Part shown: positions 1-43,646 of the stretch, in pieces
Layout of the letters: every line of letters begins with the position of its first letter
Position numbering within the stretch: the stretch's first letter is position 1
From: Ruminococcus sp.
GTDB taxonomy: Bacteria > Bacillota > Clostridia > Oscillospirales > Ruminococcaceae
Direction: 5' to 3'
Length of the DNA: 43,646 nt
NCBI GenBank assembly: GCA_017484095.1
Contig: JAFUTU010000022.1
Coordinates: 1-43,646, forward strand
Translations under genes and position numbers: made by a program
The notes under the pieces: model-generated
Seen by the model: the letters and a program-made list of their open reading frames with translations, nothing else
What the model was told of the DNA's origin: nothing
Database searches by the model: none

Positions 1-112
1 AAAACCGACTTTCTTCGTTACCCTCATATCTATATCGGAGAGAGCCTTCTTGATATTTTCCGAAATATATAGATATTGCGTAAATAAAACTTTAAAAAAT
101 AATGAAAAACCC

Positions 113-141
113 TTGCTATTATTAGAAAAAAATGCTATAAT
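113..141 (+). promoter_or_regulatory. sigma-A promoter of the yicC operon
   Basis: The -35 element TTGCTA (113-118) and a perfect -10 TATAAT (136-141) are separated by 17 bp, with a TGC extended -10. It lies 37 bp before yicC and probably drives the long downstream operon. Positions 1-110 upstream are AT-rich and show no supported gene. Confidence 0.75.
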
Positions 142-178
142 GTATTGATGATCATTATGAGCGGAAAGGGACTTTTAT

Positions 179-1066
179 ATGATAAAAAGCATGACAGGCT
201 TCGGCCGTGAACATATAGTCGGTGAAAAGCGTGAGATCATAGTTGAGATACGCTCGGTAAACCACAGGTATTATGAGTTCACTTCAAGAACTCCAAGAGC
301 TTACGGATACCTTGACGAAAAGCTTAAAACCTTTCTTAAAAGCGGTATTTCAAGGGGTAAGGTCGAGGCGTCTGTCTCAATTTACAACCTTGAGGGCACA
401 GATGCAGAGATAGAGCTGAATCTGCCTGTAGCCAAGGGCTATGTTGATGCGCTTAGGGGCTCTGCCGATGAGCTTGGTCTCAAAGATGACCTTGCACTTA
501 CTTCTCTTTTGAGAATGAGCGATATTTTCACTGTTGTCAAAAAGACCGATGATGAAGAAGTTATCTGGAACGAAGTTAAGGGTGCTGCACAGGCTGCGCT
601 TGACAGATTCGTTGAGATGAGGATAGTTGAAGGTCAGAAGATGTATGATGACATCAGCTCGAGACTTGATACAATAGAGCAGGCTGTAACATTTATTGAA
701 AAGCAGGCTCCCGAATCGGTAAAGGCTTATCATGACAGGCTTTATACCAAGATCAAGGAAAGTCTTGAAAGTCTCGGCAGGAACGATATTGATGAGCAGA
801 GGATAGTGACTGAGGTAGCTGTGTTTGCCGATAAGGTTGCAGTCGATGAAGAGACTGTAAGGCTCAGGAGCCATATAGCACAGTTCAGAGAGCTTATCAA
901 GAGTGATGAGCCTGTTGGCAGAAAGCTTGACTTTCTCGTTCAGGAAATGAACAGGGAGATCAACACGACCGGTTCAAAGTGCAATGATATCGATATCACA
1001 AGAACTGTTGTAGAGGTCAAGTCTGAGATTGAAAAGATAAGAGAACAGATACAGAATATCGAGTAA
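179..1066 (+). CDS. yicC: YicC/YloC family endoribonuclease
   Basis: This 295-residue protein has the full length of the YicC/YloC family. It begins with the family signature MIKSMTGFGR and ends with the conserved C-terminal (DUF1732) block, seen as GSKCNDIDI followed by VVEVKSEIEKIREQIQNIE. Family members are endoribonucleases implicated in RNA turnover, and the Bacillus member is YloC. A GGAAAGGG ribosome binding site precedes the ATG at good spacing, and a sigma-A promoter lies just upstream. It is the first gene of a tightly packed operon followed 9 bp later by remA, the same order as in Bacillus (yloC-ylzA-gmk). The identification is secure; the RNA targets in this organism are unknown. 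Confidence 0.93.
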   Translation: MIKSMTGFGREHIVGEKREIIVEIRSVNHRYYEFTSRTPRAYGYLDEKLKTFLKSGISRGKVEASVSIYNLEGTDAEIELNLPVAKGYVDALRGSADELGLKDDLALTSLLRMSDIFTVVKKTDDEEVIWNEVKGAAQAALDRFVEMRIVEGQKMYDDISSRLDTIEQAVTFIEKQAPESVKAYHDRLYTKIKESLESLGRNDIDEQRIVTEVAVFADKVAVDEETVRLRSHIAQFRELIKSDEPVGRKLDFLVQEMNREINTTGSKCNDIDITRTVVEVKSEIEKIREQIQNIE

Positions 1067-1075
1067 CGGTGAATT

Positions 1076-1330
1076 ATGAAGCTAATAAATATAGGATTTG
1101 GAAATCTGGTATCGTCTCTCAGGGTCGTTGCAGTGGTTTCGCCCGAGTCGGCTCCCATAAAGAGGATGATACAAGAAGCCAGAGAAAAAGGAACGCTTAT
1201 TGATGCGACCTACGGCAGAAAGACAAGAACTGTCATAGTTACTGACAGCGATCATATTATTCTTTGCGCTGTTGCTCCCGAGACGATCGGCAGCAGAGCT
1301 GACAGCGGTGAGGAGGATGACGATGAATAA
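1076..1330 (+). CDS. remA: RemA/DUF370 family regulatory protein
   Basis: This 84-residue protein matches the small RemA (DUF370, YlzA) family along its length, with the conserved segments [24 protein letters not shown] and an acidic tail. In Bacillus subtilis RemA is a DNA-binding activator of matrix and osmoprotection genes that assembles into ring-like oligomers. In non-biofilm Clostridia its role is less clear. It sits between yicC and gmk, its usual position. Its stop codon overlaps the start of gmk by 8 bp, and the GGAGG ribosome binding site of gmk lies inside its last codons, so the two are probably translationally coupled. The family call is firm; the regulatory targets are inference. 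Confidence 0.9.
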
Positions 1331-1961
1331 AGGCAGACTTATTGTTGTATCAGCGCCTTCGGGCTGCGGAAAGGGTACGATACTTGGCAGAGTGTTTGCG
1401 GACAGTGATGTTTATTATTCTGTCTCTTGCACGACCAGAGCGCCCCGTGAGGGTGAAGAGAACGGCAGGGAGTATTTCTTCCTGAGCGTTGCTGAGTTTG
1501 AGAAAATGATCGCGGAGGACGGCTTTCTGGAGCACGCGAAGTTTGCGGAAAACTATTACGGAACGCCGAGAAAGGCAGCTGAGGATAATCTGACTCAGGG
1601 GAGAGACGTTATCCTTGAGATCGAGACTCAGGGTGCTTTTCAGATCAAAGAAAAAATGCCCGAGGCTGTTATGATATTTATTCTCCCACCCAGTGTTGAG
1701 GAGCTGAGAAGACGGCTCCTTAAAAGAGGAACGGAGACTCCCGATGTGATTGATAAAAGAGTCTCTCAGGCAGCAGGCGAGATCGAGAAGGCATATAATT
1801 ATGATTTTGTCATCATGAATGATGACCTTGATACCGCTGTTGCGGACTTTGAGACTGTAATAAACAGCATAAGTGATCCTGAGACTGACGCGCAGGTTCA
1901 CAGGGCTGATAATGAGCAAGTAAAGAAAATGATCAAAGAGGTGCTTGAAAATGATGCTTAG
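1323..1961 (+). CDS. gmk: guanylate kinase
   Basis: The gene encodes guanylate kinase, which phosphorylates GMP to GDP in the cytosol. The 212-residue product has the P-loop APSGCGKGT near residue 10, the GMP-binding [11 protein letters not shown] segment, and the ENGREYFF block. I chose ATG 1323 because AGGAGG at 1311-1316 gives the best spacing; ATG 1317 in the same frame is too close to it. The gene overlaps the end of remA and the start of rpoZ. The order remA-gmk-rpoZ is conserved across Firmicutes. Length and motifs are normal. Confidence 0.95.
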
Positions 1962-2160
1962 ACCTTCAGTATCTGAGATACTGTCAAACAATGAGAGCTA
2001 CTATTCTCTCGTTATCGCTGTTGCTAAAAGAGCAAGAGAGATAACCGAGGACGCTTTCGATGAGAAAAAGATACTTGATATAAAGCCTGTTCAGACCGCT
2101 GTCGAGCAGCTGGCAGGAAAGGAATGTAAAATTATCGAGGATCCTGCCTTAAAGGGCTGA
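1951..2160 (+). CDS. rpoZ: RNA polymerase omega subunit
   Basis: A small protein of 69 residues in the rpoZ position after gmk, with the omega-typical features: [10 protein letters not shown] start, YYSLVIAVAKRAREI helix and PVQTAVEQL segment. Omega promotes assembly and stability of the beta-prime subunit of RNA polymerase. The start ATG 1951 (or ATG 1954) overlaps the gmk stop, and an AGAGGTG ribosome binding site lies at 1937-1943. In most Firmicutes coaBC follows; here the next gene is priA. Confidence 0.9.
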   Translation: MMLRPSVSEILSNNESYYSLVIAVAKRAREITEDAFDEKKILDIKPVQTAVEQLAGKECKIIEDPALKG

Positions 2161-2182
2161 TCCTTTCGGGAGCTCGTTTTAA

Positions 2183-4648
2183 ATGCGTGGAAGTTTTACG
2201 GTAGCAAAGGTAGCGGTAAGTCAGGCATCTTACAGCTTCGATCAGCTTTACAGCTATCATATCCCGTCTGAGATCACAACTGAGATCAAGCCCGGTATGA
2301 GAGTGCTGGTACCGTTCGGCAAGGGCAACAGGCGAGTGATCGGGTTTGTTGCTCGGACATATGAGGAATCTGTCTATAACGATAAGGTGAAGCCTATCAT
2401 ATCTGTTGTAGACAGCGAAAGCCTTGTTACCGAAGAGATGATGGATATCATCTTCTGGCTGAAGGAGAATACCTTCTGCACCTATTACGATGCGTTTAAG
2501 GCAGCTGTCCCAAGCGGATTTGCTTACGTTCATAAAAAGCATTATTCGCTTGTGAATACTTATATCGACGAAAACTCTCTTGATGAGCGCGAGATGAGCG
2601 TCATAAGCTTTATGCGCTCAACAGGCTCACAAAGAGAGATAGATAATTTTCTTGATGACAGAACTAACGAGCAGGTCTATACGGCAACTCAGAGCCTGAT
2701 AGACAAGGGCTTGATAGAGGTAAATGATCTATTTAAAAGAAAGGTCGGGGACGAGACTGTAAAAATGGTGCGTCTGACCGACGAATATATCAATGGTGAA
2801 CTGAACTGTGAGTTGACCCCAAAGCAGAAAAAATGCGCTGAACTTTTAGAGGATTACGAATGTGCATCTGTCAAAGAGATCTGCTATATGACGGGCTGTA
2901 CACAGTCGATAATAAAGGCTCTTGCCGATAAGGGAGCAGTGTTCACCTTTGATTATCAGGTTATGCGTGACGCTATCGGCGATATAAATGACAGGGAAGA
3001 CCCGGACAGTATAGTTCTTAATGAGGAGCAGAGCGCCGCATTTGACGGTATTGCCTCACTGATGGACAAGAATACGCCTGCTGGAGCTGTGCTTTACGGT
3101 GTTACGGGCAGCGGAAAGACCTCTGTCTTTATAAAGCTGATACAAAGAGCGGTGACAAGCGGAAAAACAGCTATGCTGTTGGTGCCTGAGATATCTCTGA
3201 CGCCGCAGATGCTGACCAAGTTCAAAAAACTGTTTGGTGAGCAGATAGCCGTTATACATTCCTCTCTGTCTATGGGGCAGCGGACCGATGAGTTCAAGAG
3301 GATAAGAAACGGCTCTGCCAGAATAGTCATCGGGACAAGGAGTGCGGTTTTTGCACCGCTTTCAGATATCGGAGTAATAATTATGGACGAGGAGGGCGAG
3401 CCCTCATATAAGTCGGATTCAACACCGAGATATCATGCGAGAGATGTTGCTATCCAGCGGTGCGGACACCACAACGCAGTGCTTGTAATGGCATCGGCTA
3501 CACCTTCACTTGAGAGCTTTTACTATGCTAAAAAGGGCAGGTTCGGGCTGTTTGAGCTCAGACACAGGTTTTCTGAGGCTAAGCTGCCCGAGGTGCGTAT
3601 CATAGATATGCAGCAGGAGGCTGCCGACGGAAACGGCGGGCTTCTCAGCAGAGATCTGATAGAGGGCCTCGGAGAAACACTTGCAAAAAGAGAACAGGCT
3701 ATACTTCTTCTCAACAGAAGAGGCCACAGCACATATATTTCCTGTATGGACTGCCGCCAGCCGATCGTTTGTCCGAACTGTCAGCTGCCGCTTACCTATC
3801 ATAAGAAAAATGACAGGTATATGTGTCATTACTGCGGCTACACTATGGACAACATTAACAGATGTCCTGCCTGCGGCGGTGAAAAGCTTAAAGTTTCGGG
3901 TGTCGGAACTCAAAAGGTCGAGGACGAGCTTGCAAGGCTTTTTCCTAAGGCGCGGCTCTTAAGAATGGACGCCGATACCGCTTCGTCAAGATATTCCTAT
4001 GAGAAAAACTTCAAAGCGTTTGAAGAGCACGAATATGATATCATGCTGGGCACTCAGATGATAGCAAAGGGACTTGATTTTCCTGATGTAACACTGGTGG
4101 GTGTGGTTTCGCTGGATAAAGCGCTTTTCACGGGTGACTACAGAAGCTATGAGAGGACATTTTCTTTGCTTACCCAGGTCGCAGGCCGCTGCGGCAGAGG
4201 CTTAAAACCGGGAACAGCATATATTCAGACGTTCGTGCCTGAGCACTATGTTATAGAGCTTGCTGCCAGACAGGATTACGAAGAGTTTTTTAAAGAGGAA
4301 TCGGCGCTGAGGAAAACGCTGACGTATCCGCCGTATTGCGATATATGTGTGTTCGGTTTCTCATCTCCTATGGAGAGCAAGGCTATACAGGCTGCAAGGT
4401 GGACTACGGCGCGGATAGCACAATACATAAGAGAAAATGATGTGAATTTTCCGCTGAGAGCGCTGGGCCCTTCGCCCTGTACGCTTGAAGTGCTCAATAA
4501 CAGATACAGATACAGACTTATACTTAAATCAAAGAACACGAAGCAGTTTCGTGAAATGATAAAGATAGTGCTGCAGGATTTTTACCGCAACAGAGAACTT
4601 AGCAAGGTAAGGATATATGCAGACATTAACGGAGACGTTGGTCTCTGA
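2183..4648 (+). CDS. priA: primosomal protein N' (PriA helicase)
   Basis: PriA is the 3'-5' DNA helicase that recognises stalled forks and reloads the replisome. The 821-residue protein starts with the 3'-DNA-binding domain (VAKVAVSQASYSFDQLYSY). It has a Walker A motif GVTGSGKT near residue 306, a motif II DEEGE near 402, and a motif VI region QVAGRCGRG. Two zinc sites are formed by CMDC/CPNC (about 519-533) and CHYC/CPAC (about 548-564). The motif II histidine found in many PriA proteins (DEEH) is glycine here. The gene follows rpoZ by 22 bp and precedes def, as in Bacillus except that coaBC is missing. Confidence 0.96.
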   Translation: MRGSFTVAKVAVSQASYSFDQLYSYHIPSEITTEIKPGMRVLVPFGKGNRRVIGFVARTYEESVYNDKVKPIISVVDSESLVTEEMMDIIFWLKENTFCTYYDAFKAAVPSGFAYVHKKHYSLVNTYIDENSLDEREMSVISFMRSTGSQREIDNFLDDRTNEQVYTATQSLIDKGLIEVNDLFKRKVGDETVKMVRLTDEYINGELNCELTPKQKKCAELLEDYECASVKEICYMTGCTQSIIKALADKGAVFTFDYQVMRDAIGDINDREDPDSIVLNEEQSAAFDGIASLMDKNTPAGAVLYGVTGSGKTSVFIKLIQRAVTSGKTAMLLVPEISLTPQMLTKFKKLFGEQIAVIHSSLSMGQRTDEFKRIRNGSARIVIGTRSAVFAPLSDIGVIIMDEEGEPSYKSDSTPRYHARDVAIQRCGHHNAVLVMASATPSLESFYYAKKGRFGLFELRHRFSEAKLPEVRIIDMQQEAADGNGGLLSRDLIEGLGETLAKREQAILLLNRRGHSTYISCMDCRQPIVCPNCQLPLTYHKKNDRYMCHYCGYTMDNINRCPACGGEKLKVSGVGTQKVEDELARLFPKARLLRMDADTASSRYSYEKNFKAFEEHEYDIMLGTQMIAKGLDFPDVTLVGVVSLDKALFTGDYRSYERTFSLLTQVAGRCGRGLKPGTAYIQTFVPEHYVIELAARQDYEEFFKEESALRKTLTYPPYCDICVFGFSSPMESKAIQAARWTTARIAQYIRENDVNFPLRALGPSPCTLEVLNNRYRYRLILKSKNTKQFREMIKIVLQDFYRNRELSKVRIYADINGDVGL

Positions 4649-4665
4649 TCGAAAGGATATTTCAG

Positions 4666-5133
4666 ATGGCACTCAGAAAGATACTTAATAAAAGTGATGA
4701 GATACTTCACAAAAAGTGCAAGCCCGTTACCGAGTTTGATGACAAGCTGGGTCAGCTTCTCGATGACATGACCGAGACGCTGAAGCAGGCTGAGGGAGTT
4801 GGTCTTGCAGGACCGCAGGTAGCAAAGCTCAGAAGAGTGGTCGTCATCATTATAGACGATGTTGTTTATGAGCTAGTAAATCCCGAGATACTTGAAAGAT
4901 CGGATGAAGAGCAGAGAGTGCTCGAAGGCTGCCTTTCATGCCCGGGTGAGTGTGGATATGTCACAAGACCAAAGAGCGTGAAGTTCAAAGCACAGAACAG
5001 AAAGGGCGAATGGTACGAGATGGAGGTCTCTGACCTGTTTGCGCAGTGCGTGTGCCATGAGCTCGATCATCTGGAGGGTCATATATTTACAGAGATAGTT
5101 GAAGAATTTGTTGATATAGAGGCTGAGCAATGA
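4666..5133 (+). CDS. def: peptide deformylase
   Basis: This metalloenzyme removes the formyl group from nascent peptides. The 155-residue product has the three hallmark motifs: GVGLAGPQ (family GxGLAAPQ, with one Ala-to-Gly change) near residue 45, EGCLS near 87 that supplies the metal-binding cysteine, and HELDH near 131 with two metal-ligand histidines and the catalytic glutamate. It overlaps fmt by 4 bp (ATGA), so deformylation and formylation functions are translationally coupled. An AAGGATATTTC ribosome binding region precedes the ATG. The protein is short, as expected for type I deformylases of Clostridia. Confidence 0.95.
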   Translation: MALRKILNKSDEILHKKCKPVTEFDDKLGQLLDDMTETLKQAEGVGLAGPQVAKLRRVVVIIIDDVVYELVNPEILERSDEEQRVLEGCLSCPGECGYVTRPKSVKFKAQNRKGEWYEMEVSDLFAQCVCHELDHLEGHIFTEIVEEFVDIEAEQ

Positions 5134-6059
5134 GAATAGTTTTTATGGGAACGCCTGATTTTGCCGTTCCTACTCTCAGAGCTCTTTACGAAGACGGGCA
5201 CACTGTTGAAGCGGTCTTCACTCAGCCCGACAAACCGAGGGGCAGAGGATATAAGCTGATGCCGCCGCCCGTAAAGGTGCTGGCGCAGGAGCATGGAACA
5301 GCTGTTTATCAGCCGCAGAGCCTGAAAAAAGATGCTGATGAGTATATCAAAATACTTGAAGATATAAAGCCGGATTGCATCGTTGTTGCAGCTTATGGAA
5401 AGATACTGCCAAAGGCTGTGCTGGATATACCGAAATATGGCTGTGTTAATGTGCACGGATCGCTGCTGCCGAAATACAGAGGTGCAGCGCCTATCCAGTG
5501 GAGCGTGCTTGACGGAGAAAAAGAGACAGGTATAACAACAATGCTTATGGCAGAGGGGCTCGATACGGGTGATATCCTTCTGCAAAGAGCTACCGATATA
5601 GGCGAGAATGAGACTGCTGCCGAGCTGTTTGACAGACTTGCGGATATGGGAGCAGAGGTGCTGCTGGAGACGCTTAAGTGCCTTGAAGAGGGAAGCGTTC
5701 GGTCTGTACCGCAGGACGATTCTGCTGCTTCATATGCTAAGATGCTTGACAAGTCGATGTGCAATATAGATTTTTCAAAAAGTGCCTTTGAGGTGCACAA
5801 AAAGATCTGCGGCCTTTCAGACTGGCCGTGTGCGGTGACCGTGCTCTTTGGAAAAAGGCTTAAGGTCTACCGTTCTGAGATAATAAAAGGTGCTCACGGC
5901 GGTGAAGCCGGAATTACACTTGATGATAAGCTGACAGTAGCCTGTGCAGACGGCGCGGTCAGGCTTACAGAGGTTCAGGCAGAGGGCTCAAAGAGAATGA
6001 GAGCAGAGGATTATCTCAGAGGAAAGCCTGTTCCTGCAGGGACAAAGCTTGGCATTTAG
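5130..6059 (+). CDS. fmt: methionyl-tRNA formyltransferase
   Basis: The enzyme transfers a formyl group from 10-formyl-tetrahydrofolate to initiator Met-tRNA. The 309-residue protein has the formyltransferase fold start MRIVFMGTPDFAVPTL, the catalytic NVHGSLLPKYRGAAPIQ segment with His near residue 109, and the GLDTGDIL aspartate motif near 145. A C-terminal OB-like tRNA-binding domain follows. The start overlaps the def stop by 4 bp. It is followed 8 bp later by rsmB. All motifs and length are normal for the family. Confidence 0.96.
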   Translation: MRIVFMGTPDFAVPTLRALYEDGHTVEAVFTQPDKPRGRGYKLMPPPVKVLAQEHGTAVYQPQSLKKDADEYIKILEDIKPDCIVVAAYGKILPKAVLDIPKYGCVNVHGSLLPKYRGAAPIQWSVLDGEKETGITTMLMAEGLDTGDILLQRATDIGENETAAELFDRLADMGAEVLLETLKCLEEGSVRSVPQDDSAASYAKMLDKSMCNIDFSKSAFEVHKKICGLSDWPCAVTVLFGKRLKVYRSEIIKGAHGGEAGITLDDKLTVACADGAVRLTEVQAEGSKRMRAEDYLRGKPVPAGTKLGI

Positions 6060-6067
6060 GAGGCTTT

Positions 6068-7378
6068 ATGGGCAATGCCAGAAGGTTTGTGCTGAAGCTT
6101 CTCATTAGGTTTGAGGAGAGCAGCTCGTATTCAAATATACTGCTCGATCAGAAGCTTTCTAAAAGCGATCTTTCAGAGCAGGATAAAAAGTTTGCCTCAG
6201 CGCTGTATTACGGAGTGATCGAGAGAAGGCTAACTCTTGATGCTGTGATCGACCACTACAGAAAAAACAAAAGCGAAAAGCTGGGTACAGAGGTCAGAAA
6301 TATTCTGAGGCTTGGTGTTTATCAGCTGAAATATATGGATTCAGTTCCCGATAATGCTGCTGTTGACGAGAGCGTTAAGCTAGCAAAAAAAGTCAGAAAT
6401 CCTGCGGCAGCAGGCTTTGTGAATGCAGTGCTCAGAAGCTTTATCCGTGATGAAAAGCGCTTGCCCGCGGTAAAGGGCAGGATAAAGGAGCTGTCTCTTG
6501 AATATTCGTGCCCTGAATGGCTGGTCAAAAAATGGATCAGTGACTACGGTGTACGCGAATGTGAAGGGATATTAAAGGCTTCACTCGGTAAGGCATCCGA
6601 TTATATAAGACTTAATACTGTAAAAGCTGATGCGGATACGATCACTGCTATGCTTGAAAAGCAGGGTGTAAAGGTCACGTTCTGTACTGACGGCGGTGCA
6701 AAGGTATCAGGCGTAGGAGCTGTCGATGGATTAGAGGCCTATAGGCTGGGTCTTTTCCATGTGCAGGATCTTTCATGCCAGCTTTGCTGCAAGGCTCTCG
6801 GGGCGCAGAGCGGTGAGACTGTTCTCGATCTGTGTGCGGCGCCTGGCGGTAAGAGCTTTACTGTTGCGGAGCTTATGAACGATGAGGGTAGAGTTCTTTC
6901 GTTTGACCTCCATGAAAACAGAGTCAGGCTTATCAGAAGCGGCGCTCAAAGACTTGGGCTTAAAAGCATAACGGCAGCTGTTAATAACGCTAAACAGTAT
7001 AATGACAGTCTTCCGTCTGCTGACAGAGTGCTTTGTGATGTGCCGTGCTCAGGGCTTGGCGTTATTGGCAGAAAGCCTGAGATCAAGTACAAAGATCCGG
7101 AGGAGCTAAAAAGGCTGCCTGAGATACAGTTTGAGATACTGTCGGTTTCATCGCGGTATGTTAAAGTCGGAGGAGTGCTCGTTTACTCGACGTGTTCGCT
7201 TTCAAAAGAAGAAAATGACGAAGTTGCCGAGAGATTTTTGAAAGTATATTCAGATTTTGAGCCTTCACCGCTCGGTAATGCGTTCGGCGAGCGAGCAGAT
7301 GACTGCAGCATTACCATACTGCCGCAGATGTATGGTAATGACGGGTTTTATATAGCTAAATTTCGCAGACTGAGGTGA
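6068..7378 (+). CDS. rsmB: 16S rRNA (cytosine-967-C5)-methyltransferase
   Basis: A 436-residue protein with an N-terminal NusB-like RNA-binding domain (about residues 1-140) and a C-terminal Rossmann methyltransferase domain. The SAM-binding motif LDLCAAPGGKS lies near residue 252. The two catalytic cysteines of the RsmB/Nol1 family are visible in DVPCSGLG (about 326) and YSTCSLS (about 375). It methylates C967 of 16S rRNA. An AGGAGG ribosome binding site overlaps the fmt stop. The stop TGA lies inside the ribosome binding site of rlmN. Confidence 0.94.
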   Translation: MGNARRFVLKLLIRFEESSSYSNILLDQKLSKSDLSEQDKKFASALYYGVIERRLTLDAVIDHYRKNKSEKLGTEVRNILRLGVYQLKYMDSVPDNAAVDESVKLAKKVRNPAAAGFVNAVLRSFIRDEKRLPAVKGRIKELSLEYSCPEWLVKKWISDYGVRECEGILKASLGKASDYIRLNTVKADADTITAMLEKQGVKVTFCTDGGAKVSGVGAVDGLEAYRLGLFHVQDLSCQLCCKALGAQSGETVLDLCAAPGGKSFTVAELMNDEGRVLSFDLHENRVRLIRSGAQRLGLKSITAAVNNAKQYNDSLPSADRVLCDVPCSGLGVIGRKPEIKYKDPEELKRLPEIQFEILSVSSRYVKVGGVLVYSTCSLSKEENDEVAERFLKVYSDFEPSPLGNAFGERADDCSITILPQMYGNDGFYIAKFRRLR

Positions 7379-7382
7379 TCCT

Positions 7383-8429
7383 TTGGTTTCTTATGACAGC
7401 AGCGGAAAAATAGATATACTTGACCTTCTCTATGATGAGCTTGAAGAGCAGATAAGGCTGCTGGGGGAGCCGAAATTCAGAGCAGGACAGATATTTGACT
7501 GGCTGCACGTAAAAAAAGCGACAGATTTCGCACAGATGACCAATGTTTCTGCACAATTGAGAGCAAGGCTGAAAGAAAAGTTTTGTATAAAATCACTATT
7601 TGTTGTAAAAAGACTTGAATCGAGTACCGATAATACTGTAAAATATCTATATGAGCTTGAAGACGGCAACCATATCGAGACTGTTTTGATGGAGTATAAC
7701 TACGGTCATACGGTATGTGTATCGTCACAGGTCGGCTGTAAGATGGGGTGCAGATTCTGTGCATCAACTCTTGCAGGGTTTAAAAGAGACCTTACGTCAT
7801 CCGAGATATTGTCTCAGGTCTATGAGATAGAAAGAAGCGAGGGCGTAAATGTTTCGGGTATAGTTCTCATGGGTATCGGAGAGCCGCTTGACAATTACGA
7901 TAATGTTGTAAATTTCCTGAAGCAGATATCGGCGCCAAAGGGCAGAAAACTGTCTTTGCGTCATGTGTCGCTTTCTACCTGTGGTATAGTTCCCAGGATA
8001 TATGATCTTGCAAAGCTTGATCTGGGGCTTACGCTTTCGATATCGCTCCATTGTCCTAATGATAAGGGCAGAAGTGAGATCATGCCTGTGAATAACAGTT
8101 ATCGTATTGATGAGCTCATGAAGGCGTGCAAAGATTATTTTGCAGCTACCGGCAGAAGGATATCATTTGAATATGCGCTTATAAGCGGCGTGAATGATTC
8201 AAAGAATGATGCGGACGAGCTTGCGGCATTGCTGCGCGGCTTTAACTGCCATGTGAATATCATACCTGTAAATAAAATAAAAGAAAGAGAATACAGCTCA
8301 GACAGAGCGGCTGCTAAAAGGTTTGCTGAGTTGCTCGGAAAGCTAGGCTTGAATGCTACGGTCAGAAGAACGCTCGGAGCGGATATCGACGCTGCGTGCG
8401 GTCAGCTGAGGCGAGAATACGAAATTTAA
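7383..8429 (+). CDS. rlmN: 23S rRNA/tRNA adenine-C2 methyltransferase RlmN
   Basis: This radical-SAM enzyme methylates A2503 of 23S rRNA and A37 of some tRNAs. The 348-residue product has the iron-sulfur motif C119-x3-C123-x2-C126 (in CKMGCRFCAS), the MGIGEPLDNYDN segment, and the resolving cysteine C339 in AACGQL. The start is a TTG at 7383, supported by GAGGTG at 7372-7377 five bases upstream and by homologous N-terminal sequence (LGEPKFRAGQIFDWLH) that needs the upstream residues. The neighbours rsmB and prpC follow the Firmicute order. Confidence 0.95.
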   Translation: MVSYDSSGKIDILDLLYDELEEQIRLLGEPKFRAGQIFDWLHVKKATDFAQMTNVSAQLRARLKEKFCIKSLFVVKRLESSTDNTVKYLYELEDGNHIETVLMEYNYGHTVCVSSQVGCKMGCRFCASTLAGFKRDLTSSEILSQVYEIERSEGVNVSGIVLMGIGEPLDNYDNVVNFLKQISAPKGRKLSLRHVSLSTCGIVPRIYDLAKLDLGLTLSISLHCPNDKGRSEIMPVNNSYRIDELMKACKDYFAATGRRISFEYALISGVNDSKNDADELAALLRGFNCHVNIIPVNKIKEREYSSDRAAAKRFAELLGKLGLNATVRRTLGADIDAACGQLRREYEI

Positions 8430-8449
8430 ATGAAAGGGCGGTGAGCCGG

Positions 8450-9178
8450 TTGTTTGTTGCTTCAAACACTGACAGAGGAAGAGTCAGAGATGAAAATCAG
8501 GACAGAGTTATGACTAAGACTCTCGGTGAGAATATGTCGATAGCTGTTGTATGCGACGGAATGGGCGGCGCTGCCTCGGGCGGTGTAGCCAGTCAATTGG
8601 CCGTTGAGTCTGTCATTCAGAGAGTGACTGAGAATTTCCGCCCTGATATGAAGCCGAATTCTATCAGAAATATGATGCTTACGGCTGTTCATGCTGCAAA
8701 TACGGTAGTTTATGACAAGAGCCGTGAGGATATCGACAAAAACGGTATGGGTACCACCTGTGTGGCTGCACTGGTCGTAAACAAGCATATCTATATCGTT
8801 AATGTCGGAGACAGCAGGGCATATCTGCTGACAAATGAAGGAATAAAACAGATAACAACAGATCATACATATGTGCAGATGCTTTACCAGTCAGGGCAGA
8901 TCTCTGCTGAGGAAGCTAAGAACCACCATATGAAAAATGTTATAACAAAGGCTGTTGGCGTTGAGCCTGACGTAGAGGTAGATTATTTTGAACTGGGAGA
9001 GATGGGTAATTTCTCTGTTGTTCTGTGCTCTGACGGACTTTCAAATTACTGCTCAGAGGAGTTCATCTATGATACGGTCTTCGGCAAGAACCTCGATGAG
9101 GCGATAAACACTTTGATAAATTATGCAAATGACTGCGGCGGACGAGATAACATTACCGCTGCTGTCATAGCTAATTGA
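8450..9178 (+). CDS. prpC: PP2C-family serine/threonine phosphatase (PrpC/Stp)
   Basis: This metal-dependent phosphatase normally reverses phosphorylation by the neighbouring PASTA kinase. The product of about 242 residues has the family motifs SNTDRGRVRDENQD at the N-terminus, CDGMGG, VGDSRAYL, SDGLSNYC and GGRDNITAAV, which carry the metal-binding aspartates. The start is uncertain: TTG 8450 gives the typical family N-terminus and has GGCGGTGAG upstream, while in-frame GTG 8441 with AAAGGG upstream would add three residues. The gene starts about 20 bp after rlmN and is 38 bp before prkC. The phosphatase-kinase pair is a standard Firmicute arrangement. Confidence 0.93.
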   Translation: MFVASNTDRGRVRDENQDRVMTKTLGENMSIAVVCDGMGGAASGGVASQLAVESVIQRVTENFRPDMKPNSIRNMMLTAVHAANTVVYDKSREDIDKNGMGTTCVAALVVNKHIYIVNVGDSRAYLLTNEGIKQITTDHTYVQMLYQSGQISAEEAKNHHMKNVITKAVGVEPDVEVDYFELGEMGNFSVVLCSDGLSNYCSEEFIYDTVFGKNLDEAINTLINYANDCGGRDNITAAVIAN

Positions 9179-9216
9179 TAGAGCAAATAATACATTAGAA
9201 CTGGGAGTTGAATAAA

Positions 9217-11340
9217 ATGGATTCTAATATCGGCAAAAAGCTTGACGGCAGGTATGAGATAACCGAGCTTATCGGCGTTGGCGGAATGGCTGACGTTTAT
9301 AAAGCTGTCGACGTTATGGAAAACCGTACTGTCGCCGTAAAGATCCTGAAGCCTGAATATTCCGAAAATGAGGAATTCCTTAGGCGCTTCAGAAATGAGA
9401 GCAAGGCGATAGCTGTGCTTTCTCACCCGAATATCGTTAAGATATATGATGTTGGTTTCTCAGATGAGATACAGTTCATCGTGATGGAGTATATTGACGG
9501 TATCACTCTGAAGGAGTTTATCGAGCAGCAGGGTGTACTGAGGTGGAAGGACGCTCTCCATTTTGTAACACAGATACTGCGTGCGCTGCAGCATGCCCAC
9601 GATAAAGGTATCGTTCACCGTGATATAAAGCCGCAGAACATAATGCTGTTCACTGACGGTACTATCAAGGTGATGGATTTCGGTATTGCGAGATTTTCAC
9701 GTATCGACGGTAAGACCCTTTCCGATAAGACTATCGGATCGGTACATTATATCTCCCCTGAGCAGGCAAGAGGCGATATGACCGATGAAAGGTCGGATAT
9801 CTACTCTGTTGGTGTTATGCTTTATGAGATGCTTACAGGACGAAAGCCTTTCGAGGGTGAGAACCCTGTTGCAGTAGCTTTGAAGCATATGCAGGAGGAT
9901 GCTGTTGAACCGCGAGAGATCATGCCGTCTATCCCAGAAGCTCTCGAGGAGATCGTTATCCATGCAATGGAAAAGAATCCTATCAGACGTTACCAGTCGG
10001 CTGCCGAGATGATAAAAGATATAGATACATTTAAGATCAATCCTTCGGTAGTGTTCGGATATAAGGGTGGTGCCGCTGCCGATGACAGCACTCCCGTTAT
10101 ACCTGTGGCTTCGGCTAATAATATTTATGATGCCGAGGATCAGTACGATGAGGATTATGATGACGAGGACGATGATGACGACGAGGAGGACGAAAAGAAG
10201 CGTTCCTACGTTGTTCCGATACTGCTTGGAATGACAGTTGCTGTTGTTGTTATTGCCTGCGTTGTTATCGTTACAACGGTCCTCAAGTCGTTTGACGGCG
10301 GCGGAGGAATGCACACCTCGACGATAACTCTCCCTAACTTTGTAGGTATGAATATCGTTAAGGTAGAGCAGGATTACAAGGATAAGCTGAAATTTGATAT
10401 CACAGAAGAGTTCAACAACGAGTTCGATGAGGGCATTATCATCGAGCAGGCACAGACACCTGGTAAGCAGGTCAAGGAAGGTACGACAGTAACTCTTACT
10501 GTAAGTAAGGGTAAAAAGATGATAACTGTGCCCGATATGACAGCTAAGGACAGCACTGTTGCACAGAGTGAGCTAAAGGCTGCCGGCTTCAATGTGGTGC
10601 TCAGAGATGTATGGACTGATGATGTTGCAAAGGGTCTGGTAGTAAAGACTGAGCCTGCTGCAGGCGAACAGTATGCAGAGGGCGCTACTATTGCGGTGTT
10701 TATCAGCCAGGGCCCTGTTGAGACAAGAGTTAAGGTGCCTGATGTTGTAGGTCTTACAGAGGATAAGGCTGTTAAGGCGCTTAAGGAAAACAAACTGGTC
10801 GCTGTTGTTCAGGAGATCGACCATGACGGCGATAAGGGTAAGGTAATTGAGCAGGATACTGAGGCAGGAACGTATCTCGATAAGAATTCAGAGGTAACGA
10901 TCTATGTATCTACCGGTGAGGTACAGCCTGTTGAACTGACCTTCTCGATGCCGATGCCTGAGGGTCTGCACGGTTCATACTCGCTCGATATCTATAAGGA
11001 CGGTAACGTTGCTTATACTCAGAAGATAGCTAACGGCGAGGCTGTAGCAGGCGGCTCCGTAAATATCACAGTAGAGGGTAAGAAGACTGAGGTGCTCACT
11101 ATCTACGTTAAGAATGATGAGTCGAGCAGCCAGTGCAGATATGCAGTTTACGAGATAGATTACGAGAACAAGAGCGCAACTCTCAGCGGAAGCCTCAATG
11201 AGAGCGGACTTATCGCGATCACTCCGACAACTACAACAACTACAACTACGACCGAGGAAACAACAACTACAACAACTACGACCACCACCGAACAGCAGCA
11301 GGAAGAGCCGCAGGATAACGGTGATGAAGAAAATTCGTAA
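9217..11340 (+). CDS. prkC: PASTA-domain serine/threonine kinase (PrkC type)
   Basis: A membrane kinase that senses cell-wall material and regulates growth, division and germination in Firmicutes. The 707-residue protein has a kinase domain (about 10-275) with GVGGMADVYK, the VAVKIL lysine, HRDIKPQN, DFGIAR and a GSVHYISPEQ activation segment. A very acidic Asp/Glu juxtamembrane run (about 305-325) precedes one transmembrane helix (about 329-353). Three extracellular PASTA repeats follow (about 369-435, 435-505, 505-567). Beyond them is an additional domain of about 100 residues and then a threonine-rich tail interrupted by Glu, ending in a Gln/Glu-rich end. ATG 9217 has GGGAG nine bases upstream. 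The domain after PASTA 3 is not one I recognise. Confidence 0.95.
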   Translation: MDSNIGKKLDGRYEITELIGVGGMADVYKAVDVMENRTVAVKILKPEYSENEEFLRRFRNESKAIAVLSHPNIVKIYDVGFSDEIQFIVMEYIDGITLKEFIEQQGVLRWKDALHFVTQILRALQHAHDKGIVHRDIKPQNIMLFTDGTIKVMDFGIARFSRIDGKTLSDKTIGSVHYISPEQARGDMTDERSDIYSVGVMLYEMLTGRKPFEGENPVAVALKHMQEDAVEPREIMPSIPEALEEIVIHAMEKNPIRRYQSAAEMIKDIDTFKINPSVVFGYKGGAAADDSTPVIPVASANNIYDAEDQYDEDYDDEDDDDDEEDEKKRSYVVPILLGMTVAVVVIACVVIVTTVLKSFDGGGGMHTSTITLPNFVGMNIVKVEQDYKDKLKFDITEEFNNEFDEGIIIEQAQTPGKQVKEGTTVTLTVSKGKKMITVPDMTAKDSTVAQSELKAAGFNVVLRDVWTDDVAKGLVVKTEPAAGEQYAEGATIAVFISQGPVETRVKVPDVVGLTEDKAVKALKENKLVAVVQEIDHDGDKGKVIEQDTEAGTYLDKNSEVTIYVSTGEVQPVELTFSMPMPEGLHGSYSLDIYKDGNVAYTQKIANGEAVAGGSVNITVEGKKTEVLTIYVKNDESSSQCRYAVYEIDYENKSATLSGSLNESGLIAITPTTTTTTTTTEETTTTTTTTTTEQQQEEPQDNGDEENS

Positions 11341-11341
11341 T

Positions 11342-12223
11342 ATGACAGGAATAATAATCAAAGCAGTCGGGGGCATCTACACCGTAGAAGCCTCCGACGG
11401 TGTTTATCAGTGCAAGGCAAGGGGTATTTTCAGGAAGAGAAATATCTCTCCCGTCTGCGGAGACAGAGTGACCTTTACGCTGGAAAATGACGGTACAGGT
11501 GTTATAGAGGGAATAGGAGAGAGAAAGTCTCTTTTGATAAGACCTCCTCTTGCAAATCTTGATGCGCTGGTCTTTGTGTCATCTACCTGCGAGCCGAAGC
11601 CCAATTTGCTGCTGCTGGATAAATTCATAGCTATAGCTGTTTTTAAAAAGATAGAGCCTATCATTGCTTTTACCAAAGTTGACAAAACTTCGGCTAAAGA
11701 GCTTGCTGATATTTACAGACGCTCCGGCTTCAAGGTTTATGAGGTGGATAACACGACAGGTGAGGGCGCTGCTGAACTAAAATCCGAGCTTACGGGCAAG
11801 CTTTCGGCATTTACTGGTAATACGGGAGTCGGTAAGTCCTCACTGCTTAATTGTCTGTTTCCTCAGCTCGCTCTTGCTACGGCTGAGATCAGTAAAAAGC
11901 TTGGCCGTGGCAGACATACAACGAGAACCGTTGAGCTTTATAAGCTGCCTGACGGCGGCTACATTGCCGATACACCGGGTTTCTCGTCTTTTGATACGAA
12001 CAGGTATGATATCATCTTAAAAGACCAGCTTGCAGATTGCTTTGCTGAATTCGCTCCATATAAGGACAAGTGCCGTTTCCAGAATTGCAGCCACACTAAA
12101 GAGAAGGGCTGTGCTGTGCTAGAAGCTGTGAACAGCGGTGAGATACCCCGATCAAGACATGAAAGCTATGTTGATATGTATGAGCAGGCAAAGCAGATCA
12201 AGGAATGGGAGGTAGGCAACTGA
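11342..12223 (+). CDS. rsgA: ribosome small subunit-dependent GTPase A
   Basis: A circularly permuted GTPase that assists late 30S subunit assembly. The 293-residue product has an N-terminal OB fold, then the permuted GTPase motifs: AFTKVDK, GNTGVGKSSLLN and DTPGFSSF. The C-terminal zinc site is CRFQNCSHTKEKGC, with the family Cys/His spacing. ATG 11342 is chosen because it gives the typical N-terminus; ATG 11324 in frame overlaps prkC and cannot be excluded, and neither has a strong ribosome binding site. In Bacillus rpe follows; here thiN follows directly with ATGA-type overlap. Confidence 0.94.
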   Translation: MTGIIIKAVGGIYTVEASDGVYQCKARGIFRKRNISPVCGDRVTFTLENDGTGVIEGIGERKSLLIRPPLANLDALVFVSSTCEPKPNLLLLDKFIAIAVFKKIEPIIAFTKVDKTSAKELADIYRRSGFKVYEVDNTTGEGAAELKSELTGKLSAFTGNTGVGKSSLLNCLFPQLALATAEISKKLGRGRHTTRTVELYKLPDGGYIADTPGFSSFDTNRYDIILKDQLADCFAEFAPYKDKCRFQNCSHTKEKGCAVLEAVNSGEIPRSRHESYVDMYEQAKQIKEWEVGN

Positions 12224-12843
12224 TGAAAAGATGCGTTATCTTCGTTGGGGGAGACCCTGTGAGCGAAAGCACTCTTGACAGAGAGCTGATCGCTTCATCA
12301 TTTATTATTGCCGCTGATATCGGATATGTCTGCTGTGAAAGGTTAGGCATAAAGGCAGATGTTATCATCGGTGATTTTGATTCGGCTCAAATGCCCTCTG
12401 CCGGTAATCTTGAAGTGTTTCCCGTTGAGAAAGATGACCCTGATATAATGCTTGCTATCAAAAAGGCTCTGTCTTTAGGCTGTGACGATATAACAGTTTA
12501 CGGCGGTGCAGGCGGCAGGCTTGACCATACAGTGAGCAATACACAGTCGCTGGCATATTGCTATGAGCGTGATGTTAAATGCCGTATGGTATCTGATAAC
12601 GAACGGGTAGAGCTTTTGTCTCCTGACAGATATGAGCTGCCTTATATGGAGGGTTTTTCGTTATCACTCTTTGCATATAACAGCGAAGTCAAAGGGCTTG
12701 ATATAATGGGCTGTAAATACAGCGGCGAGGGATTCACCCTCACACCGTCTTTTCCGCTTGGTGTCTCAAACTGCGTTACGCAGGAAAACGCTGTGATAAG
12801 CTTTAAAAGCGGCTGTATCCTCTGCATAAGATCGAGACTATGA
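12223..12843 (+). CDS. thiN: thiamine pyrophosphokinase
   Basis: The enzyme converts thiamine to thiamine pyrophosphate with ATP. The 206-residue product has the family motifs: AADIGYVC near the N-terminus, GDFDS, DDPDIMLAIKKA and GAGGRLDHT. The ATG at 12223 shares one base with the rsgA stop and has GGGAGGT at 12207-12212. It precedes spoVM, the usual order in Bacillus and Clostridia. Length is typical for the bacterial short form. Confidence 0.92.
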   Translation: MKRCVIFVGGDPVSESTLDRELIASSFIIAADIGYVCCERLGIKADVIIGDFDSAQMPSAGNLEVFPVEKDDPDIMLAIKKALSLGCDDITVYGGAGGRLDHTVSNTQSLAYCYERDVKCRMVSDNERVELLSPDRYELPYMEGFSLSLFAYNSEVKGLDIMGCKYSGEGFTLTPSFPLGVSNCVTQENAVISFKSGCILCIRSRL

Positions 12844-12918
12844 ACCTTACTGAGCGCTTCTGAATAGTATAATGTACATCGGCAGGCAGTCGGTGATATT
12901 ATCGGGAGGTTCTTACTT

Positions 12919-13002
12919 ATGAAGATAGTGGTTGTTAAAAGCCCAAGGCTGCTTTCAGGAATGCTCAGACTGATATTTAAGGTCAAAAAGTACGAGGATT
13001 GA
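12919..13002 (+). CDS. spoVM: stage V sporulation protein SpoVM (27 aa)
   Basis: A tiny gene encoding a 27-residue amphipathic peptide, MKIVVVKSPRLLSGMLRLI followed by a basic tail FKVKKYED. The pattern (charged start, KSPR/KLPK helix, central Gly, second amphipathic stretch, charged end) matches SpoVM, whose Bacillus form has 26 residues. SpoVM recognises the convex forespore membrane and anchors the coat scaffold protein SpoIVA. A GGGAGG ribosome binding site (12904-12909) is well placed. The position after prpC-prkC-rsgA-thiN is the conserved spoVM locus, and a terminator follows at 13011. I see no clear sigma-E promoter in the 75 bp after thiN. Confidence 0.9.
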   Translation: MKIVVVKSPRLLSGMLRLIFKVKKYED

Positions 13003-13010
13003 TAAAAAGT

Positions 13011-13041
13011 GCGCTCCTGCGGTTTACAGGAGCGCTTTTTA
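13011..13041 (+). terminator. intrinsic terminator after spoVM
   Basis: A 9-bp GC-rich stem, GCGCTCCTG (13011-13019) with CAGGAGCGC (13027-13035), is followed by a T run. It ends the long yicC-spoVM operon. Confidence 0.92.
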
Positions 13042-13053
13042 TTGTGCTTGTGC

Positions 13054-13082
13054 TTGACAAAATCAGCAATGTATTGTATAAT
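13054..13082 (+). promoter_or_regulatory. consensus sigma-A promoter of greA
   Basis: A perfect -35 TTGACA (13054-13059) and perfect -10 TATAAT (13077-13082) are 17 bp apart, 44 bp before the greA start. Confidence 0.9.
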
Positions 13083-13125
13083 AATACTTTGTAGAAATAA
13101 ACTTTTTTCTTAGGAGTGTGTTAAA

Positions 13126-13602
13126 ATGGCTGCAAATTCAAAGACCGTTTCCAAGGCAGGATATGCTAAATTACAGGAAGACCTTGAGTATCTGATAACC
13201 GTCAGAAGAAGAGAGGTCGCTGAGAAGCTAAAAGAGGCACGTTCTTTCGGAGACCTTTCCGAGAACGCTGAGTATGATGAAGCTAAAAATGAGCAGGCAA
13301 TTCTTGAGTCCAGGATAAATGAGCTTGAGCTGCTCATCTCCAATGCTGAGATCGTTGAGGATGATGATATTTCTCTTGATGAGATAGGCGTTGGCTCTAT
13401 AATCAAGATAAGAGATCTCGAGCTTGATGAGATAGAGAACCTCCAGATCGTTGGTTCGACAGAGTCTGACCCTGATAACGGTAAGATATCTGATGAGTCA
13501 CCTATCGGTAAGGCAGCTCTTCATCACAAGGTCGGTGATGTGTTCGAGGCTGAGACGCCTGCAGGACTGCTGAAATTTGAGGTAATGGATATCTCGAAAT
13601 AG
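13126..13602 (+). CDS. greA: transcription elongation factor GreA
   Basis: GreA stimulates the intrinsic RNA cleavage activity of backtracked RNA polymerase. The 158-residue product has the N-terminal coiled coil with the loop motif GDLSENAEYDEAKNEQA that carries the catalytic acidic residues. The C-terminal domain includes VGS and SPIGKAALHHKVGD segments. A TAGGAG ribosome binding site and a consensus promoter precede it. It is followed 39 bp later by lysS, a common greA-lysS pairing, and the two are probably cotranscribed. Confidence 0.96.
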   Translation: MAANSKTVSKAGYAKLQEDLEYLITVRRREVAEKLKEARSFGDLSENAEYDEAKNEQAILESRINELELLISNAEIVEDDDISLDEIGVGSIIKIRDLELDEIENLQIVGSTESDPDNGKISDESPIGKAALHHKVGDVFEAETPAGLLKFEVMDISK

Positions 13603-13641
13603 TCTCCAGACTTAATGTTCTGACAAGAAAGGAATTTTATA

Positions 13642-15228
13642 ATGAGTGAGGTAAAGGAAAATACTGCTGCGGCAGGCGAAGAGACCGCAGAGCTTTCCGC
13701 TGAGGAGATAAGCTCCTATAAGAAGATAAGAATGGAAAAGCTGGCTGAGCTTCAGGCTGAGGGCAGAGATCCGTTCGTTATAACAAAGTATGATGTTACT
13801 GCAAGCTGTGCTGAGGCGAGAGCTGCTTATGAAAAGGCTGAGGCTGAGTGCAAGGCACAGGCGGGCGATGATGATGAGGCTCTTGCCGCTGCGCTTGAGG
13901 CAAACAGGGTCGTTGTTTCTATAGCAGGACGTATGATGTCAAAAAGGCGTATGGGCAAGGCAGGCTTTATTGACGTTCACGATAAGAGCGGAAAGATACA
14001 GGCATATGTTAGACTTGACGCCGTTGGCAAAGAAGCTTTTGACAGCTATATCAAAAAGGGCGATATTGGTGATATAGTTGGTATTAGGGGATATGTTTTC
14101 AGAACAAAAATGGGTGAGATATCCGTTCATGCTGAGGAGATGACTCTGCTTTCAAAGAATCTGCTGCCGCTGCCTGAAAAGTGGCACGGGCTGACAAATC
14201 AGGACGTTAGATACCGCCAAAGATATACTGACCTTATCTGCAACCCTGAGGTAAAGGACACTTTTATAAAGCGTTCACAGATAATTTCATCGATCAGAAG
14301 GTATCTTGACGCACAGGGCTTTATTGAGGTCGAGACACCTATGCTCGTTTCTAACGCCGGAGGTGCTGCTGCAAGACCGTTTGAGACGCACTATAATGCA
14401 CTTGATGAGGACGTAAAGCTCAGAATATCTCTGGAGCTTTATCTGAAGAGACTTATCGTCGGCGGACTTGAGAGGGTCTATGAGATCGGCAGAGTGTTCA
14501 GAAATGAGGGCGTTGATGCCAGACATAACCCCGAATTCACACTTATGGAGCTTTACCAGGCATATACCGATTATTACGGTATGATGGATCTGACAGAGAA
14601 TATGTTCCGCCATGTTGCGCAGGAGGTCTGCGGAAAAACCTGTGTGCCTTACGGTGAATATGAGATAGATCTCGGAAAGCCGTTTGAGAGAATGACAATG
14701 ATCGAGGCTGTCAAGAAGTACTCAGGTGTTGATTTCAATGAGGTCGCAGACGATGATGCTGCCAAGGCACTTGCCAAGGAGAAGCATATCGAGTTTGAGG
14801 ACAGGCACAAGAAGGGCGATATCCTTAATCTCTTCTTTGAAGAGTTCGTTGAGGAGCACCTGATACAGCCAACATTTATAATGGATCACCCAGTTGAGAT
14901 CTCACCGCTGACAAAGAGAAAGCCTGATGCTCCTGATTATGTTGAGCGCTTTGAGCTTTTCATCACTGGCAGAGAGATGTGCAATGCATATTCAGAGCTT
15001 AATGACCCGATAGATCAGCGCGAGCGTTTTCTTGCTCAGGAGGAGCTTCTGAAGCAGGGTGATGAGGAAGCGAACCGCATTGATGAGGACTTCCTGAGAG
15101 CACTTGAGATCGGTATGCCGCCGACAGGAGGAATTGGCTACGGCATTGACAGACTTGTAATGCTGCTCACAAATTCACCTGCTATTAGGGACGTTTTACT
15201 GTTCCCGACGATGAAGTCGTTAGACTGA
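13642..15228 (+). CDS. lysS: lysyl-tRNA synthetase, class II
   Basis: The enzyme charges tRNA-Lys. The 528-residue product has an N-terminal helix region, an OB-fold anticodon-binding domain (about 60-165), and the class II catalytic domain. Motif 2 is FRNEGVDARHNPEFTLMEL and motif 3 is GIGYGIDRLVMLL. The N-terminal 35 residues are Ala/Glu-rich and longer than in Bacillus LysS. A GAAAGGAATT ribosome binding site precedes the ATG. It is followed by a strong terminator at 15335. A tRNA-Lys(UUU) gene lies about 7 kb downstream. Confidence 0.96.
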   Translation: MSEVKENTAAAGEETAELSAEEISSYKKIRMEKLAELQAEGRDPFVITKYDVTASCAEARAAYEKAEAECKAQAGDDDEALAAALEANRVVVSIAGRMMSKRRMGKAGFIDVHDKSGKIQAYVRLDAVGKEAFDSYIKKGDIGDIVGIRGYVFRTKMGEISVHAEEMTLLSKNLLPLPEKWHGLTNQDVRYRQRYTDLICNPEVKDTFIKRSQIISSIRRYLDAQGFIEVETPMLVSNAGGAAARPFETHYNALDEDVKLRISLELYLKRLIVGGLERVYEIGRVFRNEGVDARHNPEFTLMELYQAYTDYYGMMDLTENMFRHVAQEVCGKTCVPYGEYEIDLGKPFERMTMIEAVKKYSGVDFNEVADDDAAKALAKEKHIEFEDRHKKGDILNLFFEEFVEEHLIQPTFIMDHPVEISPLTKRKPDAPDYVERFELFITGREMCNAYSELNDPIDQRERFLAQEELLKQGDEEANRIDEDFLRALEIGMPPTGGIGYGIDRLVMLLTNSPAIRDVLLFPTMKSLD

Positions 15229-15334
15229 AACGCCCCCTATTTTCAAGGCTTTTAAGCATATGGCAAGGTGATTTGACACCAATTTGACCCCAAAATAATA
15301 GTATTGCAGAAAAGAATCCTATTAAAAACATTGT

Positions 15335-15370
15335 GACCGATCTGAACATGATGTTCGGGTCGGTCTTTTT
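15335..15370 (+). terminator. intrinsic terminator after lysS
   Basis: A 13-bp stem, GACCGATCTGAAC with GTTCGGGTCGGTC (two G-T pairs), and a 5-base loop are followed by five T. It lies 107 bp after lysS. The stretch between shows no gene. Confidence 0.88.
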
Positions 15371-15425
15371 ATAGCTTTTATTTTCATTCGGTCCGTTCAG
15401 ATCATGACCAATGTAATAATATAAG

Positions 15426-15458
15426 CAGCCGCACTCTGTTACCGGCAGAATGCGGCTG
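15426..15458 (-). terminator. hairpin downstream of the minus-strand membrane gene pair
   Basis: CAGCCGCACTCTG and CAGAATGCGGCTG form a fully paired 13-bp stem with one wobble and a 7-base loop. It lies about 20 bp beyond the stop of the 46-aa minus-strand gene. The run of T after it is poor, so termination is likely but not certain. Confidence 0.5.
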
Positions 15459-15478
15459 TTATACGGTTTAATTTCGTT

Positions 15479-15619
15479 TTACTTTTTCTTGCTGTCTTCC
15501 GGAATGCTGTTATTCTCTTTCTCAACAGGCTCATTCAGGCTGCGGTTGATAAAGAAATAAAAGATCATCATTCCGATAGGTATCAGTACACTGACGACAG
15601 CGATCACAATATTAAGCAT
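15479..15619 (-). CDS. small single-span membrane protein (46 aa), unknown
   Basis: A 46-residue open frame, starting MLNIVIAVVSVLIPIGMMI, encodes one hydrophobic helix (about residues 2-24) and a charged Glu/Lys tail ending EDSKKK. It is preceded on the minus strand by a strong GGAGGAAT ribosome binding site and lies 17 bp after the stop of the 142-aa membrane gene, so the two are probably cotranscribed. The helix-plus-charged-tail layout and the ribosome binding site support a real gene. I do not recognise a family and give no function. Confidence 0.6.
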   Translation of the reverse strand: MLNIVIAVVSVLIPIGMMIFYFFINRSLNEPVEKENNSIPEDSKKK

Positions 15620-15636
15620 TTATTATTCCTCCGTTA

Positions 15637-16065
15637 TTATTGATCTGTGATGCAATATAACGAAGGTCTGTTTTTATATCCGTCCTGATCGTGTATGTAT
15701 TTGATGATGTATTTCCGTCTGAACTGTACCTGCCTGAAAACCTGAAACAGCAGCAGATACAGCACCGCCGCGGCGATAAACAGAAAAGAGCTGCCACACA
15801 GGAAATGTTCAAAGCTCTTTTGCTGCTCTTGCTTTTTTACGGCGTTTGTGTGGGTGATCCTTGTCAATCGCGACGGCAGCAGCTCCTCGGAGCATACTCC
15901 CTGCAACAGCCTGTAAACGTCAGCGGCTATGATGCTCTGTCGGGATACAGGGGTTCGCAGTCTGTCCTCTTGCACGTTTACATCGCCGTTTGAAAACAGC
16001 AGAGTGATGAATGACAGGGCAAACATCAGAGAAAATATACGCTGCGCCAATGTGGGCTTTTTCAT
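15637..16065 (-). CDS. membrane protein of unknown function (142 aa)
   Basis: The start is ATG 16065, directly behind an excellent AAAGGAGGG ribosome binding site. A longer frame exists upstream but has no such site. The 142-residue product has an N-terminal hydrophobic segment (about 8-25, signal peptide or membrane anchor), a central soluble stretch, a second transmembrane helix (about 92-110) and a basic Arg/Lys/Tyr-rich C-terminus. No family is recognised. Promoter elements lie upstream at 16105-16133 and a 46-aa membrane protein gene follows. It lies between lysS and ileS next to a decayed gene, which suggests an accessory region. Confidence 0.65.
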   Translation of the reverse strand: MKKPTLAQRIFSLMFALSFITLLFSNGDVNVQEDRLRTPVSRQSIIAADVYRLLQGVCSEELLPSRLTRITHTNAVKKQEQQKSFEHFLCGSSFLFIAAAVLYLLLFQVFRQVQFRRKYIIKYIHDQDGYKNRPSLYCITDQ

Positions 16066-16104
16066 TATTTGCCCTCCTTTTCTAGATTGCATACTTATAT
16101 TTTT

Positions 16105-16133
16105 ATGATAACATTTAATGCAGAAAATGTCAA
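16105..16133 (-). promoter_or_regulatory. sigma-A promoter for the membrane gene pair
   Basis: On the minus strand TTGACA (16133-16128) and TATCAT (16110-16105) are separated by 17 bp, 40 bp before the ATG at 16065. Confidence 0.72.
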
Positions 16134-16142
16134 TGTGCTGTT

Positions 16143-16295
16143 CAGATTTATACTGCCGTGATAAACAGCGCACAGGCAAACGCAGGCAGTTCATCTGCCG
16201 AAAAGCTAAAAGAGTTTAATGATCTGCTTGACAGCGATATGATCTCATAGTAAGTTTTTGACGCAAAGAAGAAAGACCTGCGCAGTAAAATGTAA
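16143..16295 (+). pseudogene. decayed C-terminal SHOCT-type domain remnant
   Basis: One plus-strand frame reads SSAEKLKEFNDLLDSDMIS, then two consecutive stops (TAG 16248, TAA 16251), then FDAKKKDLRSKM in the same frame before TAA 16293. This matches the short C-terminal SHOCT motif pattern (LKxLxxLLDxGxITxEEFxxKKxxLL) with the xEE codons replaced by stops. No intact upstream gene joins it; the 5' part is lost and the opposite strand carries another gene's promoter. The reading as a pseudogene rests on the in-frame continuation after the stops. No function is expected. Confidence 0.6.
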
Positions 16296-16296
16296 C

Positions 16297-16330
16297 GAAA
16301 AATGCTCCCACGCAATTGCGAGGGAGCATT
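16297..16330 (-). terminator. intrinsic terminator after ileS
   Basis: On the minus strand AATGCTCCC pairs with GGGAGCATT around a self-complementary CGCAATTGCG core, followed by TTTTT. It lies about 15 bp after the ileS stop. Confidence 0.88.
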
Positions 16331-16344
16331 ACTATTATATAGCT

Positions 16345-19300
16345 TTAAACCTTCTTAACAGCTATCTTTACCTTTTCGCCGTTAATATCCCAATCCTTAG
16401 CGTCGGGTGCATCGGCAAAGGTGATAGAGTCTGCAAGAACATCTGTTGAGATGCTGTCCTTGTTCTTCTCGATCACATCGCATACAGCCTTGCTGCCGCT
16501 GATAGATACCTCGATGTGATCCATGACCTCAAAGCCCGAATCCTTACGCATTGTCTGCAGCTTGCTTATTATCTCACGTACATAGCCCTCTTCAACAAGC
16601 TCAGGTGTGAGAACTGTACAGATAGCTACTGTAATGCCGTTATCGGTCAGCGTGTAGAAGCCTTCCTTTTGATCGGACTCAATGAGCAGATCGTCTCTGT
16701 CGAGAGATATCTCACCGATAGAGATATTGAGCTTCAGACACTCGTTAGCGTTAAGCTCTGCATAAGCGGCATTTCCGTCAAGCTCGGAAAGGGCAGTCCT
16801 TATCTCGTTTAAGTTCTTGCCGTATCTCGGTCCGAGAGTTTTTAGCTGCGGCTTGAATTTGTACTCAATGAATGAAGAAACATCGTCCTTGAACTCAACT
16901 GCTTTAAGGTTGAGCTCATCTCTGATGATGTCAACATAGAAGCTGTCAAGCTCATGCTCAGCAGAAACATACATCTTGCTCAGCGGCTGGCGGTTTTTAA
17001 GAGCAGCACCGTTTCTTGCACTTCTGCCGAGGATAACTATTTTAAGCACCTCGTCCATATCGCTCTCAAGCTTGGTGTCTATAAGCTTATCATCTGCAAC
17101 AGGATAATCGCAAAGATGAATACTCTCGGGAGCTGAGCTGTCAACACTTCTCACCAGATTCTGATAGATCTCCTCAGTGATGAACGGAACCATAGGCGCA
17201 GCGCATTTTGCAACTGTAACAAGTGCGGTCCATAGGGTCATGTAAGCATTTATCTTATCCTGATTCATGCCCTGAACCCAGTATCTTTCTCTTCCTCTTC
17301 TTACATACCAGTTCGAGAGATCATCAACAAACTCCTGCATAGCCTTTGCAGCCTCTGGTATGCGGTAGTTTGCTAGGTTGTCATCAGTTTCTTTTATCAT
17401 AGTGTTCAGCTTTGAGAGCAACCACTTATCCATAACAGAGAGCTTTTCGTATTCGATCTCGTGCTTAGTAGGATCAAACTGATCTATCTCTGCATAGAGA
17501 ATATAGAAAGCGTAGGTGTTCCAGAGCGTTCCCATGAACTTTCTCTGACCCTCTGTAACGCCCTTGTCATGGAACTTGTTAGGCAGCCATGGCTGAGAGT
17601 TTGTATAGAAGTACCACCTGATAGCGTCAGCTCCGAACTTTTCAAGAGCCTCGAACGGGTCAACGGCATTACCCTTAGACTTTGACATCTTCTGTCCGTT
17701 CTCGTCCTGAACAAGACCGAGCACGATAACATTCTTAAACGGAGCCTTGTCAAAGATAAGAGTTGAAATAGCCAGCAGTGAATAGAACCAGCCTCTTGTC
17801 TGGTCAACAGCCTCTGAGATAAAGTCAGCAGGGAACTGGCTCTCAAAAAGCTCCTTGTTTTCAAACGGGTAGTGATGCTGAGCAAACGGCATTGAGCCTG
17901 AATCAAACCAGCAGTCTATAACTTCGGGAACTCTCTTCATCTGCTTGCCGCAGTCAGGACACTTTATAGTTACAGCATCAATGAAGGGGCGGTGAAGCTC
18001 AATATCCTCAGGGCAGTTGTCCGACATTGACTTGAGCTCTTCGATAGAGCCGATCGAATGGCGGCAGCCGCACTCGCACTCCCAGATGTTGAGAGGTGTT
18101 CCCCAGTATCTGTTTCTTGAAATACCCCAGTCCTGAACGTTTTTTAGCCAGTCGCCGAAGCGGCCTGTGCCTATGCTCTCTGGTATCCAGTTGATAGTGT
18201 TATTGTTTGCAATGAGCCTGTCTTTAACATCGGTCATCTTTATGAACCAGGTGTCTCTTGCATAGTAGATGAGCGGAGAATTACATCTCCAGCAATGCGG
18301 ATAGTCATGCTCAAACTTAGGTGCAGAGAAGAGCTTGCCGCTCTTGTCAAGGTCTTTAAGCACCTCAGGGTCAGCGTCCTTTACAAACAGTCCCGCAAAC
18401 GGAGTTTCTTCCGTCATATTACCCTTGCCGTCAACGAACTGAACGAAAGGAAGATCATAGTTCCTGCCGATACGTGAATCGTCCTCACCGAATGCAGGCG
18501 CGATATGAACTATACCTGTACCGTCTGACATTGTAACATAATTATCACAGGTAACAAAGTGTGCTTTCTTGTTCTGCTTTGCGGCAGCCTCGCCCGCACA
18601 CTCAAACAGCGGCTCATATTCTGTGTATTCCAGGTCTTTACCCGTACAGCTCTCGAGCACTTCATACGCTGTCTCTCCGTCCTTGGAAAGAGGACCAAGG
18701 ACAGTATCGAGCAGAGCTTGTGCCATTGTGTAGATATATCCGTCAGCAGCCTTAACTCTGCAATAGGTCTCGTTCGGGTTTACGCAGAGCGCAACGTTCG
18801 AGGGCAGCGTCCACGGAGTTGTTGTCCATGCAAGGAAATATTCATCCTTGCCCTTTATCTTGAACCTTGCGATAGCCGAGCGCTCTTTCACGAGCTTGTA
18901 GCCCTGTGCTACCTCGTGAGATGAGAGCGGAGTTCCGCAGCGAGGACAGTATGGAACTATCTTGAAGCCCTTGTAGAGCAGACCCTTGTCATATATCTGC
19001 TTCAGTGCCCACCATTCCGATTCTATAAAATCATTATGATAGGTCACATATGGGTTCTCCATATCAGCCCAGAAGCCTACGGTACCTGAGAAATCCTCCC
19101 ACATACCCTTGTATTTCCAGACGCTCTCCTTACACTTCTCTATGAACGGCTCAAGACCGTATTCCTCTATCTGCTCCTTGCCGTCAAGTCCTAGTAGTTT
19201 TTCAACTTCAAGCTCAACAGGCAGTCCGTGAGTGTCCCAGCCGGCCTTTCTCGGCACCATAGCGCCCTTCATCGTATGATATCTGGGTATCATATCCTTG

Positions 19301-19491
19301 ATAGCACGGGTAAGCACATGGCCAATGTGCGGCTTGCCGTTTGCCGTCGGAGGGCCGTCATAGAATACATAGCTATCGCCTTTTTTGCGGCTGTCAATGC
19401 TCTTCTCAAAGATCTTGTTCTCGTCCCAGAACTTTTCAACTTCCTTTTCTCTCTGAACAAAATTCAGATTAGTGTCCACTTTTTTGTACAC
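16345..19491 (-). CDS. ileS: isoleucyl-tRNA synthetase (long, type-2-like)
   Basis: The class I synthetase charges tRNA-Ile. The 1048-residue product has HIGH at residues 55-58 (GKPHIGH) and KMSKS at 601-605, with a CP1 editing domain between. A Cys-rich insert (residues about 480-530) includes CECGCRH and CPDCGKQ. The length and the C-terminal region fit the longer, eukaryotic-like IleRS2 type rather than the roughly 920-residue IleRS1 with its C-terminal zinc motif. The start is GTG 19491, with AAAGGATGAGAG upstream; an ATG nearby is out of frame. A T-box leader with an Ile specifier controls it. It is divergent from pcrA. Confidence 0.95.
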   Translation of the reverse strand: MYKKVDTNLNFVQREKEVEKFWDENKIFEKSIDSRKKGDSYVFYDGPPTANGKPHIGHVLTRAIKDMIPRYHTMKGAMVPRKAGWDTHGLPVELEVEKLLGLDGKEQIEEYGLEPFIEKCKESVWKYKGMWEDFSGTVGFWADMENPYVTYHNDFIESEWWALKQIYDKGLLYKGFKIVPYCPRCGTPLSSHEVAQGYKLVKERSAIARFKIKGKDEYFLAWTTTPWTLPSNVALCVNPNETYCRVKAADGYIYTMAQALLDTVLGPLSKDGETAYEVLESCTGKDLEYTEYEPLFECAGEAAAKQNKKAHFVTCDNYVTMSDGTGIVHIAPAFGEDDSRIGRNYDLPFVQFVDGKGNMTEETPFAGLFVKDADPEVLKDLDKSGKLFSAPKFEHDYPHCWRCNSPLIYYARDTWFIKMTDVKDRLIANNNTINWIPESIGTGRFGDWLKNVQDWGISRNRYWGTPLNIWECECGCRHSIGSIEELKSMSDNCPEDIELHRPFIDAVTIKCPDCGKQMKRVPEVIDCWFDSGSMPFAQHHYPFENKELFESQFPADFISEAVDQTRGWFYSLLAISTLIFDKAPFKNVIVLGLVQDENGQKMSKSKGNAVDPFEALEKFGADAIRWYFYTNSQPWLPNKFHDKGVTEGQRKFMGTLWNTYAFYILYAEIDQFDPTKHEIEYEKLSVMDKWLLSKLNTMIKETDDNLANYRIPEAAKAMQEFVDDLSNWYVRRGRERYWVQGMNQDKINAYMTLWTALVTVAKCAAPMVPFITEEIYQNLVRSVDSSAPESIHLCDYPVADDKLIDTKLESDMDEVLKIVILGRSARNGAALKNRQPLSKMYVSAEHELDSFYVDIIRDELNLKAVEFKDDVSSFIEYKFKPQLKTLGPRYGKNLNEIRTALSELDGNAAYAELNANECLKLNISIGEISLDRDDLLIESDQKEGFYTLTDNGITVAICTVLTPELVEEGYVREIISKLQTMRKDSGFEVMDHIEVSISGSKAVCDVIEKNKDSISTDVLADSITFADAPDAKDWDINGEKVKIAVKKV

Positions 19492-19509
19492 AAACTCTCA
19501 TCCTTTCGT

Positions 19510-19765
19510 AGATAGCTTGCAGGGCAGAGCAAACAAAAAAGGCTCTCGTCCCGAAAAGGACGAAAGCCCGAAGCTTATCGCAACCACCCATTCAGCATAC
19601 AATTATATGCGTTCCCGATAACGCAGGGAAAAAGCGTTGCAGCCTACTGTTGTTTCGGTGCACGGCTGGTAAAGTGATCTTCATCAGAAAGCTTTTCGTA
19701 CCGCCCTCACACCAACGGCGGCTCGCTGAAACTTTTGCTAACTGACTACTGTCTTCGTCAAAGCC
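19510..19765 (-). promoter_or_regulatory. T-box riboswitch, Ile-specific, upstream of ileS
   Basis: The minus strand carries the usual T-box elements in order. Stem I begins at GACGAAGACAGTAGTCAG and includes GTTGGTGTGAGGGC. The specifier loop reads GAAGATCACTTT with ATC (Ile) as the codon. The T-box is AATGGGTGGTTGCGA near 19595, whose TGGT pairs with the tRNA acceptor end (variable T to A73). It ends in the terminator GGCTTTCGTCC-TTTT-GGACGAGAGCC with TTTTTT (about 19520-19565). Uncharged tRNA-Ile should stabilise the antiterminator and turn on ileS. The remainder of the 430-bp gap to pcrA holds the two promoters. Confidence 0.93.
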
Positions 19766-19781
19766 TTTAACATATACAGTT

Positions 19782-19810
19782 ATTTTATCATAGTTCATCA
19801 GATTTGTCAA
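19782..19810 (-). promoter_or_regulatory. sigma-A promoter of the ileS T-box transcript
   Basis: On the minus strand TTGACA (19810-19805) and TAAAAT (19787-19782) are 17 bp apart, just upstream of Stem I of the T-box. Confidence 0.82.
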
Positions 19811-19862
19811 GACATAACCTGTTATTTTTGCGCCTGTACCTGATATTGTGTTTATATGCTGC

Positions 19863-19891
19863 TTTACTTTTCTGAGAATTTATGATATAAT
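19863..19891 (+). promoter_or_regulatory. sigma-A promoter of pcrA
   Basis: TTTACT (19863-19868) and TATAAT (19886-19891) are 17 bp apart, 31 bp before the pcrA start. Confidence 0.75.
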
Positions 19892-19921
19892 ACAGATTAT
19901 GATAATATTTAACGGAGGATC

Positions 19922-22276
19922 ATGATGACGAACGATATAAATGAGCTGAAAAAAGCAGCTCTTGAAAAGTATTTCTCTCATATGAATGAAAAACAGAGAG
20001 AGGCTATATTTCATATAAAAGGGCCTTTGCTTATACTTGCAGGCGCAGGCAGCGGAAAGACCACTGTTCTTGTTAACAGGATAGCTAATATGATCTTTTT
20101 CGGTGATTCTTATAATACAGACATTGGCTTCGGAACACCTTCCACGGAAGATATAGAATTTCTAAAAGCATATATATGCGGAGATACAAATGACGTTTTA
20201 AAGCTCGCTGACATTATTGCGATAGGCTGTGTCAAGCCGTGGAGCATTCTCGCTATCACGTTTACTAATAAGGCGGCAGGAGAACTCAAGGACAGACTTG
20301 CGGCTATGCTAGGTGACTCAGGCAGCGGTATAACAGCTGCAACCTTCCATTCAGCTTGTGCCAGGATACTCCGACGTGAGGGTGACAAGCTCGGATATTT
20401 GCCAACATACACTATCTATGATACAGATGATTCCCAGAGAGCTATCAAGCGGATATTGGCTGACCTTGATATTTCGGATAAGATGTTTCCTCCCAAGCTG
20501 ATACTTTCTGAGATATCACATTCAAAGGACAGCCTGATAACTCCTGATGAATACATAGCACAGTCAGCTAATGACTACAGAAACCTGACTATCGGCAGAG
20601 TTTATAAGACCTATCAGAACAGACTGATGCAGGCAAATGCTATGGATTTTGACGATATCATTGTGAATACTGTCAGACTGTTTGAAGAATTTCCCGATGT
20701 GCTCGACCATTATCAGAATCTTTATAAGTATATACTGGTTGACGAGTATCAGGATACTAACAGGGCGCAGTTCAGACTGATATCGCTGCTGTCTCAGAAG
20801 TATAAAAATCTATGTGTTGTCGGTGATGACGACCAGAGCATCTATAAGTTCAGAGGCGCAACGATCGACAATATTCTCAATTTTGAAGACCAGTTCGAGA
20901 GCGAAGACAAATGCAAGGTAATAAAGCTTGAACAAAACTACAGATCAACACAGAATATCCTCACCTGTGCAAACCAGCTCATCAGCCATAATAAAGGCAG
21001 AAAGGGCAAGAACCTATGGACATCAGCAGGTGATGGCGAAAAAGTTACTGTGAGACGCTGTGTGTCTGAGAGAACGGAAGCCCAGTTTGTTGCGGAAACT
21101 GTGCTCAAAGATGTTCAGGAGGGCGGTAAATTCAACGACCACGCCGTTCTTTACAGAGTGAATGCTAATTCTAACAGTCTTGAAAGAGCATTTATTCAGC
21201 ATAATATCCCTTATAAGATCATAGGCGGTCCAAAGTTCTATGACAGGAAAGAGATCAAGGACGTGCTCTCGTATCTCGATGTTATAAACAACCCGAGTGA
21301 TATGCTGAGACTCAGACGTATAATAAACGTTCCGAAAAGAGGTATCGGAGAAGCGACTGTGACCACAGTAGAGCAGATATCTTCCGATCTCGGCATCGAT
21401 CCAATATCGGTCATGGAGGACGCTGACGGTCTGGCTCCGCTGTTGAGAAAGGCACCGGCACTAAAAAAGGTCGCAGCTATGTTCAGGGAGCTTAGTGAGC
21501 TTGCCGATGAAGTTGAGCTGCCTGACCTTTTAGATGAGTTGCTTGATAAGAGCGGCTATGCCGAGGCTTTGCAAAAAGAGGGTGACGAGGGTATAGGCAG
21601 ACTAGAAAACATTGCTGAGCTCAAATCCACTATGCAAAACTATATGGAGGAGAGCGAGGAGCCTACACTTTCGGGCTTTTTGGAGGAGATATCACTTTAC
21701 ACAGATGTAGATAATCTCGACCAGGAGGCTGATTATGTAGTGCTTATGACTATGCATTCAGCGAAGGGTCTGGAGTTTCCGACGGTGTTTGTTGTTGGCA
21801 TGGAGGAGAATGTTTTTCCGTCGTCCAGAAGTCTGGAAAGCGAAGCTGATATCGAGGAAGAACGCAGACTTGCATATGTTGCGGCTACAAGAGCTAAAAA
21901 CAAGCTTTATATGACCTATGCAGCTGAGAGAATGCTTTACGGACGCACCGACAGAAACAGAGTATCAAGGTTTGTGAAAGAGCTGCCTGCTGAGCAGATA
22001 GAACGGGAGGAAGAGTCTGCATTTTCTTCTGAGAGCGCAGGCTTTGAAGCTCCGAAGAGTATTTCGCTTCAGCAGCAGATGAGGAGCAGAGCCTCAGCCG
22101 AACCTGCAGGAGAAACTCAGCTGCGTGCAGGCGACAGGGTAGTGCATAAGATATTCGGCGAGGGCACAGTGCTTTCGGCAAAAGCAATGGCTAACGATAT
22201 GCTTGTAGAGATCGCGTTTGACAGCCGCGGCACAAAAAAGGTAATGGCAAGGTATGCAAAGCTCAGAAAGCTTTGA
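19922..22276 (+). CDS. pcrA: ATP-dependent DNA helicase PcrA/UvrD
   Basis: A superfamily 1A 3'-5' helicase for repair and rolling-circle replication. The 784-residue protein has Walker A GAGSGKTT near residue 40, DEYQDTNRAQF near 273, GDDDQSIYKFRGA, EQNYRST and a late VAATRAKNKLY motif. The C-terminus ends with a Tudor-like segment (GDRVVHKIFGEGTV) that in PcrA binds RNA polymerase. Two adjacent ATGs (19922, 19925) are both possible behind GGAGG. It stands alone under its own promoter, divergent from ileS and followed by tRNA-Lys. Confidence 0.96.
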   Translation: MMTNDINELKKAALEKYFSHMNEKQREAIFHIKGPLLILAGAGSGKTTVLVNRIANMIFFGDSYNTDIGFGTPSTEDIEFLKAYICGDTNDVLKLADIIAIGCVKPWSILAITFTNKAAGELKDRLAAMLGDSGSGITAATFHSACARILRREGDKLGYLPTYTIYDTDDSQRAIKRILADLDISDKMFPPKLILSEISHSKDSLITPDEYIAQSANDYRNLTIGRVYKTYQNRLMQANAMDFDDIIVNTVRLFEEFPDVLDHYQNLYKYILVDEYQDTNRAQFRLISLLSQKYKNLCVVGDDDQSIYKFRGATIDNILNFEDQFESEDKCKVIKLEQNYRSTQNILTCANQLISHNKGRKGKNLWTSAGDGEKVTVRRCVSERTEAQFVAETVLKDVQEGGKFNDHAVLYRVNANSNSLERAFIQHNIPYKIIGGPKFYDRKEIKDVLSYLDVINNPSDMLRLRRIINVPKRGIGEATVTTVEQISSDLGIDPISVMEDADGLAPLLRKAPALKKVAAMFRELSELADEVELPDLLDELLDKSGYAEALQKEGDEGIGRLENIAELKSTMQNYMEESEEPTLSGFLEEISLYTDVDNLDQEADYVVLMTMHSAKGLEFPTVFVVGMEENVFPSSRSLESEADIEEERRLAYVAATRAKNKLYMTYAAERMLYGRTDRNRVSRFVKELPAEQIEREEESAFSSESAGFEAPKSISLQQQMRSRASAEPAGETQLRAGDRVVHKIFGEGTVLSAKAMANDMLVEIAFDSRGTKKVMARYAKLRKL

Positions 22277-22310
22277 TTTGTGAATTTTAATTAAATAATG
22301 ACCCAAGCCC

Positions 22311-22339
22311 TTGACAAAGTCAATTGCGTCTGGTATAAT
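22311..22339 (+). promoter_or_regulatory. promoter of the tRNA-Lys gene
   Basis: Consensus TTGACA (22311-22316) and TATAAT (22334-22339) are 17 bp apart, 22 bp before the tRNA. Confidence 0.88.
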
Positions 22340-22361
22340 ATATTAGTCGCTGTAAAGTGAT

Positions 22362-22434
22362 GAGCTATTAGCTCAGTTGGCAGAGCATTTGACTTTTAAT
22401 CAAAGGGTCTGGGGTTCGAATCCCCAATAGCTCA
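22362..22434 (+). tRNA. tRNA-Lys (anticodon TTT)
   Basis: A 73-nt cloverleaf with a 7-bp acceptor stem GAGCTAT/ATAGCTC and discriminator A. The D-arm is GCTCAGTTGGCAGAGC, the anticodon arm TTTGA-CTTTTAA-TCAAA has anticodon TTT, and the T-arm is GGGGTTCGAATCCCC. The 3' CCA is not encoded and must be added enzymatically. A consensus promoter precedes it and a terminator follows. An AT-rich accessory islet lies immediately downstream. Confidence 0.97.
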
Positions 22435-22437
22435 CTT

Positions 22438-22474
22438 CCCCGTACTTTTCGGAGTGCGGGGGATTTTTTTTTTT
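22438..22474 (+). terminator. terminator after tRNA-Lys
   Basis: A 9-bp stem, CCCCGTACT with AGTGCGGGG, and a 6-base loop are followed by a run of eleven T. Confidence 0.9.
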
Positions 22475-22483
22475 GAGGGCATG

Positions 22484-22512
22484 AAAAACCGCCCCCCCCC
22501 GAGGGGGCGGCC
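22484..22512 (-). terminator. terminator of the small-protein islet operon
   Basis: On the minus strand a GC-only hairpin (GGCCGCCCCC pairing with a G-rich arm, then GCGG) is followed by TTTTT. It lies 54 bp beyond the last small gene, and its long C run (22492-22500) is unusual. Confidence 0.8.
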
Positions 22513-22565
22513 TATTCAGATATAGTAAAAATGCGAACTATATGTATTTATATTACGATCTGTTA

Positions 22566-22676
22566 TTAACCATTATTTCTTAAATAACGTATTAACAACC
22601 ATATAAGCCAAAGTCCACCCGTTGCAAATACAAGTAACAAATCTATTAAAAGACCTCCTGTACTTCTTTTAGCCAT
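22566..22676 (-). CDS. very small hydrophobic membrane protein (36 aa)
   Basis: A 36-residue frame, start MAKRSTGGLL, has one long hydrophobic segment with TGGLWLIW and ends RYLRNNG. An AGAGGTGAT ribosome binding site precedes the ATG. It is the last gene of the minus-strand islet operon, followed by a terminator. Tiny membrane proteins with a GGLW-type motif occur near phage immunity and holin-like genes, but this resemblance is a weak hint. I assign no function. Confidence 0.6.
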   Translation of the reverse strand: MAKRSTGGLLIDLLLVFATGGLWLIWLLIRYLRNNG

Positions 22677-22769
22677 ACTATCACCTCTTTTGTACTTCTT
22701 TCTATAGAATTAACTATAAATCGTTATAAATCTCTGCATATACCAAAGAAGTTTTTACATCATGCAGTA

Positions 22770-22988
22770 TTATAAGTATCGGTGAAGCCAATTTGGCATA
22801 TCAGGATCATCGGTTTCCCACGAATCAACTTCATTCTCTTCTGTTTCCCAATTATTTTCATCACCGTCAAAAAACTTTTGCCTATGACATTTATACTTTA
22901 CGACCTCATTCCCTTCCAGACGATACTCATACCAATAGTAATTTTGTTTTCCATAACCTTTATACTCTTGGGTAGTATAAATCGTCAT
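22770..22988 (-). CDS. hypothetical small acidic protein (72 aa)
   Basis: A 72-residue soluble-looking protein rich in Tyr, Trp, Asp and Glu, with a [10 protein letters not shown] segment near the start and an acidic Trp-containing C-terminus ([13 protein letters not shown]). It has no membrane helix or metal motif that I can see. The start overlaps the stop of the 109-aa gene by 4 bp (ATGA) and has AGGAGATGAT upstream, so it is cotranscribed and probably translationally coupled with it. Family unknown. Confidence 0.7.
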
Positions 22989-23314
22989 AACTGATCATCT
23001 CCTCTAATTTCTTCATTAATAGATTCACTTTCGGTGTCATTATTGGGGTTTTCATCACAAATCTGTCTTAATATATCCTTTGACGTTTCAGCGTTCTCAT
23101 GAACCTCCTTTCTTCTTGATTTGATTATTTCTATTCCTTTCTTAGACAACAAGACTACACCGCCAATAACACTTGCTAATATGACTCCATAAATGACACC
23201 ATCATCATGTCCATCTTGATAACCTTCATTTCTAATATTTCTAATATAATTATCAACTCCTCCGGCTTTCTTTGCAGCACTAGTTAAATCTTGATACGGA
23301 CCTAAATTACTCAT
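22985..23314 (-). CDS. hypothetical membrane protein (109 aa)
   Basis: A 109-residue protein with a distinctive N-terminus ([22 protein letters not shown]), a Gly/Asp-rich stretch, one transmembrane helix (about 42-57, [17 protein letters not shown]) and a highly charged Glu/Lys C-terminal half. An AAAGGAATGG ribosome binding site precedes the ATG, and the stop of a possible upstream peptide frame (23317-23315) directly abuts this ATG. It heads the recognisable part of the islet operon controlled by the promoter at 23448-23476. I do not recognise a family with a known role. Confidence 0.72.
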
Positions 23315-23421
23315 TTAAACCATTCCTTTCATCCTCGCATTAGCAATACCCAACAGAATACTAGTTAGTACGATAATTGCACTTATTCATTATATAAATT
23401 ATAATATCACCTCCGAACATC

Positions 23422-23439
23422 TACACGAAATACCGTGTA
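23422..23439. promoter_or_regulatory. operator-like palindrome 1 of the islet
   Basis: An 18-bp inverted repeat, TACACG-6-CGTGTA. It lies just downstream of the expected transcription start of the minus-strand operon and is 30 bp from a second copy. It is the probable binding site of the divergent XRE regulator. Confidence 0.65.
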
Positions 23440-23447
23440 CCAAAATA

Positions 23448-23476
23448 ATTATACATGAATTCTCGTGTATTGTCAA
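23448..23476 (-). promoter_or_regulatory. consensus promoter of the islet operon with embedded operator 2
   Basis: On the minus strand TTGACA (23476-23471) and TATAAT (23453-23448) are 17 bp apart. The spacer and element edges are occupied by an 18-bp near-palindrome TACATG-6-CGTGTA (23452-23469), the second copy of the repeat at 23422. Binding there would block RNA polymerase, which fits repression by the divergent XRE protein. Confidence 0.78.
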
Positions 23477-23540
23477 TAGTTTTACGAAATCTGTGTTATA
23501 ATAATTTGTGAATTACAACAAATTTATAACGAGGATTGCT

Positions 23541-23759
23541 ATGTATTACTATAAAAGACTTCGTGATCTCAGAGAAGATCATGATCTTACGCAGAAACAG
23601 GTAGCCGAGCTGATAAAAACCACTCAGCAGGTATACAGCGAATATGAAAAAGGTATAAGAGAGATACCTTTGTTTAAAATGATAATTCTCGCAAAATACT
23701 ACAACGTCAGTATGGACTATCTTACCGACCTGACCGATGAAAAAAGAAATCTGATATGA
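23541..23759 (+). CDS. XRE-family helix-turn-helix regulator (72 aa)
   Basis: A 72-residue single-domain Cro/C1-type DNA-binding protein. The helix-turn-helix reads LRDLREDHDLTQKQVAELI followed by QQVYSEYEKGIREIP, and the rest is the usual XRE C-terminal helix ending YNVSMDYLTDLTDE. Start ATG 23541 fits the family; a GTG 33 bp upstream is possible but gives an atypical N-terminus. An extended -10 (TGTTATAAT, about 23494-23502) may be its promoter and overlaps a weak half-copy of the operator repeat. It is divergent from the small-protein operon and probably represses that operon and itself. Confidence 0.88.
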   Translation: MYYYKRLRDLREDHDLTQKQVAELIKTTQQVYSEYEKGIREIPLFKMIILAKYYNVSMDYLTDLTDEKRNLI

Positions 23760-23798
23760 CTGTCAAAAGCTTTACCGCGTTTGCAGTCATTTTTTTGT
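23756..23798 (+). terminator. terminator after the XRE regulator
   Basis: ATGACTG (23756-23762) pairs with CAGTCAT (23784-23790). CAAA/TTTG extends the stem beyond one bulge. A run of seven T follows. The stem begins at the stop codon of the XRE gene. Confidence 0.8.
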
Positions 23799-23882
23799 TT
23801 GGTTACTCTTTTATTTCCTCGAAATAAAGTATATTATGTATTTTTATAAGCTTAAATGTAAATGTATTGTAACTTTAACTGC

Positions 23883-23911
23883 TTGACAATATCATAAAAA
23901 TGGAGTACAAT
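23883..23911 (+). promoter_or_regulatory. sigma-A promoter of the RNase J leader
   Basis: TTGACA (23883-23888) and TACAAT (23906-23911) are 17 bp apart. The ATG of rnj is 236 bp downstream of the -10, leaving a long untranslated leader. Confidence 0.8.
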
Positions 23912-23917
23912 ATATAA

Positions 23918-24146
23918 AGATATTTATGCCCGTTGGCGGATACATTCCGCATCGTACACACGCGCTCCGTTCTACCTGTGACAATTGCCGATATTCCATG
24001 ACGATCTTTGAGATGACGTCAGGGCGCGTTTTTAACATTTCTGTGTTCGTATCTATAATTTTCGCTCTAAGCGTATAACAGGAAGGAGATATTAGCTTCT
24101 GCCTTTTGTTTGCATTGCAAATGATCGGCAGCAACAGTGATAATAT
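23918..24146 (+). promoter_or_regulatory. long structured 5' leader of RNase J with attenuator-like stem
   Basis: The leader contains a small hairpin GCGGA-TACAT-TCCGC (23936-23950) and an 8-bp long-range stem ACGCGCTC (23960-23967) with GGGCGCGT (24022-24029), followed immediately by TTTTT. This resembles an intrinsic terminator enclosing a 54-nt internal region that itself can fold. A strong GGAAGGAG sequence lies at 24081-24088 with no good start codon at the right distance, while the rnj ATG at 24147 has only a weak ribosome binding site. It does not match a riboswitch class I know. Confidence 0.5.
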
Positions 24147-26021
24147 ATGAGTGGATCAAAAAACAGTTTAAAAGAAGCAACAAAAAGAAAAATATTCAGA
24201 AGAACATCTGCGAGCAAGGCGCTTGCAGTCTCTCCAAAACAGGAACGCAGGCGCACAGCCGCGCAGAGAGACACCTCTGATACCAAGCTGAAGCCCATGA
24301 GCCAGACAAGGCGTACTGCTCAGCAAAAGCCTCGCACCCGGAATCCAAAGGAGCCTGTAAGAAAGACCCCTGTAAAGATAATCCCCCTTGGCGGCCTTAA
24401 TGAGATCGGAAAGAATTTCAATGTTATCGAGTGCTCGAACGATATGTTCGTGCTTGACTGCGGCTTAGCCTTCCCCGATGACGATATGCCTGGTGTCGAT
24501 ATAGTTATCCCCGATTTTTCATATATTGAGAAAAACATCGATAAGCTCAGGGGCGTTGTTATCACACACGGCCATGAAGACCACATCGGCGGACTTCCGT
24601 ATTTCCTTAAGAAATTCAATGTCCCAGTATATGGTACCAGGCTTACTATCGGTCTGGTAGAGGGCAAGCTCAAGGAGCACGGTATACTGGCTGATTGTAA
24701 GCTAAACGTTGTTGAACCCAGAAACACTGTCAAGCTTGGCTGCATGGCAGTAGAATTCATAAGGGTCAACCATTCTATCCCCGATGCTGTAGGATTTGCT
24801 ATCCACACACCTGCAGGTGTTCTTATCCATACAGGTGACTTTAAGGTAGATTATACCCCTATTGAGGGCGGTATAATTGATCTTCCGCGCTTTGCTGAGC
24901 TTGGCAACAAGGGCGTTCTTGCACTTATGTCAGATTCTACTAACTCAGAGCGTCAGGGCTTTACCATGAGTGAGAGAAAGGTCGGAGAAAGTTTTGAACG
25001 CCTGTTCAGTCAGGCTGACGGCAAGCGCATAATCATTGCCACATTTGCCTCCAATATCCATAGAGTTCAGCAGATAATCAATAATGCTGTGCGCTGTGGC
25101 AGGAAGGTCGCCTGTTCGGGCAGAAGTATGGTAAATGTAATGTCAAAGGGTGTTGAGCTCGGATACCTCAAGGTGCCTGAGGGCGTTCTGATAGATATTG
25201 AATCTATTTCGAGATATGCCCCTGAAAAGACTGTTATAGTTACTACAGGCAGTCAGGGTGAGCCTATGTCGGCTTTGAAGAGAATGTCTGAAAATGAACA
25301 CAGGCAGGTCTCTATAACTCCCAATGATTTTATAATCATTTCAGCAAACCCAATACCGGGCAACGAAAAGCTTGTTACTAACGTTGTGAATGACCTTATG
25401 AAGCTTGGTGCCGAGGTCATCTATGAAGGGATGTATGATGTGCACGTTTCGGGCCATGCTTGTCAGGAGGAGCAAAAGCTTATGCTCTCCATAACAAAGC
25501 CTAAGTTTTTCATTCCTGTTCATGGCGAGTACAAGCACCTTATGAAGCATAAGCAGACAGCTTTGACTGTCGGTATCCCCGAAAGCAATATAATAATTGC
25601 CGAGATAGGCAATGTTATCGAGACTGACGGTGTAGATATGAAAATATCAGGTCAGGTACCTGCCGGAAGAGTTCTTGTTGACGGTCTTGGTGTCGGTGAT
25701 GTCGGTGCGATAGTACTGCGTGACAGAAAAAGGCTTGCTGCTGACGGACTTATTATCGCAGTTGCTACGATAGACAGAATGTCAGGTGAGATACTTGCAG
25801 GCCCCGATGTCGTATCAAGAGGCTTTGTATACGTCCGTGAGAGTGAGGAGCTCATGAAAGAGGCTCAGTCTCTCCTGCTAGAAACTCTTACCGATTGCCT
25901 TGACAGAAATATGAAGGACTGGAACACTATCAAGGGCAAGATGAAAGACAGGCTTTCCGATTTTATATTCCAGAAAACAAAGAGAAGTCCGATGATACTA
26001 CCTATCATCATGGAGATATAG
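24147..26021 (+). CDS. rnj: ribonuclease J
   Basis: A metallo-beta-lactamase RNase with 5'-3' exonuclease and endonuclease activity in mRNA decay and rRNA maturation. The 624-residue protein has GGLNEIGKN at the start of the core, the zinc motif THGHEDHIGG, SDSTNSERQG and TTGSQGEP in the beta-CASP domain, and SGHACQEE and PVHGEYKHL near the end. About 75 residues precede the core, rich in Arg, Lys, Gln, Thr and Ser with no fold evident. Bacillus RNase J is about 555 residues and lacks this. The ATG at 24147 is the first in frame after upstream stops. A long leader and its own promoter precede it. Confidence 0.95.
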   Translation: MSGSKNSLKEATKRKIFRRTSASKALAVSPKQERRRTAAQRDTSDTKLKPMSQTRRTAQQKPRTRNPKEPVRKTPVKIIPLGGLNEIGKNFNVIECSNDMFVLDCGLAFPDDDMPGVDIVIPDFSYIEKNIDKLRGVVITHGHEDHIGGLPYFLKKFNVPVYGTRLTIGLVEGKLKEHGILADCKLNVVEPRNTVKLGCMAVEFIRVNHSIPDAVGFAIHTPAGVLIHTGDFKVDYTPIEGGIIDLPRFAELGNKGVLALMSDSTNSERQGFTMSERKVGESFERLFSQADGKRIIIATFASNIHRVQQIINNAVRCGRKVACSGRSMVNVMSKGVELGYLKVPEGVLIDIESISRYAPEKTVIVTTGSQGEPMSALKRMSENEHRQVSITPNDFIIISANPIPGNEKLVTNVVNDLMKLGAEVIYEGMYDVHVSGHACQEEQKLMLSITKPKFFIPVHGEYKHLMKHKQTALTVGIPESNIIIAEIGNVIETDGVDMKISGQVPAGRVLVDGLGVGDVGAIVLRDRKRLAADGLIIAVATIDRMSGEILAGPDVVSRGFVYVRESEELMKEAQSLLLETLTDCLDRNMKDWNTIKGKMKDRLSDFIFQKTKRSPMILPIIMEI

Positions 26022-26065
26022 ATAAAGAGATAACAAAATGACTGGTTCAATGTGAGGCGTAACTT

Positions 26066-28045
26066 ATGAAGAAAAACAACGGATTTCATCTCCTGGTGCA
26101 GGGAACTGTCGCGGTAACAGCTTTACTGGCTCTTATCGGCGCAATTGTACTGCACGGCACACCGTCAAAAAGCACAGCTGGCAATGTCCTTCTTGTGATG
26201 ACGGTAATTTGCATATTGCTGCTGCTGTTGGAACTCTGGGGCTTTAATACGCAGAACAAAAAGATTGTTTCAAGACTTGCAACAATGATAACTCGTACCG
26301 AGAGGGATTCGATGTACAATTTCCCTGCTCCTACGATCGTTATCAATAATGTTAATGTTGTAGTCTGGGCTAACAGACAGTTCTGCGAAAGGCTTTATAC
26401 CGACGGCGAGCCCTATGGTCATTATCTTCAGGAGTTGATGAACATTGATTTCGATCAGATACATTCGAGCAAGGGTGACCTGGTTTGCGTAAATACAAAG
26501 TTCTATTACGCTAAAGCTGTTGAGAATGAGGCTGACAGAAGCCTTACTCTCATATATTTTGACGATGTTACCGACTTTATCGAGCTTGACTATGAAAACA
26601 GGATGTCTCACAGAGCAGTCATCATAATAATGATAGATAACTATGACGATATAATGTCAGGTGTGCGTGAAAGTGAAAAGGCGCACGTTCAGGTTGAGAT
26701 AGAGAAGCTTATCGAGGATTTCATTGAGGGCTCAACTGCTATTTCCAAAAAGCTCTCAAACGACAGATTCTATATCTTTATGGAGGAAAGACACCTTGCT
26801 CCTATTATCGAAGACAGATTCAGGATATTGGAGCAGGCAAGAAAAATAACCGTTTCTGACCGCTCGAACATTACTCTTTCAATTGGTGTATCTAGAGACG
26901 GAGTCAATCCTGCGGAAAGTGAAAAGTTCGCAAGACAGGCGCTTGAAATGTGTATGGGCAGGGGCGGAGATCAGGCGGCAGTTAAAGAAAACGGAGAGTT
27001 TAATTTCTTCGGCGGCCTTTCTTCGGGAACAGATACTAATAACAAGACCCGCATCAGAATGGTGGCAAAAGCAATCGCTGAGCATATAGATTCTCATGAG
27101 CGCGTACTTGTAATGGGTCACCGCTTCGGAGACCTTGACAGTATAGGCTCATCTATGGGTATAGTGAACGCCGCAAGACAAATGGGCAAGCCTGCTTATC
27201 TTGTTGTTGACAGAACTAAAAACCTTGCAGTTTCGCTCATAGATTACCTTGAAAAGAACGAAGCTGACAACATATTTATTACTCCGAAGCAGGCTTTATC
27301 GCTCGTTGATGACAGCACCTTGCTCTTTGTGTGTGATACTCACAATCCTGCTCTTGTAGAATCTGCAGAGATAGTTCAAAGAGCTAAAGATATCATAGTT
27401 ATCGACCACCACAGAAGAATGGTAGACGGCATCCAGCCGACAGTAATGTCATTCCTGGAGCCTAATGCATCATCTGCTTGTGAGCTCGTTACTATGCTCG
27501 TGCAGTATTTCGGTGATGACGTTCAGATGTCTGCACCTGTGGCAGAAGCGCTTCTTTCGGGAATAATGCTCGATACCAAGAACTTCGTTATGAAAACAGG
27601 CGTTATGACCTTTGAAGCAGCGGCACTGCTGAAAAAATACGGTGCTGATACCGTAGCAGTCAAAAAGCTGTTTGCAAATTCGATAGAGACCTATCACCAG
27701 AAGTCAGCACTTATCAATAATGCGGCTATCTATAACGGCTGTGCTATCGCTTATACTGAGGAGACCTTCCCCGAGATCAGGATAGCAGCTTCTCAGGCGG
27801 CAGATGAGCTCCTTGGAATAACGGGCGTCAACGCATCGTTCGTTCTGTATCAGCTTGGTGATACTGTGAACATTTCCGCAAGGAGCATGGGCGCATTCAA
27901 TGTTCAGATAGTAATGGAAGCTCTGGGCGGCGGCGGACACCTTACCATGGCAGCGACCCAGATAAAAACTACCTTAGAGGACGCAAGAAACAAGCTTAAT
28001 GCAGCAATAGATGAATATATCAGGAACAATACTCAGCATGACTGA
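26066..28045 (+). CDS. gdpP: cyclic-di-AMP phosphodiesterase GdpP-type
   Basis: A membrane phosphodiesterase that degrades c-di-AMP. The 659-residue product has two N-terminal transmembrane helices (about 10-55), a PAS-like domain (about 75-170) and a degenerate GGDEF domain (about 180-310; no GGDEF motif, but SIGVS retained). A DHH domain follows with MGHRFGDLDSIGSS near 350 and DHHRR near 446, then a DHHA1 domain with GGGGHLTMAA near the C-terminus. The gdpP-rplI-dnaB order is the conserved Firmicute arrangement. The spacing to rplI is 15 bp. Confidence 0.95.
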   Translation: MKKNNGFHLLVQGTVAVTALLALIGAIVLHGTPSKSTAGNVLLVMTVICILLLLLELWGFNTQNKKIVSRLATMITRTERDSMYNFPAPTIVINNVNVVVWANRQFCERLYTDGEPYGHYLQELMNIDFDQIHSSKGDLVCVNTKFYYAKAVENEADRSLTLIYFDDVTDFIELDYENRMSHRAVIIIMIDNYDDIMSGVRESEKAHVQVEIEKLIEDFIEGSTAISKKLSNDRFYIFMEERHLAPIIEDRFRILEQARKITVSDRSNITLSIGVSRDGVNPAESEKFARQALEMCMGRGGDQAAVKENGEFNFFGGLSSGTDTNNKTRIRMVAKAIAEHIDSHERVLVMGHRFGDLDSIGSSMGIVNAARQMGKPAYLVVDRTKNLAVSLIDYLEKNEADNIFITPKQALSLVDDSTLLFVCDTHNPALVESAEIVQRAKDIIVIDHHRRMVDGIQPTVMSFLEPNASSACELVTMLVQYFGDDVQMSAPVAEALLSGIMLDTKNFVMKTGVMTFEAAALLKKYGADTVAVKKLFANSIETYHQKSALINNAAIYNGCAIAYTEETFPEIRIAASQAADELLGITGVNASFVLYQLGDTVNISARSMGAFNVQIVMEALGGGGHLTMAATQIKTTLEDARNKLNAAIDEYIRNNTQHD

Positions 28046-28060
28046 AAGGACGTGTAATAT

Positions 28061-28507
28061 ATGAAGGTAATACTTATAAAAGATGTTAAGGGCAGCGGAA
28101 AAGCAGGAGATGTGATAAATGCCGCTGACGGATACGCTAGAAACTTCCTTATCGCGAGGGGTTTTGCTCTGGAGGCTACATCAAAAAATCTTAATGACCT
28201 TGCAGGCAAAAAAGCATCTGCTCAGCATAAGATAGATGTTGAAGTTGCAGAGAATAAAAAGTCTGCTGATGCTCTTCAAGGCAAAGAGGTCGTAGTAAAG
28301 GCAAAAGCAGGGCAGGGTGGCAAGCTCTTCGGCGCTGTGACACCTTCTGTTATCAGCGAGGCAATAAAGTCTCAGTATAATGTAAATGTAGATAAAAAGA
28401 AGATAAACCTTCAAAGCGATATAAAAGCCTACGGAGACTTTGATGCAGTAATAAAGTTTACTCACGGCGTTAGCTGCTCGGTCAAGGTCAAGGTAGTAGA
28501 GGAGTAA
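28061..28507 (+). CDS. rplI: 50S ribosomal protein L9
   Basis: A 148-residue ribosomal protein with the L9 signature [17 protein letters not shown] and [14 protein letters not shown], a long connecting helix, and a C-terminal domain beginning GKLFGAVT. It binds 23S rRNA domain V. A GAAAGGACG ribosome binding site precedes it. It lies between gdpP and dnaB, 2 bp from the latter. Confidence 0.96.
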
Positions 28508-28509
28508 TT

Positions 28510-29880
28510 ATGCCGACAAACGACAATACAGCTCAGCTGACCGCTGCTTCGGTCTATGGCAGAGAGCTGCCCTTTTCTCAGGAGGCTGAGGAGGCTGTTT
28601 TGGGCAGTATCCTGCTGGATCCCGAGTGTCTGTCGTCAGTAGCTGAGCTTATTAAAGCTGAGAGCTTTTACAGGCCGCAGCATCAGCAGCTATATAATAT
28701 CATTCTCAGAACGATGCTGACACAGTCTGATAAAGATATCATCTCCGTGATCGATGAGTCAGTCACTATGGGTGTGTTTGAGACCTCTGCAATGGCAAAA
28801 ACTTATCTTACAGGTCTTATGGAGAACGTACCCTCCACTGCAAATATCGAGAGCTATTGCAAGATAATCGACGAAAAAGCCAAGATACGCAGTCTGATAG
28901 AGTCTGCAAACGATATACTGCAAAAAGCTTATTACAGCACTGAATCCTCAGCCGAGCAGCTTGATTCTGCCGAACAGGCTATCTTTGATATCCGTCAGGG
29001 AAAGAATGTTCAGGGCTTTACCAGGATAGGTGAGGTCATAGTTGATACATTCTCGCACCTTGAAGAACTCTCAGGTCCTGATGCCGATGAGTTTTTGGGC
29101 GCAACTTCGGGTTTTAAGCAGCTGGATAATGTTATCACAGGTCTGAACAAGACCGACCTTATCATCATTGCTGCCAGACCCGGTATGGGTAAATCAGCTT
29201 TTGCTTTGAATATAGCTGTAAATATGTGTAAGGCTACTAAAAAAGAGATCGCTATCTTCTCACTTGAAATGGGCAGAGAACAGCTCGTATCAAGAATGCT
29301 TGCCTCAGAAGCTCTGGTAGATAATACATTGTTCAGAACAGGCAAGCTTCAGCCAGAGGACTGGGATAAGATAGCAGTCGGTGCCGAGACCCTTTCGCGC
29401 CTGCCTATACTTCTTGATGACGGTGCAGGAACAACAGTTGCACAGATGAAGGCAAAGCTCAGAAGGCTTAAAAACCTTGGATTGGTAGTTATCGACTACA
29501 TACAGCTGATGCAGTCTACGAACAGAAATGCGAACCGTGTTGAGGTAGTCAGTGAAATAACCCGTCAGTTAAAGCTCATGGCTAAGGAGCTCAATGTGCC
29601 TGTTATTGCACTTTCACAGCTTTCCAGAAGCTCTGAAAAGCGTGAAGATAAGCACCCGGTTCTGTCTGACCTGCGTGAGTCTGGTTCCATCGAGCAGGAC
29701 GCTGACATAATCCTGTTTCTTTACAGAGATAATTATTATGACAAAGAGGCCGACAACAAATCAGTTGCTGAATGTATAGTAGCGAAAAACCGTCACGGTG
29801 AGCTTAAAACCGTACAGCTTGGCTGGATAGGTGAATACACACTGTTCCGCAGTCTTGATTTCAGGAGAGACAATGAGTGA
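28510..29880 (+). CDS. dnaB: replicative DNA helicase DnaB
   Basis: The hexameric replicative helicase. The 456-residue product has the N-terminal domain (QEAEEAVLGSILLDPEC) and the RecA-like domain with Walker A RPGMGKSAFAL near residue 222. It also has VVIDYIQLMQS (Walker B), LSQLSRSSEKREDKHP and DLRESGSIEQDAD near the C-terminus. The ribosome binding site lies in the rplI stop region (GAGGAG). Its stop overlaps the tilS start. In Bacillus this gene is called dnaC. Confidence 0.96.
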   Translation: MPTNDNTAQLTAASVYGRELPFSQEAEEAVLGSILLDPECLSSVAELIKAESFYRPQHQQLYNIILRTMLTQSDKDIISVIDESVTMGVFETSAMAKTYLTGLMENVPSTANIESYCKIIDEKAKIRSLIESANDILQKAYYSTESSAEQLDSAEQAIFDIRQGKNVQGFTRIGEVIVDTFSHLEELSGPDADEFLGATSGFKQLDNVITGLNKTDLIIIAARPGMGKSAFALNIAVNMCKATKKEIAIFSLEMGREQLVSRMLASEALVDNTLFRTGKLQPEDWDKIAVGAETLSRLPILLDDGAGTTVAQMKAKLRRLKNLGLVVIDYIQLMQSTNRNANRVEVVSEITRQLKLMAKELNVPVIALSQLSRSSEKREDKHPVLSDLRESGSIEQDADIILFLYRDNYYDKEADNKSVAECIVAKNRHGELKTVQLGWIGEYTLFRSLDFRRDNE

Positions 29881-31195
29881 TTTTTCCGCAAAGGTACTGA
29901 GTACCATAAAATCATTTGATATGTGCAATAAGAGCGAGCGCTTGCTTATCTGTCTTTCGGGCGGAGCTGATAGCGCTGCGCTCCTTTTGTGTTTAAAAGA
30001 GCTTGGTTTTGATATATGTGCCTGCCACGTAAATCATCAGCTCAGAGGTGCTGAAAGTGACCGCGATGAGCAGTTTTGCAGACAGTTATGCGAGAAGCTT
30101 GACGTCAGATTTGAAAGCATAAAGCTTGATGTTACTGGCTATTGTAAAGAAAACGGCCTTTCAGTTGAGCTTGGTGCAAGAAAGCTGAGATATGATTACT
30201 TCTATTCGTTTGATGTTGATAAGATATGCACAGCTCATTCTCTGAGCGACAGCTTAGAGACAACCATTTTTGATCTCGCAAGAGGAACAGGCTTAAAGGG
30301 GCTTTGCGGTATACCCCCTGTCAGGGATAAGATAATCCGCCCTCTGATAGAATGTACCAGAGAAGAGATCGAAGCTTATCTGTCCTCACAGGGACAGGAC
30401 TTTGTGACTGACTCGACAAATCTTGAAGATATTTATTCGAGAAATAAGATACGCCACAATATTATACCTGTGATGAAAAATATAAACAACGGGCTTTACA
30501 GCTCCTACAGCAATACGATAGGCTATCTGCGCGCCGACAGCGATCACCTTGAAGCCGAAGCCGATGATCTGTATGATAAATGCCTGCTTGATAAGGGCTA
30601 TGACTGCAGATTGTTGTCATCATCTCATGTTAGTATCAGAAGAAGAGCAGTTATGCGTATCTTTGACCATGAGGGGATAAAATGCTCATCTGCACTGATA
30701 GCCGACACTGACAGTATAATTCAAAACGGCGGCAGACTTAATATCAGCGGTGATATTTTCGCAGTCTCTTCAAAGGGAGTTTTAACTTTTGGATATTGGA
30801 CTGACCCGAATGAAAAACCGCTGGCTGTCACTGTAGATGAAATGGGAAAATATGTATTTGAAAACAGAAATATCTCGTTTAGTATAATAGAAATGCCGTA
30901 TGATATCGCAAATATTCAAAAAAAATTCACAAATTGTTATATGGATTATGATAAAATGAATGGTGTACTTTTGTTAAGAGGCAGACTTCCTGATGATAAG
31001 ATCAGACTTTGTAACCGTGACTTTAATTCAGATGTAAGAAAGCTCGTTAACAGTGCATTCAGACAAGAGGACAGAAAAAGCGCTGTTTTGATAGCTGACG
31101 GTGAAGGTTTAATATTTGTTGAAAAATATGGTATTGCTGACAGGGTAAAAGTTGATGCTTCGACAAAAAGAGTGCTAGTTTTTGAAATATCATAA
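29873..31195 (+). CDS. tilS: tRNA(Ile)-lysidine synthase
   Basis: TilS attaches lysine to C34 of the CAU-anticodon tRNA-Ile, switching its codon reading to AUA. The 440-residue product has the PP-loop SGGADS at residues 29-34, CHVNHQLRG, CTAHSLSDSLETTIF and a PLIECTREEI segment, followed by the C-terminal substrate-binding domains. ATG 29873 overlaps the dnaB stop by 8 bp and has AGGAGAG upstream. In many Firmicutes tilS is followed by hpt and then ftsH; here hpt is absent and ftsH comes next. Confidence 0.93.
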   Translation: MSDFSAKVLSTIKSFDMCNKSERLLICLSGGADSAALLLCLKELGFDICACHVNHQLRGAESDRDEQFCRQLCEKLDVRFESIKLDVTGYCKENGLSVELGARKLRYDYFYSFDVDKICTAHSLSDSLETTIFDLARGTGLKGLCGIPPVRDKIIRPLIECTREEIEAYLSSQGQDFVTDSTNLEDIYSRNKIRHNIIPVMKNINNGLYSSYSNTIGYLRADSDHLEAEADDLYDKCLLDKGYDCRLLSSSHVSIRRRAVMRIFDHEGIKCSSALIADTDSIIQNGGRLNISGDIFAVSSKGVLTFGYWTDPNEKPLAVTVDEMGKYVFENRNISFSIIEMPYDIANIQKKFTNCYMDYDKMNGVLLLRGRLPDDKIRLCNRDFNSDVRKLVNSAFRQEDRKSAVLIADGEGLIFVEKYGIADRVKVDASTKRVLVFEIS

Positions 31196-31214
31196 AACTG
31201 TCACATAGGTGTTG

Positions 31215-31220
31215 TATAAT
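31215..31220 (+). promoter_or_regulatory. candidate -10 element upstream of ftsH
   Basis: A perfect TATAAT with a preceding TTG lies 20 bp after tilS and 91 bp before the ftsH start. No good -35 is visible at 17 bp, so this promoter is tentative. Confidence 0.4.
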
Positions 31221-31310
31221 AATTCTGGCTTAAAAGCCTTTGTATGAATTGTCCGCAGAGCCGCATATTTGCGGTATGTCTGCCAAAACTATAAAAAAGG
31301 TTGTGATCTA

Positions 31311-33278
31311 TTGAAGAGTGGTGGAAACGGAAAGACATTGCTTATTTATCTGCTGGTATCTGTAGCGATCATTTTTGGTCTCGTTTATATGCTGACAAGT
31401 TTGTCGTCCGGCAGCTCCGACAAGAAATACTCGGAGGTTATGAGCAAGTTCGACAATCTTCAGGTGTCCGAATTTGAGCTTGATCTCGGTTCCGGTCAGC
31501 TGAAATATAAGCTGAATACCGATGACAGCGACAAGACTTACACCTACACCGTGCCGAATGTTTCTCTTTTTGCTAATGAGGTGCTTGGCGGTGAAGAGGC
31601 TGAGAACTACAGAAAGCTTTACAATGAAAAATATCCCGATGAGCCTTTGAAGTATGACCTCATCCCGATATCTGACAACAGCTTCTGGCTCAATCTTATA
31701 CCTACACTGCTGATGCTCGGAGTTATGATTTTCTTCTTCGTGTTTATGATGAGAAGTGCCGGCGGCGGAAAGATGTCATCTTTCGGAAAGGCTAATGCAA
31801 GAGTTACGCCTAACAGCAAAAAGGCAACTTTTGCAGATGTTGCAGGCGCTGATGAGGAAAAGGAAGAACTCAAGGAGATCGTTGATTTTCTCAGAGATAA
31901 TAAGAAATATATAGATATCGGTGCAAGGATACCTAAGGGCGTATTGCTTGAGGGCCCTCCGGGTACAGGTAAGACTCTGCTTGCAAGGGCTGTTGCGGGT
32001 GAAGCAAATGTTCCGTTTTTCTCTATATCAGGTTCTGATTTCGTTGAGATGTTTGTCGGTGTCGGTGCATCAAGAGTCAGAGATCTGTTCGATCAGGCAA
32101 AGAAAAATGCTCCTGCGATAGTGTTCATCGACGAGATCGACGCTGTCGGAAGGCATAGAGGTGCAGGCCTCGGAGGCGGTCATGATGAGCGTGAGCAGAC
32201 ACTTAACCAGCTGCTCGTTGAAATGGACGGCTTTGAGGATAATGAGTCTGTCATCGTTATGGCAGCTACTAACAGACGCGATATCTTAGATCCGGCTCTG
32301 CTCAGACCCGGCAGATTTGACAGGCAGATACTTGTCGGATACCCCGATGTTAAGGGCAGAGAGGAGATCCTGAAGGTACACACAAGGAATAAGCCGCTGG
32401 CTCCCGATGTTGATCTTGCAACTATTGCAAAGTCTACAGTCGGGTTTACAGGTGCCGATCTTGAGAACCTTGTTAATGAAGCATCGCTTCTTGCGGCAAG
32501 AAAGAACAAGAAGGCTATCACCAGAGATGAGCTTGAAGAGGCATCTATTAAAGTGGTCGCAGGTCCTGAGAAGAAGTCAAAGGTCGTTACTGATGCAGAG
32601 AAGAAACTGACAGCATATCACGAGGGCGGCCACGCTATCTGTACCTATTACTGCAAATCTCAGGATAGGATACATCAGGTAACAATAATCCCGAGAGGCT
32701 CGGCAGGCGGCTTTACAATGAGCTTACCTGAGAAGGATAAGTCCTATGTTTCAAAGAATGAGATGTTTGAGAACATTATCGTTCTGCTCGGAGGCAGGGT
32801 TGCTGAAAAGATAATCCTTGATGATATCTCAACAGGCGCTTCCAATGACCTTGAAAGAGCTACCTCAACAGCACGTAATATGGTCACACGTTATGGCTTC
32901 AGTGAGAATCTCGGTCCTGTTGTATACGGTCAGGCGGAGCATGAGGTCTTCCTTGGAAGAGACTACAGTAATACTCCAAGCTATTCTGACAATATTGCAG
33001 CGGAGATCGATAACGAGATACGTTCGATCGTTGAGACTGCATTTGAGAAGGCAGAGGAGCTTCTTACAGAGCACATTGACAAGCTGCATATGATAGCAAA
33101 ATATCTTATGAAGCATGAAAAGATCGACGGTCCGAATTTCTATAAGCTGATGAACGGCGAGATACCGGAATCTGATTATATAGATGTACCGGGGCAGATC
33201 ACAGATTCGGCTGAGGATAAGCTTGCTCAGCAGGCAATAGATGTTGGAGAAACTCCACAGATCGACGACAATATATAG
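31311..33278 (+). CDS. ftsH: ATP-dependent zinc metalloprotease FtsH
   Basis: A membrane-bound AAA+ protease for quality control. The 655-residue protein has two N-terminal transmembrane helices (about 8-27 and 120-145), Walker A GPPGTGKT at 215-222, Walker B FIDEID near 271 and the second region of homology [20 protein letters not shown]. The zinc motif is HEGGH at 437-441, with the third ligand Asp in SNDLERAT. I chose TTG 31311 because it gives the normal FtsH N-terminus, with AAAAAGG 10 bases upstream. It follows tilS after 115 bp. Confidence 0.95.
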
Positions 33279-33281
33279 AGT

Positions 33282-33322
33282 TTAAAAGGGGCAGCCTAGC
33301 AGCTGTCCTTTTTCTTGCTTTT
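33282..33322 (+). terminator. terminator after ftsH
   Basis: AAAGG-G-GCAGC pairs with GCTGT-CCTTT (one bulged G, one wobble), followed by T-rich sequence interrupted by CTTGC. It starts four bases after the ftsH stop. Confidence 0.7.
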
Positions 33323-33343
33323 TTTTATGTAATGTGTTATACT
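33315..33343 (+). promoter_or_regulatory. candidate promoter of ymdB
   Basis: TTGCTT (33315-33320) and TATACT (33338-33343) are 17 bp apart with a TGT extended -10, 28 bp before the ymdB ATG. The -35 lies within the T-rich tail of the ftsH terminator. Confidence 0.6.
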
Positions 33344-33371
33344 ATATATGTAATAGATCGGAGGAGAGACT

Positions 33372-34139
33372 ATGAATCTGCTTTTTATCGGAGATGTTGT
33401 CGGTAGCGGCGGAAGTGAGATACTGGCGCGCAGATTGTATGATATAAAAAAAGAGTATGATATAGATATTACTGTTGTAAACGGCGAGAATTCTGCTCAG
33501 GGAAACGGTGTTACCGCACAGTCTTACAGAGAGCTCATTAATCTTGGTGCCGATGTTGTTACCACAGGTAACCATTGCTTCCGACGTCAGGAGAGCGTTG
33601 ACCTCTATGAAAGCGAGGAAAGGCTTTTAAGACCTGCAAATTACCCTGACGGAGTTATCGGCAGAGGTGTTGCATACATCGATATGGGAGCATATAAAGT
33701 AGCTGTCATAAATCTGATCGGTACTCTTTATCTTGAGGCTGTTGAAAATCCGTTTTCATATGTTGACAAGCTGCTGGAGCAGATAGATACTCCTAACATT
33801 TTTGTTGACTTTCATGCTGAGGCAACCTCTGAGAAAAAAGCTATGGGCTATTATCTGGAGGGAAGAGCTACAGCGGTGCTTGGCACACACACTCATGTGC
33901 AGACCTCTGACGAGGCTATCTTAGGAGGACATACTGCATATATAACTGATGTTGGTATGACAGGTGCCGAAAGATCAGTGCTCGGTGTTGATAAGGATGT
34001 TGTGATAAATAAGTTCCTTTACCATATGCCTGTTAAGTTCTCCGAGAGTTTAGAAGCTCCGTTTATCAATGCTGTAGTTGTCGAATTCGATGAAAAGTCG
34101 GGAAAAGCAACAAATATTACTCGCATTATTAAGCGATAA
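33372..34139 (+). CDS. ymdB: YmdB-family metallophosphoesterase (2',3'-cAMP phosphodiesterase)
   Basis: The 255-residue protein has the YmdB/TIGR00282 pattern: FIGDVVGSGG at the N-terminus, NGENSAQGNG, TTGNHCF, DFHAEATSEKKAMG, GTHTHVQTSDE and TDVGMTG. These carry the metal-binding residues of the dinuclear phosphoesterase site. In Bacillus YmdB hydrolyses 2',3'-cyclic nucleotides and influences biofilm versus motility fate. Usually rny (RNase Y) precedes it; here ftsH does. spoVS follows, as in Bacillus. A GGAGGAGAG ribosome binding site precedes the ATG. Confidence 0.93.
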   Translation: MNLLFIGDVVGSGGSEILARRLYDIKKEYDIDITVVNGENSAQGNGVTAQSYRELINLGADVVTTGNHCFRRQESVDLYESEERLLRPANYPDGVIGRGVAYIDMGAYKVAVINLIGTLYLEAVENPFSYVDKLLEQIDTPNIFVDFHAEATSEKKAMGYYLEGRATAVLGTHTHVQTSDEAILGGHTAYITDVGMTGAERSVLGVDKDVVINKFLYHMPVKFSESLEAPFINAVVVEFDEKSGKATNITRIIKR

Positions 34140-34162
34140 TCACGAAATTAATCATTACCCTC

Positions 34163-34191
34163 TTGAAAAGTAGGAGAATGTATAGTATAAT
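34163..34191 (+). promoter_or_regulatory. promoter of spoVS
   Basis: TTGAAA (34163-34168) and TATAAT (34186-34191) are 17 bp apart, 45 bp before spoVS. The spacer contains AGGAGAAT, which resembles a sigma-H -35, but no matching sigma-H -10 is evident. Confidence 0.68.
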
Positions 34192-34235
34192 GAGGAAAAA
34201 TATACGTTTGAAAGATCACGAAAGTAGGAGATGTT

Positions 34236-34496
34236 ATGGAAATACTGAAGGTTTCATCAAGATCTGCGCCTAATTCGGTCGCAGGTGCTATCTCTGGAGT
34301 TATCCGAGAGAGCGGAGCAGTTGAGATACAGGCGGTCGGCGCAGGGGCTACCAATCAGGCTGTCAAGTCGATAGCCATTGCGAGGGGTTATCTTGCACCG
34401 CTTGGTATTGATCTTATCTGTATACCTGCCTTTGCCAATATCAGTATCGATGGCGAGGACAGAACAGCGATCAAGCTTATCTGTGAAAAAAGATAA
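34236..34496 (+). CDS. spoVS: stage V sporulation protein S
   Basis: An 86-residue protein matching SpoVS along its whole length (MEILKVSSRSAPNSVAGAI, AVGAGATNQAVKSIAIARGY, PAFANISIDGEDRTAIKLI). SpoVS is an Alba-like nucleic-acid-binding protein that affects sporulation and septation in Bacillus. It has its own promoter, GTAGGAGATG ribosome binding site and terminator. The ymdB-spoVS order is conserved. Homologues also occur in some non-sporulating Clostridia and other bacteria, so it does not prove sporulation. Confidence 0.95.
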   Translation: MEILKVSSRSAPNSVAGAISGVIRESGAVEIQAVGAGATNQAVKSIAIARGYLAPLGIDLICIPAFANISIDGEDRTAIKLICEKR

Positions 34497-34497
34497 G

Positions 34498-34540
34498 AAA
34501 AAACCGATACAGCATTCTGAGAGCTGTATCGGTTTTTCTT
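34498..34540. terminator. bidirectional terminator between spoVS and phospholipase C
   Basis: AAACCGATACAGC (34501-34513) pairs with GCTGTATCGGTTT (34523-34535). It is flanked by A runs and T runs, so it can end transcription from both sides. Confidence 0.92.
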
Positions 34541-34542
34541 TT

Positions 34543-35691
34543 CTACTGTAATATCCAGACCTGAGCCGCATTGCCCGGTTCAAACTTGGATATTGCAAGC
34601 CTGCCGCCCTGAGTGTTTTCAAGCACCTTTTCAAAATCGGCAGCGCCCACTGCAATACGATATCTTCTTTTTCCGTAAGCAGCTGCCCTGAACAGTGCTG
34701 GCTTGCCGCCAAGCTTCAGATAATCATATCCGCTGCATTTAGCGTTAACGTATCCTCCGTCTTTAACCTTAAATGCGATAGTGCCGCCTTCCTGTAAAGT
34801 TACAGTCAGCTTTTGTTCTTTGTCTTTATCGGGTTCATCGATAACAAGCCCTTTAGGAGTTACGGTTATCAAAAGCCCTGATGCTTCGTTTTTGAATGTG
34901 TATGCCTTTGACTCGACTAAGAAATTGCCGTTATCTGATGAACAGTCATTATAAAACCTGATAAGAAGTGCCATAACATTCTGCTGTGTAACTGGCAGAG
35001 TGTTTTTTGCTACATCGTCAAATGCTCTTGGGTCAAGGTGAGCTATCGTATCAACAAACTTTGCGGCATATTCTACCAGTTTGTTTGAGGCGTCACCAAA
35101 ACCGTCCTTTTCGTAGACCTTGTTAAGTCTTTTGTCATAGATCTCGGCGGTGTGTTTTGTGCAGGTAGTGTCAATGTGCTTTTCAAAGGCATAGTGAGGA
35201 TTACTGGCCTTTGGCAGATAATGCATATTTGAAACATGAACAGTGCAGCCCATATCTTCAACAAAATGTATAGCCCTGCCAAGATAGTGCATTGCTTCCT
35301 CTGTGTTACCGCTTTTATAATATGAAAGAGCAGCTGTGTAGTTCTCCTCAAGCAGAGTTCTTGCACTTCTCAGAAATTTACCGAGCCTGTTCTGATAGTA
35401 TCCGTAGGTTTGAGAAAGTTCCTTTCCCTTCGGATTTGAGCATGAGTAGTAATGTCTGCCTGCACCCTTGTCAAGGTCTCCCTTTCCGTCAGGCTCAACA
35501 CAGCCCTTTAGTATCTGCTCGTGCCAGTTCTGATAGAAGGCTGCTAATCGCGTTTTCTTTTCCTTTTCCAGCAGATCGAGCGCCTTGATCGTTATATCCT
35601 TGTGAGCCTTACTGCCCCAAGCATCAGTCTTTTTTGCCCCGAGTACTGCATAAGCTCCCAGAGCTGCTGTAAAAGCAATGATCTTTTTCAT
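34543..35691 (-). CDS. secreted zinc-dependent phospholipase C
   Basis: The 382-residue product has a signal peptide with predicted cleavage after Ala24, so the mature enzyme starts with Trp25. In this family the N-terminal Trp is a zinc ligand. All other ligands known from Clostridium perfringens alpha-toxin and Bacillus PC-PLC have counterparts with the same local spacing: H30, D68, H80, H142, D146, H152, H166 and E170. A C-terminal domain (about 270-382) is beta-rich by eye and does not look like the alpha-toxin PLAT/C2 domain. ATG 35691 follows AAAGGACT. It is the last gene of a four-gene minus-strand operon, starting one base after the flavin reductase stop. The substrate is inferred to be phospholipid. 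Confidence 0.88.
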   Translation of the reverse strand: MKKIIAFTAALGAYAVLGAKKTDAWGSKAHKDITIKALDLLEKEKKTRLAAFYQNWHEQILKGCVEPDGKGDLDKGAGRHYYSCSNPKGKELSQTYGYYQNRLGKFLRSARTLLEENYTAALSYYKSGNTEEAMHYLGRAIHFVEDMGCTVHVSNMHYLPKASNPHYAFEKHIDTTCTKHTAEIYDKRLNKVYEKDGFGDASNKLVEYAAKFVDTIAHLDPRAFDDVAKNTLPVTQQNVMALLIRFYNDCSSDNGNFLVESKAYTFKNEASGLLITVTPKGLVIDEPDKDKEQKLTVTLQEGGTIAFKVKDGGYVNAKCSGYDYLKLGGKPALFRAAAYGKRRYRIAVGAADFEKVLENTQGGRLAISKFEPGNAAQVWILQ

Positions 35692-35692
35692 A

Positions 35693-36295
35693 TTATTTAG
35701 TCCTTTTCGATTTATTAGTCTTCTTTTTTCTGACGGAATATCCGAAGCTGCCAAGCTTTTTGCCCAGAGAAAAGTATTCACCGTGAGTATAAGCTATAAG
35801 CTTTGCTTTGTCAAGACAGAGTCTGCCATTTTGGTCTATCAGGTCGTTTGCGGCATTAACACCTACAATATCCGCCATGAACATATCGTGCGTTCCAAGC
35901 TTGATTATCTGTCTGACTTTGCACTCAAGTGCAAGCGGACACTGATCTATCATTGGTGCGCCAATATTCTCACTAGGTGATACGGTAAGACCTGTATCTT
36001 TTAGCTTATCGACCTTGCTGCCGCTTTTAACGCCGCAGTAATCGACAGCATTTACCAGCTCTTCGGTAGCAAGATTGATAACAAATTCTCCGCTTTCCTT
36101 AATTATACCGTATGAATACCGTTCAGGTCTTACAGATATGTATGTGACAGGCGGCTGAGAGTTCAGTATTCCCGTCCACGCGATAGTGAGCACATTAGGT
36201 TTTTCTGTGCTGCCGCAGCTAACAAGAACAGGAGGAAGCGGTGCTGTCAGAACGCTTCCTTTCCAGTGTTGCTTATCGTAAGAATGATATGTCAT
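35693..36295 (-). CDS. flavin reductase-like (DIM6/NTAB) FMN-binding protein
   Basis: The 200-residue product fits the flavin reductase-like split-barrel family. It has a PLPPVLVSC start, PNVLTIAWTGILNSQPPVTYISVRPERYSYG, GEFVINL and VDYCGVKSG, then LECKV and DMFMADIVGV, which form the FMN-binding core. Such proteins reduce flavin with NAD(P)H or act as small flavoproteins, and the partner is unknown. A basic lysine-rich tail ends the protein. It overlaps the upstream 120-aa membrane gene by 4 bp and directly precedes phospholipase C. Confidence 0.86.
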   Translation of the reverse strand: MTYHSYDKQHWKGSVLTAPLPPVLVSCGSTEKPNVLTIAWTGILNSQPPVTYISVRPERYSYGIIKESGEFVINLATEELVNAVDYCGVKSGSKVDKLKDTGLTVSPSENIGAPMIDQCPLALECKVRQIIKLGTHDMFMADIVGVNAANDLIDQNGRLCLDKAKLIAYTHGEYFSLGKKLGSFGYSVRKKKTNKSKRTK

Positions 36296-36654
36296 TTTAA
36301 CTCGTCCTCATCAGCAGGGAAGCCGTACAGCTTCTCGTGCAGTTTTTCATAGTCATGGTACAGTGCCTGAGTCTGATTTTCAAGAAAATAATAATGCTTT
36401 ATGTAAGGCACCAGCAGCACCAGCAGCGCAGCTGCCAACGGTATCAGTAATATCTCCTTAGTAACTGCTATAACTATGAACGTTATTACAGTCGCTATCG
36501 CAAAGAGAAACATAACTATAAGATGAATGAACCGTTCGTGCTGAAAAAAATGTATGTGATCTTTGTGATAGTTCATCAGCTGCGAAAGATCGGTGCTGTC
36601 ATCATTCAGTGCCTTTTTAAAAAAGCGTCTGTAGCTTTTAAAATACTTTGTCAT
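36292..36654 (-). CDS. membrane protein of unknown function (120 aa)
   Basis: A 120-residue protein with a charged His/Lys-rich N-terminal stretch (about 1-40), two adjacent transmembrane helices (about 44-63 and 66-86), and a charged C-terminus (YHDYEKLHEKLYGF). An AAGGTGACG ribosome binding site precedes the ATG. It starts 4 bp after the stop of the 99-aa gene and overlaps the flavin reductase start, so translation is coupled. No family is recognised. Confidence 0.75.
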   Translation of the reverse strand: MTKYFKSYRRFFKKALNDDSTDLSQLMNYHKDHIHFFQHERFIHLIVMFLFAIATVITFIVIAVTKEILLIPLAAALLVLLVPYIKHYYFLENQTQALYHDYEKLHEKLYGFPADEDELK

Positions 36655-36658
36655 ATCG

Positions 36659-36958
36659 TCACCTTGTCAGCAGCTCAGCATCTATTGGCTCGGAGCTCTC
36701 TATCTCCAGATCACGAAGCTTTGTTTTGAACTGAGCCTTGTATTCTTGCTCTTTTTGCTCTTTTATGCTTTTTGCGGCAATACGCATCAGAGCAGAATCA
36801 ATGCTCTTATAGTTTTTTGCAACTCTTTTTACAAAGCTTTTTCTTTTTTCGGGCTTTTTGTTTTTACCGTCAAAAATGATAGCCAGCGCAACAGATGCCG
36901 AGATAGCAATGATAGCTTTTTCAGCATTTGTATTTATCTGATAGTTTATCTTTTTCAT
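36659..36958 (-). CDS. small membrane-anchored basic protein (99 aa)
   Basis: Start ATG 36958 follows GGAAAGCGGAAGTGAT. A longer upstream frame has no ribosome binding site and runs into the promoter. The 99-residue product has one N-terminal transmembrane helix (about 11-27) and a long, strongly basic, probably cytoplasmic helix-rich tail. It is the first gene of the operon leading to phospholipase C. Function unknown. Confidence 0.7.
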   Translation of the reverse strand: MKKINYQINTNAEKAIIAISASVALAIIFDGKNKKPEKRKSFVKRVAKNYKSIDSALMRIAAKSIKEQKEQEYKAQFKTKLRDLEIESSEPIDAELLTR

Positions 36959-37019
36959 ACATATCACTTCCGCTTTCCATAATAAGCAATATCTAATAAT
37001 TCTTGTAATAACCACTATT

Positions 37020-37048
37020 ATTATATCACATAATCTCAATATTGTAAA
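37020..37048 (-). promoter_or_regulatory. promoter of the phospholipase C operon
   Basis: On the minus strand TTTACA (37048-37043) and TATAAT (37025-37020) are 17 bp apart, 61 bp before the first ATG of the four-gene operon. Confidence 0.82.
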
Positions 37049-37083
37049 GCCGTGCATTCAAAAGTTATACACGAACAACATTT

Positions 37084-37950
37084 TCAGTCTATAACGATGT
37101 AGTCAATTCGTTCAAGTATCATTTCCTTGTTCATCGTATCATTGAGGATAAGCTCTTCCGGCGATGAGAAATATGAGATCAGCTCTCTGAGCTCTATGAT
37201 CTTCTCAGCCTGCTCTATATCCAGAAGCAGACAATCAGCTATCTCCTCGGCATCGGCATAGTTTATCCTTACCTTTTTCATCTGCTTAGGCTCCTCGGGA
37301 GGTACAGCAGTGACGGTCTTGGTCTCTTGCCTCGTCTCTGCAGGCTTTTGTTCAGTTCTTTCATCTGCTTTCTCATCGTCCGGCTCTATGTCCATGTATT
37401 GATATTCAGCTACATAGAAATACTCTTTCAGACTGTCCAGCTTCTTCTCGCCTATGCCGTCTACCTCAAGCAGCAGATCCATATTATATATCACGCCAAT
37501 GCTGTTTCGGTAGTCAATTATCCTGCCCGCAAGCTCTTCACCGATACCATCTGCGGCACAAAGACAGCCGAGATCGGCTGTGTTAATATCAGCAGGGAAA
37601 GAATAAACAACTGTAGCTTCTTTGGTCTCAGCATTTGTTTCAGCCTTGCTGAGTGACGAATCTCTCTTGCTTGAACTGTCCTTCTTTTCTTTTGATGATG
37701 AAGAACCGCTTGATGAGCTTTTTGATGATGACCTGCTTTTGTCACTGACAGAAGATGTGTCATCGCTGTGTTTTGTAACAGCGTAAGAGCTGTCCTTTGC
37801 GATCACTCTCTGATCGTTCTTTTTAGAATTGCCTATCAGCACATTTCCAAATACCACCACCAGCACCAGTACTCCGATCAGCGCCAGTATATATGCACTG
37901 TGATATCCCTCGTTATCATCGGGCATTTTAATCTTCCTGAAAGGATTCAT
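37084..37950 (-). CDS. membrane-anchored double helix-hairpin-helix protein (ComEA-like)
   Basis: The 288-residue product has one N-terminal transmembrane helix (about 18-40), then a low-complexity Ser/Lys/Asp-rich linker (about 50-110). A helix-hairpin-helix module follows (DINTADLGCLCAADGIGEEL, with a second GIGEKKL turn). Beyond an acidic linker (about 190-220) is a second module beginning VRINYADAEEIADC. ComEA, the DNA receptor for transformation, has one such module of two HhH motifs after a short linker. This protein is longer and has an extra one. The start overlaps the glycosidase stop (ATGA). No comEC is in the window, so a role in DNA uptake is not shown. Confidence 0.8.
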   Translation of the reverse strand: MNPFRKIKMPDDNEGYHSAYILALIGVLVLVVVFGNVLIGNSKKNDQRVIAKDSSYAVTKHSDDTSSVSDKSRSSSKSSSSGSSSSKEKKDSSSKRDSSLSKAETNAETKEATVVYSFPADINTADLGCLCAADGIGEELAGRIIDYRNSIGVIYNMDLLLEVDGIGEKKLDSLKEYFYVAEYQYMDIEPDDEKADERTEQKPAETRQETKTVTAVPPEEPKQMKKVRINYADAEEIADCLLLDIEQAEKIIELRELISYFSSPEELILNDTMNKEMILERIDYIVID

Positions 37951-40211
37951 ATATTATCTGAAAGCTGCTTATTGAGCTCATCAAGCATTGCCGTTATCTT
38001 TGCCCTCGTTATCTGAGGCACATCAGTGAATGTTACAAGAGTTCTGAGCGGCATATCCTTTATCATATTGTCTATCATTTCCTCGGATATCGCATCAGAC
38101 TGTGAATCGCCGTTGCCGACATCGATCTGTGAGAAAAGCGGCTCAAACATTGCAGCTGCCTCAGGATACTGCTTTATCTCACCACAGAGAGAATTGAGAT
38201 CAAAACGGATAGGAAGCTTTCTTGGGTTGGACAGGTAAACTTCGCCCTCAGCCTTGATCTCTGCCGATGATGTACCAATAAGGATCTTGTATTTTCCTTC
38301 CTCTGCATACCAGTCGGCTATCTTCGTCTCGTAGTAAGAAAAAGCTTTCTTATCAAGCTTGAATACTGCCTTCTTTGTCTCATTCGGGCGAAGCTCCAGC
38401 TTTTCAAATCCTTTAAGTTCCTTTAAAGGTCTGTCAGCATAAGGCTCAACAGGTGCAATATAAAGCTGAACTGTCTCCTTGGCGGTGATATCACCAGTGT
38501 TTGTAACGTTTACCTTTACAGTCAGAATATCGTCTGCATCTATCTCATTTTCTGATATTTCAAGGTCTGAATACGCAAACGATGAATACGACAGGCCGTG
38601 ACCGAACGGGAACAGGGGAGTCAGCTTTTTCTTTTCATAGTATCTGTATCCCACATAGATACCTTCTGCATATCTTACTGTGTCCTCGTGGCCGGGGAAG
38701 TTGAGGTATGCGGGGTTTTGTTCAAGGCATACAGGGAATGTCTCTGCGAGCTTGCCGCTTGGGCTCACATCACCGAAAAGCAGGCTGCATTCAGCCTCTC
38801 CGACGCCCTGACCGCAAAGATACATTTCAAGCACTGCCTTTGCATCATCGATAAACGGCATTTCTATAGGCGAGCCGTTGTGCAGAACTATAACTATATT
38901 ATCGTTTACTTCTTTTATCTTTTTTATAAGCTCAAGCTGACATTTTGGCATTTTCATATGCTTTCTGTCATAGCCCTCAGACTCAAACGAATCAGGCAGG
39001 CCTGCAAAGATGACCGCAGTGTCTGCATTTTTTGCAGCATCTACTGCTTCAGCAAGCAGCGCTTTATTAGTTTCATCCTTGTCGGTAACGAATCCCTGAG
39101 CATACGTAACATCTGCGTATTTATCGGCAAACTCAACTGCCGATGAAACCTTGAACGAATTGATATGAGAGCTTCCACCGCCCTGATATCTAGGCTTTGA
39201 TGCGAACTCACCGATAAATGCGATCTTGCTGCCCTTATCAAGCGGCAGAATACTGTCGTCGTTCTTTAAGAGAACAGCACATTCTTTTGCTATCTTAACT
39301 GCCAGTTGATGATGCTTCTCCTTATCCCATACTGCACCCTCGTGAGTGTATTCCTCAGCCTTGTTCACAAGCTCCAGCACTTTTCTTACACAGTTGTCGA
39401 CCTTCTCCTCAGACAAAGCGCCGCTGTTTACTGCCTCAACTATAAGCACATCGTTTTTGCCGTTGCTGGTAGGCATTTCAAGATCAAGCCCTGCATCAAC
39501 GCCGACAGGTCTGTCATCAACAGCACCCCAGTCGCTCATCACAAGTCCTTCGTATCCCCAGTCGTTTCTGAGGATGTCTGTCAGAAGATACTTGTTCTGT
39601 GAGGAATGTACACCGTTTATCCTGTTGTATGAACACATCACAGTCCAAGGCTTTGACTGCTTGACAGGTGCTTCAAATGCAGCAAGGTATATCTCTCTGA
39701 AAGTTCTTTCATCTACCTCGGCTGAGTAGCTCATTCTTCTCGTTTCCTGATTGTTCATTGCAAAGTGCTTTAAAGAGGTGCCCACACCCATGCTCTGAAC
39801 ACCCTTGATATGCGCTGCAGCCATCTGAGATGCTAAATACGGATCCTCTGAAAAATACTCAAAGTTTCTTCCACAGAGCGGTGAACGCTTGATGTTGCAG
39901 CCCGGTCCGAGTATTACCGATACTCCTTCAGCCGCACATTCTTCGCCAAGCGCTTTTCCGAGAGTTTCGAGCAGCTCTCTGTCAAATGAGCATGCCAGCG
40001 CAGAAGCTGTAGGAAAGCAAACTGCTTTGATAGCTTCATTCGGGTTTTCAGCATCATCCTTCATCTTTCTCAGTCCGTGAGGACCGTCAGATACCATTAT
40101 CGGCGGTATGTCAAGTCTTTCTATCGCCTTTGTGTGCCAGAAGTCGGAGCCTGAACATAATGCAGCTTTTTCTTCAAGAGTAAGCTCTTTGAGTATTTTT
40201 TCAACATTCAT
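37947..40211 (-). CDS. glycoside hydrolase family 3 beta-glycosidase
   Basis: The 754-residue protein has the GH3 N-terminal domain with SDGPHGLRK, FPTASALACSFD and GRNFEYFSEDP. The catalytic nucleophile Asp is in VMSDWGAV (about residue 225). The GH3 C-terminal domain and a fibronectin-III-like domain with PFGHGLSYSSF and ELKGFEKLEL follow. An additional C-terminal segment of about 85 residues is helical by eye. No signal peptide is present, so the enzyme acts in the cytosol on imported oligosaccharides, most likely beta-glucosides. Exact specificity cannot be read from the sequence. It is in an operon with an HD hydrolase upstream and the HhH protein downstream. Confidence 0.9.
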   Translation of the reverse strand: MNVEKILKELTLEEKAALCSGSDFWHTKAIERLDIPPIMVSDGPHGLRKMKDDAENPNEAIKAVCFPTASALACSFDRELLETLGKALGEECAAEGVSVILGPGCNIKRSPLCGRNFEYFSEDPYLASQMAAAHIKGVQSMGVGTSLKHFAMNNQETRRMSYSAEVDERTFREIYLAAFEAPVKQSKPWTVMCSYNRINGVHSSQNKYLLTDILRNDWGYEGLVMSDWGAVDDRPVGVDAGLDLEMPTSNGKNDVLIVEAVNSGALSEEKVDNCVRKVLELVNKAEEYTHEGAVWDKEKHHQLAVKIAKECAVLLKNDDSILPLDKGSKIAFIGEFASKPRYQGGGSSHINSFKVSSAVEFADKYADVTYAQGFVTDKDETNKALLAEAVDAAKNADTAVIFAGLPDSFESEGYDRKHMKMPKCQLELIKKIKEVNDNIVIVLHNGSPIEMPFIDDAKAVLEMYLCGQGVGEAECSLLFGDVSPSGKLAETFPVCLEQNPAYLNFPGHEDTVRYAEGIYVGYRYYEKKKLTPLFPFGHGLSYSSFAYSDLEISENEIDADDILTVKVNVTNTGDITAKETVQLYIAPVEPYADRPLKELKGFEKLELRPNETKKAVFKLDKKAFSYYETKIADWYAEEGKYKILIGTSSAEIKAEGEVYLSNPRKLPIRFDLNSLCGEIKQYPEAAAMFEPLFSQIDVGNGDSQSDAISEEMIDNMIKDMPLRTLVTFTDVPQITRAKITAMLDELNKQLSDNI

Positions 40212-40244
40212 ATTTATTCCTCTTTTCTGTGTATAGATAAGGTA

Positions 40245-40844
40245 TTATTTGTGATTGCCTTCCATATAGAAGGTAGCCTCCATATCAGCTATGTGAGTTG
40301 CCAATGCCAGAGGGTACATTCCGAGAGCTCTGCCGATCGTGTTGGTGTTTTCCTCTCCTGAAAAACCCATGTGCCAGCGTATTGCCATAGCTTCTTCTCT
40401 GGTCAGGCGCATATAGCTTGAAACTATATAAACTGATTTCTCTCCGTGACCGTAAGGAAGAGTATCGTGATATTCAAAATACGGCACCTTTTCCCAGACA
40501 CCGTCCTCGTTTTTAGCATTGCGGTAGCTTGTCCTGTACAGGTTTACCTTGCATACATCGTGAAGCAGCCCTACAATAGCTATGGTCTCATCGGGGTAGT
40601 CAAGACCGTATTCGTCCTTTGACCTGTGATTTTCAAGATATCCCTTCAGGCATTCATAAACGTGTATACTGTGATCGCACAGGCCGCCTTCAAACGCATT
40701 ATGATATCTTGTAGATGCGGGAGCAGTGAAAAAATCGCTGCCTTCTGACAGCAGATAGTTCAACAGCTTGTCCGATCCCGGGCGCGTGATATTAGACGTG
40801 TAAATATCACAGAATTTATCCTTCAGTTCATTTACATTAGCCAT
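40245..40844 (-). CDS. HD-domain phosphohydrolase
   Basis: A 199-residue single-domain HD protein. Visible metal-binding motifs are HNAFEGGLCDHS, LLHDVCK (the HD pair), a YGHGEKSV histidine and HIADMEATFYM. The pattern resembles the HD domain of the YhaM 3'-5' exonuclease family, but the OB-fold part of YhaM is absent. The substrate (nucleotide or RNA end) is unknown. A GGAGG ribosome binding site lies at 40849-40854 on the minus strand. It is the first gene of the operon with the GH3 enzyme 33 bp downstream. Confidence 0.82.
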   Translation of the reverse strand: MANVNELKDKFCDIYTSNITRPGSDKLLNYLLSEGSDFFTAPASTRYHNAFEGGLCDHSIHVYECLKGYLENHRSKDEYGLDYPDETIAIVGLLHDVCKVNLYRTSYRNAKNEDGVWEKVPYFEYHDTLPYGHGEKSVYIVSSYMRLTREEAMAIRWHMGFSGEENTNTIGRALGMYPLALATHIADMEATFYMEGNHK

Positions 40845-40896
40845 AGAAACCTCCTTGTATTTTTTCAGTTAAAGATAAATTTCACTATATGCTGAT

Positions 40897-40925
40897 ATTA
40901 TATCATATTGTATTATAATTGTAAA
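40897..40925 (-). promoter_or_regulatory. promoter of the HD hydrolase-GH3 operon
   Basis: On the minus strand TTTACA (40925-40920) and TATAAT (40902-40897) are 17 bp apart, 52 bp before the HD hydrolase ATG. Confidence 0.82.
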
Positions 40926-40999
40926 GACTGCAAAGTGCCGGCATTTTTAGTTCTTGACCTTTGATTTGTAAGAGCTGTATTGCAGATCGGATAGCTATA

Positions 41000-41066
41000 A
41001 TCGACTTTTAATACAAGATATCGACATAAATAGTCTATATTTTTAATAAATACGCAATATTCGACA
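41000..41066. promoter_or_regulatory. Spo0A-box-like motifs in the regulator's upstream region
   Basis: The 340-bp AT-rich gap between the HD gene and the Spo0A-like gene contains a perfect TTCGACA 0A-box match (41060-41066) and two weaker ones, ATCGACA (41020-41026) and ATCGACT (41000-41006). Their TCGAC cores start at 41001, 41021 and 41061, multiples of 20 bp apart. No gene is seen in this gap. Confidence 0.45.
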
Positions 41067-41127
41067 AAAATCATCAGATTGAATTTAAAAATATATAAGT
41101 GAAATTGTTAAACTAATTTGAAATCGG

Positions 41128-41156
41128 TTGAATTGAAACGATTTATAATGTATAAT
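41128..41156 (+). promoter_or_regulatory. promoter of the Spo0A-like gene
   Basis: TTGAAT (41128-41133) and TATAAT (41151-41156) are 17 bp apart, 31 bp before the ATG, which has a GGAGGAG ribosome binding site. Confidence 0.75.
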
Positions 41157-41187
41157 TCTAACATAAATAATTGAACGGAGGAGTAAT

Positions 41188-41934
41188 ATGATAACCAAGA
41201 TACTGATCGGGGAAAAGCTATGCAGAACACTGGGATTGAAACAGGTGTTAGAGGACGAAGGGCATATAGTCTGTCTGAGTGATGAAGAGCCCTTTGCGAT
41301 GCTGGAAAGATATTCAGAATGCAGGCCAAACATATTAGTGATATCAGCGCTGATGAAAGACAGGCACACATTTCTGATGCATATAAATAAGAGCTTCGGT
41401 CATACTTACACGATCGTTTTATCACCTGCTCATGCGGTAAACGGGATAGATATTGCAGGAGAAGGAGTTGACAGGATATTGACTGAGCCTTATACAGCTG
41501 AGGATATTTGCAAGCTTATTCATTCTGACAGTAAAAACGGAAGAGTTGAGCGCAGTTATTCAGACAGCGACAATGAGAGCATTGCAGGTGTTCTCAAAAA
41601 GCTTGGCGTCGCTCCGAACTATACAGGCTATAAATATCTGATAGATACGGTCGATCTTATCATAGCAAAAGGCGGCGATACAGTCAGTCTTACAAAGCTT
41701 ATTTATCCTGCCATCGGTCAAAAATACAATGTTACTGCAAACTCGGTAGAAAGAAGCATAAGAACGGCTATCAAAAACACATGGCACAATTCTCCGGAAT
41801 CAGAAATAATGAAATACTTTGGCGTTTATGCACTTACTCCGGGATTCAAGCCGTCAAACAGCAGATATGTATATGCGCTTGCAGATTATCTTAGAAACCA
41901 CTGCAGGAGCAGCTCAGAGAGCATAAAGATCTGA
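41188..41934 (+). CDS. Spo0A-like regulator with degenerate receiver domain
   Basis: The 248-residue product has a C-terminal half (about 125-245) matching the Spo0A DNA-binding domain: GVAPNYTGYKYL, LIYPAIGQKYNVTANSVERSIRTAI with the recognition helix, and KPSNSRYVYALADYLR. The N-terminal half aligns with a response-regulator receiver but has lost its chemistry. The acidic pair is Gly8-Glu9, the phospho-accepting Asp is Ser53 (ILVIS where Spo0A has VLVLD), and the conserved Lys is replaced in ILTEPY. It therefore cannot be phosphorylated in the usual way. It stands alone, away from the spoIVB-spo0A locus typical of spore formers, with its own promoter and terminator. It may be a paralogue or a diverged Spo0A. 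Confidence 0.85.
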   Translation: MITKILIGEKLCRTLGLKQVLEDEGHIVCLSDEEPFAMLERYSECRPNILVISALMKDRHTFLMHINKSFGHTYTIVLSPAHAVNGIDIAGEGVDRILTEPYTAEDICKLIHSDSKNGRVERSYSDSDNESIAGVLKKLGVAPNYTGYKYLIDTVDLIIAKGGDTVSLTKLIYPAIGQKYNVTANSVERSIRTAIKNTWHNSPESEIMKYFGVYALTPGFKPSNSRYVYALADYLRNHCRSSSESIKI

Positions 41935-41945
41935 TAATATATCCG

Positions 41946-41978
41946 AAAAAGCCCCAGCTGATGATGCTGAGGCTTTTT
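41946..41978. terminator. bidirectional terminator
   Basis: AAAAAGCC-C-CAGC pairs with GCTG-A-GGCTTTTT around a 7-base loop. It lies between the convergent Spo0A-like gene and the isomerase-family gene and can serve both. Confidence 0.85.
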
Positions 41979-41996
41979 ACTTGTACTGATACTTTA

Positions 41997-43478
41997 TCAG
42001 AACGGGTTTTCTATCGGGTAGAGCATATTTGCAGGTCTGTTGAAGGCAATATCCTCCATGCCGAGATATGTCATAAAGCTGTGAAGTGCCTTGCCGTAGT
42101 GACCGAAGGCTACAGTCCCGTGATGTGGATAATTCTTTTCGATAAGAACATATCTGTAGAATCTGCCCATTTCCTTAATAGCAAACACGCCGATAGAGCC
42201 GAAAGACCTTGTTGCAACAGGAAGTACTTCGCCCTGAGCGATATAACCCCTGAGCTTTGCATCAGCAGTCGACTGTATACGGAAGAAAGTGATGTCACCT
42301 GGCTGAATGTCACCTTCAAGAGTACCTCTTGAGATGTTCGGTTCACTGTCAGGCTCAAGATTTCTCTTCATTATCCTCTGGAATTTCATCTCAGGCTTGC
42401 ATACGAGACACGAAGGGGTATTTCCGCAATGGAAGCCCATGAACGTATCTGTCTGCTTGTAATCAAATTTGCCGGCGATATCCTCATTGAAGATGTTATC
42501 AGGCACAGAATTGTTGATATCAAGCAGTGTTAAAGGCTGACCCGAAATACATATTCCTGCATACTCACTTACTGCACCGTAGATATCTACCTCGCACGAT
42601 ACCGGAATACCTTTTGAAGTAAGCCTTGAATTGACGTAGCACGGTACAAATCCGAACTGTGTCTGGAAAGCAGGCCAGCATTTGTTTGCAAAAGCAACAT
42701 ACTTTCTTGAACCTCTGTGTTCATCTATCCAGTCGAGCAGAGTAAGCTCATACTGAGCGAGCCTTGGCAGTATAGCTGCCATTTTGTTGCCCTCGCCGAG
42801 CTCTTTTTCCATATCAGCGACCGTATCAGGGATACGAGGGTCGTCAGCGTGATTATTAAATGCTTCAAACAGGTCGAGTTCCGAGTTTTCCTCGATTTCT
42901 ATTCCCATATTATATAGCTGCTTTATCGGTGCGTTGCAGGCAAGAAAATCCTGAGGACGCGGACCGAAGGAGATCACTTTAAGATTGTTGAATCCAAGCA
43001 CGGCTCTTGCAACGGGTATAAAATCGTTTATCATATCAGCTACCTGATCGGGAGTTCCGACAGGGTAGGGAGGTATGTAAGCTTTAACATTTCTGAGTGC
43101 CAGATTATAGCTTGCATTGAGCATACCGCAGTAGGCGTCTCCTCGGTTGTCAATAAGTGCATTGCCGCAATCCTCTTCTGCTGCCGCTGCAAACATTACA
43201 GGGCCGTCAAACTTTTTGGCAAGCAGCACTTCAGAGCTTTCAGGGCCGAAGTTTCCTAGATATACTACCAGTGCATTGCAGCCTGCCGCATTGATCTCGT
43301 CAAGCGCCTTCAGCATATCTGTTTCGCTCTCGATAACTGTTGGACACTCATATATCTCGCCGTACTTTTCACGGTACTGCTGACAGACAGCTATCCTCCT
43401 TTTTTCAGAAAGCGACATAGGAAAGCAGTCTCTTGATACGGCTGCAAGTCCAATTTTAACTACAGGAATATTCTGCAT
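41997..43478 (-). CDS. L-fucose/L-arabinose isomerase-family protein
   Basis: The 493-residue product has the layout of fucose/arabinose isomerase-like proteins of Clostridia. N-terminal Rossmann-like parts include ALVVYLGNFGPESSEVLLAKKFDGP, a middle stretch has FGPRPQDFLACN, and a C-terminal domain has TFMGFHCGNTPSC and a GTVAFGHYG segment near the end. Members interconvert aldose and ketose sugars with Mn2+. Substrate specificity is not readable here, and the annotation as fucose isomerase should stay at family level. ATG 43478 is chosen because GGAGG lies at the right distance; a start 6 codons upstream would place the ribosome binding site inside the gene. It follows the adenosylhomocysteinase gene by 36 bp. 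Confidence 0.82.
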   Translation of the reverse strand: MQNIPVVKIGLAAVSRDCFPMSLSEKRRIAVCQQYREKYGEIYECPTVIESETDMLKALDEINAAGCNALVVYLGNFGPESSEVLLAKKFDGPVMFAAAAEEDCGNALIDNRGDAYCGMLNASYNLALRNVKAYIPPYPVGTPDQVADMINDFIPVARAVLGFNNLKVISFGPRPQDFLACNAPIKQLYNMGIEIEENSELDLFEAFNNHADDPRIPDTVADMEKELGEGNKMAAILPRLAQYELTLLDWIDEHRGSRKYVAFANKCWPAFQTQFGFVPCYVNSRLTSKGIPVSCEVDIYGAVSEYAGICISGQPLTLLDINNSVPDNIFNEDIAGKFDYKQTDTFMGFHCGNTPSCLVCKPEMKFQRIMKRNLEPDSEPNISRGTLEGDIQPGDITFFRIQSTADAKLRGYIAQGEVLPVATRSFGSIGVFAIKEMGRFYRYVLIEKNYPHHGTVAFGHYGKALHSFMTYLGMEDIAFNRPANMLYPIENPF

Positions 43479-43514
43479 AATCGTTCCTCCGATCATATTA
43501 TTATTTTCAGCTGT

Positions 43515-43646
43515 TCAGACCTGCCAGCTGTTAAGATACTTTTCCTGTTCATCTGTGAGCTTGTCTATCTCAAAGCCCCAGAAACGCAGCTTTCGCTGTG
43601 CGACCTCGTTGTCTATCTCCTCGGGAACATAGAACACTTTGCTTTC
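43515..43646 (-). CDS. ahcY: adenosylhomocysteinase, C-terminal end (partial)
   Basis: Only the last 43 codons are in the window. The gene runs off the right edge. The peptide [17 protein letters not shown] followed by [17 protein letters not shown] matches the C-terminal signature of S-adenosylhomocysteine hydrolase, which splits SAH into adenosine and homocysteine. The end KLTxEQxxYLNSW is typical of the short bacterial form. The frame is open to the window edge. It is upstream of, and probably cotranscribed with, the isomerase-family gene. Confidence 0.82.

Follow-up and report, generated by a model that had tools for sequence, protein, structure and literature searches.

A second Spo0A-family protein without the receiver phosphorylation residues, and a 0A box upstream of its gene, in Ruminococcus

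Spo0A is usually treated as a single protein that is on when phosphorylated. The 0A box has the core TGTCGAA, of which G2, C4, and G5 are contacted, and the isolated Spo0A DNA-binding domain bypasses phosphorylation (PMC3485338, in the part available). Aspartate-less receivers (ALRs) have been described in RitR and ChxR; the available main text of that paper uses the name Spo0A twice, for Asp-to-Glu mutants and in the title of a reference (PMC4395418). Among open-licence PMC papers, we found no Spo0A paralogue with a dead receiver. The genus considered here, Ruminococcus, lives in gut and rumen and has a patchy record of spore formation: in the available portions of the respective papers, sporulation is reported for R. 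bromii (PMC5814915), and Ruminococcus albus 7 appears among non-sporogenous strains, with several genes missing (PMC3533761). We find spoIVA above cut-off in 28 of 29 genus genomes, including the one studied here, and spoIIE-like and spoIIAA-like matches in all 29, but below the NCBI cut-offs.

The stretch of DNA analysed (the window) comprises 43,646 nt of contig JAFUTU010000022.1 from Ruminococcus sp. GCA_017484095.1, read on the forward strand. Near its end lies an ORF with an ATG start and a GGAGG 5' of the start codon, encoding the protein that we refer to as the paralogue. The locus has the following features.

41000-41006, minus strand: weak box AGTCGAT, 20 bp beyond the near-consensus box and in the same orientation; by sequence, no counterpart in RUG11219
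41020-41026, minus strand: near-consensus box TGTCGAT, 40 bp from the perfect box and in the same orientation; by sequence, broken in RUG11219
41060-41068, minus strand: perfect 9-base 0A box TTTGTCGAA, part of TTTTGTCGAA at 41060-41069; sequence match
41128-41156, plus strand: promoter-like TTGAAT-17-TATAAT, sigma-70/A-type by consensus match only; both hexamers kept in RUG11219
41188-41934, plus strand: Spo0A-family paralogue, 248 aa; ORF, PF08769 match, homologues P0001-P0007
41188-41541, plus strand: receiver half, about residues 1-118; predicted CheY-like (beta-alpha)5 fold, phosphorylation residues absent
41344-41346, plus strand: codon of Ser53, at the place of the phospho-Asp by alignment
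41584-41892, plus strand: Spo0A_C DNA-binding domain, with VERSIR at the recognition helix
41946-41978, plus strand: likely terminator, a predicted hairpin and T-run between the paralogue and the convergent gene

A Pfam scan of the 248-aa protein places PF08769 (Spo0A_C) at residues 133-235 (E 5.9e-26), and against TIGR02875, the NCBI equivalog model for Spo0A, the protein scores 79.6 bits, below the cut-off of 200. Its nearest relative, 89% identical, comes from "uncultured Ruminococcus sp. isolate RUG11219." The gene stands alone between a divergent upstream neighbor, which has a weak HD-domain match (18.8 bits, under its own cut-off of 22), and a convergent fucose-isomerase-like gene. The region behind it, 41935-41990, folds with -16.9 kcal/mol (z -5.2), in contrast to a simple terminator scan, which found none behind the gene. 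A profile search identifies two Spo0A_C proteins in the genome. The first-pass annotation, which was made from the window sequence, had placed the gene away from the usual spo0A locus and proposed a search for a second, canonical Spo0A. Both points hold up: unlike the paralogue gene, which has no spoIVB neighbor, the gene for the canonical protein (L001) adjoins a spoIVB-like gene (identified by eye), and L001 has all five receiver residues. The word "orphan" proved too narrow as a description of an isolated case, since non-canonical copies, at least one per genome, occur in all 28 genus genomes that have Spo0A_C.

When the paralogue is aligned with the canonical Spo0A of its own genome, the D-D acid pair becomes E-K, Ser53 occupies the column of the phospho-Asp, Leu78 (with Ser79 beside it) that of the Thr, and a Glu that of the Lys ("LTEP" versus canonical "LKP"); the phosphorylatable receiver set of acid pair, Asp, Thr, and Lys is absent. 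No receiver family matches the protein in Pfam at E ≤ 1, nor do any of the seven orthologues have such a match. A CheY-like receiver fold is nonetheless predicted from a structure model and fold matches, and the model puts Ser53 at the end of beta 3. An intact receiver site elsewhere in the N-terminal half was looked for, and with neither the orthologues nor the position of Ser53 pointing to one, none was found. The earlier proposals of a dead phosphorylation site and of a Spo0A-type DNA-binding half are thus borne out, but Ser53 is not conserved in the clade: among the seven orthologues the position is Ser in two (the window protein and P0002), Asp in three, and Glu in two, reading S, S, D, D, and E in the five window-type genus genomes. 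Because the RUG11219 relative also has Ser at this place, the substitution is not an error of one genome, and with the frame open in all five genus orthologues, we rule out a sequencing error or frameshift. The Asp and Glu residues at this position would favor a receiver still switched by phosphorylation through other chemistry or another residue. We consider this very improbable, as the acid pair and Lys are absent in all seven orthologues (with single acids nearby in some) and none of the 23 residues in the four active-site loops is invariant.

Invariant positions across the seven orthologues number 24 of 118 in the receiver, compared with 45 of 109 in the DNA-binding half. In the stretches 65-75 and 93-97, at the opposite end of the receiver by strand order, 9 of 16 positions are invariant, and the largely invariant patch consists of H65, I66, N67, H72, Y74, T75, D95, R96, and I97. 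We infer from this predicted placement that the end may have been conserved as an interface or as a site for a ligand. Sensing through cysteine, as in RitR, was also considered and rejected, there being no cysteine invariant among the seven proteins. Relative to the RUG11219 gene, dN/dS is 0.047 for the receiver and 0.013 for the DNA-binding half, with dS saturated at 1.9 and 0.9, and the receiver changes faster (dN of 0.088 versus 0.012); for a second pair, L082/L080, dN/dS is 0.18 and 0.19, respectively. That the paralogue is a decaying copy without function, as the loss of the catalytic residues and the faster receiver might suggest, is hardly credible in the face of the open frames, the low receiver dN/dS in both pairs, and the kept promoter and box. 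The receiver half is under purifying selection, which makes a new function more probable than a domain that is simply dead.

Paralogues of this kind occur throughout the genus. Spo0A_C matches number 75 in 28 of 29 genomes, 27 of them canonical by score (152-158 bits) and 48 not; two draft genomes depart from the pattern, G018 with no canonical match and G025 with no Spo0A_C match. We sorted the 48 non-canonical proteins by length, surroundings, and a domain tree of 111 columns in which many forks are open, and distinguish 5 of the window type (in G000, G019, G024, G007, and G016), 14 of full-length class 2, 7 with the DNA-binding domain only, 4 of class 2b (with a different, short N-terminus), 17 of class 3, and one poor match, L108. 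The seven domain-only proteins (L076, L079, L081, L084, L088, L089, and L102) measure 111-139 aa by ORF and have no receiver; L102 falls on a long branch among class 3 in the tree. The residues D, D, D, T, and K are all kept in 26 of 26 aligned canonical proteins, leaving aside L014 with its broken frame at the N-terminus, and the full set is found in none of the 36 aligned full-length paralogues (5 + 14 + 17), the 48 less the domain-only and class 2b proteins and L108. A profile comparison aligns the window type with class 2 over 230 columns, nearly the whole length (E 2e-41), and no genome has both, for which reasons the two probably form one paralogue lineage.

Beyond the genus, the search covered 194 other genomes of the family, drawn from a larger group, and 88 of them have at least two Spo0A_C matches. 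With the combined window-type and class-2 profile, non-canonical proteins rank above every canonical one in G188, G218, and G140 among the matches listed; the two of these that we examined, L145 and L147, are by eye without the acid pair and Lys, and L147 has Asp at the phospho-site. Distant matches also occur in 15 of 50,697 phage records, and a phage origin was considered and dropped: the one record examined of the 15, MT835737 (L174), is a piece of bacterial chromosome that carries a spoIVB-like gene and a canonical-looking spo0A (both named by eye).

The class 3 genes (L083, L091-L101, and L103-L107) form a separate observation. All 17 lie less than 1 kb from sigG, or from the N-terminal piece where sigG is split; what follows is often a ylmC/ymxH-like gene and rpsB-tsf (identified by eye). 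Their phospho-site is Asn in 10 of 17, and the recognition helix reads VEHSIR, not VERxIR, in 8 of 17. In the window genome sigG is unbroken, although its score of 335 bits is below the cut-off of 457, and a ylmC/ymxH-like gene comes next after it with no class 3 gene between. In 8 of the 29 genus genomes sigG is split into an N-terminal and a C-terminal piece (G004, G009, G025, and G003, at L115, L116, L118, and L119, and also G018, G013, G005, and G019); in the five with both pieces on one contig, the distance between them is 6-9 kb and both are on the same strand. At all four loci examined, the N-terminal piece directly adjoins a large serine recombinase-like ORF, and two such ORFs that were scanned have Resolvase, Recombinase, and Zn-ribbon Pfam matches. 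The cargo at L118 is NAD-salvage-like, with isochorismatase and NAMPT/NAPRTase families. The arrangement looks like a skin-type element inserted in sigG, with putative excision.

The recognition-helix pattern E-R..R is invariant in all seven orthologues of the paralogue and in all aligned full-length class-2 relatives (12 of 14 aligned). Of the presumed base-contacting residues of this helix, VER..R is kept in the paralogue, and the place of His218 of Spo0A has Thr. The perfect box TTTGTCGAA is one of three co-oriented boxes spaced 20 and 40 bp apart, of which this box alone has a counterpart in RUG11219; it lies 128 bp before the start codon, upstream of the promoter-like element. Such boxes are over-represented before these genes: TTTGTCGAA occurs within 300 bp upstream of four of the five genus orthologues, compared with 5 of the 222 control genes (Fisher P 6e-6), and TGTCGAA within the same distance of 7 of 14 class-2 genes, compared with 16 of 222 (P 7e-5); the species are related and hence not independent as samples, which makes both P values too small. 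Among the 222 control promoters, all taken from these same loci, are those of divergent neighbors, and the control is conservative because these share the intergenic region. In the remaining window-type gene, L075, the corresponding position of the alignment reads TGTCGAT. TGTCGAA is absent upstream of the seven domain-only and four class 2b genes and occurs before 2 of 17 in class 3.

Spo0A dimers reportedly occupy head-to-tail boxes at a distance of about 10 bp (1lq1). A repeat of GTCG at exactly 10 bp is found in 7 of 19 window-type and class-2 promoters (2 of 5 and 5 of 14) versus 6 of 222 controls, and each of the eleven other spacings from 8 to 19 bp in at most one of the 19; the paralogue promoter in the window lacks this tandem. 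Both the 0A box before the paralogue orthologues and this half-box enrichment in the promoters of the paralogue group are new here. A possible four-site operator precedes L080: between about 216 and 180 bp ahead of the start, two forward and two reversed boxes form one symmetrical block, with a step of 10 bp inside each pair.

Genome-wide, TTTGTCGAA shows no excess, with 20 sites found against about 18-19 expected from scaled shuffles; a reversed-pattern control of the box counts gave far more matches (40 and 96), which we took to reflect composition and left unused. Of the 20, only the 41060 box lies outside ORFs of at least 60 aa and also precedes an ORF start by no more than 350 bp. A regulon defined by perfect 9-mer boxes is ruled out, as 17 of the 20 sites are inside ORFs of that size and TTTTGTCGAA occurs only three times. 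One further TTTTGTCGAA, at 31159-31168 (minus strand) of the window, falls within the last part of an ATP_bind_3 (PP-loop) ORF, and an ftsH-like gene follows after about 110 bp.

Similar boxes precede spo0A itself. TGTCGAA is present in 9 of 25 spo0A promoters of the genus (27 less L014 and L019, with only 12 bp upstream), and the spo0A promoters of all five window-type genomes have a conserved block with TGTCG and TGACGAT, so spo0A and the paralogue may answer to one kind of site. The paralogue could then be only a target of canonical Spo0A~P, its own DNA site being different and its role that of a downstream regulator outside the Spo0A regulon. The block, which canonical Spo0A may read, is in keeping with this, as are the identity of only 24% between the paralogue (residues 18-235) and its own genome's canonical Spo0A and the Thr at the His218 position. 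The invariant recognition-helix pattern speaks against it, and we regard it as unlikely. A weaker counterargument comes from the published Spo0A targets, where a perfect box is rare (before spoIIE in 1 of 28 genomes, with locus L203 left out as too short, and before spoIIAA in 1 of 29, with the longest central ORF defining each start and some doubt over several spoIIAA frames), so that the perfect box is not a simple mark of the Spo0A regulon; this argument is weak because Spo0A targets often have no perfect box, according to the part of PMC3485338 available. The shared family, the like boxes before both genes, and the constrained receiver half would also suit a brake, with the paralogue either rivaling canonical Spo0A for 0A boxes or forming pairs with it via the receiver. 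Receiver-less relatives exist, which argues against receiver pairing being needed across the whole group, and a brake strikes us as decidedly unlikely.

With slightly better than even confidence, we favor a phosphorylation-independent offshoot of Spo0A that likely binds 0A boxes, its own included, and so would regulate its own gene and tune the Spo0A regulon. Having no aspartate phosphorylation residues, its receiver would make it a regulator independent of phosphate; it would putatively bind 0A boxes, among them the perfect box that precedes its own promoter, and, we infer, autoregulate through that box and take a new input through the conserved receiver end away from the old active site. Several observations count against this offshoot reading: the 41060 box could serve canonical Spo0A~P alone, given the boxes in spo0A promoters; the window promoter has no 10-bp tandem and TTTGTCGAA no genome-wide excess; the 7-mer is absent before the domain-only and class 2b genes and rare before those of class 3; the paralogue has Thr at the His218 place; and three of seven orthologues keep an Asp at the phospho-site. 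More tentatively, the genus may possess a two-regulator sporulation circuit, in which a second, phosphate-blind, autoregulating Spo0A with a new input surface at the receiver end would set the threshold of the true one. If true, a conserved second Spo0A of this kind with its own 0A box would alter models of sporulation entry and extend the concept of aspartate-less receivers to the Spo0A family, and the receiver-less relatives in the genus would offer a natural comparison.

Overall, the paralogue combines features of several known systems. With Spo0A (TIGR02875) it shares the C-terminal Spo0A_C domain and the predicted layout of receiver and DNA-binding halves, but it differs in its missing phosphorylation residues, its score, its locus, and its place beside an intact Spo0A; because neither the equivalog cut-off nor the phosphorylation set is reached, it is not Spo0A in the strict sense. 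By analogy, we think that it may work like an aspartate-less receiver regulator, sharing with these a predicted receiver fold and the loss of the phospho-Asp, yet three of seven orthologues have Asp there. RitR is an OmpR/PhoB-type regulator. Such an output is described for ChxR in the available part of PMC4395418, whereas the paralogue has a Spo0A_C output. The C. difficile spo0A promoter has a 0A box (PMC3485338, in the part available), as does the region before the paralogue gene. Truncated Spo0A proteins of human-gut phages, as portrayed in the accessible part of PMC10294663, are likewise a Spo0A DNA-binding domain freed from receiver control. These phage proteins have no receiver, however, whereas the paralogue is chromosomal, has its full length (248 aa, the N-terminal half being under constraint), and is retained across related species; the seven domain-only proteins found in the genus appear to resemble the phage proteins more closely than the window paralogue does.
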